From Chloroflexota bacterium (GTDB taxonomy: Bacteria; Chloroflexota; UBA11872), in NCBI GenBank assembly GCA_026707585.1, contig JAPOWQ010000025.1, forward strand, positions 124,001 to 188,000: a stretch of DNA of 64,000 nucleotides, given 5' to 3'. The translations under genes were made by a program, and so were the position numbers. Each line of letters opens with the position of its first letter. Positions within the stretch are counted from its first letter, which is position 1. Shown here one piece after another: positions 1 to 64,000 of the stretch. Under the pieces are notes generated by a model, which was given only the letters and a program-made list of their open reading frames with translations, had not been told where the DNA came from and searched no databases.

Positions 1-174
1 GAGGCGGGTGAAGAAGTCACCATCGCCCGCAACGGCAAGCCCGTGGCCCGGCTGATACAGGCGCGCGACCAGGGCCGTCCCCAACCCGACGTATTCAAGG
101 GAAAGGTCGTCGTTCCCGACAGCTTTTTCGACCCGCTTCCCGAGGAGGAGTTGCGCCTGTGGGAAGGCGGCTGA
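1..174 (+). CDS. Phd/YefM-type antitoxin, 5'-partial
   Basis: The window opens inside this gene: the reading frame is open from base 1 and stops with TGA at 172-174. The residues EAGEEVTIARNGKPVARL are the conserved middle of the Phd/YefM (prevent-host-death) antitoxin family, which binds its own operator with the N-terminal half and neutralises a PIN or RelE toxin with the C-terminal half. The C-terminus ends in an acidic-aromatic tail (LRLWEGG) shared with the second antitoxin at 345-590. The toxin expected downstream survives only as a fragment at 178. Function as an antitoxin is inferred from family and context. Confidence 0.8.
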   Translation, partial: EAGEEVTIARNGKPVARLIQARDQGRPQPDVFKGKVVVPDSFFDPLPEEELRLWEGG

Positions 175-177
175 CCC

Positions 178-279
178 GTGCGGTCGCTGCTGGACACCCA
201 CGCGTTTCCGTCGTGGTCCACGGATAGCCTGTGGCAGCCGCTATCCGCCCAGCCGCGCCACGGCCACCTCGCTTCTTGA
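178..279 (+). pseudogene. VapC (PIN-domain) toxin remnant
   Basis: A GTG four bases after the Phd-like stop begins a frame reading VRSLLDTHAF, the first strand of a PIN ribonuclease with its first catalytic Asp. It is the counterpart of LRILLDTHTF in the intact toxin at 591. After about a dozen codons the similarity fails (LWW is replaced by PSW) and the frame ends at 277-279, about 34 codons in total against roughly 130 for VapC. The rest of the PIN domain, including the later acidic residues, is absent. It is a decayed copy of the neighbouring toxin gene. Confidence 0.7.
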
Positions 280-344
280 ACAGTCCCTGTGTTAGTCATG
301 CCCTTAGCCAAGCACACGGCCGAGGCGCCCCGGGGGAGTCGGCA

Positions 345-590
345 ATGGCAATGGTGAACGTGCACGAGGCCAAGACCCACCTGTCCCGCCTGCTGGCGCG
401 GGTCGAGGCGGGTGAAGAAGTCACCATTGCCCGCAACGGCAAGCCGGTCGCCCGGCTCGTGCGCTACAGAAGGCGCGGCAAGCGACAGTTTGGCTCGATG
501 AAGGGGAATAAGGAATGGGAGGAGCTAAGCGACCTTGTCTTGCTGCCACTACCGCCGGAGGAGTTGGCCTTGTGGGAAGGCGGCCCGTAG
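345..590 (+). CDS. Phd/YefM-type antitoxin
   Basis: An 81-residue antitoxin. The ATG at 345 is preceded by a purine-rich GGGGGAG at suitable spacing; a second ATG at 351 is possible. The N-terminus (MVNVHEAKTHLSRLL) is the Phd DNA-binding fold and the middle (GEEVTIARNGKPVARL) is the family signature. The stop codon is immediately followed by the TTG start of the PIN toxin, so the pair is translationally coupled. Such pairs usually autorepress. DNA from about 407 is nearly identical to the window's first 55 bases, so the two antitoxin genes are duplicates. Confidence 0.88.
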   Translation: MAMVNVHEAKTHLSRLLARVEAGEEVTIARNGKPVARLVRYRRRGKRQFGSMKGNKEWEELSDLVLLPLPPEELALWEGGP

Positions 591-977
591 TTGCGGATAC
601 TGCTGGACACCCATACGTTCCTCTGGTGGCTCACGGAAAGCAGCCGCCTGTCCGAGACGGTACGCCGGACAATTTTTGATCCATCAGTCGAAAAGCTGAT
701 CAGCGCTGCCACGGCTTGGGAAATCACTACTAAGCACCGGTTGGGCAAACTACCGGACGCCGACCCTATCGCTTCCGACATTCCCGGAGCCATTGCAGCC
801 CAGGGCTTCCAAGAACTGCCACTATCTGTCGCCGACGCCGCCCGCGCCGGGGCGCTGCCAGGTCCCCATCGCGACCCCTTTGACCGCATGCTCATCGCCC
901 AGGCGCTCTCCCGCGACCTCGTGGTTATATCCAACGACGCCGCCTTCGATCGCTACCCCGTCCGCCGGCTCTGGTGA
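591..977 (+). CDS. vapC: VapC-family PIN-domain ribonuclease toxin
   Basis: A 128-residue PIN protein starting with TTG directly after the antitoxin stop. The first catalytic Asp lies in LLDTHTFLWW (residue 6), EITTKHRLGKL carries the conserved Glu/Lys region, and the C-terminal acidic cluster is HRDPFDRMLIAQAL followed by VVISNDAAFDRYPV. Length and motifs are complete for the COG3744-type VapC group that pairs with Phd antitoxins. Family members are Mg-dependent RNases, often cutting tRNA or rRNA; the target here is unknown. Confidence 0.88.
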   Translation: MRILLDTHTFLWWLTESSRLSETVRRTIFDPSVEKLISAATAWEITTKHRLGKLPDADPIASDIPGAIAAQGFQELPLSVADAARAGALPGPHRDPFDRMLIAQALSRDLVVISNDAAFDRYPVRRLW

Positions 978-1032
978 CGCCCAAGTTCCGCCCGCGCCGC
1001 CGCATCTCTCTTCGCTAATCACGAGCCGCTAG

Positions 1033-1403
1033 CTACGTCCTAACGTCCCCTATTACCTCCTCAAACGACCTCTCCACGTCCACCGCCTCGAAGAAGACCA
1101 ACCGATACCCATCCGGATCCACCACCACGATCTCCCGTGTATTCCACGCTCGCGTCACCGGCCCCTCATCCAACTCCACCCCAAGCCCCGCCAGCCGCTC
1201 CGCCATCGCATCAACGCTCGAATCCCCCACCAGGAACGACAGCGACCCCCCTTACGACCCGTGGACTCCGCCGCATCCGGCACCAGCAATACATCTGCAT
1301 TCGTCCGCCACCGCGAAAGACCCGACACCGGCGCCCCATCCGGCCCCGGCAGCACAAACACCGTCCCAAGCCCCAAAACCTCTAACTGCCACCAGGCCGA
1401 CCC
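1033..1403 (-). pseudogene. Glyoxalase/bleomycin-resistance (VOC) family protein, frameshifted relic
   Basis: On the minus strand one frame reads WWQLEVLGLGTVFVLPGPDG and continues to about 1250. The continuation, LSFLVGDSSVDAMAERLAGL followed by IVVVDPDGYRLVFFE, is in another frame down to the stop at 1033. The switch coincides with a run of six Gs (Cs on the plus strand) near 1249-1254. The DPDGYRLVFFE end is the classical last strand and metal Glu of a VOC-fold repeat. The N-terminal part is also missing. The frameshift could be a sequencing error in the homopolymer, but the missing N-terminus argues for a real relic. Confidence 0.6.
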
Positions 1404-1454
1404 CCGGCCGGGAGCCGGTCACCTGGGTCACCCGCGGCGCCGGCCAGTTCCTGG

Positions 1455-2771
1455 CTACTCAGACCCCCGCCGTCGTCGCTGCACCTTCCGCCACAACTCC
1501 CGCTCCTCGCCGTCTCCCTGCCCGTCATAGAACCGCTGCTTGCCGGACATATACGCTTGCGCCACCCAATTGCCGGGATAGTCGTGCGGATACCGGTAAC
1601 CCACGCTCTGGCCGTGGGCCTCGGCCAGGCCTGGATGCGCGGCGCCGCGCAGGTGCAGCGGGACTTCAAGGTTCGCACCGTGGCGAATGGCCTGTTCCGC
1701 CGCCGCCAGGGCCCGTCCAGCCGCATTGCTCTTGGGTGCCGCCGCCAGGTAGATCGTTGCTTGCGCCAGCGCGTAGCGCGCCTCCGGCAGACCCAGCCGT
1801 TCCACCGCCCCGGCCGCCGCTACGGCCAGCGGCAGCGCGTGGGGATCGGCGTTGCCAATGTCCTCCGAGGCCAGGATCACGATCCGCCGCGCAATAAACT
1901 CCGGCGCTTCGCCCCCTTCCAGCATCTTGGCCAGCCAGAACAGCGCGGCGTCGGGATCCGATCCCCGCACGCTCTTGATATACGCCGAAATGGTGTCGTA
2001 GTGCTCGTCCGCCGCCCGGTCGTACCGCACTTGCCGCGTCAGTGCCGCCTCCGTCGCGACATCGGCCGTCACGCCTTGGAGCCCGCGTTCCCGTGCAAAC
2101 GCCGCCGCCGACTCGATCCAATTCAGCGCCACGCGCGCGTCTCCGCCTGACGCCGCGACCGCCTGTGCCACGGCCTCGTCGTCAAACCTCGGCGCGTCCT
2201 CACCCAGCCCGTTCACGGAGTCAAGCGCCCGCTGCACGATCGTCCGCAGGTCCTCCGCCTCCAGGGGTTGCAGCCGCAGCACCCGCATCCGTGACAACAG
2301 CGGCGCGTTCAGCTCGAAATAAGGGTTCTCCGTCGTCGCGCCCCACAGCGCGATCACCCCGTCCTCCACCGCCGGCAACAGCACGTCTTGCTGCGCCTTG
2401 TTGAAGCGATGTATCTCGTCCAGGAACACCAGCGTCCGCCTGCGGTACAGGTCCCGGTCGCTGGCCGCCTGCGCGATCACCGCGCGCACGTCCCGCACGG
2501 TCGCGGACACGGCGCTCAATTCCACAAACCGCCGCTCGGTCATCGCCGCCGCGATCCGCGCCAGGCTGGTCTTGCCTGTGCCCGGCGAGCCCCAGAGGAC
2601 CACCGACCACATCTCGTCGCGTTCCAGCGCCATCCGCAGCGGCGCCCCCGGCCCCACCAGGTCGGCGTGCCCGCTGAACTCGTCCAGCGTGCGGGGGCGC
2701 ATCCGCGCCGCCAGTGGCATGGCGGCTCGCCGGGCCTCGGCGCCGGCGTGGGCGAACAGGTCCTTAGTCAT
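1455..2771 (-). CDS. rarA: Replication-associated recombination protein A (RarA/MgsA), AAA+ ATPase
   Basis: A 438-residue clamp-loader-like AAA+ ATPase. Walker A is GSPGTGKTS (61-69), Walker B LVFLDEIH (114-121), and sensor 1 GATTENPYFE (144-153) is diagnostic for the MgsA/RarA/WRNIP1 family. The C-terminal half has the family's helical domain (KSVRGSDPDAALFWLAKMLEGGE) and the conserved end HDYPGNWVAQAY. RarA acts on stalled replication forks and interacts with SSB. Its start overlaps the stop of the DUF4129 gene by 8 bases, so it is the last gene of a MoxR-DUF58-DUF4129-rarA run. Full length, no defects seen. Confidence 0.95.
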   Translation of the reverse strand: MTKDLFAHAGAEARRAAMPLAARMRPRTLDEFSGHADLVGPGAPLRMALERDEMWSVVLWGSPGTGKTSLARIAAAMTERRFVELSAVSATVRDVRAVIAQAASDRDLYRRRTLVFLDEIHRFNKAQQDVLLPAVEDGVIALWGATTENPYFELNAPLLSRMRVLRLQPLEAEDLRTIVQRALDSVNGLGEDAPRFDDEAVAQAVAASGGDARVALNWIESAAAFARERGLQGVTADVATEAALTRQVRYDRAADEHYDTISAYIKSVRGSDPDAALFWLAKMLEGGEAPEFIARRIVILASEDIGNADPHALPLAVAAAGAVERLGLPEARYALAQATIYLAAAPKSNAAGRALAAAEQAIRHGANLEVPLHLRGAAHPGLAEAHGQSVGYRYPHDYPGNWVAQAYMSGKQRFYDGQGDGEERELWRKVQRRRRGSE

Positions 2772-4347
2772 CGGGCGGAGCCTGCAAGGCCCGGCCCACC
2801 TCCGCCTGCAGGCGGCGCGCGTGTTCGATGCCGTGGTCCGGTCCCAGCTCCGGCGCGTACCGCGCGGCCATGTACATCTCCGTCAGGCCGTCCACGGCCG
2901 ACCTGGCCCCGGCACAGCGCGCGGCCAGCCGCTCCCGGTACTCGCTGGGCGTCGCCGACGGCCCCCGGTGTACTCCGCGGGCCGAGGCCTCGTCCACCGT
3001 CTCGGCGTATATTTCGTGCAGTTGCTGCCGTAGCGTTCCGCCGCCCCGTCGCCGCATCGAGCCCAGGCCCGCCTGCATCGCCCGCCGCCGGCCGGCCAGC
3101 GCGCGCATCGACGCGCCCACCGCCTGCGCCACCGTGCGCGTCCAGCCAAACAGTCCAAGAATCGACGCCAGCAGCGCCTGCAGGATCAAGAGCAGGTGAG
3201 CCAGCAGCGAGCGGCTGGCCCGCTGCGCCGACACCCGCTGGTAGTTCCGCTGCACGGCCCGAAACAGCCAGTACAGCGAAAAACCGCCGGCGATCAGCAC
3301 AATGATCGCGGCGATGAACAGCCCGAAGTCGATGCCCTCGCCGCTCGGCTGCAACAGCTCCTCCGGCGGCGGCGGCTCGGCCATCCCCCCGCCCTCCGGC
3401 CGCAGCAGCTCGATCAGCCGGGCGATCAGGCTCAGGATCAGCAGGCCAAGCGCCAGGATGATGCGTGCGACCCAGAGCATTCCGTCCAGGATCAGCAGAC
3501 CGAACCCGGCAAACAGATCCGTGTCCGCCGCCGGAATCAGCAGCGCCACCACCAGCGCCACCACGAGCAGGAATATCGCGGAGCGAATCCAGGTCCCCGT
3601 CAGCCCCGGTGCCTGCGCCGCCAGCTCCAGCGACCACTGCGAGGTCCGTCGCACTAGGTTCGCGTAGCTCAGCAGCAGCAGCACGCTCACGTAGTACAGC
3701 ACCATGATGATCAGCGCCGTCTGCACCACGCCCGCCTGCCGCGTTTCCGTTCCCACCGCCACGTTGAACGCCGTCAACCCAACCAGGATGCCCCCCGCTG
3801 TGGCCGCCAGTTGGGTCAGTTCGCCAATCGCCGCTGACCGGTCCACGTACCGCCCGCGGTCGTTCAACCACTCGTAGTACTGCGGCGAGCGCTTGGACGG
3901 AGGAATCTCCGACCGCTGCGGATGCAGCAGTTCGATATTCCGCAGCACCCGCATCCCGGCCATCCAGGTCAGCGCCAGAATCGTGATCAACATCAGCGAC
4001 GTCAGGTCCAGCAGCCCGCCCACGATTCCCAATGCCCCGTCGCGGGCGTCCGGCGGCGCCCCAAAGAACGCCGTGATGCGAACCAGCAGCAAAATGGGGA
4101 TGACCAGCGCGGCCCAGTGTTTCCAGCCATAGCTCCCGGCCGAGTGCCGTCCCCCGTACGCCGCCACGACCATGGAAACCACGAACACCAGCGTCATGAT
4201 CACCAGGAAGGCGTACGCCCGGTCCGCGCCGACCGTGATCGTCTGCATCCACAGCGTCAGCCCGGCGCCGAACAGCCCGAAGCAGAGGGTCGCGATCGCG
4301 CCCAGGATCGTCCGGCTAAACGGCCGCTCGGTCGTCTCGCCAGACAC
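2764..4347 (-). CDS. DUF4129 domain membrane protein
   Basis: A 527-residue polytopic membrane protein. At least seven hydrophobic stretches can be read, starting with ILGAIATLCFGLFGAGLTLW near the N-terminus. The cytoplasmic C-terminal part (about 440-510: LRQQLHEIYAET...PSEYRERLA...LTEMYMAARYAP) fits DUF4129, the domain normally found next to or fused to transglutaminase-like proteins in MoxR-DUF58 operons. It overlaps the DUF58 gene by 32 bases and rarA by 8. No transglutaminase gene lies next to it. Role inferred: membrane partner of the MoxR/DUF58 module in envelope processing; biochemical activity unknown. Confidence 0.8.
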   Translation of the reverse strand: MSGETTERPFSRTILGAIATLCFGLFGAGLTLWMQTITVGADRAYAFLVIMTLVFVVSMVVAAYGGRHSAGSYGWKHWAALVIPILLLVRITAFFGAPPDARDGALGIVGGLLDLTSLMLITILALTWMAGMRVLRNIELLHPQRSEIPPSKRSPQYYEWLNDRGRYVDRSAAIGELTQLAATAGGILVGLTAFNVAVGTETRQAGVVQTALIIMVLYYVSVLLLLSYANLVRRTSQWSLELAAQAPGLTGTWIRSAIFLLVVALVVALLIPAADTDLFAGFGLLILDGMLWVARIILALGLLILSLIARLIELLRPEGGGMAEPPPPEELLQPSGEGIDFGLFIAAIIVLIAGGFSLYWLFRAVQRNYQRVSAQRASRSLLAHLLLILQALLASILGLFGWTRTVAQAVGASMRALAGRRRAMQAGLGSMRRRGGGTLRQQLHEIYAETVDEASARGVHRGPSATPSEYRERLAARCAGARSAVDGLTEMYMAARYAPELGPDHGIEHARRLQAEVGRALQAPPDD

Positions 4348-5557
4348 GCACGTGCTCCTTGTCGGTAATCGCGAACGCCGTCAGGCCGGCGGACCGCGCG
4401 GCTCCCGCCGCCAGCGTGGCCGCCGATCCGTCGGTAAACACCACGATTACTCGGTGGCCCAGTTTGCGCTGCGCCACCAGGCTCGCCAACAGCTCGTTTG
4501 ACCTCAGGCCCGTCAGCACGATCAGCGTCGCTCCCCACGGCAGCGAGCGGCCCGCCGTGGTGACCGCCTGCCCCGCGTGCTCCCCGGCCAGCAGTTCAAC
4601 TCGCGCCAGCAGGTCGAGGCACGACATCAGGTGCCCGCGTCCCCGGCCGATGGGAACGTGCGGAACTCGTCCGGCCATCCGCTCCCGCATCTCCTCATGC
4701 GAGCTGCCCCGCACGCCGCCCAGGTAGATCGGGTCGAGCCCGTTCACCACAATCCCCACGCTCTGCCGGTTCTCCAGCATGAACGTCGCCAGCGACGCCG
4801 CCGCCGTCACCGCCATCTCCGAGGCCGGGCCCCGCCACATGCGGCTGTAGCTGGCATGGTCCAGGTCCACCAGGATCTGCACTTCGTGACTCACGGCCGG
4901 CTCCAGGTTCCGCACCATCAGGTGCCCCACCGCCGCCGTCGCTTTCCAGTTGATCAATCGCTGCGAGTCGCCCGGTTCATAGTCACGTGACCCCACCACT
5001 CGGATCGGGTCGTGATAAATCCGTTGGTGCGACCGCATGTCCCCAAACGGCGTGTTCGACTCCACCTGGAACGCCTCGATCGGCACCACGTGTGGGTACA
5101 CGATCACGAATTCCGACGTATCGATCAGCAAATCCTGGCTGGCAAGCCCAAACACGTCGCCAAACCGAACCTGCAGCGGTCCGAGCCGGTGATACCCGCG
5201 ATGCGTCGCCGGCAGGGTGTACTCGATCGTCGTCGATCCCTTGGGCCGCAGCCGCACAACCTGCCGCAGGGCGTCGTACGTTGCAATCCGGGTCGGCAGC
5301 GCCTCTCGCACGCTCAGCCATGGCACCGGCAGCAGTGAGCCGTTCTCGATGTGGATCGTGACGGCCACTGTCTCGTCCTGGAACACGCGCTGCGGGAACT
5401 CCCGCCGCACCCGCAACCCCCGCCGCATCCGCCACACCCACAGGTGCGTCAGTACCAGCACGGCTATCAGGAGGTATGCGGCCAGAAACAGGAACGGCAA
5501 CCGCGTAAAGAACGCCGCCGCCAGCAGCACCAGGGTCAGGAAGATCAGGCTAGGCAT
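4316..5557 (-). CDS. DUF58 domain protein (MoxR-associated)
   Basis: 413 residues. Two hydrophobic N-terminal helices (1-40) anchor the protein. A beta-rich segment follows (60-150) with the family motif RGYHRLGPLQVRFGDVFGL (120-138), and then the DUF58 signature RDYEPGDSQRLINWKATA (191-208). The rest resembles a degenerate von Willebrand A fold, typical of DUF58. These proteins are encoded with MoxR ATPases, which are thought to act as chaperones for them. It sits between moxR (116 bases upstream) and the DUF4129 gene (32-base overlap), the standard order. Confidence 0.9.
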   Translation of the reverse strand: MPSLIFLTLVLLAAAFFTRLPFLFLAAYLLIAVLVLTHLWVWRMRRGLRVRREFPQRVFQDETVAVTIHIENGSLLPVPWLSVREALPTRIATYDALRQVVRLRPKGSTTIEYTLPATHRGYHRLGPLQVRFGDVFGLASQDLLIDTSEFVIVYPHVVPIEAFQVESNTPFGDMRSHQRIYHDPIRVVGSRDYEPGDSQRLINWKATAAVGHLMVRNLEPAVSHEVQILVDLDHASYSRMWRGPASEMAVTAAASLATFMLENRQSVGIVVNGLDPIYLGGVRGSSHEEMRERMAGRVPHVPIGRGRGHLMSCLDLLARVELLAGEHAGQAVTTAGRSLPWGATLIVLTGLRSNELLASLVAQRKLGHRVIVVFTDGSAATLAAGAARSAGLTAFAITDKEHVRVWRDDRAAV

Positions 5558-5673
5558 GCCGCAAACTTACGCGGGCTGGGCTCTCTCAGGCCACCGGCTA
5601 ACGGTGGGATCCGCTGCGCCGGATCCGAGCACATGAGCGAACCCCCAAATCATCGGTCAGCAGCCGCTGGATA

Positions 5674-6645
5674 TCAGGACTCGCCGCTGCCCTCGTCGAC
5701 CAGGCGCAACTCGGTCGACTCCATCAGCGAGCGCACCAGCGCATCCGACGTCACCCCGCGCAGCGAGTGCTCGGCCGAGACCAGCACGCGGTGGGCCAGG
5801 ATTGAGGGCGCCAGTTCCTTCACGTCATCCGGCAGCGCGTAGCTGCGCCCCCGAATTGCGGCCAGGGCCTGCGCGGCCCGATGCAACGCCAGCGAGCCGC
5901 GCGGGCTGGCCCCCAACGCCACTTCGGGCCTGTCGCGCGTAGCCCGCACCAGCCGCAGCAGGTATTCGATCACCGTGTCGTCCACGTGTACGTCGCCCAC
6001 GTCGCGCTGCAAGTCGGCCAGCGTCCTGAGATCGGAAACCTGCCGCAGGTCATCAATCGGATGCCCGTGGCGTTGCCCGTCCAGCACGTTTCGCTCGTCG
6101 TCGAAGGTCGGATAGCCCAGCGACATCCGCATCATGAAACGGTCAAGCTGCGCTTCCGGCAGCGGAAACGTGCCCTCGAACTCCACCGGATTCTGCGTCG
6201 CCAGCACGATGAAGGGCGTCGGCAGCGGACGGGTCACGCCGTCCGCACTCACCTGCGTTTCGCTCATCGCCTCCAGCAACGCCGACTGCGTGCGTGGCGT
6301 CGCCCTGTTGATCTCGTCGGCCAGCAGCACATTCGCGAACACCGGTCCGGCCCGAAACTCGAACTCGCCGGACCTCTGGTTGTAGACCGATACCCCCGTC
6401 ACGTCGTTCGGCAGCAGGTCCGGCGTGAATTGGATGCGCCGGAACTCACCGCCGAGCGAGATGGCAATCGACCGGGCCATCATGGTCTTCCCGGTACCCG
6501 GCACGTCGTCCAGCAGCACGTGGCCGCGACACAGCAGCGCCACCAGGATGCGCTCGATCTCGGCTTCCTTGCCCAGAATGACCTTGCCGACATTCGCGCT
6601 CAGGGTCTGCCGCAATTCGGCAAATGGGGCCGGGTCAATGGCCAC
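5674..6645 (-). CDS. MoxR family AAA+ ATPase
   Basis: 323 residues. Walker A is DDVPGTGKT (46-54), Walker B VLLADEINR (106-114). The MoxR-specific stretches [15 protein letters not shown] (71-85) and [22 protein letters not shown] are present. The C-terminal lid carries [18 protein letters not shown]. MoxR ATPases are AAA+ chaperones that mature partner proteins, generally the DUF58/VWA proteins encoded beside them, as here. The gene begins 18 bases before the end of the htrA-like gene on the same strand, so the protease may share the transcript. Confidence 0.93.
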   Translation of the reverse strand: MAIDPAPFAELRQTLSANVGKVILGKEAEIERILVALLCRGHVLLDDVPGTGKTMMARSIAISLGGEFRRIQFTPDLLPNDVTGVSVYNQRSGEFEFRAGPVFANVLLADEINRATPRTQSALLEAMSETQVSADGVTRPLPTPFIVLATQNPVEFEGTFPLPEAQLDRFMMRMSLGYPTFDDERNVLDGQRHGHPIDDLRQVSDLRTLADLQRDVGDVHVDDTVIEYLLRLVRATRDRPEVALGASPRGSLALHRAAQALAAIRGRSYALPDDVKELAPSILAHRVLVSAEHSLRGVTSDALVRSLMESTELRLVDEGSGES

Positions 6646-6663
6646 GCCGGGCCTCCGTTCTAC

Positions 6664-7929
6664 CTATTGATCGGGACGGCGCCCCAATCTAATCCGAGTT
6701 TCCTGCGGCTGATTGGCGCCGCCCGGTCGGATATACCGAACGACGACCTCATCACCCGGTCCGTACTGTGCCAGAACGCGGCTCAGAGCGCCCGCATCGG
6801 GCACCGCGTCATCGCTAATCTCAAGGAGTATGTCCCGCACGCGAAGTCCGGCCTGGTCGGCGGGACTGTCTGCCGTGACCTGCACAACGATGATCCCCTG
6901 GCTGACCGGAAGCTCGAGCTGCCGCGCGAGGCTGCGTGTGATTGTGGCCGGCCCAATGCCCAGGAAGCCCCGCACCACCTGACCGCTCTCGATGAGCTCG
7001 GCGATGACTGGTCGCGCGCCGTCCATGGCAATCGCAAATCCAATGCCGGACGCGGAACCCGCACCCGCGGAATTCACCCCAACCACTTCGCCGTAAAGGT
7101 TCAGCAGCGGGCCGCCGCTGTTGCCGGGGTTAATCGACGCATCGGTCTGGATCAGGTCGCTCAGCGTCAGCTGTTGGGGACCGACATTGGTAATGGCGCG
7201 GTCAACCGCGCTGACGACGCCAACCGTCACGGTGGGGCCTCCGGGCAAGTCCAGCGCATGCCCGATCGCCACCACGGACTCGCCGATCTGCAAGTCGGCC
7301 GACCGCCCGAGCACAACCGGCGGCAAATCCGTCGCATCGACCCGTAGCACGGCCAGGTCGGTCTGGGGATCTCGGCCAACGACCGTCGCGTCGTACAAGG
7401 CCCCGGCATCGGTCGTGACGACAGTCTGTTGCGCATTGGCGACCACGTGATTGTTTGTGACGATCAGGCCTTCGGCATCGATCACGAATCCGGTACCAAC
7501 GCCTCCGGCCGGCATGGTGCGCCCGCTGTTGTCGCGAGTTACCGATTCCGTGGCGATGTGCACAACGGACGGGCGGACAATCCGAACGAGCTCCGGGACG
7601 CTGAGTTGCGCTGATTCGCCGGATCTGCCGGACGTTGCGGCAGGCGGCCTTGAATCGGTCGCGAAGCTCGGGACCGGCGCCGAAGCCCGATCCGGCAGAG
7701 CCCTGAGAGCTTCAGCGTTTGCGGGAAGCCTGCCGCTCGACGTGGCGCCAACCCGATCGGTCGCCTTTGGTCTGGCTCCAAGCTGCGAAACCGGCTCCGA
7801 CGCAAACGAGGTCCCCGAATTGCCATCCATCGCCTGGCACGCCGCCAATACCGCGAGCAACGTGACCGTTGCCACCACGCGGCAAAGCAATCGCGTAAGT
7901 AGTCGCGCCCACCAAGTGCGTCCGTCCAT
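6664..7929 (-). CDS. HtrA/DegP-type trypsin-like serine protease with PDZ domain, lipoprotein
   Basis: 421 residues from the ATG at 7929; the frame stays open further upstream, but only as the antisense of the gene at 7996. The N-terminus has a signal sequence with lipobox LAAC (Cys31), then a low-complexity linker to about residue 105. The catalytic triad is readable: His161 in VTNNHVV, Asp191 in TDLAVLRVD, Ser271 in NPGNSGGPL. A PDZ domain (about 320-410) contains GIIVVQVTADSPADQAGL. HtrA proteases degrade or refold damaged envelope proteins. It precedes moxR on the same strand and lies divergent from the nadC unit. Confidence 0.92.
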   Translation of the reverse strand: MDGRTWWARLLTRLLCRVVATVTLLAVLAACQAMDGNSGTSFASEPVSQLGARPKATDRVGATSSGRLPANAEALRALPDRASAPVPSFATDSRPPAATSGRSGESAQLSVPELVRIVRPSVVHIATESVTRDNSGRTMPAGGVGTGFVIDAEGLIVTNNHVVANAQQTVVTTDAGALYDATVVGRDPQTDLAVLRVDATDLPPVVLGRSADLQIGESVVAIGHALDLPGGPTVTVGVVSAVDRAITNVGPQQLTLSDLIQTDASINPGNSGGPLLNLYGEVVGVNSAGAGSASGIGFAIAMDGARPVIAELIESGQVVRGFLGIGPATITRSLARQLELPVSQGIIVVQVTADSPADQAGLRVRDILLEISDDAVPDAGALSRVLAQYGPGDEVVVRYIRPGGANQPQETRIRLGRRPDQ

Positions 7930-7995
7930 ATCTTCAACGTGACCTGCAGCAGGTACGATTTCAGCGAGAACGACCACCGTTCTCACCAAACGTTC

Positions 7996-8295
7996 ATGCA
8001 CGTGACCCCAAGCGATCCCGAGGAGTTTCTCCAGCCGGGCGCCATTACACTGCCGAAAGGCGACTGGTACGTGGAGCCGCCGGTGGACGGTGACTACGAC
8101 GTCAGCGCCCAGACGGACGGTGCGCGCGGTCAGTACATCAGCATGACCTATCCCGAGGGATTCCAGGCCTGCGTCCACATCGATGACCTGGGCGTCCTGC
8201 GCTGCCAGCTCTACCGCTACAACGGCGCCTGGCCCTGCGACGTCGACTACGCCAACCTGCGCATCCACTTCCGCGGCGTCACGGGCTCCGCATGA
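7996..8295 (+). CDS. Hypothetical protein, coupled to nadC
   Basis: 99 residues from the ATG at 7996 (MHVTPSDPEEFLQPG); an in-frame ATG at 7939 would overlap the protease promoter region. No signal peptide or membrane segment. The composition is acidic-aromatic (GDWYVEPPVDGDYDV, QLYRYNGAWPCDVDY) with two cysteines, suggesting a small beta-rich cytoplasmic fold. Family not recognised. Its last codons overlap the nadC start as ATGA (8292-8295), so it is translationally coupled to NAD synthesis, which is the main argument that it is real. Confidence 0.6.
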   Translation: MHVTPSDPEEFLQPGAITLPKGDWYVEPPVDGDYDVSAQTDGARGQYISMTYPEGFQACVHIDDLGVLRCQLYRYNGAWPCDVDYANLRIHFRGVTGSA

Positions 8296-9146
8296 AGCCC
8301 CCCGCGCCACCCCACGAGGCCATCGCCCAGGTCGTCGCCCTCGCCCTGGCTGAGGACATTGGCTCTGGCGACCTCACCAGCCAGTCCGTGGTCCCCGAGC
8401 ACGCACGCTTCCGCGCCGCCCTCACCGCCCGCGAACCGCTCACGCTGGCCGGCCTGCCGGTCGTACACGAGGTCTACCGGCAACTCGGCGACTCCGAGGC
8501 CCTCGACGACGCCAGCCCGGAAGGTGCGCAACTTCAGCCCGACGAGGTCGCCGGATTCATCGATACCGACGCTCGCCTGGCCCTCACCGGCGAACGCACC
8601 GCCCTCAACTTCCTCCAGCGCCTCAGCGGCATCGCCACGCTCACCCGCACGTTCGTGGACGAGATCGCCGGAACCGGCGCCAGCATCCTCGACACCCGCA
8701 AGACCGTCCCTGGCCTCCGCGCCTTGGACAAATACGCCGTCGCCATGGGCGGCGGCGTCAACCACCGTTTCGGCCTCTTTGACGCCGTTCTCATCAAAGA
8801 CAACCATGTCGCCGCGGCCGGCGGAGTAACCGCCGCCCTGCGCGCCGCACACGCGGCCAACCGGAACGGCGTTCGCGTTCAGATTGAGGTGGATACGCTG
8901 GCCCAGCTCGACGAAGCCCTGGCCGCCGGCGTGGAATTCGTCCTGCTGGACAACATGACGCCGGCCCAGGTTCAGACCGCCGTGACTCGGGCCGCCGGGC
9001 GCGCCCGCCTGGAGGTTAGCGGCCTCGTCAACCTCGGCAACGTGCGGGCCTACGCCGAAACAGGCGTCGACGACATCTCCGTCGGTTCGCTCACCCACTC
9101 GGCCCGCGCCGTTGATATCGGTCTGGACGCCACGGAGTTGCTCTGA
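8292..9146 (+). CDS. nadC: Nicotinate-nucleotide pyrophosphorylase (quinolinate phosphoribosyltransferase)
   Basis: 284 residues, the usual NadC length. It makes nicotinate mononucleotide from quinolinate and PRPP in de novo NAD synthesis. Signatures: LAEDIGSGDLTS near the N-terminus, then DTRKTVPGLRALDKYAV and GGGVNHRFGLFDAVLIKDNH, which hold the quinolinate and PRPP contact residues. The C-terminal barrel has FVLLDNMTPAQV and LEVSGLVNLGNVRAYAETGV. nadA and nadB are not in the window. Starts with the ATGA overlap described for the upstream gene. Confidence 0.96.
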   Translation: MKPPAPPHEAIAQVVALALAEDIGSGDLTSQSVVPEHARFRAALTAREPLTLAGLPVVHEVYRQLGDSEALDDASPEGAQLQPDEVAGFIDTDARLALTGERTALNFLQRLSGIATLTRTFVDEIAGTGASILDTRKTVPGLRALDKYAVAMGGGVNHRFGLFDAVLIKDNHVAAAGGVTAALRAAHAANRNGVRVQIEVDTLAQLDEALAAGVEFVLLDNMTPAQVQTAVTRAAGRARLEVSGLVNLGNVRAYAETGVDDISVGSLTHSARAVDIGLDATELL

Positions 9147-9180
9147 CCGTCCATCCCAATCGGTCGGCGCAACCTCCGGC

Positions 9181-9792
9181 TCAGCCGGCGAACAACGGCG
9201 CCGTCCGCGGCCACGAGCGTTCGTGGGCCAGCAGCCGCCGCTTCACGTCCAGGCCCCGCGAATAGCCCCCCAGCCCGCGAGCGGCCACGACCCGGTGGCA
9301 GGGAATGAACACCAGCAACGCATTCGCCCCAATCGCCGTGCCCACGGCCCGCGTCGCTCGAGGCTGCTCGAGCGCGCTGGCAACCCAGCTATAGCTCTGA
9401 ACTTCGCCAAACGGGATGCCGCGCAGAATGTCCCAGGTTCGCTGTTGAAAGTCAGTACCGGCGCGACGGTCCAATGGAATCGCCAGGCGCTGCCGCCCGG
9501 TCAGCAAGTACTCCCACAGCTGTTCCAGCCCATTGCCGGCCATCTGGTGGGCGCTCCAGCCGGAAGCGGCGCTCGACGGCTCACCGAGGCGTCGCCTATG
9601 CAGGCGCTGCGCCCCGCGCGATCGATTGCGCGCCGCCGTGGACGCCGCCCGCAGTGCGTCAACGCAGGCTGCCTCCGACGCGTGCGCCAGCGTGGCGCTC
9701 ACCAGTCCGATTTCGGTTGCAGCCACGCCGCACCAATCCCACGGCTCCACTCGGCGGGCGACCAGGGCGACTTCCTGGATCTCCCCCGCCAT
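9181..9792 (-). CDS. ogt: Methylated-DNA--[protein]-cysteine S-methyltransferase
   Basis: 203 residues. The active-site motif is IPCHRVV with the acceptor Cys at about 165, preceded by the helix-turn-helix (FQQRTWDILRGIPFGEV, SYSWVASAL) that flips O6-alkylguanine. GLGGYSRGLDVKRRLLAHE is the normal end of the domain. The N-terminal part (1-90) is the weakly conserved ribonuclease-like domain and carries an Arg-rich stretch (ARNRSRGAQRLHRRRLG), longer than in E. coli Ogt. It begins 3 bases after the end of the second moxR gene on the same strand, so they are probably cotranscribed. Confidence 0.92.
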   Translation of the reverse strand: MAGEIQEVALVARRVEPWDWCGVAATEIGLVSATLAHASEAACVDALRAASTAARNRSRGAQRLHRRRLGEPSSAASGWSAHQMAGNGLEQLWEYLLTGRQRLAIPLDRRAGTDFQQRTWDILRGIPFGEVQSYSWVASALEQPRATRAVGTAIGANALLVFIPCHRVVAARGLGGYSRGLDVKRRLLAHERSWPRTAPLFAG

Positions 9793-9795
9793 CGG

Positions 9796-10743
9796 TCAGG
9801 CGGCTGACGCGCCCGGCACCGGAACGTAGTCCAGGATTCCCGCCACGATGGCCCGCGTGTCCACGCTGCGAATACGTGCGGCCGGACTCACGATGACCCG
9901 GTGCGACAGCACCGACTCCGCCAGCCGTTTCACGTCGTCCGGTACCACGTAGTCGCGTCCCGCAACGGCCGCCATCGCCTGGCCGGCGCGAAACAGGCCC
10001 AGGCTCCCGCGCGGACTGGCGCCCAGGTACACGTCGTTATGCTCCCGCGTCGCGCGGCTGATATCCACGATATAGCTCGACACCAGCGGATCCACGTACA
10101 CGTCTTTCACCGCTTCCTGCGCGGCAAACACTTCCTCCAGCGTCACCACCTGCTGGATGTCGTCGATCGGCCGTTCCCGTTGCTGCGTGGCCAGCACCTG
10201 CAACTCATCCCCTCGATCGGGATAGCCCAGGTTCACCCGCATCAGGAACCGGTCCAACTGCGCCTCCGGCAATGGAAACGTGCCTTCGTACTCGATCGGG
10301 TTCTGGGTCGCCAGCACCAAAAACGGCTCCGGCAGCGCATACGTCACGCCGTCCACCGTGATCTGGCGCTCCTCCATCGCTTCCAGCAGCGCCGACTGCG
10401 TTTTGGGCGTCGCCCGGTTGACCTCGTCCGCCAGCACGATCTGGGCCATCACCGGACCCTCGCGGAACTCGAACTCCCGCGTCTTCTGGTTGAAGATCGT
10501 CACGCCGGTCACATCGCTGGGCAGTAGGTCTGGCGTGAACTGAACGCGCTTGAAGCTCAGCCCTACCGATCGCGAAATGGCCTTGGCCAGCGTGGTCTTG
10601 CCCACGCCCGGCACGTCCTCGATCAGGATGTGCCCGTCCGAAAGCAGCGCCACCGCCACCAGCTCGATGGCGTCGCGCTTGCCCACGATGACTGTGGCCA
10701 CGTTGTCGATAATCCGGTTCGCGACCGTGCGAATGTCTTGCAT
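9796..10743 (-). CDS. MoxR family AAA+ ATPase (second copy)
   Basis: 315 residues from the ATG at 10743 ([13 protein letters not shown]). Walker A VPGVGKTT (44-51), [15 protein letters not shown], Walker [35 protein letters not shown], and lid [18 protein letters not shown] are all present. It is clearly paralogous to the ATPase at 5674-6645. No DUF58 or VWA gene adjoins it: ogt follows by 3 bases and a divergent tRNA lies upstream. It may serve a distant client. A TATATT (minus strand, 10800-10805) upstream is a possible -10. Confidence 0.92.
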
Positions 10744-10900
10744 GCTGGTTCTCAGCCGAGGCCGCTGGCCCCGGGAGTGACGGTCCGGGAAGGTGCGGCA
10801 ATATAGCCGACCGGCGCCGCACCGCTCTCCGACCACATCGGCGAATTGACGCCCCGCGCCAGGGCCGTCACATTAGTGACGCCGCGCGCAGCGGCGGCCG

Positions 10901-10971
10901 GCGGGGATAGTTGAGTGGTACAACATGGGCTTCCCAAGCCTAAAACGCGGGTTCGATTCCCGTTCCCCGCT
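10901..10971 (+). tRNA. tRNA-Gly (anticodon CCC)
   Basis: A complete cloverleaf can be drawn: 7-bp acceptor stem GCGGGGA/TCCCCGC; D stem GTTG/CAAC with loop AGTGGTA; 5-bp anticodon stem TGGGC/GCCTA with loop TTCCCAA (anticodon CCC, reading GGG); 4-base variable loop; T stem GCGGG/CCCGT with loop TTCGATT. The discriminator is T and CCA is not encoded. It lies divergent from the moxR/ogt unit. Confidence 0.95.
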
Positions 10972-11045
10972 CCCAACCCAGGGTCGCTACCCCTCGACCA
11001 TCGATGCGACGCGGTCAGGACGCCGCGCGGCCCTCGCTCGTTCGC

Positions 11046-13457
11046 TCAGGCCCCGTCCTGAATCGTCGGCAGCACAAACTGCCGGACCGAATCCCGCCCC
11101 AGCACGATCAGCTTGCCGTCGATCTCGCTCACCCAGATCGACCGGATATCCGCAAAGAAATCGTCCGAGCCGGCATATTTGAACTGCCGCACAAACTCGC
11201 CCGCGGACTCTTCTTGCTTGGCGATTTCCACAATTCGTTTGTTGGCTGAATCGACCAGGTAGAGGCTGTCGGTGTCGACTTCGGTGAAGATGCGCGTGGC
11301 CTTCAGCGAGTCGCCGTCCAGGCCGCTGATCTCAAACGTCTCGCGCTGCCCGCCCCGCAGCCGTAACACCGACGCATCGGACAGCAGCACGAAGATGTCA
11401 CCGTCAATCGCCATGTCGATGGCGCTGCTGAGATCAATGTCGGCCGTCGTCAGCACGTAGGAGCTTGGCGCGACTTCGTACCCTCCCGCCGTCGCCTGGT
11501 ACTTGTGGATCGCGTTGGCGCCTGGGTCAAGCACGTAAAAGTTGTTGTTGAAGTTGTCAAACGCCACCGGCGTCCGCCACGTCTCCGTTCCCGTGATCCG
11601 CAACAGCCGCGGATTCTGGTCGGCTTGCAGACTCACCAGGTTGTAGCGGCTGTCCAGCACCAGCACGCTCAGGGCTCGATTCACCACCGCAATCGGGTCC
11701 TGGACCGTGATACTGCTCACCACGTCACCCTTGCGCAGCACCGTGGCGCCTTGCCTGGCCGTCTCAAAGGACACGACTCGACCCGTCGTGGCGTCGATCA
11801 CGTACTTGGCGTCCACCCGCACGTCCATTTGCTCGGCCGCGCTGCCCACGCCCGCGCTGTCAAAGTCGCCGATAGTGGCGCTGGTCACCACCGTTCGGAC
11901 CCGGTTGAGTCGATCCTCTTCGCGGCCAATCTGGCTGAGCAGCCGGTTGATGTCGGGCGCCAGCGTGCGCTCCACGTCCGCCGTCAGCGCCTGATTCGCC
12001 AGGTCCTTGGCGTCCCGCAGAACCAGCAACACGGCCGCCCGGTTTTCGTCGGGGTCCCGATCCAGCGCTTCGCGGTAGCGGGCTTCGGCGTCGGCGAACA
12101 GCGTGGCGGCACGCTCCGCGTCCAGGGCCGGCGACTGCGTGCCTTCCGCGACCACGCCCGCTTGCCCTGCCGGCGCGTCGTCGGCCGCGTCCGCCTCCAG
12201 CGCTCCGGGCGCCGACTCGCTGTTGCGCAGAAACAACACGGCGGCCATCACCGTCAGTAGCACCAGCGAGACCCCGAACAGCAGCGTGCCCGGGCCTGGC
12301 AGCGATCGCCGCGGCCGGTATCGATACGCATCCTGGCCGCCCCGCAGCGGCTCGCCGACCGCGCTGAGGGCTGGTGGCGTCTGTGGCCGTGCGGCCCCGG
12401 GCCGTTCCTCTCCGCCGGGGCCCGCCGCCCGCAGCGAGCGAAGGCTCGACCAATCGTCATCCATCTCGCCCGCCCCGCCCGTGGTGGCCGCGGTCGGCGT
12501 CGGCGCGGGTGGCGGAATCGTCGGTTGCACCGGCTCCGACTGACCCGTAACCAGGCGGACCAGGCCGCGCACCGCCATTACCGGCAGCACCAGGAGCATG
12601 AGAACCAATGTCACCGGCAGCGCCACCAGCCGCTGGACGGCGGAGCGCTGCGGACCATCGCCAGCCAGCCGCTCGCGCGGATACAGGGGCTGCTCCGGTA
12701 CCGCTGAGGCCTGCGGGGGTCTCGCCAGCCCGTTCGTGGACGCGGCGGACGTCGAGGACGCCGACATCCAGCGCTCGTCGGCTGCGGGCGCCGTCACCGC
12801 CGCGGGCGCCGCCACGCTGACGCGAAGCACCACGATGTCGCACGATACGCTGCCGCGCTGGGTAACGACCGAGCAGATGTCGTGGGCGGCACGCTGGGCG
12901 CTCCGGCCCTGCAGCAGCCCCTGGATCTCGCGGTCCGTCAGCGCCCGGCGAAACTCCGTCGACGCCAGCACCACCACGTCGTCCGGGTCCAACTCCACCC
13001 GGAAGATCTCCACCTCTTGATCGGGCGCCGGATCGCCGAGACTCGTTGGCGGAAGCTCCGATGGCAGCGCGTTGAGGATCCCATCACGCAGCACGAACAC
13101 CTGGCTCGGCAGCAACTGGGCCAGGTACAGCTGATCGCCCGCGTGCACCGCGCCGGTTGCTCCCAGCGGCTCGCCCGGACTGGCCAGGTCCATGTCGATC
13201 GAGGCGCTCTGGGCCGCGTGGCGCATGCTCTGTACCAGTGCGTTGGCGATCCCCTCCGACTCGTCCGCGAAGTAGCTGGTGGCCACGGCTTGGCCGAACG
13301 AGGCCGCCTGCCGGTCGCTGCCGCCCTGGACCAGCAAATACAGGTCGCCGCGCCCGGGTCGATCCGCCGGCTCGCGCTGAGCATGGAGGCGGGGGCCGTC
13401 CTGCCGCGTCACCCCGCCGCTCAGGGCGGCCAGTCCTACGTCAACGGCGAGGGCCAT
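11046..13457 (-). CDS. PP2C-like domain - transmembrane - beta-propeller protein
   Basis: About 803 residues from the ATG at 13457 (a TTG at 13469 is also possible). The N-terminal 220 residues look like a PP2C-type phosphatase fold (AVDVGLAALSGG..., GDLYLLVQGG, DQLYLAQLLPSQVFVLRDG, DDVVVLASTEF), but the metal-binding Asp-Gly pairs of active PP2C are mostly not evident, so it may be a pseudophosphatase. A Pro/Ala linker and two hydrophobic stretches (LVALPVTLVLMLLVLPVMAV and LLFGVSLVLLTVMAAVLFL) follow. The C-terminal about 270 residues have propeller-like repeats (FDNFNNNFYVLDPGANAIHK, IDMAIDGDIFVLLSD, DTDSLYLVDSANKRIVEI). This suggests an outside-sensing propeller tied to a cytoplasmic regulatory domain. 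Confidence 0.7.
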   Translation of the reverse strand: MALAVDVGLAALSGGVTRQDGPRLHAQREPADRPGRGDLYLLVQGGSDRQAASFGQAVATSYFADESEGIANALVQSMRHAAQSASIDMDLASPGEPLGATGAVHAGDQLYLAQLLPSQVFVLRDGILNALPSELPPTSLGDPAPDQEVEIFRVELDPDDVVVLASTEFRRALTDREIQGLLQGRSAQRAAHDICSVVTQRGSVSCDIVVLRVSVAAPAAVTAPAADERWMSASSTSAASTNGLARPPQASAVPEQPLYPRERLAGDGPQRSAVQRLVALPVTLVLMLLVLPVMAVRGLVRLVTGQSEPVQPTIPPPAPTPTAATTGGAGEMDDDWSSLRSLRAAGPGGEERPGAARPQTPPALSAVGEPLRGGQDAYRYRPRRSLPGPGTLLFGVSLVLLTVMAAVLFLRNSESAPGALEADAADDAPAGQAGVVAEGTQSPALDAERAATLFADAEARYREALDRDPDENRAAVLLVLRDAKDLANQALTADVERTLAPDINRLLSQIGREEDRLNRVRTVVTSATIGDFDSAGVGSAAEQMDVRVDAKYVIDATTGRVVSFETARQGATVLRKGDVVSSITVQDPIAVVNRALSVLVLDSRYNLVSLQADQNPRLLRITGTETWRTPVAFDNFNNNFYVLDPGANAIHKYQATAGGYEVAPSSYVLTTADIDLSSAIDMAIDGDIFVLLSDASVLRLRGGQRETFEISGLDGDSLKATRIFTEVDTDSLYLVDSANKRIVEIAKQEESAGEFVRQFKYAGSDDFFADIRSIWVSEIDGKLIVLGRDSVRQFVLPTIQDGA

Positions 13458-13595
13458 GGATTCCGGCAAATGGTTGTCTCAAGTAGGGGGCGGCGCCGGG
13501 CTCCGCGAACTAATGGATCGAAATACATTGTCGCGCGCATACCCCTATGCTAGCGTGAATCACTCGGCCGGCTCGTTGCCGACCAGTTCTGGGAG

Positions 13596-14159
13596 TTGCC
13601 CCTGCGTTCACCATCGCCTCGCGCTGACCAGCGGCCGCGGCCCCGCGGCCCGCGAATCAATGAGCAGATTCGCATACGCCAGGTTCGCCTGATTGCCGAA
13701 AACGGCGAACAGATTGGAATCACCCCCACCCCCATAGCGTTGGAGATGGCGCGCGAGCGCGGCCTCGATTTGGTTGAGATCGCCCCGAATTCCCAGCCCC
13801 CGGTCGCCAAGATTCTCGACTACGGCAAGTTCCGCTACGAGCAGAATCGCCGCCAGGCCGAAAACAAGCGGCGCCAGAAGGCCGGCACCGTCAAGGAAGT
13901 CCGCTTCGGCCCCCGCACCGGCGACCACGACATCCAGTTCAAGATCAAGCGCCTCGAGAAATTCCTGCGCGAGGGCAACAAGGTGAAAGCCTGGGTCCGC
14001 ATGCGCGGCCGCGAACTGGCCCACCCCGAAGTCGCGCTGCGCGTCCTCGAACGCGTCAAGACCAGCCTGGAACCCTACGGCGTGATCGAGCGCGACATCA
14101 CCCGCGAGCAGGACGGCCGCGTCTTGAGCATCATCATGGCCCCGCAAGGCAAGAACTAG
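13596..14159 (+). CDS. infC: Translation initiation factor IF-3
   Basis: About 187 residues. GPRINEQIRIRQVRLIAENG opens the N-terminal domain, GLDLVEIAPNSQPPVAKILDYGKFRYE ends it, and the C-terminal domain carries VKEVRFGPRTGDHDIQFKIK through MAPQGKN. IF-3 binds the 30S subunit and polices start-codon choice. The start is unusual: a TTG at 13596 directly abuts the GGGAG (13591-13595), while a CTG at 13602 has the correct 6-base spacing. Rare start codons are a known autoregulatory feature of infC. rpmI and rplT, which normally follow, are absent; an unknown gene lies downstream instead. Confidence 0.95.
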   Translation: MPLRSPSPRADQRPRPRGPRINEQIRIRQVRLIAENGEQIGITPTPIALEMARERGLDLVEIAPNSQPPVAKILDYGKFRYEQNRRQAENKRRQKAGTVKEVRFGPRTGDHDIQFKIKRLEKFLREGNKVKAWVRMRGRELAHPEVALRVLERVKTSLEPYGVIERDITREQDGRVLSIIMAPQGKN

Positions 14160-14188
14160 CGGCAGGATCCCCGCGGCCTGGAGTCGGT

Positions 14189-14815
14189 ATGCCCGCGTCG
14201 GTGCGATGGCACCCGGAAGAACAGCGCAATCCTGACGGCAGCGTGCGCCGCGTCCAGGCCGCGTGGCTGGTCGCCGAGCCTACCGCCGACGATCCCCGAC
14301 CCCGCTATCTGGCCTACCTCGGCAATAGTCCCCACGTCACCCGGCAGGTCCGGGAGGAATGCCAGGTTCTGTATCCTGAGATCCAGATTGACTGGACCGC
14401 CGTGGCGCGGGCCCTGGAACACCCCCCGCCCATCGAAGGACTTGACCTTGAGACGCTGGCGCAGCGCTGGGCGCAAATGGCCGCCAACCAGGGGCTCGAC
14501 CCCCTGGAGGTCGAAGTTCGCATCGGCGGCGGCTGGAAACGCCCGCTCTCCAACCTGGCCCGGCTGCTCTCCGACTCGGCGGCCGTCGCCCGCATGGAAC
14601 GCACGTCCGGCTCGATCCTGGCCTACATGCTCGAGTTTCATTCCGACTACGCCTACGCCCTCGCCAAGCTGGGCCTGCTCATGACCGGCCAGCACACGGA
14701 ACTCGAACAGTTGGAAGCCGAGGAAGCCATTGAGCTGAAGGGCGCTCCGCGCGCCCGCCAGGTCGAGTTCTGGCGAGCCTCGGCTGAGCGCATCGCAACG
14801 TCGCTGAATACCTAG
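14189..14815 (+). CDS. Hypothetical protein between infC and aspS
   Basis: 208 residues, starting at an ATG 29 bases after infC. No signal peptide or membrane helix. The first 75 residues are beta-rich and aromatic (VRWHPEEQRNPDGSVRRVQ, PRYLAYLGNSP). The remainder is helical and acidic at the end (QLEAEEAIELKGAPRARQVEFW). The N-terminal region resembles short domains that precede or replace IS-type proteins, but I cannot assign a family. Its position between infC and aspS suggests cotranscription with translation genes; function unknown. Confidence 0.65.
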   Translation: MPASVRWHPEEQRNPDGSVRRVQAAWLVAEPTADDPRPRYLAYLGNSPHVTRQVREECQVLYPEIQIDWTAVARALEHPPPIEGLDLETLAQRWAQMAANQGLDPLEVEVRIGGGWKRPLSNLARLLSDSAAVARMERTSGSILAYMLEFHSDYAYALAKLGLLMTGQHTELEQLEAEEAIELKGAPRARQVEFWRASAERIATSLNT

Positions 14816-14870
14816 CCGCATTCCCGCGGCCGCATCTCCCGATCAGCCAGCACTACTCTCGTTCGTCACC

Positions 14871-14882
14871 CCGGAGGTCCCC
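14871..14882 (+). promoter_or_regulatory. Ribosome binding site of aspS
   Basis: A strong Shine-Dalgarno GGAGG lies about 5 bases before the ATG at 14883 and fixes that start. Strong SD sequences are not universal in this window, so this one is worth noting. Confidence 0.75.
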
Positions 14883-16679
14883 ATGTCCACGTTGCCTGCA
14901 TCAACCTGGTCCCGTCGCACCCATACCTGCGGCGCGCTGCGGCGCGCTGACGCCGGCTCAACTGTCGTCCTCAACGGCTGGGTTCACCGCCGGCGCGATC
15001 AAGGTGGCCTGATCTTCGTCGACCTCCGCGACCGCTACGGCATCACCCAGGTCGTCATCAACCGCGATGACAGCGCCCAGGCGCACGAAACGGCCTCCGG
15101 CGTCCGCTCCGAATACGTCCTGGCCGTCACCGGCCAGGTCCGCGAACGCCCCGCCGGCACCACCAACCCCGACCTGGACACCGGCGAGATCGAGCTCGGC
15201 CAGATCGAACGAGTCGAAATCCTCGCCGTCTCCAAGCCTCCTCCCTTTGAGATCACCTCCGACCGCGACATCGATGAGTCCGTCCGCCTCACCCACCGCT
15301 ATCTCGACCTGCGGCGCATCCGCATGCGCGAGCTCACCGAACTCCGCTTCAACATCAGCCGCGTCATACGCGAGCACCTCTGGGAGCGCGACTTCCTGGA
15401 ACTGGAAACGCCCACCCTGGTCAAGAGCACGCCCGAGGGCGCCCGCGACTTCATCGTGCCCAGCCGCCATTACCCCGGCCAGGCCTACGCCCTCCCCCAG
15501 TCGCCCCAGCAACTCAAGCAACTCCTCATGGTGGCCGGGCTCGACCGCTACTTTCAGCTCGCCCGCTGCTACCGAGACGAAGACCTGCGGGCCGACCGCA
15601 CCGCCGAGTTCACCCAGCTCGACATCGAAATGGCCTTCGTCGAGCGCGAGGACATCCTCGAACTCATCGAAACGCTCTACCTGCGACTGGCCCGCGAACT
15701 TTCGACCAAGCGGCTGCTCCAGGAGCCATTCCCCCGCATCACCTACGCCGACGCCATGGAGCGCTACGGCACCGATAAGGCCGACCTGCGCTTTGGCCTG
15801 GAACTCGTTGACGTCAGCCACGCCGCCGCCGGCCACGGCTTCCGCGTCTTTGACCAGGTGGTCCAGTCGGGCGGCGTCGTCAAGGCTGTCGTCGCCCCCG
15901 GATCCGCCGCCTTCACCCGCCGCGAAGTCGACAGGCTGCAGGACGTAGTCAAGGCGCACGGTGCCGCCGGACTCGCAACCGTCGCCCTCAACAACGACGG
16001 CACCCTTCGTTCGCCGCTCGTCCGCTTCTTCGGCGAAGACGCCCTCCGCGAACTGGCCACGGCCGCCGGCGCCGAGCAGGGCGACCTGGTCTGCCTCGTC
16101 GCCGACAAGCGCGAGACCGCCAACGCCGCCCTGGGCGGGCTACGCCTGGCCCTGGGCGAGAAGCTGGACTTGATCGACCCCGATGTCCTGGCCTTCGGCT
16201 GGATCATCGACTTCCCGCTCTTCGAACCCAACGAGGAAACCGGCGGCCTCACCTTCTCGCACAACCCCTTCTGCTCGCCCGCCGACGACTCGTTCGATCT
16301 CCTCTACACCGACCCTGCCAAGGCGACCGCCAAGCAGTACGACCTCGTCTGCAACGGCCACGAGATCGGCGGCGGCTCCATCCGCGCCCACCGCGCGAAG
16401 GACCTGCACCGCATCTACCAGGTCATGGGTTTCGACGAGGACAGCATCCAGGAACAGATCGGCCACATGCTCCAGGCCTTCGAATACGGCGCCCCGCCCC
16501 ACGGCGGCATCGCCATGGGCCTTGACCGCATCGCCATGATCTTCGGCGACACCGCCAACCTCCGCGACGTCACCGTCTTCCCCAAGAACCAGGCCGGCGT
16601 CGACCTCATGCTCCAATCCCCCTCCCCCATCGACGCCGCGCAGTTGGACGAACTGGGGTTGGCGGCTAAGGAGTCGTAG
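14883..16679 (+). CDS. aspS: Aspartate--tRNA ligase, bacterial type
   Basis: 598 residues, the length of bacterial AspRS with the inserted GAD domain. The N-terminal OB fold binds the anticodon (VVLNGWVHRRRDQGGLIFVD). Class II motif 1 is near THRYLDLRRIRMRELTELR, motif 2 is CYRDEDLRADRTAEFTQLD, and motif 3 is GGIAMGLDRIAMIFGD. SHNPFCSP and NGHEIGGGSIRAH match the family. Its end overlaps the convergent esterase gene by 14 bases. gatCAB is not in the window, so whether the enzyme is discriminating cannot be decided from context. Confidence 0.97.
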   Translation: MSTLPASTWSRRTHTCGALRRADAGSTVVLNGWVHRRRDQGGLIFVDLRDRYGITQVVINRDDSAQAHETASGVRSEYVLAVTGQVRERPAGTTNPDLDTGEIELGQIERVEILAVSKPPPFEITSDRDIDESVRLTHRYLDLRRIRMRELTELRFNISRVIREHLWERDFLELETPTLVKSTPEGARDFIVPSRHYPGQAYALPQSPQQLKQLLMVAGLDRYFQLARCYRDEDLRADRTAEFTQLDIEMAFVEREDILELIETLYLRLARELSTKRLLQEPFPRITYADAMERYGTDKADLRFGLELVDVSHAAAGHGFRVFDQVVQSGGVVKAVVAPGSAAFTRREVDRLQDVVKAHGAAGLATVALNNDGTLRSPLVRFFGEDALRELATAAGAEQGDLVCLVADKRETANAALGGLRLALGEKLDLIDPDVLAFGWIIDFPLFEPNEETGGLTFSHNPFCSPADDSFDLLYTDPAKATAKQYDLVCNGHEIGGGSIRAHRAKDLHRIYQVMGFDEDSIQEQIGHMLQAFEYGAPPHGGIAMGLDRIAMIFGDTANLRDVTVFPKNQAGVDLMLQSPSPIDAAQLDELGLAAKES

Positions 16680-17355
16680 GCGGAGGAATCGAGTCGAGTA
16701 GCCGGCTAAGCCACTCTCGGGCGTCGGCCATCGCCTCGGCGCTAACGTTGTGCGCCATCGGGTACTCCCGATACGTCAGGTCCACCCCGTGCCGTTCCAG
16801 CAGGTCACGCGTCCGGCGCCCCGCCTCCACGGGAATAATGTCGTCATGCACCCCGTGCGCCACAAAGGCCGGGGCTCCTACCAGGTTGCCGCTGTCGGAC
16901 TCAACCTCAATCGGGAAGTAGCCGCTTAGCGCAATCACCCCCGACACGCTTCCCGGCTGTAGCGCCTGTGCTCCTAGTGACATCACCGCACCCTGGCTGA
17001 ATCCCAGCAACACGACCCGCTCGGGATCGACCGGGTAGCTCGCCTTGACCGTATCCAGGAACTCGGCCAGCGCCTCCAGGCTGGCCCGCAGCGTAGCTTC
17101 GTTCAGGCTCCGCGGCTGCTGTAGCCGGTACCACTCGTACCCACCCGCCATCACCCCGCCCAGTTCCAGCGGCGCCTGCACCGAAATCACCAGCAGGTCG
17201 TCCCGCTCGAACTCATAGGCCAGCGGCAAAATCCCCGCCGCGCTATCCCCCCGCCCATGCAACAACACCAGCGTCGGATAGGTGTCAGCCTGCTTTCGGG
17301 GCGCGATCAATTCGTGGTGCAGGTTCGCCTGCACGGGTTCAAGTTGGTTGGACAT
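16666..17355 (-). CDS. Alpha/beta hydrolase, phospholipase/carboxylesterase family
   Basis: 229 residues of the Abhydrolase_2 type (YpfH/carboxylesterase). The nucleophile elbow is LGFSQGAVMS with Ser120, the acid is in HGVHDDIIPVE (Asp171 or 172), and the His is in YPMAHNVS (His202). The oxyanion region is LLHGRGDSAAG. No signal peptide, so cytoplasmic. Members hydrolyse short acyl or thioester bonds; the substrate cannot be told. Convergent with aspS (14-base overlap). Confidence 0.87.
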   Translation of the reverse strand: MSNQLEPVQANLHHELIAPRKQADTYPTLVLLHGRGDSAAGILPLAYEFERDDLLVISVQAPLELGGVMAGGYEWYRLQQPRSLNEATLRASLEALAEFLDTVKASYPVDPERVVLLGFSQGAVMSLGAQALQPGSVSGVIALSGYFPIEVESDSGNLVGAPAFVAHGVHDDIIPVEAGRRTRDLLERHGVDLTYREYPMAHNVSAEAMADAREWLSRLLDSIPPPTTP

Positions 17356-17397
17356 GTCCTGGATCCTTCAGCAGGCTGCGACGCACCGTTGGCGGAC

Positions 17398-17751
17398 TCA
17401 GGGTTGGGCGGGTGAGCCGCAGCCGGTGGCTATGGCGAGCGCTCGGCAAACCTGCCGCATTTTGGCGGGACTCACGGAACCGACGAAGCGGTGCAACTGC
17501 CGCTGCTCCACCGTCTGCACGTGGTCCAGGTTGATGGCCGAGTCGTGCCGCAACCCCTCGTCCACGCCCACGATTACCTCACTCGGCAGCCCGCGAATCG
17601 TCGACGTGATCGGCGCGACCATCGCCGTACGCAGCAGCGGAAGCACCTCCTGCCGCGTCAGCACGACGACCGGACGTCGCTTGTCGGGTCGCTTGAAGCC
17701 GTAGTGCCAGATCTCGCCGCGGCGCGGCCCGGCGTCTAGTCCTGGGGCCAC
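17398..17751 (-). CDS. mazF: MazF/PemK-family endoribonuclease toxin
   Basis: 117 residues from a GTG at 17751. RRGEIWHYGFKRPDKRRPVVVLTRQ is the classical MazF opening with the RP-V-V-L strand; VAPITSTIRGLPSEV and INLDHVQTVEQRQL are the remaining signatures. MazF toxins cleave single-stranded RNA at short motifs. The start lies inside the antitoxin gene (16-base overlap), giving translational coupling; the frame also stays open a little upstream. Appears intact. Confidence 0.88.
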   Translation of the reverse strand: MAPGLDAGPRRGEIWHYGFKRPDKRRPVVVLTRQEVLPLLRTAMVAPITSTIRGLPSEVIVGVDEGLRHDSAINLDHVQTVEQRQLHRFVGSVSPAKMRQVCRALAIATGCGSPAQP

Positions 17752-17969
17752 GCGCCCTCGCCGGCCCACCCGTCAAGTTCGGCGTCGAGCGCGGCGGCAT
17801 CGCCATAGCCCGAGCGGTATCGGTCGGAAATGACCTCGGCCTCCTTGCGCACCAGGTACGCTGCCGCCGCCTCCCGCAGCACCGCCGATCGGCCTTGCTC
17901 CCGCACCGCCGGATCCCGGTCAAGCCGTTCCAGCAGCGCCTCGTCGAATGTCACCTGTATAGCCTTCAT
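17736..17969 (-). CDS. Ribbon-helix-helix antitoxin of the MazF toxin
   Basis: 77 residues from the ATG at 17969 (MKAIQVTFDEALLERLD). The N-terminal 45 residues are a ribbon-helix-helix: the strand KAIQVTFDE, then two helices including RSAVLREAAAAYL. The acidic C-terminus (DAALDAELDGWAGEGAWPQD type) is the toxin-binding tail. It resembles mycobacterial MazE antitoxins rather than the AbrB-like E. coli MazE. It overlaps mazF by 16 bases. It sits immediately after a broken DUF4160 frame. Confidence 0.82.
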   Translation of the reverse strand: MKAIQVTFDEALLERLDRDPAVREQGRSAVLREAAAAYLVRKEAEVISDRYRSGYGDAAALDAELDGWAGEGAWPQD

Positions 17970-18003
17970 ATACATCACAATACCACATCGCCACTCCACA
18001 CCA

Positions 18004-18078
18004 TCATTCGTGCGCCGGGGCGTGGTCGTTGAAGTACATCTGGATCACAATGCCGTAGAACCGGCAAATTTCAGGCAT
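18004..18078 (-). pseudogene. DUF4160 gene, truncated after 24 codons
   Basis: From the ATG at 18078 the frame reads MPEICRFYGIVIQMYFNDHA and stops at 18004-18006. This is an excellent match to the start of DUF4160 proteins (usually 80-90 residues, continuing HFHA-Y-GE). The ATG lies 2 bases before the stop of the DUF2442 gene, the standard coupled arrangement of DUF2442/DUF4160 pairs, although the usual order can vary. The similarity ends right where mazE begins. Confidence 0.7.
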
Positions 18079-18403
18079 CGTCCAGAACCGCCAGCGCCTG
18101 TGGCACAACGTCCGCCAGAGACTTTCCCGTCAGCTGCATGTAGAGGGCGTCCGGGCAAAGTTCCAGTTCGTTATCCCAGGCGATGGCGTCGTAGTCGGTG
18201 ATGTGCACGGCCGCAAAGCGGTCACGTTCTTTCCAGGCCGCGAACACGCCGCTGCCGGCCAGATGCGACAGGTCCACCTCACCGGCGGCGCCGTCGGAGA
18301 AGCTGAGCCAGATGCGATAGCCGTCGCGCGGTTCAACGGACGTCAGTCGAATTGGCGCCTGGGGCATTGCCCCACTCCCGGGTTCCGGCAGAGGCTCATC
18401 CAT
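18071..18403 (-). CDS. DUF2442 domain protein
   Basis: 110 residues from 18403; an internal ATG at 18367 (MPQAPIRLTSVEPRDGYRI) is equally plausible and gives 98. The motif pattern RIWLSFSDGAAGEVDLSHL, then ITDYDAIAWDNELELCPDAL, is typical of DUF2442, which usually pairs with DUF4160. Such pairs are often treated as putative toxin-antitoxin modules, but their activity is not established. Here the partner is truncated (18004-18078). Confidence 0.82.
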   Translation of the reverse strand: MDEPLPEPGSGAMPQAPIRLTSVEPRDGYRIWLSFSDGAAGEVDLSHLAGSGVFAAWKERDRFAAVHITDYDAIAWDNELELCPDALYMQLTGKSLADVVPQALAVLDDA

Positions 18404-18465
18404 GTCGGGCTCACGGTATCCCCCGCACCCCCACCGTCTCCCGCTCCAGCGCCCGCGTGTCCGAC

Positions 18466-18741
18466 CTACCGCCGCTCGGTCAGCCTGCCGGACAGGTACT
18501 TGTGGATGACGCTGGACAGCAGGGTCTGGTACGGAATGCCCTCTTCCCTCGCCCGCGCGTGGGCCAGATTGAAGTCGCGCTCTGTGACCCGCAGATTCAC
18601 GCGTTTAGTCTTGTTGAACGTCGCGCGCGCTGCTTGCCGAGCCGTCTCGATCTCGCGGTCGGCCTCCTGAGCGGACCGCAACTCGCCCCGCTCAAAGCGA
18701 CTCAGAATGTCCCGCTCTTCCGCGCTCAGCGTATCGTTCAT
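18466..18741 (-). CDS. brnA: CopG/BrnA-family antitoxin
   Basis: 91 residues. An N-terminal acidic region (LSAEERDILSRFERGEL) and a C-terminal ribbon-helix-helix (NKTKRVNLRVTERDFNLA, then EEGIPYQTLLSSVIHKYL) match the CopG-type antitoxins that partner BrnT. BrnA neutralises BrnT and represses the operon. Its start overlaps the toxin stop by 4 bases (ATGA-type), with the toxin first as is usual for brnTA. Confidence 0.88.
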   Translation of the reverse strand: MNDTLSAEERDILSRFERGELRSAQEADREIETARQAARATFNKTKRVNLRVTERDFNLAHARAREEGIPYQTLLSSVIHKYLSGRLTERR

Positions 18742-19025
18742 GTTGATCGCCTCCTCCGGTAGTCTCTGGTCGCTTTCCGGCTGGGAATGATCGTCTTCAG
18801 GAAACGAGTACCGTCACTCCCGATCACGAACGGCACAAGGTGAATGTACTGGCCGATTTCCACCACGTAGATCAACTGTCCTGGGTAGCGCTCGTAATTC
18901 GGGTGCCCCAACACGTCGACCACGCCGCCTTGCTCGATAGCGGAGACAACGCTTTCGAATGAGATCCCTCGCTCGTCGATGAGCCGTTGGTTCTTCTCCG
19001 AACTCCAGTCGAAGCCGATGCCCAT
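18738..19025 (-). CDS. brnT: BrnT-family ribonuclease toxin
   Basis: 95 residues from the ATG at 19025 (MGIGFDWSSEKNQRLIDERG). DWSSEKN...GISFESVVSAIEQG is the BrnT fold opening, followed by YVVEIGQYIHLVPFVIGSDG and the basic end FLKTIIPSRKATRDYRRR, which carries the conserved R/K-A-T-R-Y block. BrnT is a RelE-like RNase. The ATG lies 6 bases beyond a recognisable -10 box, so the mRNA may be leaderless. Confidence 0.88.
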   Translation of the reverse strand: MGIGFDWSSEKNQRLIDERGISFESVVSAIEQGGVVDVLGHPNYERYPGQLIYVVEIGQYIHLVPFVIGSDGTRFLKTIIPSRKATRDYRRRRST

Positions 19026-19031
19026 GCACCT

Positions 19032-19060
19032 ATTGTCATGCAATGTGTGCGTTTTGGCAA
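19032..19060 (-). promoter_or_regulatory. Predicted brnTA promoter
   Basis: On the minus strand TTGCCA (19055-19060) and GACAAT (19032-19037) are separated by exactly 17 bases. Transcription would start at or next to the brnT ATG, and no Shine-Dalgarno precedes it. BrnA operators usually overlap this region. Confidence 0.45.
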
Positions 19061-19188
19061 CACCGTGTGTCCGGCCTGGGCGCGGGCGAACCATTGACCA
19101 CGGCGTCTGACCATTGGCTCCACGGATAGCTCGTACGGTCATCCATTGCGCAGCGACGCGCTTCGATCGTTGCTAGGCTGCCCGCCTT

Positions 19189-19356
19189 CTACGAGTTGCT
19201 ACCCACGATCTCAGCCAGCACCCCTTCGGTCTCCCGCTCTACCGCCAGAATGTCTGCCCGTATCTCCGCCAGCGACCGCAGCCGCTGAGACTTGTAGAAG
19301 TGCCGCGCAAAGCTCATCTCGCATCCAACTTTCGTGCGCGACGCCACGGACCTGAT
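19189..19356 (-). pseudogene. C-terminal relic of a type I restriction DNA methylase (HsdM)
   Basis: The minus-strand frame ends SRTKVGCEMSFARHFYKSQ, then LAEIRADILAVERETEGVL and EIVGSNS. This matches the extreme C-terminus of N-6 adenine methylases of type I systems (K-GYEI-F-R-FYK...L-EIRADILALE-E-EGLL). Only about 55 codons remain. No catalytic NPPY/F motif, HsdS or HsdR is found upstream, so the locus is a remnant of a lost restriction system. Confidence 0.65.
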
Positions 19357-20173
19357 ACCCGGCGCGAACGGCAGCGCCACGCGCCGTCCAGACGCCTCGC
19401 CCCCTGGCTCCGGTCAGCGGTGACTGTTCGGTGTACCGCGGACCCGGATTCGGCTCGAACTCAACCATGGCGGAGCGGCGACCCGGAGGGATCGGTACGA
19501 GCCGCGCACCGGGTCGGCCCGAGTCCCCTTCAGTCGGCTGCCGACCCTATACCTTCGAACTGGCGGATGCCAACGCCTGCTCGAACGTCGTGACCTCCTG
19601 GACCCCGCGCCGCTCGCAGCCGGACAGATGGCAGAGATCCCTGCCTCGCTACACAGGGTGCCGATCACCCGTCTGAGTCGATGGACGCCTCGGCGCATGC
19701 ACTCATGCGCACGAACCCAACGCACGCTTGGCACAGTGGCAGATCGGGGGATGGGCCTGTGAAGCGCCACTGGCTCGGCGGTCCGTCGGGCCAGCCCGGG
19801 CAGTTCCGGCAGAAATGCCAGTAGTGACGAAGTTGCCAGACCATCGGCGCAACGTCGCGCTCGCGGGCGTGGCCGAGTCTGCGGTAGAGGCGATAGGAGG
19901 AGATAACCGCACCACCAGCGACGCGCGCGGCGTCTCAGCGTATCCCACGCGCCCCGGCGAACTTTAGGCCGCCAATCCGTTCTCCGTCAGCCAGTCGTAG
20001 GTCACGATGATCGTCGTCATTGGAGTGTTGCGACAGCCTCCCCGCGGGGCCGGGTGGCCAGGCGGGCGCCTGTCGGCAACAACCTGAGCGTGCGACTCGC
20101 GAAGCTGGACACCCGGGCCTTGCAGATTGAACACACAGGCGACGACACGGCAGACGCCCCCTGCCGACTCGCC
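19357..20173. other. Gene-poor stretch, about 0.8 kb
   Basis: No frame here has convincing protein character; the open frames are short, low-complexity and mutually overlapping. Two scraps read like protein ends on the minus strand: CHLSGCERRG...TTFEQALASA around 19550-19660, and MTTIIVTYDWLTENGLAA at 19967-20023. Neither can be assigned. A tight palindrome (CAGGCG-GG-CGCCTG) lies near 20059-20072. It probably consists of eroded accessory DNA continuing from the HsdM relic. Confidence 0.5.
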
Positions 20174-22048
20174 CTACCGGGAGACCTTGCCCCGCAGTGC
20201 CGCCGCGTCGATGTCCTCGCCGCCCGTCGAAAGCCCCAGCGTGTACAGGTTGTAGTACAGCCCCGCCTTCGCCAGCAGCTGCGCGTGCGTGCCCCGCTCC
20301 ACGATGCGGCCCTGGTCCAGCACCAGCACCTCCGTCGCGTTCCGCACCGTCGAAAGCCGGTGCGCGATCACGAAGCTGGTGCGCCCTCGCATCATCGTCT
20401 CCATCGCGTCCTGGATGATGCCCTCCGTCTGCGTGTCCACCGAACTGGTCGCCTCGTCCAGCACCAGCACCCGCGGGTCGGTCAGCAACGCCCGCGCAAA
20501 CGACACCAGTTGCCGCTGTCCCGTCGACAGCCCGCCGCCCCGTTCCTCGATCGGCGTGTCGTACCCGAACGGCAGGCTGTCCACGAACTCATGCAGCCGC
20601 ACCGCCTTCGCAACCTCGATGACTTCCTCGCGCGTGGCGTCCGCCCGCCCATACGCGATGTTGTCGTGAATGCTCCCGCTGAACAGGAACGGCTCCTGCA
20701 GCACCAGCCCGATCTGCCGCCGCAGCGAAGCCTGGCTGACCCGGCGCACGTCGTGTCCGTCGATCCGCACCGCTCCGGCGCTGGCGTCGTAGAACCGCAG
20801 CAGCAGGTTAATGATCGTGGTCTTCCCGGCCCCCGTGGCGCCCACCAGCGCGATCCGGTCGCCCGGCTTCGCCACGATGTCGGCCTCGTGCAGCACCGGC
20901 CGGCCCGCCTCGTAGGCAAAGCTCACCCGGTCGAACCGCACTTCGCCCCGGACTCGCGGCAACTCCCGGGCGTCGGGCTCGTCGTGCATCGTTTCGTCGG
21001 TGTCCAGGATCTCGAACACCCGCTCCGCCGACGTCATCGCGGCCTGGATCGCGCCCCAGCGCGTGGCCAATTCCTGCACCGGCCCGAAGAACCGCTCGAT
21101 GTACAGCACGAAGGCCGTCACCACGCCCAACGTCACCGTGTCCGACCCGTCCAGCACAAACGATCCGCCCAGCCACAACACCAGCCCGGTCGAGATCGCC
21201 GTGAAGACCTCCACCGCCGGCTCGGCCGACGAAGTTACCGTCATCGCGCGCATTTGCGATTGCGCCTGGGCATGGTTCACCTCGTCGAAGCGCCGCGCGT
21301 TGACCTCCTCGCGAGTGAAGGCCTGGATCACCCGCATGCCCAGGATCGACTCGGCCAGCACCCCGTTCAACGTGGACGTCCGCGTCCGCATCACCCGATA
21401 GGCGGACTGCGCCACCCGCGCGAATACGATGCCGCTCAGCAGCATCAGCGGCGACACCGCCACCGCGATCAGCGTGAGTTCCCAGCTCAACAGCGACATC
21501 GCCACCAGGATCCCGATCAGGATCACCACGTCGGCCACCAGCCCGATCGCCCCTTCGGTGACTGCCTCCCCGATCTGTTCCACGTCCGACGCCATCCGGC
21601 CGATCAGCCGTCCGGTGATCTGCCGGTCGTAGAAGCCCAGGGGCAACGACTGGTACTTGCGGAACATCTCCATCCGCATGGTTTGCAACATGCTTTGGCC
21701 GATGCCGGCATTGATCAGCAACTGGGCCGCGGTGGCGCCGGCCTGCCCCAGCGTGATAGCCAGGAACGCCAGGCCGGCCATAGTGAGCACCCCGGCGTCG
21801 CGGGCTCGAATACCGTCGTCAATCGCCAGTCCGATCACCGCCGGCTGCGCCATTGTCGTCCCGGCAACCACGAGCACCGCCGCGGCTGCAGCCAGCAGGC
21901 GCCGCCGGTCTCGTGCCAGGTACCCGAGCAGTCGCCAAAGGACACGCCGGTCGAATCCTTCGAAACCGCTCTCTTCCTGGACAAACGTCCCGCGGGCCTG
22001 GGACGTTCCCATCCCCATGCCCATTCCTGACCCCATGCCCATCCTCAT
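20174..22048 (-). CDS. ABC transporter, fused permease and ATPase (exporter half 2)
   Basis: 624 residues. It has an N-terminal Met/Gly-rich leader (MRMGMGSGMGMGMGTSQARG), then a six-helix type I exporter domain (about 35-345). The ATPase domain has Walker A VGATGAGKTT, signature LSTGQRQLVSFARAL, Walker B VLVLDEATSSVD and the H-loop IAHRLST. It overlaps the next exporter gene upstream by 4 bases. Adjacent pairs of this kind generally form heterodimeric exporters of lipids, drugs or peptides. The ABC signature is LSTGQ rather than LSGGQ, one sign of an asymmetric heterodimer. Confidence 0.93.
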   Translation of the reverse strand: MRMGMGSGMGMGMGTSQARGTFVQEESGFEGFDRRVLWRLLGYLARDRRRLLAAAAAVLVVAGTTMAQPAVIGLAIDDGIRARDAGVLTMAGLAFLAITLGQAGATAAQLLINAGIGQSMLQTMRMEMFRKYQSLPLGFYDRQITGRLIGRMASDVEQIGEAVTEGAIGLVADVVILIGILVAMSLLSWELTLIAVAVSPLMLLSGIVFARVAQSAYRVMRTRTSTLNGVLAESILGMRVIQAFTREEVNARRFDEVNHAQAQSQMRAMTVTSSAEPAVEVFTAISTGLVLWLGGSFVLDGSDTVTLGVVTAFVLYIERFFGPVQELATRWGAIQAAMTSAERVFEILDTDETMHDEPDARELPRVRGEVRFDRVSFAYEAGRPVLHEADIVAKPGDRIALVGATGAGKTTIINLLLRFYDASAGAVRIDGHDVRRVSQASLRRQIGLVLQEPFLFSGSIHDNIAYGRADATREEVIEVAKAVRLHEFVDSLPFGYDTPIEERGGGLSTGQRQLVSFARALLTDPRVLVLDEATSSVDTQTEGIIQDAMETMMRGRTSFVIAHRLSTVRNATEVLVLDQGRIVERGTHAQLLAKAGLYYNLYTLGLSTGGEDIDAAALRGKVSR

Positions 22049-23763
22049 GCGCCTGCCGCCTCCGCCGCCGCCAGGTCCGCGCGCGCCTCCTCCGCCTGTT
22101 GAACCTGGAGGTTATAGAGGTCGCGGTAGAACCCCGGCCTCGAGAGCAACTCGGCATGCGTCCCCCGGTCGGCGATGCGCCGGTCGTCCACCACCAGGAT
22201 TTCGTCCGCGTGCTCAACGGAGCTGATGCGCTGCGACACGATGAACGTCGTCCGTCCACCTGCCCGCCGCCGCAGCGCCTCCTGGATCCGACGCTCGGTC
22301 TCGGTATCCACGCTGCTCGTCGCGTCGTCCAGGATCAGAATCGCCGACTCGCGCAGCAGCGCCCTTGCAATCGTCAGCCGCTGCCGCTGCCCGCCCGACA
22401 GCCCAACGCCGCGCTCTCCGATGACCGTCTCGAATCCTTCGGGCATCTCCAGGATGAAGTCATAGGCCTGCGCGTCCTTTGCGGCCGCGATCACCTCGTC
22501 GAGCCCGGCATCCGGATTGCCGTAGGCGATGTTGTTGCGCACGGTGTCGGAAAACAGGAAGGGATCCTGAGGCACGATCGACACTGCCGAGCGCAGGCTT
22601 CCCAGGTTAAAGCTCCGTACATCCCGGCCATCCACCCGCACCGCGCCGCCCGCCGCGTCGTAATAGCGCGCGATCAGGTTCAGCAGGCTGGTCTTGCCCG
22701 ACCCGGTCGGTCCCACGACGCCGACCACATCGCCGGCCTCGACCGCCGCACTGACCCCGGATACGACCGCTCGCCGGTTGAACGCAATGTCCACACCGTC
22801 GTAATCCACCCGACCCCTGACACGCGTCAGCCTGGCCGCGTCCGGTGGACTCTCGATCCCCACCGGCTCATCCAGCAATCCGAACACACGATCAGCCGAA
22901 ACCGCCGTGCGCGCCACCTGCTGCACGATGAAACCAAGCCGCCGCGACGGCTGAATCAGCCGTGTGAAGTAGTAGTAGAACGCCAGCAGCACGCCCACCG
23001 AAATCGCCCCGTCAATGGCCAGCAGTCCGCCCGCCCAGATCACCACCAGCGAGCCGATGCCGGTCAGCAGCAACATGAGCGGCATGGCCCGCGCGCGCAG
23101 CCGGATTGGCGCCAGCGCCCGCTCGCGCATCAGCTCGGACTCGGCCCCAAACGCCTCGATTTCGCGCTCTTCCGTGGCGAACGCCTTGACCACCCGGATC
23201 CCGTTCAGGTTCTCCGTCAGCACCCGCGTCAACTGCGCCTGCTGGCTCCGGTAGGCCAGCCACATCGGCCGCACCACCCGCCCATAGACTGTGGCCACAA
23301 TCACCATCAGCGCCAGCACAGCGAGGGCCATCAGGGTCAACTGCGCACTGGCAATCACCATTCCCGTCACGATCACGACGTAAATGCCAGCCGTTCGCAC
23401 GGCTTCCATGACTCCGTAACCTGTGAAACCCTGCACCGTCCGGGTATCGCTGATCGCCAGCGTGATCACGTCGCCGCTATCCACCCGGTCGTAGTAGGCG
23501 TACGGCAGGCGCTGCAACTTGTCGTATACCTCATTCCGCAGTTGGCGGCTGATCCCCGCCTGGTACCAGCGCTGGCAGAACCTGGCGCCAAACAGCGCGG
23601 CCCCGCGCAGCACGATCAGGACTGCCGCGAGCAGTGAGAGCCCCACAAGGCGTGAGCGGTCGCCCGCCACGATGCCCTCGTCGATGACCCGCTGCAAAAC
23701 CTGCGGCACGATGAGGTCCATGGCGGCCGACACCAGCCAGACCAGTACGCTCAGCAGCGCCAC
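22045..23763 (-). CDS. ABC transporter, fused permease and ATPase (exporter half 1)
   Basis: At least 572 residues from the GTG at 23763. ATPase motifs are VGPTGSGKTSLLNL, LSGGQRQRLTIARALL and ILILDDATSSVD; in the last, the catalytic Glu after Walker B is Asp, and the H-loop His is Gln (VSQRISS). These are the degenerate-site features of heterodimeric exporters. The GTG start cuts into the first helix: 16 more in-frame codons upstream read WRTLAYIRSYWPV, typical of this family, back to 23811, but with no ordinary start codon. The 3' end overlaps the partner gene by 4 bases. Confidence 0.92.
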   Translation of the reverse strand: MALLSVLVWLVSAAMDLIVPQVLQRVIDEGIVAGDRSRLVGLSLLAAVLIVLRGAALFGARFCQRWYQAGISRQLRNEVYDKLQRLPYAYYDRVDSGDVITLAISDTRTVQGFTGYGVMEAVRTAGIYVVIVTGMVIASAQLTLMALAVLALMVIVATVYGRVVRPMWLAYRSQQAQLTRVLTENLNGIRVVKAFATEEREIEAFGAESELMRERALAPIRLRARAMPLMLLLTGIGSLVVIWAGGLLAIDGAISVGVLLAFYYYFTRLIQPSRRLGFIVQQVARTAVSADRVFGLLDEPVGIESPPDAARLTRVRGRVDYDGVDIAFNRRAVVSGVSAAVEAGDVVGVVGPTGSGKTSLLNLIARYYDAAGGAVRVDGRDVRSFNLGSLRSAVSIVPQDPFLFSDTVRNNIAYGNPDAGLDEVIAAAKDAQAYDFILEMPEGFETVIGERGVGLSGGQRQRLTIARALLRESAILILDDATSSVDTETERRIQEALRRRAGGRTTFIVSQRISSVEHADEILVVDDRRIADRGTHAELLSRPGFYRDLYNLQVQQAEEARADLAAAEAAGA

Positions 23764-23807
23764 CGGCCAGTACGAGCGGATGTAGGCGAGCGTTCGCCAG
23801 ATGGACC

Positions 23808-25046
23808 TTATGGCTTGGCCTCGTCCTTGGACGCCTCAGAAGTCGCTCTTGCTGGACACGCGTCGTCCTCGATTCCGGGGCTCGGCACTTCCGGCGCAGC
23901 CGGCGGCGGAGATCCGGGCACGTCGCTCGCCGCCGCCGCCAATGCGATACGCGTCCGTCGTCGCTGCATCACAAGGAATTCCCTGAGAAAGCCTCGCAGG
24001 GTCGTCCAAAGCAGCGCGCCGATCGGAATCCCGAACAGCACGCCCCAGAATCCCGCCGCGATGCCGCCCAGGATCACGCTTGACAAGACCACGATCGGAT
24101 TCACGCCAATCGCCGTCCCCATGATTCGCGGCTTCACCACGTTTTCAATCGCCAGGGACACTAGCGCCAGCGCAACCCCAACCCAGATTGCTAGGTCGAG
24201 ACGAACCGTAAACGCCATGATCGTCGGAATCGCCATGCCCACGATCATGCCGAAGAAGGGGATGAACATCAGGATGCCGGTACCGACCGCGACCAGCAGG
24301 CCAAACTCCAGCCCCGCGATCAGATACGCCACCACCACCGCGATTCCCCAGATAACCGACGCCAGAAACTGGCCGCCCATCCACGCCCCAAACGTGTGCT
24401 CGCTGGCCCGCACGCCGCGGTGCAGGCGCGCCGCCCAATTCGGAGGCAGGGCGTCCGCCAGCCGGTCCACGCCTCGGTCCCAGCCCAGGACCAGATAGAA
24501 CGAGATGATCAATGTCACGATCGTGGCGGCCACGCCGCCCGCAATCGTTCCCGTTGTCGTGATGACGCCGCTTGCCAGCTCCTGTCCCATCGACGCCAGG
24601 TTGTGGCTGACATCCTCCGTGACCGTACCGACGATGTCGTCCGGCGCGCCCAGGCCCGAAAGCCAGGTTTGCAGGTTGCTCAAACCCTCCGGTATCCCCC
24701 GGGCCTGCGCCGTCAGGCTCTCCGCGGCGTGCCCGACTTCCGTAAAGAATGGTGGCAGCACAAAAAACAGGCTCACGCCCGCGATGCCCAGCACCACCAG
24801 GTACACCAGGGCCGACGCGACTGGACGTGGAATCCGCAGCCGCTGCAGCAAGCGCACCGGGCCCAGCGTCGCCACCGTGACAATCCAGGCCACCAGCAAC
24901 ATCACCACAAAGACGCCGGCCTGGCTCAACACGCCCCACAGGAATTGCAGCAGCCAAGCGGCCGCCACGGCAATGCCGAGGTAGATCAGGATTAGAAGAG
25001 GACGCTGAGTCTCGACGGGCGAGGTTCCTTCGTGGACCGCTCGCAA
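23808..25046 (-). CDS. AI-2E family transporter (PF01594 type permease)
   Basis: 412 residues from a TTG at 25046. Hydrophobic helices are at about 17-36, 41-60 and 67-90, followed by a long soluble segment (VGHAAESLTAQARGIPEGLS) and a C-terminal block of helices with the family motifs GIPIGALLWTTLRGF and PRIMGTAIGVNPIVVLSSV. The family includes TqsA-like and Na+/H+ antiporter-like exporters; a substrate cannot be inferred. A Pro-rich charged tail ends the protein. It lies upstream of the ABC pair on the same strand and diverges from uvrC. GGAGG directly abuts the TTG, so the start is uncertain. Confidence 0.85.
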   Translation of the reverse strand: MRAVHEGTSPVETQRPLLILIYLGIAVAAAWLLQFLWGVLSQAGVFVVMLLVAWIVTVATLGPVRLLQRLRIPRPVASALVYLVVLGIAGVSLFFVLPPFFTEVGHAAESLTAQARGIPEGLSNLQTWLSGLGAPDDIVGTVTEDVSHNLASMGQELASGVITTTGTIAGGVAATIVTLIISFYLVLGWDRGVDRLADALPPNWAARLHRGVRASEHTFGAWMGGQFLASVIWGIAVVVAYLIAGLEFGLLVAVGTGILMFIPFFGMIVGMAIPTIMAFTVRLDLAIWVGVALALVSLAIENVVKPRIMGTAIGVNPIVVLSSVILGGIAAGFWGVLFGIPIGALLWTTLRGFLREFLVMQRRRTRIALAAAASDVPGSPPPAAPEVPSPGIEDDACPARATSEASKDEAKP

Positions 25047-25136
25047 CCTCCGATTCTATCCGCCCGGCAGCCGCTCCCGACCTGCCTAGAATTGGTTGCC
25101 GCGGCGCACCGCGCACCGTGTCGCACCGCAGATGAA

Positions 25137-27089
25137 ATGACTCGCGAAGCCGCCCGTCCCACCATTGAAGGCAAGCTGGCGGAGCTGCCCGAGGCCCCCG
25201 GCGTCTACCTCATGCGCGCCGCGGACGACCGCGTGCTCTACGTCGGCAAGGCCCGCTCCTTGCGCAATCGCGTTCGCAGCTACTTCCGACGCGGCGACCA
25301 CTCCTACAAGACCCGCTCGCTGGTGGCCCGCATCACCGACTTCAACGTCATCGTCACCGATTCCGAAGTCGAGGCGCTGGTCCTCGAAAACAACCTCATC
25401 AAGGAACACCGCCCCCGCTTCAACGTCACCTACCGCGACGACAAGCAATTCCTCTACCTCAAGGTCACCGTGCAGGAGACCTACCCCCGCGTCGCCACCA
25501 CCCGGATCATTGCCAAGGACGGCTCGCTCTACTTTGGCCCCTACACCAGCGCCAAGTCCCTGCGCCAGACCCTCAAGCTCCTCAACCGCCTCTTCCCCTA
25601 CCGCACCTGCAACATCAGCATGGCCAAGCCCATCCCGCGCCCTTGCCTCAAGTACGACCTCGGCCTCTGCAACGCCCCCTGCACCCGCTACGTCACCGTC
25701 GACCAATACCGCGAGGTGGTGGACGGCGCCGTGCGCTTTCTGCGCGGGGAGTACGAGCACGTCAAGGAGAGCCTGGCCGAGCAAATGTGGGCCGCCGCCG
25801 ACGCCCAGGACTACGAAGAGGCCGCCAGGTTTCGCGACCGCATCACGGCCATGGAAAAGGTCGTGGCGGAGCAGAAAGTCTCCGACCCCGACGCCCGAGA
25901 GCGCCAGGTCGACGTCATCGCCGCGGTCCGCCAGGACCGCGACGCCATGGCCACCGTCTTCCGAATCCGCGGCGGCAAGCTCATCGGCCACCATCACTAC
26001 GACCTGACCGTCACTGGCGAGGAAACCGAAGCTGAAATGCTGGACGACTTCGTGCGCGAGTACTACGACCGCGCTGCCGAAGTCCCGCAACTCGTCCTGG
26101 TCCCCCACGACCTCACCGACGTGGATGTGCTCGAGTCCTGGCTGAAGTCGCTCCGCGGCGCCAACGTCACCATTCGCCGCCCCCAGCGCGGTTCCAAGCG
26201 CCGCCTCGTCGAGATGGCCACCCGCAATGCCGCCGAGACCCTGAACCTGGAGCGCACGGCCTGGCTCAACAGCGAGCGCAAGCGCCGCCAGGCCCTCCTC
26301 GAGATTGGCGTCGCCCTCGACCTCCCCCGCCTGCCCCGACGCATCGAGTGCTACGACATCTCTCACATCCAGGGATCCCTGGCCGTCGGCTCCCTGGTTG
26401 TCTTTGAGGACGGCATCGCACGCAACGGCAAATACCGCCGGTTCAAGGTCCGAGCCGCCCCCGGCAACGACGACTTCGCCTCTCTCCGCGAAGTTCTCCG
26501 CCGCCGTCTGAGCCGGTACGCCGAAGAGACCGACGCCGCGGCCGCCTCGGGCCAGGCCCCGCGCGCTCTTGCCGAAGTGCCGATTAGCGGATTCGACCCC
26601 GATACCCAGCTACCCGACATCGCCCAGCCCACCGCCGGCTCCAGCAAGGAATGGGGCGTCACCCCCGATCTCCTGCTGATCGACGGCGGCAAGGGCCAGC
26701 TGGGGGCCGCCCTGGAGGTGTACCAGCAGTTGGGCCTTGACTGTTCCAGCCTCCCGCTGGCCGCTATCGCCAAGCGACGCGAAGAGCTCTACCTCCCCAA
26801 CCGCTCCGGGCCGGTGCTCATGCCGGTGGACGGCCCCGGCCTCCACCTCATCCAGCAGATCCGCGACGAAGCCCACCGCTTCGCCGTCAGCTTCCACATC
26901 AAGCTCCGCACCGCCCGCGGCCGCCGCTCCATCCTCGACGAAATCCCCGGCATCGGCCCCAAGCGCAAGCGCAACCTCCTGCGAACCTTCGGCTCCCTCA
27001 AGCGCATCCGCGCCGCCTCACTTGACGACCTCACCGCCGTGGACGGCATGACTGCCGCCAGCGCCAAGGCCCTCAAGGAATCCCTCTAG
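25137..27089 (+). CDS. uvrC: Excinuclease ABC subunit C
   Basis: 650 residues from the ATG at 25137 (MTREAARPTIEGKLAELP); the frame extends upstream but lacks UvrC character there. Domains in order: GIY-YIG nuclease (GVYLM...VLYVGKARSLRNRVRSYF), Cys-rich loop (PCLKYDLGLCNAPC), UVR motif (YEEAARFRDRITAMEKV), RNase H-like second nuclease (RIECYDISHIQGSLAVGSLV, LLLIDGGKGQLGAAL), and C-terminal helix-hairpin-helix pair (LDEIPGIGPKRKRNLLRTFGS). UvrC makes both incisions in nucleotide excision repair with UvrAB, which are not in this window. Intact. Confidence 0.97.
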   Translation: MTREAARPTIEGKLAELPEAPGVYLMRAADDRVLYVGKARSLRNRVRSYFRRGDHSYKTRSLVARITDFNVIVTDSEVEALVLENNLIKEHRPRFNVTYRDDKQFLYLKVTVQETYPRVATTRIIAKDGSLYFGPYTSAKSLRQTLKLLNRLFPYRTCNISMAKPIPRPCLKYDLGLCNAPCTRYVTVDQYREVVDGAVRFLRGEYEHVKESLAEQMWAAADAQDYEEAARFRDRITAMEKVVAEQKVSDPDARERQVDVIAAVRQDRDAMATVFRIRGGKLIGHHHYDLTVTGEETEAEMLDDFVREYYDRAAEVPQLVLVPHDLTDVDVLESWLKSLRGANVTIRRPQRGSKRRLVEMATRNAAETLNLERTAWLNSERKRRQALLEIGVALDLPRLPRRIECYDISHIQGSLAVGSLVVFEDGIARNGKYRRFKVRAAPGNDDFASLREVLRRRLSRYAEETDAAAASGQAPRALAEVPISGFDPDTQLPDIAQPTAGSSKEWGVTPDLLLIDGGKGQLGAALEVYQQLGLDCSSLPLAAIAKRREELYLPNRSGPVLMPVDGPGLHLIQQIRDEAHRFAVSFHIKLRTARGRRSILDEIPGIGPKRKRNLLRTFGSLKRIRAASLDDLTAVDGMTAASAKALKESL

Positions 27090-27177
27090 GCTCGACCGCG
27101 GGGAGCGGCGTTCGCTGGGCTATGCGCTCTTTGGTCGCTGCCCGTCCAGACTCATGAACTCCTCCCGACTACCGCCC

Positions 27178-28485
27178 CTAGGCAAACAGCAGGTACCGCA
27201 ACCACACCCAAATGGTGCCGATGATCAGGACCATGATCGTCACCGGAATCCCGTACTTCATGAATTGGACAAACCGAATGTGGTGGCCTTCGCGCTCGGA
27301 GATACCGGCCAGGATCACGTTGGCTGATGCCCCGATGATCGTGGCGTTCCCCCCAAAGTCAGCTCCAATCGCCAGCGACCACCACAGAATGTTGTCCGGG
27401 TTCAGGCCTTCCGCCGTCAACCGTTGGACCACCGGCAGCATGGTCGCCGTATAGGGAATGTTGTCCACCACCGCCGACAGGACGGCGCTCAGCCACATGA
27501 TCAGGAGAGCCGTGGCCCCCACGTTGCCCTGCGTCAGCTCGATGGTGAAATCGGCTACTGCATCGAGGACGCCCAGCACCACCAACCCGCCCACCATCAT
27601 GAACAGGCCCACGAAGAAGAGCACGCTGGCCCATTCAACTTCGTTGTACACCTTATGCACGTCCGGTCGGGTCAGAATCATCAGCAGCGCCGCGCCCGCC
27701 ACCGCCACTGTCGCCGGCTCCCACCCCATCGCGCCGTGAATCAGAAAGCCAAATATCGTTAGCCCCAGCACGCCCAGCCCGATGTACATGCCGCGCCGGT
27801 CGGTAATGGAGTCGGCGGGGTTCAGCGTCGCCAGCGCGGCCGCACGCTCAGGATCCGCCACTACCTGTGACCTGAACATCCAGCGCATCACAATCAGCAG
27901 AAACACCAGCGAGATCACGGCCGGCGGCGTCATGTGCGCCGCAAACACCGCAAAGTCGAGGTCGCCCGCGCTGGCAATCAGGATGTTCGGCGGGTCGCCG
28001 ATCAGCGTGGCGGCGCCCCCAACGTTCGACGCCAGGATCTCCGCGATAAAGAATGGCACCGGGTTCAGACCCAGCCGCGACGCCACGAAAATGGTGATCG
28101 GCGCGATCAGAATGACCGTGGTGACGTTGTCCAGGAACGCCGATAGCACCGCCGTAATCAGCGACAGTGCCAGCATCAGCCGCACCCCGTCGCCGCCGGT
28201 CCAGCGCGCCGCCAGGATCGCCAGCGCCTGAAACGCCCCGGTGTGCCGCACGATCCCCGCCAGCACCATCATCCCGACCAGCAGCAGGATGACGTTCAAG
28301 TCAATGTGCTCGAACGCCTGATGCTGATTCAGAATCCCGACCATGATCATCAGCGCGCCGCCGCCCAGCGCCACTGCCGACTTGGGAACCTTGTCGCTCG
28401 CGATCAGCGCATAGGCGACAACGAATATGACGATGCCCACCACCACCAGGCCGGTCCCCGCCGCAACCGTCTCGCTTCCGTGCAT
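27178..28485 (-). CDS. ArsB/NhaD-type ion transporter (SLC13-like anion/Na+ permease)
   Basis: 435 residues from the ATG at 28485. About 11-12 hydrophobic helices. Family motifs: LLLVGMMVLAGIVRHTGAFQ, SAFLDNVTTVILIAPITI, GGAATLIGDPPNILIAS (the duplicated GDPPN re-entrant loop), LSAVVDNIPYTATMLPVV and GANLGGN-like GADFGGNATIIGASANVI. This is the ArsB/NhaD superfamily (arsenite pump, P protein, Na+/H+ antiporter). No arsR or arsC neighbours, so Na+/H+ or anion transport is as likely as arsenite. Convergent with uvrC; the 88 bases between hold no clear terminator. Confidence 0.85.
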   Translation of the reverse strand: MHGSETVAAGTGLVVVGIVIFVVAYALIASDKVPKSAVALGGGALMIMVGILNQHQAFEHIDLNVILLLVGMMVLAGIVRHTGAFQALAILAARWTGGDGVRLMLALSLITAVLSAFLDNVTTVILIAPITIFVASRLGLNPVPFFIAEILASNVGGAATLIGDPPNILIASAGDLDFAVFAAHMTPPAVISLVFLLIVMRWMFRSQVVADPERAAALATLNPADSITDRRGMYIGLGVLGLTIFGFLIHGAMGWEPATVAVAGAALLMILTRPDVHKVYNEVEWASVLFFVGLFMMVGGLVVLGVLDAVADFTIELTQGNVGATALLIMWLSAVLSAVVDNIPYTATMLPVVQRLTAEGLNPDNILWWSLAIGADFGGNATIIGASANVILAGISEREGHHIRFVQFMKYGIPVTIMVLIIGTIWVWLRYLLFA

Positions 28486-28629
28486 TGGCTCAGATCGTGG
28501 CGAGCCCGTCGACGCGGGCTGCGTGACACACATTACGGCGGCGCCACAAGTCCGTGACAGCCCGCCGTGTCGCTATGGTACGCCACAACTCGGGCCGTTT
28601 CGGCGGGCCGTCACGCGGCAAGTCGGCTT

Positions 28630-29388
28630 TCAACCCTCGTCGCCCACGGCCCGTACCACTGGTTCGGCGGCGGCCCGCAAAGCTCCCAGCGCCGTACCCA
28701 TGTCTCGCATGAACTGCACGATCTCGCGCACCTCCACCGGCCAGCGCGCCAGCCCCACGATGTCCGGCCAGAGCCGCCCGCCCTGCGCCGCCGCCAGCGC
28801 CGCCACGCTGCGTGGAATGTCCCGCTCCAGCGGATCCAGCACCACGCGCACAGACGCCGCTGGGATCCCGGCCTGCCGCGCGGCCGCCAGCATGGTTTGG
28901 GTCTCCATGTCGACTCCAATGAATCCGGACTCGCCGAGCCGACGTTTCTCCTCCGACTGCGCAAGCCTCTCAACGGCCGCCAAAGGACCAATGCGCACCG
29001 ATGTCTCGGCCGCCTCCAGACCGTTCGCGATAGATGTCACCAGGTCCGGCGCCGCCAGCGTCGGGTCGGAAAACAGGGGCCCGGCCCCGCTGGCCACTAG
29101 CAGGTCGCCGGGCGCCTGCCCGGGCTGCGTGCCACCGGCCACTCCCACCATCAGCAGTGCCGCGAACCGCCGGTTCTCCAATGCGCGCGCTACCGCAACC
29201 GAACACAGCTGCGTCCCCTGCCCGGTAACCACACCGATAACTTCGACCTCGCCAAAGCGATAGTGGCGGGCGCCGGCGATTTCGGGCACGGACAGGCCCG
29301 CCTCGGCCTCGCCCACAAACGCGTTCAGTTCGGACCTGGTTGCCGCCAGTACACCCAGCACTGGCTCGTCGCCGCCGATCGGTCGCAT
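28630..29388 (-). CDS. Nucleoside phosphorylase superfamily protein
   Basis: 252 residues with the PNP/UDP phosphorylase fold: VLGVLAATRSELNAF (first strand), GVVTGQGTQLCSVAVARAL, LLMVGVAGGTQPGQAPGDLL and the nucleoside-binding GFIGVDMETQTMLAAAR (VDMET motif). It resembles the group that includes MTA/SAH nucleosidase and hopanoid-associated phosphorylases. The catalytic Asp late in the sequence is likely in VRVVLDPLE (usually SD). Substrate uncertain. It starts 9 bases after the end of the unknown gene at 29398, same strand. Confidence 0.75.
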   Translation of the reverse strand: MRPIGGDEPVLGVLAATRSELNAFVGEAEAGLSVPEIAGARHYRFGEVEVIGVVTGQGTQLCSVAVARALENRRFAALLMVGVAGGTQPGQAPGDLLVASGAGPLFSDPTLAAPDLVTSIANGLEAAETSVRIGPLAAVERLAQSEEKRRLGESGFIGVDMETQTMLAAARQAGIPAASVRVVLDPLERDIPRSVAALAAAQGGRLWPDIVGLARWPVEVREIVQFMRDMGTALGALRAAAEPVVRAVGDEG

Positions 29389-29397
29389 CGCCCGCAG

Positions 29398-30162
29398 TCA
29401 GCCCGCCACGAAGAACGAATGCCGTGCCGGCTGCGCCACCACCTGCTGGTAGTCCTCCACGTGCCCGACTGGCTCGCCATCGACGACGTACGGCGTCGGC
29501 CCTCGGAGCACAAACTCGGCTCGGTCGAAGCGGTTGAACACCGTGTGCGCCAGCCGCAACCAGCGCATCGGGTCAGCCTCCGACGAATCCAGATCGGCCC
29601 ACAGCATCGGACCGGTATCCATCTGAAACAGCACGCGTTCCGGGTGATAGTTGAACGTCTTGGCCGGGTACTCCAGGACCGCTCGCCGAGTGCCGCCTGC
29701 GTTTTCAATCTCCGTCTGGATCACAACCTGCGCCAGCGACTCCGCCGCCGCCACCAGCCCCGCGTTGTCACTGGCCGGCTGCGGACTCGGTAGCGGCGTC
29801 AGCGCGTAGTCTAGTTCGAGATACCGCTCGTCAATCACCACGGGCTGCGGCCTTGGATCCGGGTCGGTCAGGTCCCGGCTGAAGCGCAACGCCCGGTCCT
29901 TGCCCTGCGCCCAGGCCAGCCGGTATTCGCCGCCCGGCTGCTGGATGCAGGAATCGTCTCTATACATCCACTCCGTGCGGCACGGCGCGATCAGGTAAAA
30001 CTCCTCATCCGTCCCGCTGGTCGAATCGACCAGGCGCGCCCGCGCATCCAGCAAGATACGCACGCTGTTCCCGTACGGCATGTGCCCGGGCGTCCGCAGG
30101 TCGGACGTGGCAGGGGCGGTTGTCCAGCGCAGATAGGATCGGCTGTAGTCCAGCGGGTACAT
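29398..30162 (-). CDS. Hypothetical protein
   Basis: 254 residues. No signal peptide or membrane segment. A regular alternation of beta-forming stretches (NSVRILLDARARLVDS, DEEFYLIAPCRTEWMYRD, RAVLEYPAKTFNYHPERVLF, AEFVLRGPTPYVVDG) suggests a beta-rich cytoplasmic domain. The starts YLELDYAL and FVVA-type ends are not diagnostic. Probably cotranscribed with the phosphorylase. A -10-like TATAGT lies 27 bases upstream. Family not recognised. Confidence 0.7.
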   Translation of the reverse strand: MYPLDYSRSYLRWTTAPATSDLRTPGHMPYGNSVRILLDARARLVDSTSGTDEEFYLIAPCRTEWMYRDDSCIQQPGGEYRLAWAQGKDRALRFSRDLTDPDPRPQPVVIDERYLELDYALTPLPSPQPASDNAGLVAAAESLAQVVIQTEIENAGGTRRAVLEYPAKTFNYHPERVLFQMDTGPMLWADLDSSEADPMRWLRLAHTVFNRFDRAEFVLRGPTPYVVDGEPVGHVEDYQQVVAQPARHSFFVAG

Positions 30163-30189
30163 GGCAACTCCGAATCGCGCGACCGTCTG

Positions 30190-30195
30190 ACTATA
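30190..30195 (-). promoter_or_regulatory. -10-like box TATAGT
   Basis: TATAGT on the minus strand in a GC-rich context, 27 bases before the ATG at 30162. No convincing -35 is seen. Confidence 0.35.
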
Positions 30196-30275
30196 GTGCG
30201 CGCCTCAGGCGGCTACGGTGTCGAGGAACGCCGCGCCCGCGGCGGACCGTCAGTTCAGGGTGAGGTGCGTCAACC

Positions 30276-30662
30276 CTACCCGGGCACCCGCGGCATCGCC
30301 TGCAGTGTCGCCCCCACGTCCACGCTGCACGAGCCGCGACTATAGGCTCCGTCAAAGTGCTCACACTGCCAGCCGGCCTGCGCGGTCCCGGCCAGGTTGC
30401 ACGCCTCCATCAGCCCGGCCGACGCACCGCCTGGCGCTACCACCGGCATCCCGAGGTACTGGCCGCCAAAGAAGTCGCACCCGGCCTTGAGTTCACGCGC
30501 GTTCGGAACGCGCGTCTCAAACCGCTTAATCTCGTTCGCATGCTCCGCGTTCTCAATCTGGAATCGGATGCCCACCACGATCAGCGCAACCAGCCCCAAC
30601 ACCACGACCACGCTGAAAATGCGCAGCCCGTTGCGAATAATGAAAGGTTCTCGTTCAATCAT
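30276..30662 (-). CDS. Hypothetical single-pass membrane protein with four cysteines
   Basis: 128 residues. A short basic/acidic N-terminus is followed by one membrane helix (FSVVVVLGLVALIVVGI, about 16-33). A probably extracytoplasmic domain then contains four Cys (KAGCDFFGG, MEACNLAGT, WQCEHFDGAY, GSCSVDVG), consistent with two disulphides. Family not recognised. It lies on the minus strand between the DUF3105 gene and the unknown gene at 29398. Confidence 0.6.
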   Translation of the reverse strand: MIEREPFIIRNGLRIFSVVVVLGLVALIVVGIRFQIENAEHANEIKRFETRVPNARELKAGCDFFGGQYLGMPVVAPGGASAGLMEACNLAGTAQAGWQCEHFDGAYSRGSCSVDVGATLQAMPRVPG

Positions 30663-30756
30663 CCAGGAGCGCTCCGAACGCGTTCTGAGGCCGTCGTCGG
30701 TTCACACACCATAGGCGATTGCGGCCGGTTGCTTCCAATGAATTGTCCGGAGTAGC

Positions 30757-31377
30757 TCACGGCGCTCGCTCAGGTCCCCGGTCCAGAAACTCCTTGTAGA
30801 AGCGCTCGATCCGCCCCGCGTCGAACTCGTCGAACGGCTCCTGCCAGTTCCACGCGATCAGCATGAACCGTGAGCCCAAGTCACCCTCGTACGGCGTGGC
30901 CAGCAGCTTCACCTCGCCGAACGCGCCGTCCGGCAGCGACGCATAGACCTGGTTGATGTCGGACCTGACCTGCTCACAGTCGTCGGTGCAGGTGTACAGC
31001 AGGACGATCGCCCCGTGCTCCAGGTTGTGGACCCAATATCCGGGGTTTACGGGTTCGTCAAACACCCCGTACCGCGACCAGACCGGGTAGTGGTCGCCAG
31101 ATGCCGGCGGATCGGCCTCGTGCTCAACGACGCTACCCTCCGCCACGTGCTGTCGGCCTTCGTTCTCGACTCGGATGCGTTGCGGCGCGTCGGTCTCCGG
31201 CCCGCGCCCCAGCGCCATCACCAGCATCGCCAGCGCCGCGACCACGCCGGCCCCGAGCACCGTCAATCCGGCCAGCCGCAGTCGCCGCATCGTGCGCGCG
31301 GCCCGCTGGCGTTCCTCGCGGGCGGCGCGCCGACGCGCGCGTCGGGCCTGGGCGGCTGATGGTCCGGTAGTGCTCAT
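30757..31377 (-). CDS. DUF3105 family membrane-anchored protein
   Basis: 206 residues. A strongly basic, Ala/Arg-rich cytoplasmic N-terminus precedes one membrane helix (LAGLTVLGAGVVAALAMLVMA, about 33-53). The outer domain has the DUF3105 signature PASGDHYPVW...YGVFDEPV followed by WVHNLEHGAIVLLY, with conserved His residues and a Cys pair in CTDDCEQ. The invariant His residues suggest metal or redox function, but none is established. DUF3105 is common in Chloroflexota and Actinobacteria. Confidence 0.85.
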   Translation of the reverse strand: MSTTGPSAAQARRARRRAAREERQRAARTMRRLRLAGLTVLGAGVVAALAMLVMALGRGPETDAPQRIRVENEGRQHVAEGSVVEHEADPPASGDHYPVWSRYGVFDEPVNPGYWVHNLEHGAIVLLYTCTDDCEQVRSDINQVYASLPDGAFGEVKLLATPYEGDLGSRFMLIAWNWQEPFDEFDAGRIERFYKEFLDRGPERAP

Positions 31378-31460
31378 GGTGTCGACCTCAATCTTGCCAA
31401 AGCCGCCGCTACGCCGGTCGAATACGCCAGAATAGACCGTCGCTCTTCCCGGAGCCTGCC

Positions 31461-32897
<1,437 letters not shown>

Positions 32898-32907
32898 CCG
32901 GAGGGAC

Positions 32908-33393
32908 CTACGTCCGCTGCGAGATGTGGCGGCGCAGCAGTGGCAGGATCGCCTGCTGCTGCGGGTGGTTCAGGTAGAGCGACACGCCACCGCGCTCAGT
33001 TCGGCGCAGCTGCACGATGCCACCGGCCCGGCGATACGAGTCGAAGCTCTCCCAGGCCCAGAAGGCGCCCGTGTGCAGCCCTACCCCCTGGTCGGTGAAG
33101 TAGTACCGCACCGGAAACAGCAGCCATCCGGCCACCAGCAGCAGCGAAACCACGTCGGCGCCCTCGGTCGTCCACGTCCCCGGCAGCAGCCGCACCCCCA
33201 GGAATATCCCCAGGATCAGCAGCAAGTGCCAGCGGTACAGCAGGATGCGTGCCCGAAACGAGGTCCGCAGTTGCATCACTTCGCGCCCCGGCCGCGGGCG
33301 CGCCCACGGATTGATCGCGCCGCTAACCATCGCGCCATACACCAAGGCGGCCAACGCAACGGTCGCATATCGAGTCAGGTCAGACGCGTCCAA
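32908..33393 (-). CDS. Hypothetical membrane protein
   Basis: 161 residues. Three hydrophobic segments (ATVALAALVYGAMVSGAI at about 10-27, LLLILGIFLGVRLLPG, VVSLLLVAGWLLFPVRYYF) precede a cytoplasmic C-terminal beta domain (YYFTDQGVGLHTGAFWAWESFDSYRR-type, then VSLYLNHPQQQAILPLLRRH). That C-terminal pattern is seen in PH-like, DUF5673-type membrane proteins, but the assignment is weak. Convergent with gnd, 10 bases apart. Confidence 0.65.
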   Translation of the reverse strand: MDASDLTRYATVALAALVYGAMVSGAINPWARPRPGREVMQLRTSFRARILLYRWHLLLILGIFLGVRLLPGTWTTEGADVVSLLLVAGWLLFPVRYYFTDQGVGLHTGAFWAWESFDSYRRAGGIVQLRRTERGGVSLYLNHPQQQAILPLLRRHISQRT

Positions 33394-33499
33394 GAGTCTG
33401 CTCCCAACGTCTGCTGGTGGCCTCCCGCGATGCTATCAGGACCATGTCGAGGCACGCTTCACTCCGAAATCGGCTGCCGACCCACGCCGCCTGCAGACC

Positions 33500-33600
33500 T
33501 TGCCGGCCCGGGTCGCCGCCTCCAATCAACACAGGCCCCACACCGCCCTGGATGGCTCACCGTCGGTGCCGCCAGAATTAGATCAGGCTCGGGGCGTTAC
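33500..33600 (+). pseudogene. Transposase C-terminal scrap (IS3/IS481-like)
   Basis: The plus frame reads RVAASNQHRPHTALDGSPSV at about 33509-33570. YN-HRPHTAL-G-P is the hallmark end of rve-type transposases. No catalytic DDE region precedes it and the frame upstream is not transposase-like, so it is a short relic. It lies just beyond the truncated end of the glycosidase-like gene at 33664-34419. Confidence 0.5.
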
Positions 33601-33663
33601 GAGCGAACCGGGATTGGAGACGATCGGCTCGGCCTCGCGCTGAGAAAGAGACGCTCGTGCTCG

Positions 33664-34419
33664 TCAGACTCTTGCATCCACGCGACGTCTGCCGATTGTC
33701 TCCGTAGCACCCCCAAACAGCAGGAGCTGACGCCGGTCGCTGCGGAGCTCCCAACCGCCGCGACTGGTCAGGTCATCCGTCTCCCAGCGAGCAACCGCGC
33801 GTCGCCAGTCGCCGCCGGCTGTCGGCGTGAACGCGCCGAGGTAGGCCACGTAGCGTCCCAGCCGGCCGTCCCAAAACGCCATGTTCTGCCTGTCGCCGGC
33901 GAGGTCGATGCCATTGCACCCGGGTTCGCGGAACGTGAAGCCGTCGCTCGAGCTGAAGACCCCGTACCGGGTGGATCCAATCTCCGGCTCGAGGTTCAGG
34001 CCAAGAGTCTTGAATCGGTGCTCCGGCGCCGCCGTGGGATCGAGAAAGACGTTGGCCCGATGGGGCTTGGGCGGAATCAGGTAATTGTCGGTGCGACCGC
34101 TGAACGTCACCAGGGCCAGGTTCGGCTTGCGCCAGGTGCTGCCGTCGCTGGACTCGGCGTATCCGTGCCAGGGGATCCTCAATCGCTGGCGGTCCCTGCC
34201 CAGCTCGGTGGACATGTACCACATGCGGGCGCGATCGTCCTCGTCGATCGCGGTGGCGTGGAACCACAAGTGGTGCTCGCAGGCGTGGTCACGCGCAGTC
34301 GCGACGCCGCCAAGCCGCGGAGGATTGTCGCGCAGTTGCACGGGCTCGTAGCGGTCGAGGAGGCTCAGATCAGCGAACAGATGTTTGTGGGTTCGGAGTT
34401 CCACCGGTTCCTCGTCCAA
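33664..34419 (-). CDS. Glycosidase-like beta-propeller protein, apparently C-terminally truncated
   Basis: 251 residues. Blade-like repeats of the GH32/43/68-type five-bladed propeller are visible: ARMWYMSTELGRDRQRL, WHGYAESSDGSTWRKPNLAL, YGVFSSSDGFTFREPG and MAFWDGRLGRYVAYLGAF. Each S-S-DG-F/TW turn is typical of proteins annotated as glycosyl hydrolase family 32-like. Those proteins usually run to about 400-500 residues. Here the frame breaks off after about four blades in a basic, unconserved tail (TIGRRRVDARV), next to a transposase scrap. Probably a disrupted gene; substrate unknown. Confidence 0.55.
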   Translation of the reverse strand: MDEEPVELRTHKHLFADLSLLDRYEPVQLRDNPPRLGGVATARDHACEHHLWFHATAIDEDDRARMWYMSTELGRDRQRLRIPWHGYAESSDGSTWRKPNLALVTFSGRTDNYLIPPKPHRANVFLDPTAAPEHRFKTLGLNLEPEIGSTRYGVFSSSDGFTFREPGCNGIDLAGDRQNMAFWDGRLGRYVAYLGAFTPTAGGDWRRAVARWETDDLTSRGGWELRSDRRQLLLFGGATETIGRRRVDARV

Positions 34420-34687
34420 GCAGATGCCTCCTCAGACGATCACAGCGGCGAACAGTTGGTCCAGGTAGCCCGGATAATGCAGATCCGCAACACCCGCCGG
34501 AACCGGGGCGTGGCTCCGTGAGGCGGCGTAGGTGGTTGACTTCCATAACATCCGCAAGGCGCTTATCGAATCCCAGTCGGCGCATCCGACGTATCGGTGA
34601 GGCGTCCGTCTCGCCCTCGTCCTCCACCCAGAGGGTCGACCCCTGTGTCGAACTCTCGCCGGAAGCAGCCGTCCCAGCCCCCTGTCC
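34420..34687. other. Intergenic stretch upstream of yebC, no gene seen
   Basis: About 270 bases with no supported gene. The minus frame is open through it but shows no recognisable protein. It ends in the promoter-like TATACT of yebC. Confidence 0.5.
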
Positions 34688-34693
34688 TATACT
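34688..34693 (+). promoter_or_regulatory. -10 box TATACT of yebC
   Basis: TATACT in the context CCTATACTCGCG, 36 bases before the yebC ATG. The same 12-base context recurs before thyX (52016), and TATACT occurs before cmk (45219). No good -35 is visible. Confidence 0.5.
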
Positions 34694-34729
34694 CGCGAAC
34701 CAGGTGAATTTCTTGATGTCCCAACCCTG

Positions 34730-35482
34730 ATGGCCGGCCATTCCAAGTGGGCGCAGATCAAGCGCCAAAAGGCCGTCACCGACGCCAGGCGCGGCCAGCT
34801 CTTCACCAAGCTCGGGCGCGATCTCACCATTGCCGCCCAGCAGGGCGGCCCCGACCCGAGCGGCAACTTTCGGCTTGAGCAGGCCATGGCCAAGGCCAAG
34901 GCCGCCAACATGCCCAAGCACAACATCGCGCGTGCCATCCAGCGCGGCGTCGGCGGCGCATCCGGGGGCGGGCAGCTCGAGGAACTGCTCTACGAAGGCT
35001 ACGCCGTCGACGGGGCCGGACTGCTGATCGAAGTCGTCACCGACAATCGCAACCGCTCTGTCGCCGAGGTTCGCAACGCCCTCAGCCGTCTGGGCGGAAC
35101 TCTCGCCGCCAGCGGCGCCGTCGCCTGGCAGTTCGAGACGCGCGGCGCCATCGAAATCCGCATCGACGGCCATGACCCCGAAGACCTCGAACTCGCCGCC
35201 ATTGACCTCGGCGCCGTCGATGTCGAGCACACCGACGAGTCGGTCTTCATCTACACCGACGCAACCGACCTCGCCCGAGTCAAAACCGACCTGGCGGCCG
35301 AGGGCGCCGAGATCACCTCGGCCGAACTCACCAAGACGCCCACCACGCCGATGACACTGGCCGACGATCGCGCCGCTCGGGTCCTGGCCATGATCGAGTC
35401 CATCGAGGACCTGGACGACGTACGTCGCGTCCACACCACCCTCGAACTCAGCGATACGCTGCTCGAGCGAATAAGCGCCTGA
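34730..35482 (+). CDS. yebC: YebC/PmpR family protein (TACO1 family)
   Basis: 250 residues, standard length. It opens MAGHSKWAQIKRQKAVTDARRG and continues FTKLGRDLTIAAQQGGPDPSGN and MPKHNIARAIQRGVGG, the defining block of the family. EGYAVDGAGLLIEVVTDNRNR and SEVRNALSR-type helices follow. YebC proteins act as transcription regulators in some bacteria; more recently the family is linked to translation of proline-rich stretches by analogy with TACO1. It heads the yebC-ruvCAB run, a very common order. Confidence 0.95.
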   Translation: MAGHSKWAQIKRQKAVTDARRGQLFTKLGRDLTIAAQQGGPDPSGNFRLEQAMAKAKAANMPKHNIARAIQRGVGGASGGGQLEELLYEGYAVDGAGLLIEVVTDNRNRSVAEVRNALSRLGGTLAASGAVAWQFETRGAIEIRIDGHDPEDLELAAIDLGAVDVEHTDESVFIYTDATDLARVKTDLAAEGAEITSAELTKTPTTPMTLADDRAARVLAMIESIEDLDDVRRVHTTLELSDTLLERISA

Positions 35483-35575
35483 GCTTGGCCGGTTTGCCCG
35501 CGACACCGCTACGAGGCCGGAGGCGAGGACTCTAATGCCGGGCACTTCCAGTGGCCGGATCAACGGTCGCGGCGC

Positions 35576-36076
35576 GTGCTGACGCTCGGCATCGATCCTG
35601 GTACCGCCCGCTTTGGCTTCGGTCTGGTGGAGGGCGACCGTGGCACGAAACACGTCATCCACGGCTGTCTGACGACGCGGGCCGGCCAACCGCTGGGAAC
35701 GCGCCTGGCACAAATCCGCGACGGCTTGGAACCCCTCTTTAAGCGCCACCCGATCACCGACGTCGCCATCGAGCGTCTCGGCTATGCCCGTCGCCTCACC
35801 TCGGCGGTCGACGTCTCGCACGCCATCGCCGTCGCCCACTTGGTCGCCGCCGACCACGGTGTCCCGGTCGAGGAATACGCCCCGCGCGAAATCAAGCTGG
35901 CCGTGGCCGGCTACGGCGCCGCCGACAAGGCAAGCGTCCAGGACATGGTCCGGCGCTTCCTGGACCTCGACCGCCTGCCCCGACCCGATCATGCGGCCGA
36001 CGCCCTGGCTGTGGCGATCTGCCACGTGAACTCCTACGAGGCGCGCGCCCTGGAACGCGAAGTCGGCGTCCGGTGA
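35576..36076 (+). CDS. ruvC: Holliday junction resolvase RuvC
   Basis: 166 residues from a GTG at 35576. The RNase H-fold catalytic acids are Asp7 in LGIDPGTARFGFG, Glu66 in VAIERLGYARR, and the C-terminal pair in DHAADALAVAICH (His139, Asp142). The His in place of the E. coli Asp is the arrangement of Thermus-type RuvC and is compatible with activity. It cuts Holliday junctions moved by RuvAB. Its TGA overlaps the ruvA GTG (GTGA at 36073). Confidence 0.96.
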   Translation: MLTLGIDPGTARFGFGLVEGDRGTKHVIHGCLTTRAGQPLGTRLAQIRDGLEPLFKRHPITDVAIERLGYARRLTSAVDVSHAIAVAHLVAADHGVPVEEYAPREIKLAVAGYGAADKASVQDMVRRFLDLDRLPRPDHAADALAVAICHVNSYEARALEREVGVR

Positions 36077-36663
36077 TCGCCGAACTCCACGGCAAGGTCA
36101 CCGAGCGCCGCGCGGAAAGCCTGGTCGTCCTGGCTGAGGGCACCGGCATCGGCCTCGAAGTCATCGTCCCGGCCCGCTCATTGGTCGATCCGGGTGATGG
36201 GATTCACCTCTTCACCTCGCTCCACGTCGCCGCCGACGGCCCCCTGCTGACCGGCTTTGAGTCGCCCGAAGAGCTACGCGTCTTCAAGGCCCTGCTCAAC
36301 GTCAACGGCGTCGGGCCTCGCATGGCCGTGCGCGTGCTCTCCACCCACCCCGCCGGCCGCATCTACGAGGCCCTCGACCAGGAAGACCCCAAGCCCTTCC
36401 AGGCTGTCTCAGGCATTGGCGCTCGCACCGCCAACCGCATCATCCTGGAACTGCGCGGCAAGCTGGTTCCTGAAGACAGGGCCCCAGCCGAAGCGGAGCA
36501 AGACGAAAGCACCCACGAAGTGCTGGAAGCCCTCCTCGGCCTCGGCTACACCCGCACCGAGGCCACCATCGCGCTCAATCAGACCGTCGGCGAAGTCATG
36601 TCCGTCGAAGCCCGCATCGCCGCCGCCTTGCGTGACCTTGGCTCCCGAGGCCGTCCCGCATGA
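36073..36663 (+). CDS. ruvA: Holliday junction branch migration protein RuvA
   Basis: 196 residues from a GTG overlapping the ruvC stop. OB-fold N-terminus ([19 protein letters not shown]), then two helix-hairpin-helix motifs ([18 protein letters not shown] and [19 protein letters not shown]). An acidic linker ([13 protein letters not shown]) leads to the C-terminal RuvB-binding domain ([14 protein letters not shown]). The tetramer recognises the junction and loads RuvB. The stop overlaps the ruvB start by 4 bases (ATGA). Confidence 0.96.
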
Positions 36664-37694
36664 CCGAGCGCGTTGTCGCCGTTGAATCCGCCGCGGGCGA
36701 CCAGCGTCTCGACCGCGCCCTCCGTCCCCGTGACCTCTCGGACGACGAGTTCATCGGCCAGGAAGGCGTCAAGCGCGCCCTGCGCCTCATGATCCTGGCA
36801 GCCAAGCAGCGTGAGGAACCCGTCGACCACATCCTCCTCGGCGGCCCCCCGGGCCTCGGCAAAACCACCCTCGCCCACATCGTCGCCACCGAGATGGGTG
36901 GTCGCCTCCGCGTTACCTCGGGCCCCGCCCTCGAACGCCCCGGCGACCTTGCCTCCACCCTCAGCAGTCTCGATGCCGCCGAAGTCCTCTTCATCGACGA
37001 AATCCACCGCCTCGGCAAGACCGTCGAGGAGATCCTTTATCCCGCCATGGAAGACTTCGCCCTCGACATCGTCGTCGGCGCCGGGAAGGCCAGCGCTCGA
37101 ACCTACCGCTTGGCCCTTCCCCACTTCACGGTCATCGGCGCAACCACCAGCGCCGGCTCGCTCACCTCCGCGCTCCGTGACCGCTTCGGCGCCGTCCACC
37201 GCCTCGAGTTCTATAGCCCTGACGAGTGCGCCCGCATCGTCCAGCGCTCAGCCACAATCCTTGACGTCCCCATCACGGACGCGGGCGCCCTCGCCATCGC
37301 CCGCCGCTCCCGCGGGACCGCCCGCGTCTGCAACCGCCTGCTCCGCCGCGTGCGCGACTTTGCCCAGGTCGAAGCCGACGGCGTCATTACCGATACCGTC
37401 GCTGCCCAGGCCCTCGCCGAACTGGATGTCGACCACCAGGGCCTCGACGCCATGGACCGCCGCATCCTCACCACACTCATGGATGCCTTCGGCGGCGGCC
37501 CCGCCGGCCTCCAGGCCCTCGCGGCCACTCTGGCCGAAGACGTGCCCACCCTCGAGTCCTACTACGAACCCTTCCTCCTCCAGGCCGGCTTCATCGCGCG
37601 TACCCCCCGCGGCCGCGTCGTCACCCGCCTCGCCTACACACACCTCAACCGCGAGCCTCCGCGCACCGCGCCCGAACAGGCCGCGCTGCTCTGA
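36660..37694 (+). CDS. ruvB: Holliday junction branch migration ATPase RuvB
   Basis: 344 residues. [21 protein letters not shown] is the usual N-terminal block (LRP-L-EFIGQ). Walker [11 protein letters not shown] (61-70), Walker [12 protein letters not shown] (110-120), sensor/arginine finger region [10 protein letters not shown]...LRDRFG, and winged-helix C-terminus ending [14 protein letters not shown]. Drives branch migration with RuvA. The acylphosphatase gene starts 1 base after its stop. Confidence 0.97.
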
Positions 37695-37695
37695 C

Positions 37696-37992
37696 GTGGA
37701 ACCCGCCGCCCTGCGCCCCCAGCGGCTCCGTGCCACCATCCGCGGCCGCGTGCAGGGTGTTGGCTTCCGCTTCTTCGTCGCCCGCGTCGGTCGACGCCTC
37801 AACCTCTGCGGCCATGTCCGCAACCTCCCGGGTGGACGTCGCGTGGAAGTAGTCGCCCAGGGCCCGCGCCCCGCGCTCGACGCGCTCGTCCAACAGTTGC
37901 GGGCTGGACCGCCCCTCGCCATCGTCGAATCGGTTACTGTGGCGTGGGAAGCGCCCGCCGGCGACTTGCCGGCGTTCGCGATTCGCGCCTAG
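37696..37992 (+). CDS. Acylphosphatase
   Basis: 98 residues from the GTG at 37696. The catalytic signature is GRVQGVGFRFFVARVGRRL (the phosphate-binding Arg is in GFRFF) followed by GHVRNLPGGRRVEVVAQG with the catalytic Asn in VRN (usually VRN-DG; here NLPGG, as in many bacterial members). It hydrolyses carboxyl-phosphate bonds such as acetyl phosphate. Tight spacing to ruvB indicates one transcript; no functional link to recombination is known. Confidence 0.88.
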   Translation: MEPAALRPQRLRATIRGRVQGVGFRFFVARVGRRLNLCGHVRNLPGGRRVEVVAQGPRPALDALVQQLRAGPPLAIVESVTVAWEAPAGDLPAFAIRA

Positions 37993-38002
37993 GGACCAGG
38001 TG

Positions 38003-39244
38003 ATGCAGCGCCTCCCCAACTCCCGAACGCACACGCGCGGGGTTCTCGCTCCGCCGCGTGAGCGCCACCGTGGTATGCAGGCGTTCGCCTGGGTGTCGTT
38101 GTTCGTGGCCGTGGGCCTGCTGGCCGCCGCCATCGTCTATTTGCCCCGTGGCGTTGCCGCCCTGTTCAGCGGTGTCAGCGAGTCCCGTCCCATCTCGGCC
38201 ACCGTGCTCGAAGGAACCGTCCTCGTCCAGCCCCCCGCCACCGCCACCTGGCAGGGCATGGCGTCCCGCGCCGATCTCGCCGAAGGCACGCGCCTCCTCA
38301 CCGACGACCGATCGCGAGCCTTCCTGCGCACCCGCGAGGGCTCCACCGTGCTCCTCTACAACGACGCCGAACTCGCCGTCCAGCGCATGCAATACGGGCG
38401 CTTCAATCCCGCCCTGCAGGACAGCGTCCTGCGACTCTTCCAGGGACGCGTCCAGATCGGCGTGGCGCTGCACCCGGCCGCGCCCGACCGGCGAATCAGC
38501 CTGTTGGCTGGCGAGGGCCGCCTGGACCTCGGAACCGGCACCTATCGGATTGAGATGGAACCCGACGGCGCGGTGCACCTGAGCGTGCGGCAGGGCGCTG
38601 CCTTGGTTTGGCTCGGCAGTCGCGTCCTGGAAGCCCCCGCGGGCCGGCGCGTCGTGCTTACCCCCGCCGAGACCATCATCGGGCCGCTCCCGCTCGAACG
38701 CGACCTGGTTCGTGATCCTCTCCTTGAGCGCCTGGCCGATGCCTCGGCCTGGAGCGCCTTTGTCGTCACCGAAGCCGGCGCCCCCGGCACCGTCAACTCG
38801 CGGCCAGACGGCGTTTGGTTTGAGCGTCAGACCGCCGATGGCGCCACCGACCGCCACGGCGAAAGCGGCATTGTCCAGGAGCTGGATCGCGACGTTCGCG
38901 ACTACGTCAACCTGCGCCTCCGCACCGACGTCCGCGCGGACCACCAGAGCCTCTCCGGCGGCGGCACCGCTGGCACCGAATACCCCCTCATGCTGCGCCT
39001 CACCTACCTCGACGCCGACGGCCGCGAGCAGATCTGGGCCACGGGCTTCTACCACCAGAACGACGCCGGCCTCAGCGTCAAGCTCGGACGCAACATCCCC
39101 CCCGGCGAATGGATCACCTTCGACCACCCCACGCTGCTGCAGGAAATCCGGCCCGCACCCGTTCGCCTCCGCCGGATCGAAGTCCTCGGCAGCGGCTGGG
39201 AGTACCGCTCCGCTGTCCGCCGCGTGGAGCTCACCGGCTATTAG
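38003..39244 (+). CDS. FecR-like domain, single-pass membrane protein
   Basis: About 413 residues from the ATG at 38003 (a GTG at 38000 is in frame). One membrane helix (QAFAWVSLFVAVGLLAAAIV, about 26-46) follows a basic cytoplasmic tail. The outer part starts with a FecR-type beta domain (ISATVLEGTVLVQPPATATW, AEGTRLLTDDRSRAFLRTRE, GSTVLLYNDAELAV), repeated in weaker form (LFQGRVQIGVAL, VHLSVRQGAALVW). The C-terminal about 150 residues look like a carbohydrate-binding jelly roll (YVNLRLRTDVRADHQSLS, GEWITFDHPTLLQEI). No sigma factor adjoins it, so ferric-citrate-type signalling is not implied. Function unknown. Confidence 0.7.
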   Translation: MQRLPNSRTHTRGVLAPPRERHRGMQAFAWVSLFVAVGLLAAAIVYLPRGVAALFSGVSESRPISATVLEGTVLVQPPATATWQGMASRADLAEGTRLLTDDRSRAFLRTREGSTVLLYNDAELAVQRMQYGRFNPALQDSVLRLFQGRVQIGVALHPAAPDRRISLLAGEGRLDLGTGTYRIEMEPDGAVHLSVRQGAALVWLGSRVLEAPAGRRVVLTPAETIIGPLPLERDLVRDPLLERLADASAWSAFVVTEAGAPGTVNSRPDGVWFERQTADGATDRHGESGIVQELDRDVRDYVNLRLRTDVRADHQSLSGGGTAGTEYPLMLRLTYLDADGREQIWATGFYHQNDAGLSVKLGRNIPPGEWITFDHPTLLQEIRPAPVRLRRIEVLGSGWEYRSAVRRVELTGY

Positions 39245-39623
39245 CCCCGCCAATCCACGCCTCGCCGCCGGCGTCGACGCCATTGAAATCGCTCGCATCC
39301 AGGCCGCCCTGAATCGCTTCGGCGACCGGTTCCTGCGCCGCATCTACACCGAGCGCGAACAGCGCTATTGCCGCGGCCGCGCCGAAGAGCTCGCCGCCCG
39401 CTTCGCCGGCAAGGAAGCCATCTCCAAGGCCCTCGGCACTGGCATGCGCGGCGTCCTCTGGCGCGAGCTCGAAATCTTGAACGACCGCCGTGGCAAGCCC
39501 ACCGTGCACCTCCACGGCGCCGCCGCCGCCCGCGCCCGAGAACTCGGACTCACCGCCTTCGAAATCAGCCTCACGCACAGCCGCGAACTCGCCATCGCTT
39601 TCGTCGTCGCCACCGCGGACTGA
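39240..39623 (+). CDS. acpS: Holo-[acyl-carrier-protein] synthase
   Basis: About 127 residues. The Mg/CoA site motifs are present: GVDAIEIARIQAAL (usually GxDIxEIxRI), TEREQRYC, and RFAGKEAISKALGTGM with the catalytic Glu, then FEISLTHSRELAIAFVVA. AcpS transfers phosphopantetheine to acyl carrier protein. No ATG, GTG or TTG lies in frame near the N-terminus. The best-placed codon is ATT at 39240, overlapping the TAG stop of the preceding gene and giving SPANPRLAAGVDAIEIARI. The upstream frame is open but is the shadow of the FecR-like gene. Confidence 0.9.
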   Translation: MSPANPRLAAGVDAIEIARIQAALNRFGDRFLRRIYTEREQRYCRGRAEELAARFAGKEAISKALGTGMRGVLWRELEILNDRRGKPTVHLHGAAAARARELGLTAFEISLTHSRELAIAFVVATAD

Positions 39624-39628
39624 CTACT

Positions 39629-41185
39629 GTGATCGGAGCACGCGGCGCGGGATCCGGCCCCGCCTTCAGTCGCGTCGTCGACGCGGCCGAGATGCGCGCC
39701 CTCGAATCCCAGGCGCCCCCCGGCGTCAACCTCATGGAAAACGCCGGCCACGCCATTGCCGCCGCCATCCTTCGGCGCACCGGCGCCCTGGGCGCCCGCG
39801 GCGTCGTCGTGCTGGTGGGACCTGGCGACAACGGCGGCGACGCCCTGATCGCCGCCGCCCGCCTCGCCGCCACCGGCGCGCGCGCCACCGCCTGGGCCTC
39901 CCGTCAGCGTCCCGACGATCCGCTCATAGCCGCCGCAACCGCCCGCGGCGTTCGCTGGCGCGTGTGGAACGCCAACCCCCGTCCGCTCGTCGATGACGTT
40001 CGCCGGGCGGCCTGCCTCGTGGATGGACTTCTCGGCATCGGCAGCAGCCCCCCGCTGCGCGGTCCCATCGCCGACATCCTCGCTGCCCTGCCGGATGTGG
40101 CCGGGCAGACCCGCCTAGCCGTCGACATCCCAAGCGGCATCGACGCCGACACCGGTGCCGCCGACCCCGCCACCTTCCGCGCGCACCTCACCCTCGCTAC
40201 CGGTCCGATCAAGCTCGGCGCGCTGCTGCACCCCGCCATCGAGTTCACCGGCCGCCAGATCGCGTTGGACATCGGCCTGCCCGCCCACACCTACGCGTCG
40301 CTTCGAACCTCGCGCATCAACGCCCGTACGGTGCGCCGTCTCCTGCCCCCTCGTCCGCTGGATGGTCATAAGGGCACCTTCGGACGGCTAGCCATCGTGG
40401 CCGGCTCAGCGCGCTACCGCGGGGCCGCCGCCCTGGCCACTGTCGCGGCATTGCGTGCCGGCGCCGGTCTCGTCACCCTCGCGTCGGTCGAACCGGCCTG
40501 CGCCGTAGCCGCCGCCCAGGCGCCCGCCGCCACCTTCGTCCCGCTGGCAGCCTCGCCTTCAGGGCAGGTGCGGGCCACCGCCGCCGACGTCGCGGCATCG
40601 TTCGCCCGGCCCTCCGCCCTCCTGCTCGGTCCCGGCCTGGGCCGCGGCGACGCCACCGACACACTGGTCTACGGCCTGCTCGACACGTTGCCTGATACCC
40701 CCACCGTCATCGACGCCGACGGCCTCAACGCCCTCGCCGACCGAGCCGACCGCCTGGAATCGCTCGGCCCGCGCTGCGTCCTCACCCCCCATCCAGGCGA
40801 ACTTGCGCGGCTGCTGCGTCTGCCCTCGCCGCCCCCGGGCCGTCAACGCCTCGCGGCGGCCCAGGACCTGGCCGCCCAAACCGGGGCCACCATCGTCGCC
40901 AAGGGTTCGCCCACCTTCGTCTGCTCGGCCGACAGGGTATGGATCCTTGCCCGGCCCAACCCCGCCCTCGCCGCCGCCGGCTCGGGCGACGTACTCGCCG
41001 GCGCCATCGCCTCCCTATTGGCGCAGGGCCTGACACCCACGGCATCCGCCCGCCTCGGCGTCTGGATCCACAGCCGCGCCGCCCGCATCGCCAGTGGCCA
41101 CGACGATCGCGGTGTCCCTTTGGAACAGGTCGCGGACGCGCTCAGACCCGCCGTCAACCGGCGGCCTGCAGGGCCCTGGCGCTGA
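39629..41185 (+). CDS. nnr: Bifunctional NAD(P)H-hydrate epimerase / ADP-dependent NAD(P)H-hydrate dehydratase
   Basis: 518 residues from the GTG at 39629, five bases after acpS. N-terminal YjeF_N epimerase domain (MRALESQAPPGVNLMENAG, VVLVGPGDNGGDALIAAARL, DIPSGIDADTGAA). The C-terminal ribokinase-fold dehydratase domain has DGHKGTFGRLAIVAGSARY, LLLGPGLGRGDAT, VIDADGLNAL, LTPHPGELARLL and the ATP/ADP-site AAGSGDVLAGAI. Together they repair hydrated NADH/NADPH. The acpS-nnr order is common in bacteria. Confidence 0.95.
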   Translation: MIGARGAGSGPAFSRVVDAAEMRALESQAPPGVNLMENAGHAIAAAILRRTGALGARGVVVLVGPGDNGGDALIAAARLAATGARATAWASRQRPDDPLIAAATARGVRWRVWNANPRPLVDDVRRAACLVDGLLGIGSSPPLRGPIADILAALPDVAGQTRLAVDIPSGIDADTGAADPATFRAHLTLATGPIKLGALLHPAIEFTGRQIALDIGLPAHTYASLRTSRINARTVRRLLPPRPLDGHKGTFGRLAIVAGSARYRGAAALATVAALRAGAGLVTLASVEPACAVAAAQAPAATFVPLAASPSGQVRATAADVAASFARPSALLLGPGLGRGDATDTLVYGLLDTLPDTPTVIDADGLNALADRADRLESLGPRCVLTPHPGELARLLRLPSPPPGRQRLAAAQDLAAQTGATIVAKGSPTFVCSADRVWILARPNPALAAAGSGDVLAGAIASLLAQGLTPTASARLGVWIHSRAARIASGHDDRGVPLEQVADALRPAVNRRPAGPWR

Positions 41186-41217
41186 GGCTGGCGCCGGCCG
41201 CGCCGGCGGCGCTGGCC

Positions 41218-41703
41218 TCAGTCCGGTGCGCCGTAGGTCTCCCACAGCTCCGTCACCAGCGACTCCGCCGTGGCGTGCTCGAACCCCCGCCGCACCAGGA
41301 ACGCCCCCAACCGCTGCCGAAACTCCCCAAACCCGCGTCCCTGCAACCGCCCCGCCTGCCGCTCCGCCACCGGCCGCGCAACGGCCATTTCGTCGCCGTA
41401 CCAGTGCTCGAGCGCCTCCCGCACCACCTCGTCGCTCACACCCTTGGCCCGCAACTCGTCCTCCACCAATCGCAGCCCGCGCGCCCGGCCCTGCCGGCGC
41501 GATTGGATCACCGCCGCCGCGAACTCGGCGTCATCCACATAGCCCAACGCCCGCAGCCGCTCCAGCACGCCTTCGATGTCCTCGTCGTCCACCCCGCGCG
41601 ACGCTAACCGCCGGCGCACCTCCGCTTCCGAACGCGCGCGTGACGCCAGAAACCGCAGGGCCATGGCCATCGGATCGGCGCGCTGGCCGCGACGGACCCC
41701 CAC
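41218..41703 (-). CDS. recX: Regulatory protein RecX
   Basis: 161 residues made of three-helix repeats typical of RecX: ALRFLASRARSEAEVRRRLA, LERLRALGYVDDAEFAAAVI and ARGLRLVEDELRAKGVSDEV. RecX inhibits RecA filament growth. recA is not in the window. It ends the minus-strand plsY-recX pair, 12 bases downstream of plsY, and converges on nnr. Confidence 0.9.
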   Translation of the reverse strand: MGVRRGQRADPMAMALRFLASRARSEAEVRRRLASRGVDDEDIEGVLERLRALGYVDDAEFAAAVIQSRRQGRARGLRLVEDELRAKGVSDEVVREALEHWYGDEMAVARPVAERQAGRLQGRGFGEFRQRLGAFLVRRGFEHATAESLVTELWETYGAPD

Positions 41704-41715
41704 GTGGCGGTGGGC

Positions 41716-42384
41716 TTAGTCCCCGCTCTGGTCGCCTGGGCCGCGGCTGCCAATCAGTTCCGGCCACGGCGCCAGGCGACGTTCCGTGCCGGCAAACAGG
41801 CGCTGCAGATTGTCCAGGTGCTGGGACGTCAGGAACACCACGAACACCGCAACCAGCGTCACGTGAAATCCGGTCACGCCCCAGCCCAGCGCGTAAAACG
41901 CGATCGCTCCCACCAGAAACCCCAGGGCCCCCACCAACGACCCCAGCGAGACGTAGCGGCCAATTGCGACCGTTGCTAGTCCCACCGGAAAGCCGACCAC
42001 GGCCGCCAGCGGCGCCAGCGCAATCACCGCCCCCGAGCTCGTCGCCACCCCGCGGCCGCCGCGCAGGCCAATGAATACCGACCAGTTGTGACCCACCGCC
42101 GTCAGCACCGCCACGATCAGCGGCACCAGTTGCAGGTCCCCAACCAGCAGCCGCGCAACCAGCGTCGGCACAAACCCCTTCAGCATGTCGCCCACGAACA
42201 CAATCACCGCTGCCCCGCGACCTGCCGTGCGGTACACGTTGGTCGCGCCCGAGCGACGGCTCCCGTGCTCAAAGATATTCACGCCAAAACCGATGCGGCA
42301 CACCAACCAGCCCATCGGCACCGCACCCACCAGGTACGCCCCGACCAGCAGGCCAACGACCTGGATGCCTTGGATCGTCGTCAC
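41716..42384 (-). CDS. plsY: Glycerol-3-phosphate acyltransferase PlsY (acyl-phosphate dependent)
   Basis: 222 residues, about six membrane helices. The three catalytic loops are readable: GSRRSGATNVYRTAGRGAA, VGHNWSVFIGLRGGRGVATS and LVGALGFLVGAIAFYALGW nearby. PlsY makes lysophosphatidate from acyl phosphate and glycerol-3-phosphate. plsC, the next enzyme, is encoded 1.4 kb away on the same strand, with der between them. Confidence 0.94.
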   Translation of the reverse strand: MTTIQGIQVVGLLVGAYLVGAVPMGWLVCRIGFGVNIFEHGSRRSGATNVYRTAGRGAAVIVFVGDMLKGFVPTLVARLLVGDLQLVPLIVAVLTAVGHNWSVFIGLRGGRGVATSSGAVIALAPLAAVVGFPVGLATVAIGRYVSLGSLVGALGFLVGAIAFYALGWGVTGFHVTLVAVFVVFLTSQHLDNLQRLFAGTERRLAPWPELIGSRGPGDQSGD

Positions 42385-42462
42385 CGGGAGTGCCCCACAA
42401 CCCGACGAGTTTCCGCCAGCTTCGGCCCGTCGTGCGCGGCTGTCAAACTAGAAACGCGCACC

Positions 42463-43818
42463 TCAAGTCGACCGCAAACTCAGGCGCATCGGCGTTCCGT
42501 CAAACCCGAACTCCTGCCGCAGCCCGTTCTCCAGGTACCGCACATAACTCCGATGCACGTGTTCGGGATTCGAGAAAAACAGCGCGAACTCCGGCGGCGC
42601 GACCCCGGTCTGCGTCGCGTACTTGAATCGTGCCGCTCGACCGCGCCGCGACGGCAAGTCGCGCCGGCCCACCCAGGCACGCAGAAAAGCATTCAGGCGC
42701 GACGTCGCAATCCGCCGCCGCCGTGTCCGGTGAATCTCCAGCGCCATGGGCAGCACGTGGTCCAGGTTGCGGCCCGTCCTGGCCGAAATCCGCACCAATG
42801 GGCTCTGTGGCAGGAAGTGAAAGATGCGCCCCAGGTGGTGCTCTACCCGCGCCACGGCTTCCTTCCCGCGCACCAGGTCCCACTTGTTGGCCGCCACCGT
42901 GACTCCCTTGCCGGCGTCCAGCACAAAACCGGCCACGTGCGCATCCTGCTGCGTGGGGCCTTCAAACGCGTCGATCACCACCACCCCCACGTCCGCGTGC
43001 TGCATCGAGCGCATCGCCCGCAGCACGCTGTGCTGCTCGATGCCCCGCTCGATGTGTCCCCGACGGCGAATACCCGCCGTGTCCACCAGCCACACCTCGT
43101 GGCCTTCCCACTCCACCAGCGTATCCACGCTGTCGCGCGTTGTCCCCGGCGCGTCGTGCACCAGCGCCCGCGCCTCGCCCAGCAGCGCGTTCAGCAGCGA
43201 CGACTTGCCCACGTTCGGCCGACCCACAATCGCAATCCGCGGCCGTGTATCCGCCACCGCCCGGTACTCAGTCCCTGGCAGCCGATCGGCCATCGCGTCC
43301 AGCAGGTCGCCCGTCGCCGTCCCGTGCATGGCCGAAATCGCCATCGGATCGCCCAGCCCCAGAGCGTAGAACTCCGGTACCCGGTCCCGATGCTGCGGCG
43401 CGTCCACCTTGTTCACCACCAGCAGGTGCGGACGCCCCGCCCGCAGCACCTCGCGCGCCACCGTCTGGTCCAGTTCGGTCGGCCCCGTGGTCGCGTCGGT
43501 CACGATCAGCGCCAGGTCGGCCTCCGCCGCCGCCAGCCGCGCCTGCGCCTCCGCGTGCGCGGCCACCGGCGCCGGATCCCGCCAGGCGATGCCCGCCGTG
43601 TCCACGATCGCCAGGCCACGCCCCCGCCACTCGATCTCCCCGTATATCCGATCCCGCGTCGTGCCCGGCTGATCCGCCACCACCGCCACCCGCGAGCCCA
43701 TCAGCCGGTTGAACAGCGTGGACTTGCCCACGTTGGGACGCCCCACAATCGCCACCAGCGCCGCGCCGCCGGCCACCGTGGAGGCAGGGCTCAAATTGCC
43801 CGCGCTCTCGCTAGCCAT
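42463..43818 (-). CDS. der: Ribosome biogenesis GTPase Der (EngA)
   Basis: 451 residues from the ATG at 43818. Two consecutive GTPase domains: G1 VGRPNVGKSTLFNRL and later IVGRPNVGKSSLLNAL, G3 DTAGIAW and DTAGIRRRG, G4 NKVD and NKWD. A C-terminal KH-like domain follows (SPLVRISARTGRNLDHVLPM and the FALFFSNPEHVHRSYVRYLE end). Der is essential for 50S subunit assembly. Its start overlaps the plsC stop by 8 bases. Confidence 0.96.
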   Translation of the reverse strand: MASESAGNLSPASTVAGGAALVAIVGRPNVGKSTLFNRLMGSRVAVVADQPGTTRDRIYGEIEWRGRGLAIVDTAGIAWRDPAPVAAHAEAQARLAAAEADLALIVTDATTGPTELDQTVAREVLRAGRPHLLVVNKVDAPQHRDRVPEFYALGLGDPMAISAMHGTATGDLLDAMADRLPGTEYRAVADTRPRIAIVGRPNVGKSSLLNALLGEARALVHDAPGTTRDSVDTLVEWEGHEVWLVDTAGIRRRGHIERGIEQHSVLRAMRSMQHADVGVVVIDAFEGPTQQDAHVAGFVLDAGKGVTVAANKWDLVRGKEAVARVEHHLGRIFHFLPQSPLVRISARTGRNLDHVLPMALEIHRTRRRRIATSRLNAFLRAWVGRRDLPSRRGRAARFKYATQTGVAPPEFALFFSNPEHVHRSYVRYLENGLRQEFGFDGTPMRLSLRST

Positions 43819-44494
43819 ACGGTCCCCGATAGCTCGGCGGCATGTTCGCGGCAATCGCCCGCATAATGCGCTCGCCCGCCTCCTGGAGTTCCGCGGCGGG
43901 GATCCGGCCCGGACGCTGTCCCAGGTCTAGCGGTTCGCCAACCCGCAGGTTCACCGGCATCCGACCCTTCGTGAGCCGCCGCCGCCAGGAGAACGCTTCG
44001 GTGCCCCAGATCGACACCGGAATCACTGGTGCGCCAAGCTTCATGGCCGCGTACGCCGCCCCCGGTTGCGGCTCGCGTAACCTCCCGTCCCGGCTGCGCG
44101 TGCCCTCGGGATACATCATCATCGCCTGGCCGCTTCGCAGGATGCGCAGCATCTGCCGAATCGCCGGCAGGTCCATCCCGTCCCGACTCACCGGCAGCAC
44201 GCCCCAGGCGCGGCAGAGCCACCCAACCGTCGCCGACTCCACCACCTCACGCTTCGCCATAAAGGTCAGGTACCGCCGCACGTACGAGCCGGTCAGAATC
44301 GGGTCGAATTGCGTGAAATGGTTCGACGCCACGATGATCGCGCCCTCCTCGGGCACCTGTTCCACGCCCGCCACGCGCACCCGAAAGAGGAACGGAAACA
44401 CCACGAATCGTCCCAGCAACTGCCAGAACGCGTAGATCGTCCTGATGATCCACCGCGGTTCCCAGCTGGAGTCCCGGCGAGTCTTAGCACCCAT
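43811..44494 (-). CDS. plsC: 1-acyl-sn-glycerol-3-phosphate acyltransferase
   Basis: 227 residues from the ATG at 44494 (MGAKTRRDSSWEP). The acyltransferase box is ASNHFTQFDPIL (H-x4-D), followed by the phosphate-binding MYPEGTRSRDGRL (EGTR). A hydrophobic N-terminal helix (AFWQLLGRFVVFPFLF) tethers it to the membrane. It makes phosphatidate. It overlaps cmk by 11 bases and der by 8, the widespread cmk-plsC-der grouping. Confidence 0.92.
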   Translation of the reverse strand: MGAKTRRDSSWEPRWIIRTIYAFWQLLGRFVVFPFLFRVRVAGVEQVPEEGAIIVASNHFTQFDPILTGSYVRRYLTFMAKREVVESATVGWLCRAWGVLPVSRDGMDLPAIRQMLRILRSGQAMMMYPEGTRSRDGRLREPQPGAAYAAMKLGAPVIPVSIWGTEAFSWRRRLTKGRMPVNLRVGEPLDLGQRPGRIPAAELQEAGERIMRAIAANMPPSYRGPYG

Positions 44495-45176
44495 GGCCCA
44501 GTCCGCGTTCTCGCAGCAAGACTGCAATCTGCGCGACAGTTTCCTCCGGGCTGCTGTCGTCGGAGTCGATCCGCACAGCGTCGGCGGCAGCCGCCAACGG
44601 CGCGGCGGCGCGACTGCTGTCAATCCGATCCCGAGTCTCCAGCAAGTCGAGCACCCGCGCGAACGCAATGCGCTCGCCGTCCGCTCGCCGCTGTTGCCAC
44701 TTGCGCAGCGCGCGAGTTTCAAGCGGCGCGTCCAGGTATACCTTCAACTCGGCTTCCGGCCATACCACCGTGCCAATGTCGCGCCCCAGCGCCACCACGC
44801 CGCCCTGCCCGATCACCCGCCGCTGCTCCCCCAGCAGGTGCGCCCGCACTTCCGGCAGCCGCGATACGTCCGAGACAATCGCTTCCACCTCCGCGCTGTA
44901 TACACCCTCCGTCACGTCCTCTCCGCCCGAAAGGACCCGTGTGCGGTACGCCCCTTCGGTTTCCGGCCGAAACTCCAGCTCCAGGTTCGCAATCGCGGGC
45001 ACCACCTCGCCCGCGTCTCCCGGGTCCGCCCCGGCCCGCTGTGCGGCCAGCGCCGCCGCTCGGTAGAACAGCCCGCTATCCAGGCAAAGAAATCCGCAGC
45101 GCTCGGCCAGCAACTGCCCGACCGTGCTCTTCCCCGAACCCACTGGTCCGTCGATCGTGACCACGGGCGCTCGCAT
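44484..45176 (-). CDS. cmk: (d)CMP kinase
   Basis: 230 residues from the ATG at 45176 (MRAPVVTIDGPVGSGKSTVG). P-loop GPVGSGKST, CMP site LDSGLFYRAAAL (usually DTGAMYRA), VVALGRDIGTVVWPEAELKVYLDA and ALRKWQQRRADG follow the family. The Thr of the usual DTG is Ser and MYR is FYR. It phosphorylates CMP and dCMP. A TATACT box lies 43 bases upstream. Confidence 0.94.
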   Translation of the reverse strand: MRAPVVTIDGPVGSGKSTVGQLLAERCGFLCLDSGLFYRAAALAAQRAGADPGDAGEVVPAIANLELEFRPETEGAYRTRVLSGGEDVTEGVYSAEVEAIVSDVSRLPEVRAHLLGEQRRVIGQGGVVALGRDIGTVVWPEAELKVYLDAPLETRALRKWQQRRADGERIAFARVLDLLETRDRIDSSRAAAPLAAAADAVRIDSDDSSPEETVAQIAVLLRERGLGHGC

Positions 45177-45486
45177 TAGGCGCACCAAACCCACAAACAC
45201 CCTCGGGGACGGTCGCCCAGTATAAAAACAGCCCACGCCCCGCCCGCGCCGCTCGCATGGGTCGGAGACCGCCTTCAAACCGCCCGCGGCGACACTCGAC
45301 TCCTTCGCCGCGCCCGTCCCCGTCACCGCGGACTTCCGTCGAGTCGCTGGGTTACCCCTTCGGTCGCAGGGCTCCCACTCCCAATCCGCGTGCGCTGCAC
45401 CGCCGTCGTTCCCTTTGCGAACCTCGGCTCCAGGTGCAAATATGGACCTATCGATCTGGTGCATGGGCGGCTGGAGATCACAAACC
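45177..45486. other. Intergenic region between cmk and the tail-anchored trio
   Basis: About 310 bases. It holds the cmk promoter (minus-strand TATACT at 45219-45224) and a purine-rich GGAG about ten bases before the ATG at 45487. No other feature is supported. Confidence 0.5.
45219..45224 (-). promoter_or_regulatory. -10 box TATACT of the cmk-plsC-der operon
   Basis: Minus-strand TATACT preceded by a short T-run (TTTTTATACT), 43 bases before the cmk ATG. It is the third TATACT found directly upstream of a housekeeping gene in this window. The -35 is not evident. Confidence 0.5.
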
Positions 45487-45723
45487 ATGGCTGCCCACCC
45501 CGCCCCGCTCACTCGAGACGACCTGCGCGACGAACTCGATCGGGCCTTGGCCCACTACGCGACAAAGGCCGACCTCGCTGAATTGCGAGCTGTAGTCCAC
45601 GCCACGCGCGCCGAGTTCAAGGCCGACCTCCACAGCCAGACCCGCTGGATGGTGATCGCCGTCCTCGGTTCCGTCAGCGCCGCTTCCGCCGTCACCGGCC
45701 TGATCGTCCGCTTCTTCAGCTAA
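45487..45723 (+). CDS. Small coiled-coil, tail-anchored membrane protein (paralogue 1)
   Basis: 78 residues from the ATG at 45487 (MAAHPAPLTRDDLRDELDRA). An acidic/basic heptad region with HYATKADLAELRAVVHATR leads through RAEFKADLHSQTRW to a single C-terminal membrane helix (WMVIAVLGSVSAASAVTGLI) ending VRFFS. There is no signal peptide, so a tail-anchored protein with a cytoplasmic coiled coil is expected. The ATKADL-L segment recalls DUF1640/CCDC90-like and phage XhlA-like small proteins, but the match is short. Two paralogues follow at 45958 and 46524. Confidence 0.65.
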   Translation: MAAHPAPLTRDDLRDELDRALAHYATKADLAELRAVVHATRAEFKADLHSQTRWMVIAVLGSVSAASAVTGLIVRFFS

Positions 45724-45957
45724 ACGCCGGGCACGGAACGCATCGCGATCGCGGCCAGGCCCGCAACGTTGGCCCGCCAGCTCTCCCGGCTCCATCTCCG
45801 CCGGACCGGCGGAGACCCTGCGGCCGACTAGCGCCCTGCGCCCAATTGACCCAAAAAACGCAGTCCTCCTAGACTCGCTCAACGTGAGGGGCGGCTCGCA
45901 GGCTTTCTTGTAGGCCCGGTGCTGCGGAAAATCAGGGCCCCCGACACGGAGGAATCG
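45724..45957. other. Spacer between paralogues 1 and 2
   Basis: 234 bases with no supported gene. The last bases hold the GGAGG that precedes the ATG at 45958 by about 6 bases. Confidence 0.45.
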
Positions 45958-46302
45958 ATGACGGTAGACCTGACCGCCATCGAGATCGAACGTCGGTTGA
46001 CGGCGATCGAGTCCCAACTGCCGACATTCGCGACCAAAGCCGACATCCAATCGATCAGGGCTGACCTGCAGGCCTTTCGCGCCGAATGGAAGTCGGACCT
46101 CGGCGGCGTCGCAGCTGAGCTTAATGCCGCGCGTGCCGAATGGAAGGCCGACCTCGGCGCCGTCACGGCCGAGCTGCACGCTGCACGCGCCGAGTGGAAG
46201 TCCGATCTCCACAGCCTGACCCGTTGGATGGTGATTGCCGTCCTCGGTTCCGTCACCGCCGCCGCGGCCGTCACCGGCCTCATCGTTCGCTTCTTCAGCT
46301 AA
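45958..46302 (+). CDS. Small coiled-coil, tail-anchored membrane protein (paralogue 2)
   Basis: 114 residues from the ATG at 45958, which has a good GGAGG. The coiled coil is longer than in paralogue 1 because an 18-residue unit (RAEWKSDLGGVAAELNAA) is tandemly repeated about 2.5 times. The C-terminus (RWMVIAVLGSVTAAAAVTGL ending VRFFS) is almost identical to paralogue 1 in protein and DNA. FATKADIQSIRADLQAF is the shared ATKAD segment. Probably oligomeric at the membrane; function unknown. Confidence 0.68.
   Translation: MTVDLTAIEIERRLTAIESQLPTFATKADIQSIRADLQAFRAEWKSDLGGVAAELNAARAEWKADLGAVTAELHAARAEWKSDLHSLTRWMVIAVLGSVTAAAAVTGLIVRFFS
46078..46212 (+). repeat. 54-base in-frame tandem repeat, about 2.5 copies
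   Basis: Units at 46078-46131 and 46132-46185, and a partial unit from 46186, each encoding R-A-E-W-K-x-D-L at its start. The copies differ mostly at third positions, so the repeat is maintained in protein sequence and not freshly amplified. Eighteen residues fit 11+7 coiled-coil periodicity. Confidence 0.75.
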
Positions 46303-46523
46303 GCGCCCGGCGCCGAAGGCGGTGCAACGCCAGCCAGGTTTTTCACGCCCCGGCGAAGCCATCGCCCCAGTCGCACGAGGGCTGGAGCACTTGGATCAGC
46401 TTGAACGCGGTCGAGTCTGGAGCGCCCAATGCACGTTCGCATTCATCCAATTGCTAGTCCCGAATCCAGATGCCACTATCGGGCTATCGAATTGGTACCT
46501 GAGCGGGACAAGGATGGAAATCC

Positions 46524-46739
46524 ATGCCTGCTGACGCCGCCCCGCTTACCCGCAACGACCTGCGCAACGAGCTCGATCGCACGCTCCAGCACTACGCGAC
46601 TAAAGCGGACCTGGCCGACTTGCGAGCCGACCTCCACGCCCTGGAAGCGCGCCTGATCAAGTGGATGCTCGGCCTCATGCTGAGCGCCACTGGCCTGGCC
46701 GTTGCAATCGCGGTCGCCGTCGATCGCCTGTGGACCTGA
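46524..46739 (+). CDS. Small coiled-coil, tail-anchored membrane protein (paralogue 3)
   Basis: 71 residues from the ATG at 46524. The N-terminal half (APLTRNDLRNELDRTLQHYA followed by TKADLADLRADLHAL) is close to paralogue 1. The membrane helix differs (KWMLGLMLSATGLAVAIAVA) and ends DRLWT instead of VRFFS. The shared head and different tail suggest recombination among paralogues. The preceding about 90 bases are noticeably lower in GC than the surroundings. Confidence 0.62.
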   Translation: MPADAAPLTRNDLRNELDRTLQHYATKADLADLRADLHALEARLIKWMLGLMLSATGLAVAIAVAVDRLWT

Positions 46740-47040
46740 CGGCTCACCACGGCTCGCAGGCCTTTCATCCGCCGAACCCGTAGCCCCCAAAACCGGTACA
46801 CCTAGCCTTTCGACCAGGGCGGACAACGACGTGAAGGTCCGCGCGGCGTTATCCGTCCCCTTAAGTCAGCCACAGCGACAGGGGCATCCAGCTTGAGCGA
46901 GGACTCAACTCACACGCGGACCCGGAACCCCCGGTAGCCGCTCCAGACCCCTCTTCTTGGTCGGGTCGCAATCAATCCCCTCCAGGTTGGCCACCTGTCG
47001 CCTACACTCGGAGCATGCCCCGTTACTCGCCTCACCGTCC
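46740..47040. other. Intergenic stretch, no gene seen
   Basis: About 300 bases. No frame has protein character. A weak -10-like TACACT (47003-47008) precedes the GTG at 47041. Confidence 0.45.
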
Positions 47041-48669
47041 GTGCCTGCCGTAACTGTCGCCGACGCCATCGCCGCCTTCCTGTCGCAGCAAGGCGTCCGC
47101 CGCGCCTACGGCGTCACCGGGGGCGAGATGCTGCCGGTGCTCGACGCCCTTCAGCGCCACGGCATCGACTTCATCCTGACCCACCACGAGGCAGCTGCCG
47201 CCTACATGGCCGACACCGAAGGCCAGCTCACCGGGCGGCCCGGCGTCTGCCTCAGCACCCTCGGCCCCGGCGCTGCCAACCTCTTCGCCGGCCTCGCCCA
47301 GGCCACCCTCGAGCGGTCGCCCGTCCTCGGCATCACGGCGGACGTCACGCCCGACGAAGCCGCCGGCCAGCGGCATCAGGTCTACAACATTCCCGGCGCA
47401 ATGGCTCCCGCGGTCAAATACACCGCCCGCGTCAGCCCGGACAACGTGGCAACGGTCGTCCCGGCAGCGTGGTCGGCTGCTATCCAGGGCATGCCCGGCG
47501 CGGCTCATCTGGCCGTGCCCAGCTCCACGTCCACCCTTCCCGCCTCCGCAACGCCTATTTCATCCCGGAACGGCGCGGCGACCACGCCGCCCATCCCACC
47601 TGCTCTGGACGACGTCGAAGCACGCCTGGCCCGAGCCTGCCGCCCCGTCGCCGTCCTCGGCCTCGAAGCGCGCACGCCCGCTATCGCAGAGCACTTCGCC
47701 CACCTGGTAGACACGGCCGACATTCCCGTCGTTACCCAGGTCAAGGCCCGCGGCTGGTTCCCGGGCAGCCACCCGCTGCACGCCGGCACGCTGGCCTCAT
47801 ACGGATCGCGCGGCGTGTTCGAACTCATCGACGACGCCGACCTGGTGCTCGGCGTCGGCATGGACGGCGTCGATCTCATCTGGCCCTGGGACGGCCCCGC
47901 CGGCTTCAACCTCACCGCCTATGGCCTGCCGGACGGCTCGCTGCCGCACACCCCGATTGTTGGTCAGGTGGCCGCCATGCTCGAACGCCTGGCGGCAGTC
48001 GGCCGTCCTGACCACCGCGCGGACGGCGCCGCGCGCGCCGCCAGGGCGCGCCGGGCGGCTCGCCAGGATCTCCAGGCCGCCTCAGCCGGTACCGACCACC
48101 CGGCCGATGCCCCGTCCAACGGTATCGCCGTCGACCCGCTATTCCAGGCCATTCGCGCTGTCGCTCCTACCGACACGGCCCTAATTTCCGACGTCGGCAT
48201 GCACAAGCTCTATCTCGCCCAGTACTGGGACGCCCCGGCGCCGGACACCTACTTCGTGGCCAACGGCCTTTCCGGCATGGGCTGGGCGCTGCCAAGTGCT
48301 ATCTCGGTCAAGCTGACGCGTCCTGATCAACCCGCCCTCGCCGTCACCGGCGACGGCGGCGCGCTCATGTTCGCCGGCGAGCTCGGAACCTTGGCCCGGC
48401 TGAGACCGCCCGGCCTCGTCTACCTGGTGCTCGTTGATGCCTCGCTCGCCCTCATCCGTCTCAAGGCCGAGCAGCTCGAACACGATCCTGTACCGAACGA
48501 CTTCCGGCCGCCCGACTTCGTCGCCCTGGCTCGCAGCTTTGGCCTCGCAGCCCAACGCGTTGATTCCCCGGCCGTCGCGGCTACAGTGGTAGGCAAGGGA
48601 CTTGGAGCCTCGGAACCACTCGTTGTCGAGGTGCCCATCGACTACGGCGCCTACCAGCGCATGACCTGA
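47041..48669 (+). CDS. Thiamine pyrophosphate-dependent decarboxylase/acetolactate synthase-like enzyme
   Basis: 542 residues from the GTG at 47041 (VPAVTVADAIAAFLSQQGVR). N-terminal PYR domain: YGVTGGEMLPVLDALQRHGI with the catalytic Glu in LTHHEAAAAYMAD. The central domain has VAVLGLEARTP. The C-terminal PP domain carries the TPP motif VTGDGGALMFAGELGTL followed by LVLVDASLALIRLKAEQ, where Asp replaces the usual Asn, as in several ALS-like decarboxylases. No small regulatory subunit (ilvN) adjoins it, so a decarboxylase (benzoylformate or oxalyl-type) is at least as likely as acetolactate synthase. Confidence 0.85.
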   Translation: MPAVTVADAIAAFLSQQGVRRAYGVTGGEMLPVLDALQRHGIDFILTHHEAAAAYMADTEGQLTGRPGVCLSTLGPGAANLFAGLAQATLERSPVLGITADVTPDEAAGQRHQVYNIPGAMAPAVKYTARVSPDNVATVVPAAWSAAIQGMPGAAHLAVPSSTSTLPASATPISSRNGAATTPPIPPALDDVEARLARACRPVAVLGLEARTPAIAEHFAHLVDTADIPVVTQVKARGWFPGSHPLHAGTLASYGSRGVFELIDDADLVLGVGMDGVDLIWPWDGPAGFNLTAYGLPDGSLPHTPIVGQVAAMLERLAAVGRPDHRADGAARAARARRAARQDLQAASAGTDHPADAPSNGIAVDPLFQAIRAVAPTDTALISDVGMHKLYLAQYWDAPAPDTYFVANGLSGMGWALPSAISVKLTRPDQPALAVTGDGGALMFAGELGTLARLRPPGLVYLVLVDASLALIRLKAEQLEHDPVPNDFRPPDFVALARSFGLAAQRVDSPAVAATVVGKGLGASEPLVVEVPIDYGAYQRMT

Positions 48670-48698
48670 CCGCCCACCTGCATGAATCGATCGAACCC

Positions 48699-50600
48699 GT
48701 GAGCGTCGGCGTCCATTGTCGCCATCTCTGGCGCGGATCTCTGCGTCTGCTGGCGGGCGCGGCGGCCCTGGCGCTCACCGTCGTCTCCCCATCCCCGTCG
48801 CAGGCCGACGTGCTTCCCCTGCAGTCCGGCCAGACCATTCGCATCGAAGGCCAGGGCTGGGGGCACGGCGTCGGCATGTCCCAATGGGGCGCCCGCGGAC
48901 GTGCCGAGGCCGGGCAGAACGCCGATCAGATTGTCCGCGCCTACTACACCGGCATCGACATCACCGACTCGCCCACCGACCAGACACCCATCCGCGTCCT
49001 GATCGACCAGGACTACCGCCCCGCTTCCATCGACGGCGCTACGGCGTCATCCAATGGTCTGGCCGGGGACATCGTCGGCGTCGGCGGCCAATGGGCCATT
49101 TCGGGCGTCACCAATCCCCTCCCGCCCGGTGCGCGCCTGCGCCTGCTGGACCACCCGGGTGCCCACCGCGTCACCGTCCGCCTGATCGACGCCGCCGGCG
49201 GACACATGCTCGACTTCGATCTCCCCGCCCAGATCGAGGTCGTCCCCCTCGAACCTCACAGCCGCCTGCTGGTGCACTACAAGTACACCGACCAGGTTGT
49301 CGGGTCTCCGGGACAGTTTTACGACGTCTTTCGCGGTTCGATCCGTGTCTACCTCGACGCGCAGGGACTCATCGACACCGTTAACGTCGTGAGTGTCGAG
49401 GACTACCTGCTCGGGGTCGTGCCGGCTGAAATGCCCTACCACTGGCCCGCCGAGGCGCTCAAGGCCCAGGCCCTGGCAGCTCGCACCTATGCCCTTGTCA
49501 GCCTCATGCCCGGCAACCCGATCTGGGATGTCCTCGACACCACCCAGGATCAGGTCTACCTCGGCCTCAATCACGAAAAGCCCGAAACCAGCGCCGCCGT
49601 CCAGGCCACCGCGCGCCGCGTCATGACCCATGGCGGCCAGCCGATCCTGTCCTACTTCTTCAGCGCGGCCAACGGGCACACCGAATCAAACGAGGATGTC
49701 TTTGGTGGCGCTCCACTGCCATATCTGCGCGCCGTGGCCGACCTTGATCCCAACGGCCGACCCTGGGATGCCGACTCCCCCTTGAGCACCTGGTCCACGC
49801 CCGAGTTCTCCGCAAGTCTCCTGCATGGCCTGTACGAAGAATCGATTGGCACGCTCCATTCCCTCGATTTCAGCCGCCGTACGTCCACCGGCCGCCTCAT
49901 CATCGTGGGCCTCAACGGCGACCGCGGAAGCCAGACCATCAGTGCCTGGAATTTCGCCTTGCGCTTCAACCAGCGCACCCCGCGGGAAGCCGGGCTGATC
50001 TACAGCACCCGCTTCGCCGTCGTGCGCAACTATCCGCTGATTGAACGCGTCGCGCCCCTCAACCTGCCGGATGGGCAGTCCATCTATTTCGACGAGACTG
50101 GGCACAACGTGCGCCACGGCTTCCTCAAGTACTTCAATGCTCGCGGCGGTGTGACCGCCTTTGGCCGTCCGCTCACCGAGGAGTTTTTTGAGAACGGCCG
50201 CGTGGTCCAGTACTTCGAACGTGCCCGTTTCGAATATCACCCCGAACTCGCGGGAACGCCCTACGAGACCCAGCTTGGGCTGCTCAACGACGCCCTCACC
50301 GCTCCGCGCCGCCCGTTTGCCGGCGATACCCCCTTCCCCACCGTGCCCCAGCACCGCTACTTCCCCGAAACCGGCCATAGCGTGCATTTCGGCTTCCTCC
50401 AATTCTGGGAAACCCAGGGCGGCCTCGAGCGCTTCGGCTACCCCATTTCCCAGGAGGTCGTGGAGCACGGACGCACCGTCCAGCACTTCCAGCGCGTCCG
50501 CCTGGAATGGATACCCGACGCGCCGCCTGGCCAGCAGGTCCAGATAGGCAAAGTCGGCAGCGAATACATGCGCGCCTTCGGCCTCGCTCCGCCGCTCTAA
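48699..50600 (+). CDS. Secreted SpoIID/LytB-domain protein with C-terminal repeats
   Basis: 633 residues from a GTG. Signal peptide LLAGAAALALTVVSPSPSQA. The SpoIID/LytB region spans about 45-400: IEGQGWGHGVGMSQWGARG, VVSVEDYLLGVVPAEMPYHW, EALKAQALAARTYAL, SYFFSAANGHTE. The C-terminal 150 residues hold two copies of a repeat of about 85 residues: ETGHNVRHGFLKYFNARGG...FGRPLTEEF...VVQYFERARFEYHP, and ETGHSVHFGFLQFWETQGG...FGYPISQEV...VQHFQRVRLEWIP. SpoIID is a lytic transglycosylase in sporulators, but LytB-type relatives occur in non-sporulators. The repeats are characteristic of Chloroflexota secreted proteins. Confidence 0.9.
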   Translation: MSVGVHCRHLWRGSLRLLAGAAALALTVVSPSPSQADVLPLQSGQTIRIEGQGWGHGVGMSQWGARGRAEAGQNADQIVRAYYTGIDITDSPTDQTPIRVLIDQDYRPASIDGATASSNGLAGDIVGVGGQWAISGVTNPLPPGARLRLLDHPGAHRVTVRLIDAAGGHMLDFDLPAQIEVVPLEPHSRLLVHYKYTDQVVGSPGQFYDVFRGSIRVYLDAQGLIDTVNVVSVEDYLLGVVPAEMPYHWPAEALKAQALAARTYALVSLMPGNPIWDVLDTTQDQVYLGLNHEKPETSAAVQATARRVMTHGGQPILSYFFSAANGHTESNEDVFGGAPLPYLRAVADLDPNGRPWDADSPLSTWSTPEFSASLLHGLYEESIGTLHSLDFSRRTSTGRLIIVGLNGDRGSQTISAWNFALRFNQRTPREAGLIYSTRFAVVRNYPLIERVAPLNLPDGQSIYFDETGHNVRHGFLKYFNARGGVTAFGRPLTEEFFENGRVVQYFERARFEYHPELAGTPYETQLGLLNDALTAPRRPFAGDTPFPTVPQHRYFPETGHSVHFGFLQFWETQGGLERFGYPISQEVVEHGRTVQHFQRVRLEWIPDAPPGQQVQIGKVGSEYMRAFGLAPPL

Positions 50601-50615
50601 GAGACCCTTGCATAA

Positions 50616-50640
50616 CCCCGCCTCGATCTCGAAAGCGGGG
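50616..50640. terminator. Hairpin downstream of the SpoIID-like gene
   Basis: CCCCGC (50616-50621) pairs with GCGGGG (50635-50640) across a 13-base loop, 15 bases after the stop codon. No T-run follows, so it is a weak intrinsic terminator candidate or part of the adjoining REP-like unit. Confidence 0.35.
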
Positions 50641-50670
50641 CCGCTCTTGCTCCCTCTCCCCGTGGGTGTG

Positions 50671-50718
50671 CAGACCGGGGACATCATTTACACGTGTTCG
50701 GAGACATGGTTTACACAT
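50671..50718 (+). repeat. Left terminal inverted repeat of the IS481-type element
   Basis: 48 bases starting CAGACCGGGGACATCATTTA. It aligns to the reverse complement of 51879-51926 with about eight mismatches, all in the outer half. Confidence 0.85.
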
Positions 50719-50729
50719 CTGGGCATGAG

Positions 50730-51878
50730 ATGGAGGACCGGGATGTGCCGTTTGCGGAGCGACAGGTGAGCGATTTGCGGGCCGAGTTTGTGGCGTTGGC
50801 CAGCCAGCCGGGGACCAACCGGCGAGCGCTGTGCCAACGCTTTGCGATCTCGGCGCCGACCGGCTACAAGTGGCTGCGGCGCTACGCCGCGGAGGGACCC
50901 GCCGGGCTGCAGGACCGCTCGCGGCGGCCGCATCGCAGTCCGGCGCAGACGGCCCCGGCGACTGAGCAGGCCGTGCTGGCGCTGCGCGCCCAGCACCCCA
51001 CCTGGGGGCCGCGCAAGCTGCGCGTGCTGCTGGCCCGACAGGGCGTGCAGCCGCTGCCGGCGGCCTCCACCATCACCGCCATCCTGCGCCGCCACGACCA
51101 GCTCGACCCCGCCCAGGGCGCCGGCCAGCCGCGCGCCTGGCAACGCTTCGAGCACCCCTATCCCAACGCCTTGTGGCAGATGGACTTCAAGGGCGGCTGG
51201 CCCTGTGGGCCGGGCCGCTGCCATCCCCTGACCATCCTCGACGACCACTCGCGCTACGCCCTGGGGTTGGCCGCCGGTCCCAACCAGCGCACCGCCACCG
51301 TGCGCGGCCACCTGGTCACGGCCTTCCAGCGCTACGGCCTGCCCGATCGCCTGCTGGTCGACAACGGCAGCCCCTGGGGCAACCACCCGGCCCATCCCTA
51401 CACCCCGCTGACGGTCTGGTTGCGGCGCCTGGGCATCGCCGTCAGCCACAGCCGCCCGTACCACCCGCAGACCCTGGGCAAGGACGAGCGCTTTCACGGC
51501 ACCCTGGAGCGCGACTTCGGCCGGCAGCCGCCACGCCCCGATCTGGCCGCCTGGCAAGCCAGCTTCGACGCATGGCGCCACGAATACAACCAGGTGCGCC
51601 CCCATGAGGCGCTGGCCTTGGCCGTCCCCGCCAGCCGCTATCGCGTCAGCCCGCGGCCCTATCCGGCCGAGCTGCCGCCGCGGCCCTACGGCCCCGACGA
51701 CCAGCGCCGGCGGGTGGACGACGGCGGCCGGGTGTCGTTCCAGGGCCGGCGGCTGCGGGTCCCCAAGGGCCTGCGGGGCGAGCTGGTCGCCTTCCGCCCG
51801 ACGCCCACCGACGGCTGCTGGACCCTGCACTTTATGACCGACCACTTGGCCGACGTCGATCTCCGAGAACCCGCCTAA
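50730..51878 (+). CDS. IS481-family transposase
   Basis: 382 residues from the ATG at 50730; GTG 50694 and ATG 50706 are in frame but lie inside the terminal repeat. The N-terminal helix-turn-helix (NRRALCQRFAISAPTGYKWL) is followed by a second HTH region (TWGPRKLRVLLARQGV). The rve catalytic core has Asp in LWQMDFKGGW, Asp in LLVDNGSPWGN and Glu in GKDERFHGTLERDF, then the family end YNQVRPHEALAL. All three DDE residues are present and the frame is unbroken, so it is potentially active. Confidence 0.92.
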   Translation: MEDRDVPFAERQVSDLRAEFVALASQPGTNRRALCQRFAISAPTGYKWLRRYAAEGPAGLQDRSRRPHRSPAQTAPATEQAVLALRAQHPTWGPRKLRVLLARQGVQPLPAASTITAILRRHDQLDPAQGAGQPRAWQRFEHPYPNALWQMDFKGGWPCGPGRCHPLTILDDHSRYALGLAAGPNQRTATVRGHLVTAFQRYGLPDRLLVDNGSPWGNHPAHPYTPLTVWLRRLGIAVSHSRPYHPQTLGKDERFHGTLERDFGRQPPRPDLAAWQASFDAWRHEYNQVRPHEALALAVPASRYRVSPRPYPAELPPRPYGPDDQRRRVDDGGRVSFQGRRLRVPKGLRGELVAFRPTPTDGCWTLHFMTDHLADVDLREPA

Positions 51879-51926
51879 ATGTGTAAACCATGTCTCCGAA
51901 CGTCTGTAAACCATGTGTCCGGTCTG
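51879..51926 (-). repeat. Right terminal inverted repeat of the IS481-type element
   Basis: Starts directly after the transposase stop codon. The inner 23 bases (51879-51901) are a perfect inverted match to 50696-50718. Confidence 0.85.
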
Positions 51927-52015
51927 GACAGTGGGAGAGGGTTGGGGTGAGGGTCTTCCGGGCAACCACCCCTCAGCGTCTCGCAACGGTCTCTGGGGGC
52001 GAACGCCCGCGGCCC

Positions 52016-52021
52016 TATACT
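52016..52021 (+). promoter_or_regulatory. -10 box TATACT of thyX
   Basis: TATACT in the context CCTATACTCGCG, identical over 12 bases to the yebC promoter, 28 bases before the thyX ATG. It lies downstream of the IS, so the insertion did not remove it. Confidence 0.5.
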
Positions 52022-52049
52022 CGCGCCGCCCGCCCGCCTGGACGACCGG

Positions 52050-53012
52050 ATGCCGCTCAGCTCGCACGAGCAGCAGGAGATCGACGACCTTCGCGCCGTC
52101 CAGACTCCCACCCGCCGCCTGACCGTTCAGGACCTCGAAGAAATCCTCTACCAGGCCCTGCCTGTTCTCGATCACGGCTTCGTACGCGTGGTCGACTACA
52201 TGGGCAGCGACAGCGCCGTCGTGCAGGCCGCCCGCGTCTCCTACGGCGCCGGCACCAAGCGCGCCCGCCAGGACGCCGGGCTTATTCGCTACCTCATGCG
52301 GCACGCCCACACCACGCCGTTCGAGATGTGCGAGATCAAGTACCACGTCAAGCTCCCCATCTTCGTCGCCCGCCAGTGGATCCGGCACCGCACCGCCAGC
52401 GTCAACGAGTACTCCGCCCGCTACTCCATCCTCGACAACGAGTTCTACATTCCGGAGCCGGAACACTTGGCCGCCCAGTCCACCAGCAACCGCCAGGGCC
52501 GCGGCGACGTCCTCTCCGGCGATGAAGCCGCCCGCGTCTTTGATCTGCTTCGTTCCGACGCCGAGCAGGTCTACGCCCACTACGAGGAAATGCTCAACGA
52601 AGATGTCCATGGGCAAGTGCTTGACGAGTCACGCCAGGGCCTCGCCCGCGAGCTGGCCCGCATGAACCTCTCCCTCGGCTTCTACACCCAGTGGTACTGG
52701 AAGGTGAACCTCCATAACCTGCTCCACTTCCTCTGGCTGCGCAGCGACGCCCACGCCCAGTACGAAATCCGCGCCTACGCCAACGTCATGCTCGACACCG
52801 TCCGCCGCTGGGCGCCCCTCACCTACGCCGCCTTCATGGACTACCGCGTCGGCGGCGCCAACCTCTCGGCCAGGGGCCTCGAAGTCGTCCGCCGACGCCT
52901 CCGCGGCGAACCCGTCACTCGCCGCGACGTCGGCATGTCCCCCGCCGAATGGCGTGAGCTCAACGCTCTCCTCACCGCCGACGATCCCGCCGGGGCGCCT
53001 AACGCCCGCTAG
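52050..53012 (+). CDS. thyX: Flavin-dependent thymidylate synthase
   Basis: 320 residues, longer than the typical 220-250. The ThyX motif RHR-x7-S is present as [11 protein letters not shown] within [40 protein letters not shown] precedes it and [20 protein letters not shown] follows (FAD/dUMP contacts). It methylates dUMP using methylene-tetrahydrofolate and FADH2. No thyA is seen in the window. Extra length is at both ends. Confidence 0.96.
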
Positions 53013-53213
53013 TCCCTCCTGGTCCACCCCGGGCCACGCCGCCCGAGCCGGTCCAACAGTCACGCCACCAGCCGCGCGCCACGGACCCGGTGGCTGGACC
53101 TCCCGCCGTCGCGCCGCCCGGCCCCTCGCCTCGCTTCCCTCTGCGTGCCCGGTCGCCGGCGCGCGGGAACCCCCCACTCGCGGGCGACTCGACCAAGCGA
53201 AGGCCAGTCGGCG
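53013..53213. other. Convergent intergenic region, no gene seen
   Basis: About 200 GC-rich bases between thyX and the DtxR-type regulator. Inverted stretches such as CCAGCC...GGCTGG near 53075-53105 could form a terminator stem, but there is no T-run. Confidence 0.35.
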
Positions 53214-53882
53214 CTACGCGTCGCGAACGAAAACGCTGTCGCTCACGGTCTGCCCGATCGCCACCTCGTCGGTCCCAATCCGCACCACCAGCGGTCCATC
53301 GAAAGGCAGCCGTCGAACCACGCTGGCCTGCCTCCCCGGCACGAGTTGAATCTCCGTCAGGTATTCCAGCACCGCCCGATCGCGGTCCCGTACCCGCGCC
53401 ACCACGAAGTCCGTGCCGTCGGCAACCCCCGTCAACTGCCGGGCATCGTCGGCCTGCAGCGCGTCCAGCGCCTCGTTTGGTATCGAGTCCCCGTGCGGGT
53501 CCGTCGTCGGGTCGGACACCTTGGCCGCGATCCGCCGCTCCATTTCCTCGGAAATCACGTGTTCCAGCCGGTCGGCCTCCTCGTGCACGTCGTTCCAGTC
53601 GTAGTCCAGGAACTCCACCAGGAAGCGTTCGATCAGCCGGTGATGGCGAACCATTTCCAGTGCGTGGCGCTCGCCTTCGTCGGTCAGTTGCGCCCCCTGG
53701 TACCGCTGGTAGTCGACCAGGCCCTTCTGCTGCAGGCGCTGCAGCGCCACCGTCACCGCGCCCTGCGTGAGCTTCAGTTGACCCGCCAACTCGCCGGTCC
53801 CGACACGCCGCTCGTGCCCGCCTGCGTCGTAGATCGCCCGCAGGTAGTCCTGCTCGCTGGCCGAAATCCGCGGCGCTGGCAT
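53214..53882 (-). CDS. DtxR/MntR-family metal-dependent transcriptional repressor
   Basis: 222 residues from the ATG at 53882. N-terminal winged helix (SASEQDYLRAIYDAGGHERR, TGELAGQLKLTQGAVTVALQ, LQQKGLVDYQRYQGAQLTDE), then the metal-binding dimerisation domain with HHRLIERFLVEFLDYDWNDV, HEEADRLEHVISEEMERRI. A C-terminal FeoA/SH3-like domain (from about 145: RQLTGVADGTDFVVARVRDR) completes it. The family senses Fe, Mn or, less often, other metals. It faces a metal-handling cluster across a 72-base gap that holds a palindrome. Confidence 0.9.
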   Translation of the reverse strand: MPAPRISASEQDYLRAIYDAGGHERRVGTGELAGQLKLTQGAVTVALQRLQQKGLVDYQRYQGAQLTDEGERHALEMVRHHRLIERFLVEFLDYDWNDVHEEADRLEHVISEEMERRIAAKVSDPTTDPHGDSIPNEALDALQADDARQLTGVADGTDFVVARVRDRDRAVLEYLTEIQLVPGRQASVVRRLPFDGPLVVRIGTDEVAIGQTVSDSVFVRDA

Positions 53883-53908
53883 CGTGACTTGATTGAAGGG
53901 TGGGCTCG

Positions 53909-53923
53909 CAACCTTACAGGTTG
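53909..53923. promoter_or_regulatory. Palindromic candidate operator CAACCT-TAC-AGGTTG
   Basis: A perfect 6-3-6 inverted repeat in the divergent spacer between the DtxR-type regulator and the lipoprotein gene. It covers the start of the plus-strand -35 (53921). DtxR/IdeR operators are built from AGGTTA half-sites, so the AACCT/AGGTT arms fit the family, though in the opposite orientation. Confidence 0.5.
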
Positions 53924-53948
53924 GCGGTGGCCGTTGACTGGCTAGACT
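53921..53948 (+). promoter_or_regulatory. Predicted promoter of the lipoprotein gene
   Basis: TTGGCG (53921-53926), a 16-base spacer and TAGACT (53943-53948). Transcription would begin within a base or two of the GTG at 53955, implying a leaderless message. Confidence 0.4.
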
Positions 53949-53954
53949 GCCACT

Positions 53955-54929
53955 GTGGAGCACTCCAGCCCCGAGAGTCCGATTCGGACCCCTCGTGCCC
54001 GTCCGATTACCAGACGAACGCTGCTCGGCACGTTGGCCCTGGGGGCGTCGGCCCTCGCCGGTCTGCTGCCCGCCTGCGGCGAGCTACCCACCAACCCCCG
54101 GATCAGCGTCCTCCTGGCCGTCAACGAATTGCTTCCCGGTCCCCACCGCTTTCCCTTCACATTGGTGGACGGCGACGGCGGGCTGGTCACCGGCGCGAAC
54201 ATCAACGTGCGCTTCGTTCGCCTGATCGGGGAACGCGACGAGTTCCGCTTCGAGGCGCCGGCCCGCGAGCATGTCGCCGGCGCCAGCTACGACCACGTGC
54301 ACGCGGACGGCACGGTCCACGTCCACGACCACTCACGCTCCTACTACCTGGTTTCCGACAATCAGTTCGAGGAAGGCCTTTGGCGCGCCGACCTGGAAGT
54401 GGAGCCTGCCTTCGGCTCGGCCTACGCGGCCTCGACTGCTTTCCAGGTCGGACGGCGCACCTCGGCCCCCCGGGTCGGAGACGCCGCGCCGGCCTTCGCC
54501 AATCTCACGAGCCGCGACGCACCCAACCTTGAATCCCTGACGACTGCCGATCCACCCCTCCCGGCCCTTTACGAGCACTCGATCGTCGAAACTCTGTCCC
54601 GCGCCGAACCGTTCGTCGTGGCCTTCAGCACCCCTGGCTACTGCACGTCGGCGATGTGCGGACCGGTCACCGCCGTCGTTGGCAGTCTTTCTCGGGACTT
54701 TGGCGACCGCGTGCGCTTCATCCATCTCGAGCCCTTCGATCTCAACGTCGCCCGCACCGAGGGACGCCTCGTGTGGGGCGACGCCGCACGTGCGTGGAAC
54801 TTGGAAACCGAACCCTGGGTTTTCGTTATCGACGCGTCCGGCCGCGTGGCCGCGCGCTTCGAGGGCCTGGTCGGTGCGGTCGAACTCGAACCCGCCGTCG
54901 ACGCCGTGGCTGGTCCGCCGCTGAACTGA
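53955..54929 (+). CDS. Tat-exported lipoprotein with His-rich segment and thioredoxin-like domain
   Basis: 324 residues from a GTG. Twin-arginine signal TRRTLLGTLALGASALAGLL with RR at 20-21 and lipobox LPAC (Cys41). The next domain is Ig-like and carries a His-rich metal-binding stretch (YDHVHADGTVHVHDHSRSYY, about 115-134). The C-terminal about 120 residues are a thioredoxin fold with STPGYCTSAMCGP (CX4C), WVFVIDASGRVAARFEG. Related proteins are annotated as thioredoxin/SCO-like lipoproteins. Tat export implies folding or cofactor loading before secretion. Its stop overlaps the next start (TGATG). Confidence 0.75.
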   Translation: MEHSSPESPIRTPRARPITRRTLLGTLALGASALAGLLPACGELPTNPRISVLLAVNELLPGPHRFPFTLVDGDGGLVTGANINVRFVRLIGERDEFRFEAPAREHVAGASYDHVHADGTVHVHDHSRSYYLVSDNQFEEGLWRADLEVEPAFGSAYAASTAFQVGRRTSAPRVGDAAPAFANLTSRDAPNLESLTTADPPLPALYEHSIVETLSRAEPFVVAFSTPGYCTSAMCGPVTAVVGSLSRDFGDRVRFIHLEPFDLNVARTEGRLVWGDAARAWNLETEPWVFVIDASGRVAARFEGLVGAVELEPAVDAVAGPPLN

Positions 54930-55411
54930 TGCGTCGCTTCGCCCGCCTCCTGCCGGTGGTGGTTCTTCTTTTGGCGGCGACCTCAACACCGGCCCTGGCC
55001 CACGGCGGCGACCTCGTCTACACGGGCGCCACCGGTCCGTATCAGGTCCGCGCCTTCGCCAACTGGGCCGAAGGCTGGCTCGACTACTCCATCGATCTCC
55101 GCAACGTCTCCACCGGCGCGCGCATTCCCGGCGCGAAGGTCCACGTTACGGTCTTCGAAAACGGCGTGAACATCGCCCGGTACACCGCCTTCGAGTCGGG
55201 CGCCGTCTACGAGTTTGTCGAGCCAAGCCCCGAGGAAGTCCACTGGAATCTCGTGCTGGACATATCCAGCCCCCTCGGCCCCGCCAAGCTCACCCACGCC
55301 CTGGACCTGGCGCCCACCAATTGGGTCCTGCCCAGCGTGCTGGTCATTGGCGGCTTCTTCGCGGCCGTCGCCGCCCACACCTGGTCCGCCCGCCGCCGCG
55401 CCCGCGCCTAG
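54929..55411 (+). CDS. Secreted, C-terminally anchored small protein of the metal cluster
   Basis: 160 residues from the ATG at 54929, overlapping the previous stop by 1 base. Signal peptide LLPVVVLLLAATSTPALA is followed by an immediate His (AHGGDLVYTG), as in CopC-type proteins whose N-terminal His is a copper ligand. A beta-sandwich domain (VRAFANWAEGWLDYSIDLRN, AKVHVTVFENGVNIARYTAF) and a C-terminal membrane helix (WVLPSVLVIGGFFAAVAAHT) complete it. It overlaps the convergent CopC-CopD gene by 4 bases. Family not firmly recognised; periplasmic/cell-surface metal binding is inferred. Confidence 0.65.
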   Translation: MRRFARLLPVVVLLLAATSTPALAHGGDLVYTGATGPYQVRAFANWAEGWLDYSIDLRNVSTGARIPGAKVHVTVFENGVNIARYTAFESGAVYEFVEPSPEEVHWNLVLDISSPLGPAKLTHALDLAPTNWVLPSVLVIGGFFAAVAAHTWSARRRARA

Positions 55412-57663
55412 CTCCGCGCCGCCTCTGGCAGAGTCAGGATGAAGTTGATGATGTGCCAGGTATCCAGCTCGCCGTAGCGATCGCCGAATGCCGGCATCCC
55501 CGTGCCCTCGATCCCGTTGAACACAAATCCGAACAGCGCGTCGTCCGGGTGCAGCGGCACGTGGATCACCAGGTCCAGCGGCGGAGGATCCAGCGTGGCC
55601 GCCAGCGGACCGTCTCCGCGACCCGCCGGGCCGTGACAGCTCACGCACTCGGCCTCATAGATCTCGCGACCTGCGCTCACTGACGCGTCGTCCGGCGGAA
55701 TCGGGTTCACCGCCGAGGGCACGACGCCCTGCTGCGGCCCGATGATCAGCAGTCCCGCCCCCAGCAGAATCGCCGCAAACCCGGTCCCGGTCCCGGCCTG
55801 GCGCACGCGCGCCGCCCATCCCTGGCGCGCCAGCGTCGCCAGCGTCAGCACGAATCCCATCCCCGCCAGCGCCAGCCCCCAGAACCGCGTCGCCACCGTC
55901 GCGTCCACCTCCGCCACGCCAATCGCCGTGGGCGACCCGATGTTCAGCCGCACCGGCACCCTGGCATCGAACGCTCCCGGCTGCCGCACGATCGCCAGCA
56001 CCTGCCACGCCCCCGCCAGTGCGAACGCATCGGTCTCCGCTTCGAACGTCCCCTCCTCGGTCCGCACCGGGCGCTCCACGGTCGTCCCCAGGTCCGTGTC
56101 GAGATACCTCAGCTGCAACTCGATATCCGCCTCCGCCGTCCGGCCGCCGCTCGACACCACGTCAACCTCCAGCGTGTTTAGTCCCGGCCGCCCCGGCGCC
56201 ACCCGCACCCGCACCCTCGTATCGCCGCTTGCGCCCACACCTTCCACCGCCAGCGGCACGTCCCCGCTCACTTGCCGCGCCGGCTCCCGCTCCGTCAGAA
56301 CGCCCACAACGCCGAGCACGGCAACCGCCATCACGATCTCGGCGGCCACCAGCGTCCGCAGCGCCTTCGCCGGCCGCGCTCCTGCCCCGCCGGCCCCCGC
56401 CAGCCGCGGACGCGTCCACCCCAGGTTTACCCCGCCCAGCGCCAGCAGCGGCGCCACCAATGCCAGCTTGACGACCAGCAGCAGCCCGTATTCCGTGCTC
56501 CACAACCGCGCCGGCTCCACCACCTGCAACCAGGCGCTATACACGCCCGTCACCACGATCAACCCAACGGCCACCGTGGCGATGGCGGAGAACCGCGCCG
56601 CCACTTCCGTCAAGTGGACCGCTGCTGATCCAGTTGGCCGCGCATTGCGCGCATCCAACGCCACCAGCAGCAACACCGGCAAACCACCCACCCAGGCCCC
56701 CACCGCCAGCAAGTGAATCAGGTCGGCCACCAGCGCTGGCCCAATATCCACCAGCGCCGCCGCGTGGCTGCCCAACGAAATCGTCACCGCCATCACAATC
56801 CCCGACAGCGCCACGCCACCTAACGCAGCGGTCCCGCGCCGCTCGCCGGACGACGAACTCGCCTGATCGGCCGCGACTAGCGCCACCACCAAGGCCACAG
56901 TGCGTGAGATCCACAACGCGCCCCACTGCCCCGCCCCGAACACCTCCCCAAACCCCGCCAGCAGCGAGTCCCCGCCCAGGATCAGGATCTGCGTCCCCAG
57001 CAACCCGATCTGACCTGCCAGCGCCAGCAACCCTCCGCCCAGCAACAGCAGCGCCGTCCGCCGCTCCACGACCCGACGCCGCTCCGGCTGTGCCCCGCGT
57101 CGCTGCACCAGCGCCTGCAACGGCCCGCCAATCAACACCGCCGTGCCCACAAACAGCAGCCAGCGCGAAGCCGCCGCGGCCGGGCTCGATTCGATCGAAG
57201 CCACCGCCACCGCCACGTCCGCCGCCACCGGCTCGCCCACTCCGAAGGCAAACGACCCGCGAATCACGTGCCCGTCCACCACCGACAGCGTCCGCCACAC
57301 CACCACGTACGTGCCGTCCGCCAGCTCCCCCACCGGCACCAGCATCGCCGTGGGAGTGGTGGGATCGGGTTCCGTCGGACCCGTGGTCACCGGCTGCCCG
57401 TTGGCGTCCAGCACCTCCAGGCTGCTGAAGCCCAGGTCAATGGCCTCGCTGAACTCCGCATACACCACCGGCGGCGCTGGATCCACCGCCGTACCTGGAC
57501 TCGGCGACGAACGCACCAGGTTGGCGTGCGCGCCGGCCGGCGCGGCCACCAGCGCCAGCGCCGTCAGCGCGGCCAGCACCGCCAGGGCCAGCCGCTCGCG
57601 GCGGAGCCCAAGCCCCCGCCGCGGGCCGGATGCGCTACCCCGCGCCACGCCGACGGAACGCAT
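55408..57663 (-). CDS. CopC-CopD-(YtkA-like)-cytochrome c fusion protein
   Basis: 751 residues from the ATG at 57663. The signal peptide ends PAGAHANLVRSSPSPGTAV, the CopC start with the copper-ligand His at the mature N-terminus, and IRGSFAFGVGEP closes the CopC domain (about 40-140). About eight membrane helices of the CopD type follow (150-430). Next is an Ig-like segment resembling YtkA/FixH (VRVRVAPGRPGLNTLEVDVV), another helix, then a C-terminal class I cytochrome c with CVSCHGPAGRGDGPL and the Met ligand in GTGMPAFGD. CopC/CopD deliver or import copper; the attached heme domain suggests redox coupling. Confidence 0.88.
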   Translation of the reverse strand: MRSVGVARGSASGPRRGLGLRRERLALAVLAALTALALVAAPAGAHANLVRSSPSPGTAVDPAPPVVYAEFSEAIDLGFSSLEVLDANGQPVTTGPTEPDPTTPTAMLVPVGELADGTYVVVWRTLSVVDGHVIRGSFAFGVGEPVAADVAVAVASIESSPAAAASRWLLFVGTAVLIGGPLQALVQRRGAQPERRRVVERRTALLLLGGGLLALAGQIGLLGTQILILGGDSLLAGFGEVFGAGQWGALWISRTVALVVALVAADQASSSSGERRGTAALGGVALSGIVMAVTISLGSHAAALVDIGPALVADLIHLLAVGAWVGGLPVLLLVALDARNARPTGSAAVHLTEVAARFSAIATVAVGLIVVTGVYSAWLQVVEPARLWSTEYGLLLVVKLALVAPLLALGGVNLGWTRPRLAGAGGAGARPAKALRTLVAAEIVMAVAVLGVVGVLTEREPARQVSGDVPLAVEGVGASGDTRVRVRVAPGRPGLNTLEVDVVSSGGRTAEADIELQLRYLDTDLGTTVERPVRTEEGTFEAETDAFALAGAWQVLAIVRQPGAFDARVPVRLNIGSPTAIGVAEVDATVATRFWGLALAGMGFVLTLATLARQGWAARVRQAGTGTGFAAILLGAGLLIIGPQQGVVPSAVNPIPPDDASVSAGREIYEAECVSCHGPAGRGDGPLAATLDPPPLDLVIHVPLHPDDALFGFVFNGIEGTGMPAFGDRYGELDTWHIINFILTLPEAARS

Positions 57664-59062
57664 ACAACGCCAGGCCAACGCCGGTCATCAGACCCAGTCC
57701 GCCAACCGCCAGCCCGATCACCGCAACCCTGAGCGCGGCCGCCGCATCGTCCGTTGCGTCCCGCGCCTGCTGCTGCGCGGCCGACGCCACCCCGGCAATC
57801 TCGCGCGCGCTCGGCACCGGCCGCGGGAATTGCGCCTCCGTGGCCGACCGCACGTCATCGAATGTGCCGGGACCCGAGGTGAACGTCTCGTCGATCGGCA
57901 AGCCGTCAATCGTCCCCACAAATCGGAACCTGTACGGCCCTGGCACGGTCGGAATGAAGGGCGCAACGTAGCCACCGTCCTCGCCTGGGAGCGGCGAAAG
58001 AGCCATCTGTCGGGCGACACCTGAGGCCGACATATCCCCGGCCAGGTGCGTCACCTCCACCACCAGGCTGTTCGCCAGCCCCGTCACGCCGATCCGCTCC
58101 TGCCCGGCCTCGCCCACCTGCATGGCCACGGACGTATCGGGGTCCGGGATGTGGATCGTCGCTACCGCCTCGATCGTCTCGCCGTCGCGCGCGTACTCCT
58201 GGTGCATGTTCGTGTTCAACGTCACACGCACCTCGTTCATGCCCGGCGCCAGCTTCCCCAGGTGCAGGTACGGACTGTAGACCCGCCCCAGCCGCACCCC
58301 GTTCACGTACACGTGCGGATGCCCGTCGCCCGCCACGTTCGGGGCATTGATTCTCTCTGGCGCTAGCCTGAATCCCTGCGGCATCACCATCAGGTTCGCG
58401 CCACCCACCGGGTCCGGCTCCAGGCTGATCGCGACGCTCATCCCCGCGGGCGCCTCGACCTGCCCAACCTCTTCCGGCGCGGGCGGCATCGCCGGAACGC
58501 TGAGTGTCGTCGCCGCCTGCACCGTCTGCCCGCCTACCGCGTATTCGCTGTGACCATTCGCCTGCAGCGTCACGCGAATCTCACGGTCTCCGGGCGCAAC
58601 ACCCTTCAGGTGAAACCACTCGCCGTATGCCCGGCCCACCTTCTCGCCGTCCACGTATATGTGCGCGTGCCCCTCGCCGTCCACGTCCGCCTGGTTCACT
58701 CGCTCCGGCGCGAACTCAAACCCCGTGGGGATGATGTGCACGTTGATCCCGTCAATCGGATCGACCTCCGCCGTCACCTCCACCGACATGTCCGAGGTCT
58801 CCACCGTCCCGCCGTGCTCGTGACCGCCCTCCGATGCCTGGCTCAACTCGCCGCCGCTCGCGCGCGTCACCGACAGGTACACCCCATTCGGCTGCCCCTC
58901 GTACGCCGGCTCCACCAGGAACCCGACGTCAAACGTGAACCCGTGCACCTCACGTCCCTCATGCGCCCACACCACGCCAACGGCCGCTGCCAGTGCCGCC
59001 CCGGATAGGGCCAGGGCCAGCAGGCTGCGCCTCAGGCGCGGCAGGCGATGCCAGAAGCTCAT
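57635..59062 (-). CDS. Membrane-anchored protein with two HxH-containing repeats
   Basis: 475 residues. Signal peptide LLALALSGAALAAAVGVVWA is followed by HEGREVHGFTF. Two repeats of about 100 residues: FAPERVNQADVDGEGHAHIY...GEWFHLKGVAPGDREIRVTL and LAPERINAPNVAGDGHPHVY...SPYLHLGKLAPGMNEVRVTL. Each carries GHxH and another conserved His, plausible copper ligands. A third domain (VPGPYRFRFVGTIDGLPIDE) resembles copper-resistance Ig folds, and a membrane helix (VAVIGLAVGGLGLMTGVGLA) ends the protein. The gene overlaps the CopC-CopD gene by about 29-44 bases, so the two are cotranslated. Confidence 0.72.
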   Translation of the reverse strand: MSFWHRLPRLRRSLLALALSGAALAAAVGVVWAHEGREVHGFTFDVGFLVEPAYEGQPNGVYLSVTRASGGELSQASEGGHEHGGTVETSDMSVEVTAEVDPIDGINVHIIPTGFEFAPERVNQADVDGEGHAHIYVDGEKVGRAYGEWFHLKGVAPGDREIRVTLQANGHSEYAVGGQTVQAATTLSVPAMPPAPEEVGQVEAPAGMSVAISLEPDPVGGANLMVMPQGFRLAPERINAPNVAGDGHPHVYVNGVRLGRVYSPYLHLGKLAPGMNEVRVTLNTNMHQEYARDGETIEAVATIHIPDPDTSVAMQVGEAGQERIGVTGLANSLVVEVTHLAGDMSASGVARQMALSPLPGEDGGYVAPFIPTVPGPYRFRFVGTIDGLPIDETFTSGPGTFDDVRSATEAQFPRPVPSAREIAGVASAAQQQARDATDDAAAALRVAVIGLAVGGLGLMTGVGLALYAFRRRGAG

Positions 59063-59163
59063 TCATAAACCTCGCAGTTAAGGCGCATACCCATGGAACT
59101 CATCTCGCCGCCACGGGTCTTGCCCAGATTGCCCGCGCACACGTATGCGCGGATGCAGGCCAT

Positions 59164-59523
59164 CTACCGCAAGGCCGGCCTGGGCGGCGGCAGCGGCGGC
59201 CCAATGGCTGTCAGGCGCATCCGCCGGATATCGAGACCAACGCGCTCGAACATGCAAACCACCAGCACCACCGCCAGCAACGCCGGCATCACCCCCACCG
59301 GAAACGGCGACGACTGCTCCGGAAACTCGCCGGATGTCCCATCCGCCCCTTCCGCCTCCGCTGCCGGCATCGCCCACGGCAAGTGAATGTGGTCATGCCC
59401 CTCATGCCCACGCGGCGTAACCACCCCAAGCGCCGGCGCCGCACTCGTCACCAACGACGGCGCCAGCAAAGCCAGAGCGGCTAGCAGCAGGATGGCGGCA
59501 GGCACGACTCGCCGGATCTCCAT
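59164..59523 (-). CDS. Small His-rich membrane protein of the metal cluster
   Basis: 119 residues. N-terminal signal/anchor helix (VPAAILLLAALALLAPSLV), then a His-rich loop (RGHEGHDHIHLPWAMP), an acidic linker, and a second helix (GVMPALLAVVLVVCMFERVG) with a basic cytoplasmic tail. The HxxHDHIH cluster is a likely metal-binding site. It is the first gene of the minus-strand trio reading toward the CopC-CopD fusion, about 100 bases upstream of the repeat protein. No family recognised. Confidence 0.6.
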   Translation of the reverse strand: MEIRRVVPAAILLLAALALLAPSLVTSAAPALGVVTPRGHEGHDHIHLPWAMPAAEAEGADGTSGEFPEQSSPFPVGVMPALLAVVLVVCMFERVGLDIRRMRLTAIGPPLPPPRPALR

Positions 59524-59665
59524 ACAGCCAGACTATCTGAACTGAACGCACAAGAGCTCTGCCTGCTACCCGAAGCCGCATCGCTGTGCTCAGGGCTCCA
59601 GACGGCTTCAGATTCGGGCAGAATCCCGCCAGTCCAACTCTCTTCACTCACGAAAGCCATTCCCC

Positions 59666-60445
59666 TTGCCCAACCCCACCTACGCCTTCGGCGACGACGA
59701 CACCGCCGCCGAACGCCTGCGCATGCTCGCCTACATCTTTGCGCCCGAGATCAAGAGCTTCCTCGGCCGCGTCCCGCCCGACCCCGGCCTGGTAATCGAC
59801 CTCGGCTGCGGTCCCGGCTTCACCACCCGCTTCATCGCCGACACACTCAACGCCCGGAAAACCGTCGGTCTCGACACCTCGCAGCCATTCCTTGACCTTG
59901 CAAGCCGCCAGGAGGCAGATGGCGTTTCCTTCATAGAGCACGACGTCACCCGGACTCCCTTCCCAACCGGCGCCGCTGACGTGCTCTTCTGTCACCTGCT
60001 CCTGCCGCACCTCGCCAACCCTGCCGCCGTGCTGCGGACCTGGGCCTCCCAGCTTCGACCCGCCGGCCTTCTCCTCGTCGACGAGGTATCCGACATCCAA
60101 ACCGTCAACCCAACCTTCCGCACCTACCTGGACGCCGCCGAACGTCTGCTCCACGGCGTCGGCGGCGACCTCTACGTCGGCCGCCGCGTCGAGCAACTCG
60201 GCCGCGTCCCCGGCCTGCGCCGCATATCCAGCCGCCTCGTCAAACACCCCGTCGCCAGCGCCGCCTGCGCCCGCATGTTCCGCCTCAACCTCAACGCCTG
60301 GGGCCCCAACCCCCACGCCGGCCTCTCCCACCACGACCGCGCCAACCTCGCCACCCAACTCGACCACCTCACCACCTCCACCGCCACCACCGACATCCAC
60401 TGGCAGATGCGCCAGGTCACCTTCAAAGCCACCACAGGCAGCTGA
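59666..60445 (+). CDS. Class I SAM-dependent methyltransferase
   Basis: 259 residues from a TTG at 59666. Motif I is VIDLGCGPGFTTRFIAD, motif post-I VGLDTSQPF, and the acidic/aromatic motif IV region is AADVLFCHLLLPHLANPAAV. The C-terminal half has aromatic and Arg/His-rich stretches without a diagnostic substrate domain. Probably a small-molecule methyltransferase; substrate unknown. No coupling to neighbours. Confidence 0.82.
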   Translation: MPNPTYAFGDDDTAAERLRMLAYIFAPEIKSFLGRVPPDPGLVIDLGCGPGFTTRFIADTLNARKTVGLDTSQPFLDLASRQEADGVSFIEHDVTRTPFPTGAADVLFCHLLLPHLANPAAVLRTWASQLRPAGLLLVDEVSDIQTVNPTFRTYLDAAERLLHGVGGDLYVGRRVEQLGRVPGLRRISSRLVKHPVASAACARMFRLNLNAWGPNPHAGLSHHDRANLATQLDHLTTSTATTDIHWQMRQVTFKATTGS

Positions 60446-60549
60446 CCCAAGGGCACTATGCAACCACGGCTGTCATCATTGGCCAGCTATGCTGCCCGTG
60501 TGTTTCACTTTGGCCACGGACGCGAGCAATGCTGGCTTACAGACTGCCC

Positions 60550-60756
60550 ATGAACACAACTCGAGTATCGCTTAGTTGCTCGATTGCAATCCTGCCCGGC
60601 CGAGACACTGACGTTCCACGAACTAGCGCCCAGGAAAACCCTAGGCCTGAAGCAAACGATCCTTCGAGCTTCGGACCATCAGACAATGTAGCTTTCGGGG
60701 AGTCCCAGAAGCCGACGTACGCTGAGACTCTAGAAACTTCAGCAAGGCGGACTTGA
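60550..60756 (+). CDS. Possible small ORF upstream of the HsdR_N-like gene
   Basis: 68 codons from the ATG at 60550, ending in TGATG with the next gene's ATG at 60756. The coupling is the only argument for it. The protein is polar and low-complexity (EANDPSSFGPSDNVAFGESQ), without recognisable motifs or a Shine-Dalgarno. It may be spurious. Confidence 0.22.
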   Translation: MNTTRVSLSCSIAILPGRDTDVPRTSAQENPRPEANDPSSFGPSDNVAFGESQKPTYAETLETSARRT

Positions 60757-62171
60757 TGGCCAGAAATCCATTAGATCAAACTCTCGACACCATCCGCAGT
60801 CGCATTGAATCGCATCGCGGCGAGGGAGTCTCTGAGGAAGGCACCAAGATCGCCCTCATTAATCCGTTGCTGCGAGACCTGGGCTGGGATACTGAGAATC
60901 TTCGCGAGGTCTCTCCAGAATTCTCTTCATCAGGCGGTCGTGTCGACTATGCTTTAATCATTGATAATCAACCTCGTTTGCTTGTCGAAGCCAAGGCGCT
61001 AGATATCAATCTAGACAATCCAAAGTTGGCGATGCAGCTCACCGTCTACGCCGTCACGACTGGCGTAAGATGGGCGGTATTGACGAACGGCGACGAGTAC
61101 ATTATTTTCAATGCTTATGCGGAAGTTCCCATCGAAGAAAAAGTCTTTACGAGAGTCCGCATTAGCGATGAACATGTCCATTCCGCACAGGTCCTGAGTC
61201 TTCTCTCGCGAAGCGCAACGCTGAACGCTCTCCTCGATGCACACTGGCAGGAGGAGCTCGCTAAACGAGAGCGACAGCACGTCGATCAGAAAGTATTGGA
61301 CGCTCTGCGGGGATTGTTCGTGAAAGAACCGCCGGACGCATCCCTTGTGCGTCTTCTACGTAGGCAAGTTAGCGACCTGGCTCCCAGTGACATCAGAGAG
61401 GGTCTGCGAAGGACCATCGCAACGTTCGAGTCATCGCCTGACGAAGAGGTCAAGTCCAGAGTCCCTAAGCCCGTGAACCCTCTGATCTCGAAGCCTCCAC
61501 CAGCGGAATCCAGAGCATCAGACATGCCTGATACAGTCGTCGTACCCGCCCGTGAAAGAAATTTTCACGACACTTTCCTTGGTGAGAACCGCTGGTATGC
61601 AGTGAACATTAGCGAAGAACTGATTCCCCGTATGAAGTACATCGCGGTCTATCGGACAACGCCCGTATCGGCAATTACGCACATCGCACCGGTCAAGTCG
61701 ATAGAGCCTTGGGAAGGCTCGGAGAAGTTTGTAGTCAATTTTAGTGAGCCAGCCGGAGAGATTGGCCCCATCAAGCTAGGACGTGGTATACCCCCGGCAG
61801 GTCGACGCTACACGTCCAAAGCAGCCCTCGAAGCGGTTACGAGCATTGCCGACCTCTGGGGAGTTAATCCAAAGGCCGAGCTTAAGCAGATCATTGACGC
61901 GCAAATCCTGAATCCGCCGCTCGAGGTATTCGCAACCTACCGAGGGCAGAAGCAAACAGCCCGAATTGAGCGTGACGGAACTCTAACGTTTCAGAGCCAG
62001 AAGTATCAGTCGCTATCGGGAGCCGGAGCTGCTGCTAAACGCGCAGCTGGATACACGGGGCCGAAGCCTGCTACCCAAGGATGGACCTTTTGGAAGTTCA
62101 TAGATGAAGACGGGCTTGGCAAACCTATAAACGCTCTGCGTAGGCGATTCCTGAAGCAGCAAGAGTCCTAG
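60756..62171 (+). CDS. HsdR_N-type nuclease domain protein with C-terminal RAMA-like domain
   Basis: 471 residues from the ATG at 60756. The N-terminal 200 residues are the type I restriction R-subunit N-terminal domain: PLLRDLGWDTENLREVSPEF, then PD-(D/E)xK residues Asp64 (RVDYALI), Glu78 and Lys80 (LLVEAKAL), then QLTVYAVTTGVRWAVLTNGD. A middle segment (DTFLGENRWYAVNISEELIP, KYIAVYRTTPVSAITHI) is unassigned. The C-terminus (GTLTFQSQKYQSLSGAGAAA, TQGWTFWKFI) fits the RAMA/DUF4357 type associated with restriction enzymes. No helicase, HsdM or HsdS follows. The gene is clearly less GC-rich than its surroundings, so horizontal acquisition is likely. Confidence 0.82.
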   Translation: MARNPLDQTLDTIRSRIESHRGEGVSEEGTKIALINPLLRDLGWDTENLREVSPEFSSSGGRVDYALIIDNQPRLLVEAKALDINLDNPKLAMQLTVYAVTTGVRWAVLTNGDEYIIFNAYAEVPIEEKVFTRVRISDEHVHSAQVLSLLSRSATLNALLDAHWQEELAKRERQHVDQKVLDALRGLFVKEPPDASLVRLLRRQVSDLAPSDIREGLRRTIATFESSPDEEVKSRVPKPVNPLISKPPPAESRASDMPDTVVVPARERNFHDTFLGENRWYAVNISEELIPRMKYIAVYRTTPVSAITHIAPVKSIEPWEGSEKFVVNFSEPAGEIGPIKLGRGIPPAGRRYTSKAALEAVTSIADLWGVNPKAELKQIIDAQILNPPLEVFATYRGQKQTARIERDGTLTFQSQKYQSLSGAGAAAKRAAGYTGPKPATQGWTFWKFIDEDGLGKPINALRRRFLKQQES

Positions 62172-62671
62172 TCAAAGGACACACAACCCGACTCACCGAT
62201 CTCAGTCTAATCCTGTACACCTTGCCCCTAGTCTGGTATCGTCTATTCAAAGGTTCCCTCCCGATGACAAGAGCCCAAGGGGCTCTCTCCGGCAACGGAG
62301 TAGTCGGGAGGGTCACTCTTTCTCAGGACCAGAAGAGGAACCACGTCTTCGCGATCCGACTTAGATCTGTCCGACTGACAATGGAATAGAGTCTCTCGGT
62401 TGCGGGAATCAGATCCCCTTCGCCATCCGACTCGAAATATGCGACGAGACCCCTGGAATGAAGCCGACCGGCATCAGGCGAAGCGCGGATGCTGATCCTG
62501 GATCGAGAATCGAAAGCCAGAGAATTGTGCGGCCGTGATGCTCAGTCCTCGTGTGTGCGGCCTCCGCATGGACCCCAACCGGCACGACTCACCCGATGCA
62601 CCTGACCACACTTCCGCTGGTCGCGCCCACCGCGCGCGTATCATCACCTACGCCCACTACGTAAACACCCT
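62172..62671. other. 500-base gene-free stretch
   Basis: No supported coding region. It contains the folded RNA candidate at 62250-62345. Composition remains below the window's GC level up to about 62500, as in the preceding restriction-like gene. Confidence 0.5.
62250..62345 (+). ncRNA. Candidate structured RNA (three-way junction with GNRA tetraloop)
   Basis: Outer stem CCCTCCCGA (62256-62264) pairs with TCGGGAGGG (62304-62312), 9 bp. Inside it are two hairpins: AGAGCCC-AAG-GGGCTCT (62270-62286), and CTCCG-GCAA-CGGAG (62287-62300), whose loop GCAA is a GNRA tetraloop on the plus strand. A pyrimidine-rich tract (CACTCTTTCT) follows. GGTTCC (62252-62257) can alternatively pair with GGAACC (62337-62342), which would disrupt the outer stem. 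It does not match a riboswitch class I can recognise. It lies 330 bases before the gene at 62672. Confidence 0.5.
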
Positions 62672-63697
62672 ATGAACCTCGACAGCCGCACCTGGGACGC
62701 CCGCTACGGCCGCGGAATCCTGGCGGCGCACGGGCCCCAATACACCGACTACATCGCCATCACCTCGCCCAGCGCCTGGGCCGTCGCGGGGCCACACTTG
62801 CCCCATCCGCCACGCGCCCTCGAGTACCAGCGCGGCATGGGCGAGGACTACCTGGAGGATCTGGTCCAGCGCCTGCCGGATGCCGACCTTGTCCTCGCCA
62901 TCGGCGGCGGCAACGCCCTCGATGTCGGCAAGGTCGCCGCCTGGAAGCTCGGCAAGCCGCTCGTCATGATCCCCACCATCGTCTCCACCGGCGCCATCTT
63001 CCAGGCCCCCGTCGCCTTCCGCCGCGAGCCCGTCTGGCAGTTCTACTTCGACACCATCGCGCCCGAGTTCCTGATCCTGGACTTCGACGTCATCGCCGCC
63101 GCGCCCCCGCACCTCAACCGCGCTGGCATGGGCGAGTGCATCTGCCTCCTCGGTCACGTCGGCTCCTGGCGCTGGTGGGCCGACAACCGTTCCGACGGCG
63201 TCCCCTGGGACCAGTCCGCGGCCGACGCCACCATGGCCTGGATCCGCCGCCGCTGTGCCGAGTTTGCAGCCGGACTGGACGCCGAAGGCCGCCCCAACGA
63301 CGACGCCCTCCGCATCGCCAGCGAGGTCAACCGCGAGCGTTACGACATTCCCACCTACGACCTCAAGGTCTCCCACAGCATCGACCACACCTTCGTCATG
63401 GCCTTCGAGTGGGTCCAGGGCTTCGAGCTCATCCACTCCGAGGTCGTCTCTCTCGGCGCCCTCATCAACGCCTACGTCTACGAGTGGGGCTTCGACGAAA
63501 CCAAGGCGCTGCTGGACGCCTGCCAGGTGCGTTACCGCCCCGCCGACATCGGCTGCACGTGGGACCAGGTCAAAGCCGTCCTCGCCAACCTCAACGAGCT
63601 CAACGACCGCCTCGGCCACGGCCGGAACTGGTTCCACCTCAACTCGCTCTCCGACGAGTCGTTCCAGCAAATGGCGGCCGCGATCGACGCGCCCTGA
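62672..63697 (+). CDS. AraM/EgsA-like iron-type alcohol dehydrogenase family protein (glycerol-1-phosphate dehydrogenase-like)
   Basis: 341 residues. NAD-binding VLAIGGGNALDVGKVAAWK, then VMIPTIVSTGAIFQAPVA, as in glycerol-1-phosphate and sugar-alcohol dehydrogenases of the AraM/EgsA branch. Putative metal ligands: the position usually Asp in GxGD is Glu here (GMGECICLLG), with His residues in KVSHSIDHTFVMAFEW and ELIHSEVVSLGALI. The Asp-to-Glu change and the low similarity elsewhere leave the substrate open. It is followed after 33 bases by a Gfo/Idh/MocA gene, suggesting a sugar or inositol-type pathway and not archaeal-like lipid synthesis. Confidence 0.75.
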   Translation: MNLDSRTWDARYGRGILAAHGPQYTDYIAITSPSAWAVAGPHLPHPPRALEYQRGMGEDYLEDLVQRLPDADLVLAIGGGNALDVGKVAAWKLGKPLVMIPTIVSTGAIFQAPVAFRREPVWQFYFDTIAPEFLILDFDVIAAAPPHLNRAGMGECICLLGHVGSWRWWADNRSDGVPWDQSAADATMAWIRRRCAEFAAGLDAEGRPNDDALRIASEVNRERYDIPTYDLKVSHSIDHTFVMAFEWVQGFELIHSEVVSLGALINAYVYEWGFDETKALLDACQVRYRPADIGCTWDQVKAVLANLNELNDRLGHGRNWFHLNSLSDESFQQMAAAIDAP

Positions 63698-63730
63698 GTC
63701 GCCCATGCGTCCGCACCTGACGAACCAACC

Positions 63731-64000
63731 ATGACCAAGGTCCGCCTCGCCATCGTCGGCTGCGGCACCATCTCCCGGCTCAACGCCCCCGGCTACCTGG
63801 AACACCCCCACTGCGAGGTCGCCGCCCTCTGCGATCCCGCCCCCGAACGCGCCCAACAACGCGCCGCCGAGTGGAACATCACCCCCCGCATCTACACTAG
63901 CTACGACCAGCTCCTCGACGCCCCCGACATCGACGCCATCGAACTCCTCACCCCAACCCCCCTCCACGCCGACCAGTCCATCGCCGCCCTCGAATCCGGC
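63731..64000 (+). CDS. Gfo/Idh/MocA-family oxidoreductase, 3'-partial
   Basis: 90 codons are visible before the window ends. N-terminal Rossmann fold: RLAIVGCGTISRLNAPGYLE, then VAALCDPAPERAQQRAAEW, YTSYDQLLDAPDIDAIELLT and PTPLHADQSIAALESG. This is the NAD(P)-binding half of the inositol dehydrogenase-like family. The catalytic domain lies beyond the window. Start at the ATG at 63731. Confidence 0.9.
   Translation, partial: MTKVRLAIVGCGTISRLNAPGYLEHPHCEVAALCDPAPERAQQRAAEWNITPRIYTSYDQLLDAPDIDAIELLTPTPLHADQSIAALESG

What the first reader, a model, noticed from the sequence alone, without database searches (positions are those of the whole stretch)
53214..59523. Self-contained metal (probably copper) handling cluster with unusual parts
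Six adjacent genes share metal features: a DtxR/MntR-type regulator, a Tat lipoprotein with a DHVHADGTVHVHDH stretch plus a CX4C thioredoxin domain, a secreted protein starting AHGGD, a CopC-CopD-cytochrome c fusion, a protein with two GHxH repeats, and a His-rich (HEGHDHIH) membrane protein. Two plus-strand and three minus-strand genes converge with a 4-base overlap. CopC/CopD families handle copper, but a DtxR-type regulator and an attached cytochrome c are not the standard copper setup. The set may be a copper-delivery or heme/copper redox system; that is inference.
Basis: partly seen in the sequence, partly recalled or inferred. Interest (0 to 1): 0.62.

Follow-up and report, generated by a model that had tools for sequence, protein, structure and literature searches.

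The report
Chloroflexota copper-uptake and oxidase-loading gene cluster
Six neighbouring bacterial genes most likely capture copper outside the cell, bring it through the membrane and load it onto the oxygen-breathing enzyme, using a heme-linked copper importer and a likely stand-in for the usual copper chaperone Sco, which this genome lacks.

Summary
In detail: six genes at the stated places with the stated motifs, including the 4-base convergent overlap. They form two modules. Module A is a DtxR/MntR-type regulator, a Tat lipoprotein and an AHGGD protein; it is syntenic in all 19 family genomes searched. Module B is a HEGHDHIH protein, a GHxH protein and a CopC-CopD-cytochrome c fusion. Its last two genes recur together in other Chloroflexota families, and the fusion occurs in 21 families sampled. 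The modules adjoin only in this genus; in the sister genus they sit on different contigs.

The lipoprotein fuses a YtkA-like beta-sandwich (CopC/CrdA-like fold) to a CX4C thioredoxin fold. Relatives lie beside cox genes in five families, and are fused to an intact Sco domain in one genome. This genome has a CuA cytochrome oxidase but no detectable Sco or PCuAC. Across 248 COX2-bearing genomes the lipoprotein family and Sco are complementary between families, but not within families.

Best reading: Cu(II) acquisition plus CuA loading, with the lipoprotein as a CtaK/Sco stand-in and the fused heme as a candidate Cu(II) reductase. The regulator has Mn/Fe-type ligands; its likely operator is near-unique per genome and absent from module B's promoter. 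New variant of a known kind; nothing tested at the bench.

The parts
53214..53882 (-). P0001: DtxR/MntR-type metalloregulator with FeoA-like C-terminal domain (222 aa)
   Evidence: Pfam Fe_dep_repress, Fe_dep_repr_C and FeoA above cut-off; phmmer best PDB chain 5zr4, E 5e-38. Motifs SEQDY, HHRLIER, VHEEADRLEH give D12, H81, E85, H100, D104, E107, H108 as ligand-site residues (assignment from family knowledge). A second DtxR-type gene lies elsewhere in every family genome.
53909..53923 (+). Palindrome CAACCTTACAGGTTG, probable operator of P0001 between the divergent genes
   Evidence: CAACCTnACAGGTTG conserved in 10 of 13 genus genomes (one more has one mismatch). With up to 1 mismatch it is the only site in 4 of 5 genomes searched, the fifth having one extra mismatched site. 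A related core lies at the same place in 18 of 19 family intergenic regions by regex, the window's copy differing by one base.
53943..53948 (+). -10-like TAGACT about 6 nt before the GTG start (possible leaderless promoter)
   Evidence: Sequence inspection and conservation in the genus; not found by the sigma-70 scan, so inference.
53955..54929 (+). P0002: Tat lipoprotein, YtkA/CopC-like beta-sandwich plus CX4C thioredoxin fold (324 aa)
   Evidence: AF2 model pLDDT 90.7; Foldseek hits to CopC/PcoC/CrdA for one domain and TlpA/DsbE-like proteins for the other; 18 of 71 relatives match Pfam YtkA and 18 match Thioredoxin_2.
54291..54332 (+). His-rich stretch DHVHADGTVHVHDH (residues 113-126)
   Evidence: HxHxDGxxHxH in 37 of 71 relatives.
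54642..54659 (+). CX4C motif C230-C235 followed by GP
   Evidence: C230, C235, P227, E286 and P287 invariant in 71 relatives; H257 nearly invariant.
54929..55411 (+). P0003: secreted protein with C-terminal TM segment, predicted mature N-terminus HGGD
   Evidence: H25, G26, G27, H123, H150 invariant in 10 relatives; no Pfam or NCBIfam match.
55408..57678 (-). P0004: CopC - CopD - sandwich-like region - TM - cytochrome c fusion (756 aa; the ATG at 57663 is an alternative start)
   Evidence: Pfam CopC E 2e-18, CopD E 5e-23, Cytochrome_CBB3 E 3e-11.
57238..57528 (-). CopC domain of P0004; mature N-terminus HANL, Cu(II)-site residues H51, D135, H137
   Evidence: Aligns with solved CopC 5icu and YcnJ CopC 9c14; the three residues are invariant in 22 divergent copies.
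55438..55683 (-). Cytochrome c domain of P0004: CVSCH, axial M728, extra H706 and H710
   Evidence: All invariant in 22 copies; nearest PDB relative is Thioalkalivibrio cytochrome c552.
57635..59062 (-). P0005: secreted protein with predicted mature N-terminus HEGR, two GHxH repeats inserted in a conserved core, C-terminal TM
   Evidence: Core conserved and next to CopC-CopD in several other families; repeats absent in the two most divergent genus members.
59164..59523 (-). P0006: small membrane-anchored protein with HEGHDHIH
   Evidence: Found in 10 of 12 named genus loci, and upstream of P0005/P0004 homologues in the sister genus and in family f2.
59530..59535 (-). -10-like TAGTCT about 6 nt before the ATG of P0006; no CAACCT palindrome here
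   Evidence: Conserved in the genus; inference.

Best explanation
A copper acquisition and delivery locus serving a caa3-type cytochrome c oxidase. Module B: P0005, and perhaps P0006 and P0003, bind Cu(II) outside the membrane. The CopC domain of P0004 takes Cu(II) at an N-terminal-His site and passes it to CopD for entry into or across the membrane, and the fused cytochrome c moves an electron at that step (most simply Cu(II) to Cu(I)). Module A: lipoprotein P0002 does in one chain what CtaK (YtkA) and Sco do together in Bacillus, holding or reducing copper and the CuA cysteines during CuA assembly. P0001 represses module A in response to a divalent metal. Shown: the domains, conserved ligands, synteny, fusions, and absence of detectable Sco and PCuAC. 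Inferred: the direction of copper flow, the electron step, the CuA role and the inducing metal.
For: CopC Cu(II) residues, CopD His and heme ligands invariant across 22 divergent fusions. P0002 family is YtkA plus thioredoxin. P0002 relatives lie beside CoxABC/CtaG in families f11, f22, f66, f68 and f76, and one 573-aa protein joins an intact Sco (HCPDVCP) to an intact P0002 (FCPTTACGP). This genome has CuA-type CoxB, CoxA, CoxC and CtaG, but no Sco (0 of 19 family genomes) and no PCuAC (0 of 41 class genomes). P0002 family: 108 COX2+ versus 6 COX2- genomes; among COX2+ genomes, both 54, P0002 only 54, Sco only 124, neither 16 (39.5 expected), Fisher OR 0.13. P0005 core is next to CopC-CopD in several families, and a separate cytochrome c gene is next to CopC-CopD in four genomes. 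In B. subtilis, CopC and CopD support oxidase function under copper limitation and CtaK is thought to act with Sco (PMC13344008).
Against: The Sco/P0002 complementarity is between families; stratified by family it vanishes (MH OR 1.7). P0001 has the same ligand-site residues as the second paralogue and is not a known copper sensor type. The P0001 palindrome is absent upstream of module B, so co-regulation is not shown. The modules are apart in the sister genus. The HxxxH of the cytochrome domain also occurs in a cytochrome c552 that is not fused to CopD. No expression or binding data exist.
Confidence: 0.58

Rival explanations
1. P0002 is a thiol-disulfide reductant (TlpA/ResA-like) that keeps CuA or apocytochrome c cysteines reduced and carries no copper; the cluster is an oxidase and cytochrome c maturation set.
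For: Thioredoxin fold with TlpA/DsbE-like neighbours; family members hit Thioredoxin_2 and dsbE.
Against: The attached YtkA/CopC-like domain with a His-rich hairpin, the CX4C spacing instead of CXXC, and the fusion to Sco point to copper.
Confidence: 0.2
2. Module A is a Mn- or Fe-responsive unit unrelated to copper that came to lie beside the copper module B in this genus.
For: DtxR/MntR-type regulator with Mn/Fe-type ligand residues; its palindrome occurs only at module A; modules separate in the sister genus.
Against: P0002 relatives are linked to cox genes and Sco, and the YtkA domain is a copper-linked family.
Confidence: 0.14
3. A copper-resistance cluster: CopC and CopD with His-rich proteins sequester excess copper outside the membrane.
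For: CopC and CopD were first described in resistance operons; His-rich proteins can buffer copper.
Against: No copA-type multicopper oxidase, P-type ATPase or copper-efflux regulator among the six genes; CopC is the Cu(II)-site type; CopC-CopD without CopA/CopB has been linked to uptake (PMC7785015, PMC13344008).
Confidence: 0.08

Closest known systems
Bacillus subtilis YcnKJI with CtaK (YtkA) and Sco
   Same: CopC-CopD importer next to a secreted membrane-anchored partner, plus YtkA and thioredoxin-fold factors serving CuA.
   Different: YtkA-like and thioredoxin domains are in one lipoprotein with CX4C instead of CX3C; the importer carries a cytochrome c; the regulator is DtxR-type, not YcnK; P0005 matches no family model.
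Sco1/SenC (PF02630)
   Same: Membrane-anchored thioredoxin fold with two Cys and a nearby His; linked to cox genes.
   Different: No PF02630 match, CX4C spacing, extra YtkA-like domain; some relatives carry both domains fused.
Corynebacterium glutamicum CtiP/CopC/PCuAC
   Same: Sco-less CuA oxidase linked to CopC and CopD.
   Different: CtiP fuses CopD to CtaG, not to cytochrome c, and C. glutamicum has PCuAC; here PCuAC is absent.
Thioalkalivibrio copCD plus cytochrome c552 (thiocyanate dehydrogenase locus)
   Same: CopC and CopD near a closely related cytochrome c.
   Different: There the proteins are separate and serve a copper enzyme, thiocyanate dehydrogenase; here they are fused.
MntR/DtxR regulators (for example ScaR, IdeR, MntR)
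   Same: All three domains and the ligand positions.
   Different: The target is a putative copper-delivery gene; the palindrome is near-unique in each genome searched.

Membership tests
CopC, Cu(II) (C0-1) type | N-terminal His of the mature protein plus distal Asp and His | tested here: met
   H51, D135, H137 aligned to solved CopC and invariant; signal-peptide cleavage itself is predicted, not tested.
CopCD/YcnJ-type importer | CopC and CopD domains in one chain | tested here: met
   Pfam and NCBIfam domain matches; below the NCBIfam CopC and CopD equivalog cut-offs.
CopCD/YcnJ-type importer | C-terminal YtkA domain | tested here: inconclusive
   No Pfam match in residues 470-600, though the length and position would fit.
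CopCD/YcnJ-type importer | Copper import activity | not testable with these tools
   Needs uptake assays.
Sco (PF02630) | Match to the Sco family model with CX3C | tested here: not met
   No PF02630 match in P0002 or anywhere in this genome; the motif is CX4C.
CtaK/YtkA | YtkA-like domain in an extracytoplasmic lipoprotein | tested here: inconclusive
   P0002 itself has no Pfam match; 18 of 71 homologues match PF13115, best E 7e-9; lipobox Cys conserved in 90% or more of relatives.
DtxR/MntR | HTH, metal-binding/dimerisation and SH3/FeoA-like domains | tested here: met
   below the NCBIfam MntR equivalog cut-off (170.6 of 350 bits).
DtxR/MntR | Which metal activates it | not testable with these tools
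   Ligand-site residues suggest Mn or Fe; inference.
YcnI (DUF1775), for P0005 | Match to the DUF1775 family | tested here: not met
   No Pfam match in P0005 or in most relatives, although position, N-terminal His and C-terminal TM are alike.
PCuAC (PF04314) | Family match in the genome | tested here: not met
   0 of 41 class genomes.

The most novel reading that the evidence does not exclude
The CopC-CopD-cytochrome c protein is a copper importer with its own built-in Cu(II) reductase or electron relay, and the YtkA-CX4C lipoprotein is an undescribed CuA-loading chaperone family that replaces Sco in many Chloroflexota.
Probability: 0.3. Interest if true: 0.75.

Novelty: new variant of a known kind. 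Interest (0 to 1): 0.55.

Why it matters
How Cu(II) held by CopC becomes usable by the cell is open: a 2026 study of the B. subtilis importer states that no reductase is known to be associated with it (PMC13344008). A cytochrome c fused to CopC-CopD in at least 21 Chloroflexota families, or encoded next to it where split, gives a concrete candidate to test. The P0002 family would explain how a large set of Chloroflexota with CuA oxidases manage without Sco or PCuAC.

Tried and rejected
The PDB fold search with the P0005 model was uninformative: model pLDDT 60.7, hits to unrelated Ig-like proteins with TM below 0.25. Pfam and NCBIfam gave no family for P0003, P0005 or P0006. Peroxiredoxin Q, which also has CX4C (from memory), was considered and dropped because the fold matches are TlpA/DsbE-like. 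The sigma-70 scan found no promoter. A plasmid search for the fusion found only CopC domains. Reading Sco/P0002 complementarity as independent evidence was tested and rejected: it holds across genomes (p 2e-11), genera (p 1e-4) and barely across families (p 0.045), but not within families. The CopC family review of Lawton 2016 is not held, so whether CopCD-cytochrome c fusions were noted there is unknown; paper searches here found no mention.

Full report
OBSERVATION. The six ORFs exist as described. The regulator has all three DtxR/MntR parts. The lipoprotein (P0002) starts at GTG 53955, about 70 bases from the regulator's ATG at 53882, divergently. P0002 and P0003 run on the plus strand. P0004, P0005 and P0006 run on the minus strand, and genes 3 and 4 overlap by 4 bases (55408-55411). 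P0003, P0004 and P0005 are all predicted to start with His once the signal peptide is removed (HGGD, HANL, HEGR), and that His is invariant in the relatives aligned. This triple N-terminal His recalls CopC-type copper sites; for P0003 and P0005 that is inference.

CONSERVATION. In the class sample (41 genomes) P0002 is found in 30, including all 19 of the family. In all 19 the order regulator - P0002 - P0003 is kept. In the 12 named genus loci P0004 and P0005 follow in every case and P0006 in 10. In the sister genus genes 1-3 are together, but P0006-P0005-P0004 is on another contig. So the locus is two modules that adjoin in this genus. The P0005-core plus CopC-CopD pair is also found in other families (f2, f22, f26, f32, f41, f45, f46 and others).

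THE FUSION. Full-length CopC-CopD-cytochrome c matches occur in 46 genomes of 21 families in a 301-genome phylum sample (my count). Across 22 divergent copies the CopC Cu(II) residues (H51, D135, H137), CopD residues such as H305 and H322, the CXXCH heme site, M728, and two further His (H706, H710) are invariant. In four genomes CopC-CopD lacks the tail and a separate cytochrome c gene lies next to it (G142, G276, G246, G177), the split counterpart of the fusion. The closest solved cytochrome is Thioalkalivibrio c552, an electron acceptor for a copper enzyme (PMC9456337) in an organism that has copCD beside that enzyme's gene (PMC5744179). In the B. subtilis importer both CopC and CopD are needed under copper limitation and no associated reductase is known (PMC13344008). 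The fused heme is therefore a natural candidate, but no result here shows electron transfer.

THE LIPOPROTEIN. The AlphaFold2 model is good (pLDDT 90.7). Foldseek against the PDB finds CopC, PcoC and CrdA for a beta-sandwich and TlpA/DsbE-like proteins for a thioredoxin domain. Relatives match Pfam YtkA (18 of 71) and Thioredoxin_2 (18 of 71), though P0002 itself matches neither. Invariant residues include C230 and C235; H257 is nearly invariant. It does not match the Sco model. Relatives lie within about 12 kb of CoxABC and CtaG in G072, G282, G293, G221, G304 and G233. In G064 a 573-aa protein joins a Sco domain with HCPDVCP to a P0002 domain with FCPTTACGP; G222 and G305 have similar fusions, and in G222 the first Cys of the P0002 part is lost.

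SCO AND OXIDASE. This genome has a cox cluster with a CuA-type CoxB (motif CAEFCGTAHALM), CoxA, CoxC and CtaG. No family genome has Sco (0 of 19) and no class genome has PCuAC (0 of 41). In the phylum sample P0002 relatives occur in 108 COX2-positive and 6 COX2-negative genomes. Among 248 COX2-positive genomes: both 54, P0002 only 54, Sco only 124, neither 16, against 39.5 expected (Fisher OR 0.13, p 2e-11; genus level p 1e-4; family level p 0.045). These thresholds and gene lists were set by hand. Stratified by family there is no association (MH OR 1.7), so the pattern reflects few lineage-level events and is suggestive only.

REGULATION. A palindrome CAACCTnACAGGTTG lies between the divergent genes in most genus genomes. 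Allowing one mismatch, it is the only site in four of five genomes searched; the fifth has one extra mismatched site. A related core sits at the same place across the family. It is not present upstream of P0006. The regulator has a paralogue elsewhere in each family genome; in this genome the paralogue lies beside an ABC transporter ATPase gene. Both carry the same ligand-site residues by inspection, of Mn/Fe type. Thus copper sensing by P0001 is not supported; a Mn- or Fe-responsive switch of an oxidase-related gene is as likely.

CONCLUSION. The kind is known, copper delivery to oxidase; the parts list is a new variant. Whether the fused heme reduces copper and whether P0002 replaces Sco are both open and testable.

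Noticed in passing
L068:11669-12730 (-) versus window 57635-59062: In the divergent genus member the P0005 homologue has, where this genome has two GHxH repeats, a different His-rich insert that looks cupredoxin-like by eye (WHSHLEP, VVWTNGT); another member (L070) has almost none. No Pfam match was found for it.
   Followed up: partly
window 50694-51878: An IS481-family transposase gene lies between a SpoIID-like gene (named by eye) and thyX, just upstream of the cluster.
   Followed up: no
L170:6416-8137, L171:7107-8705, L172:7866-9470: Sco-P0002 fusion proteins in another Chloroflexota family; in L171 the P0002 half has lost its first cysteine.
   Followed up: partly
window 60753-62171: ORF with a type I restriction HSDR_N domain and a RAMA domain next to the cluster, in a stretch of lower GC (0.57).
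   Followed up: no
L139:9545-10225 (-): Second DtxR-type regulator of this genome, beside an ABC transporter ATPase gene; it has CPHG where P0001 has DPHG.
   Followed up: partly
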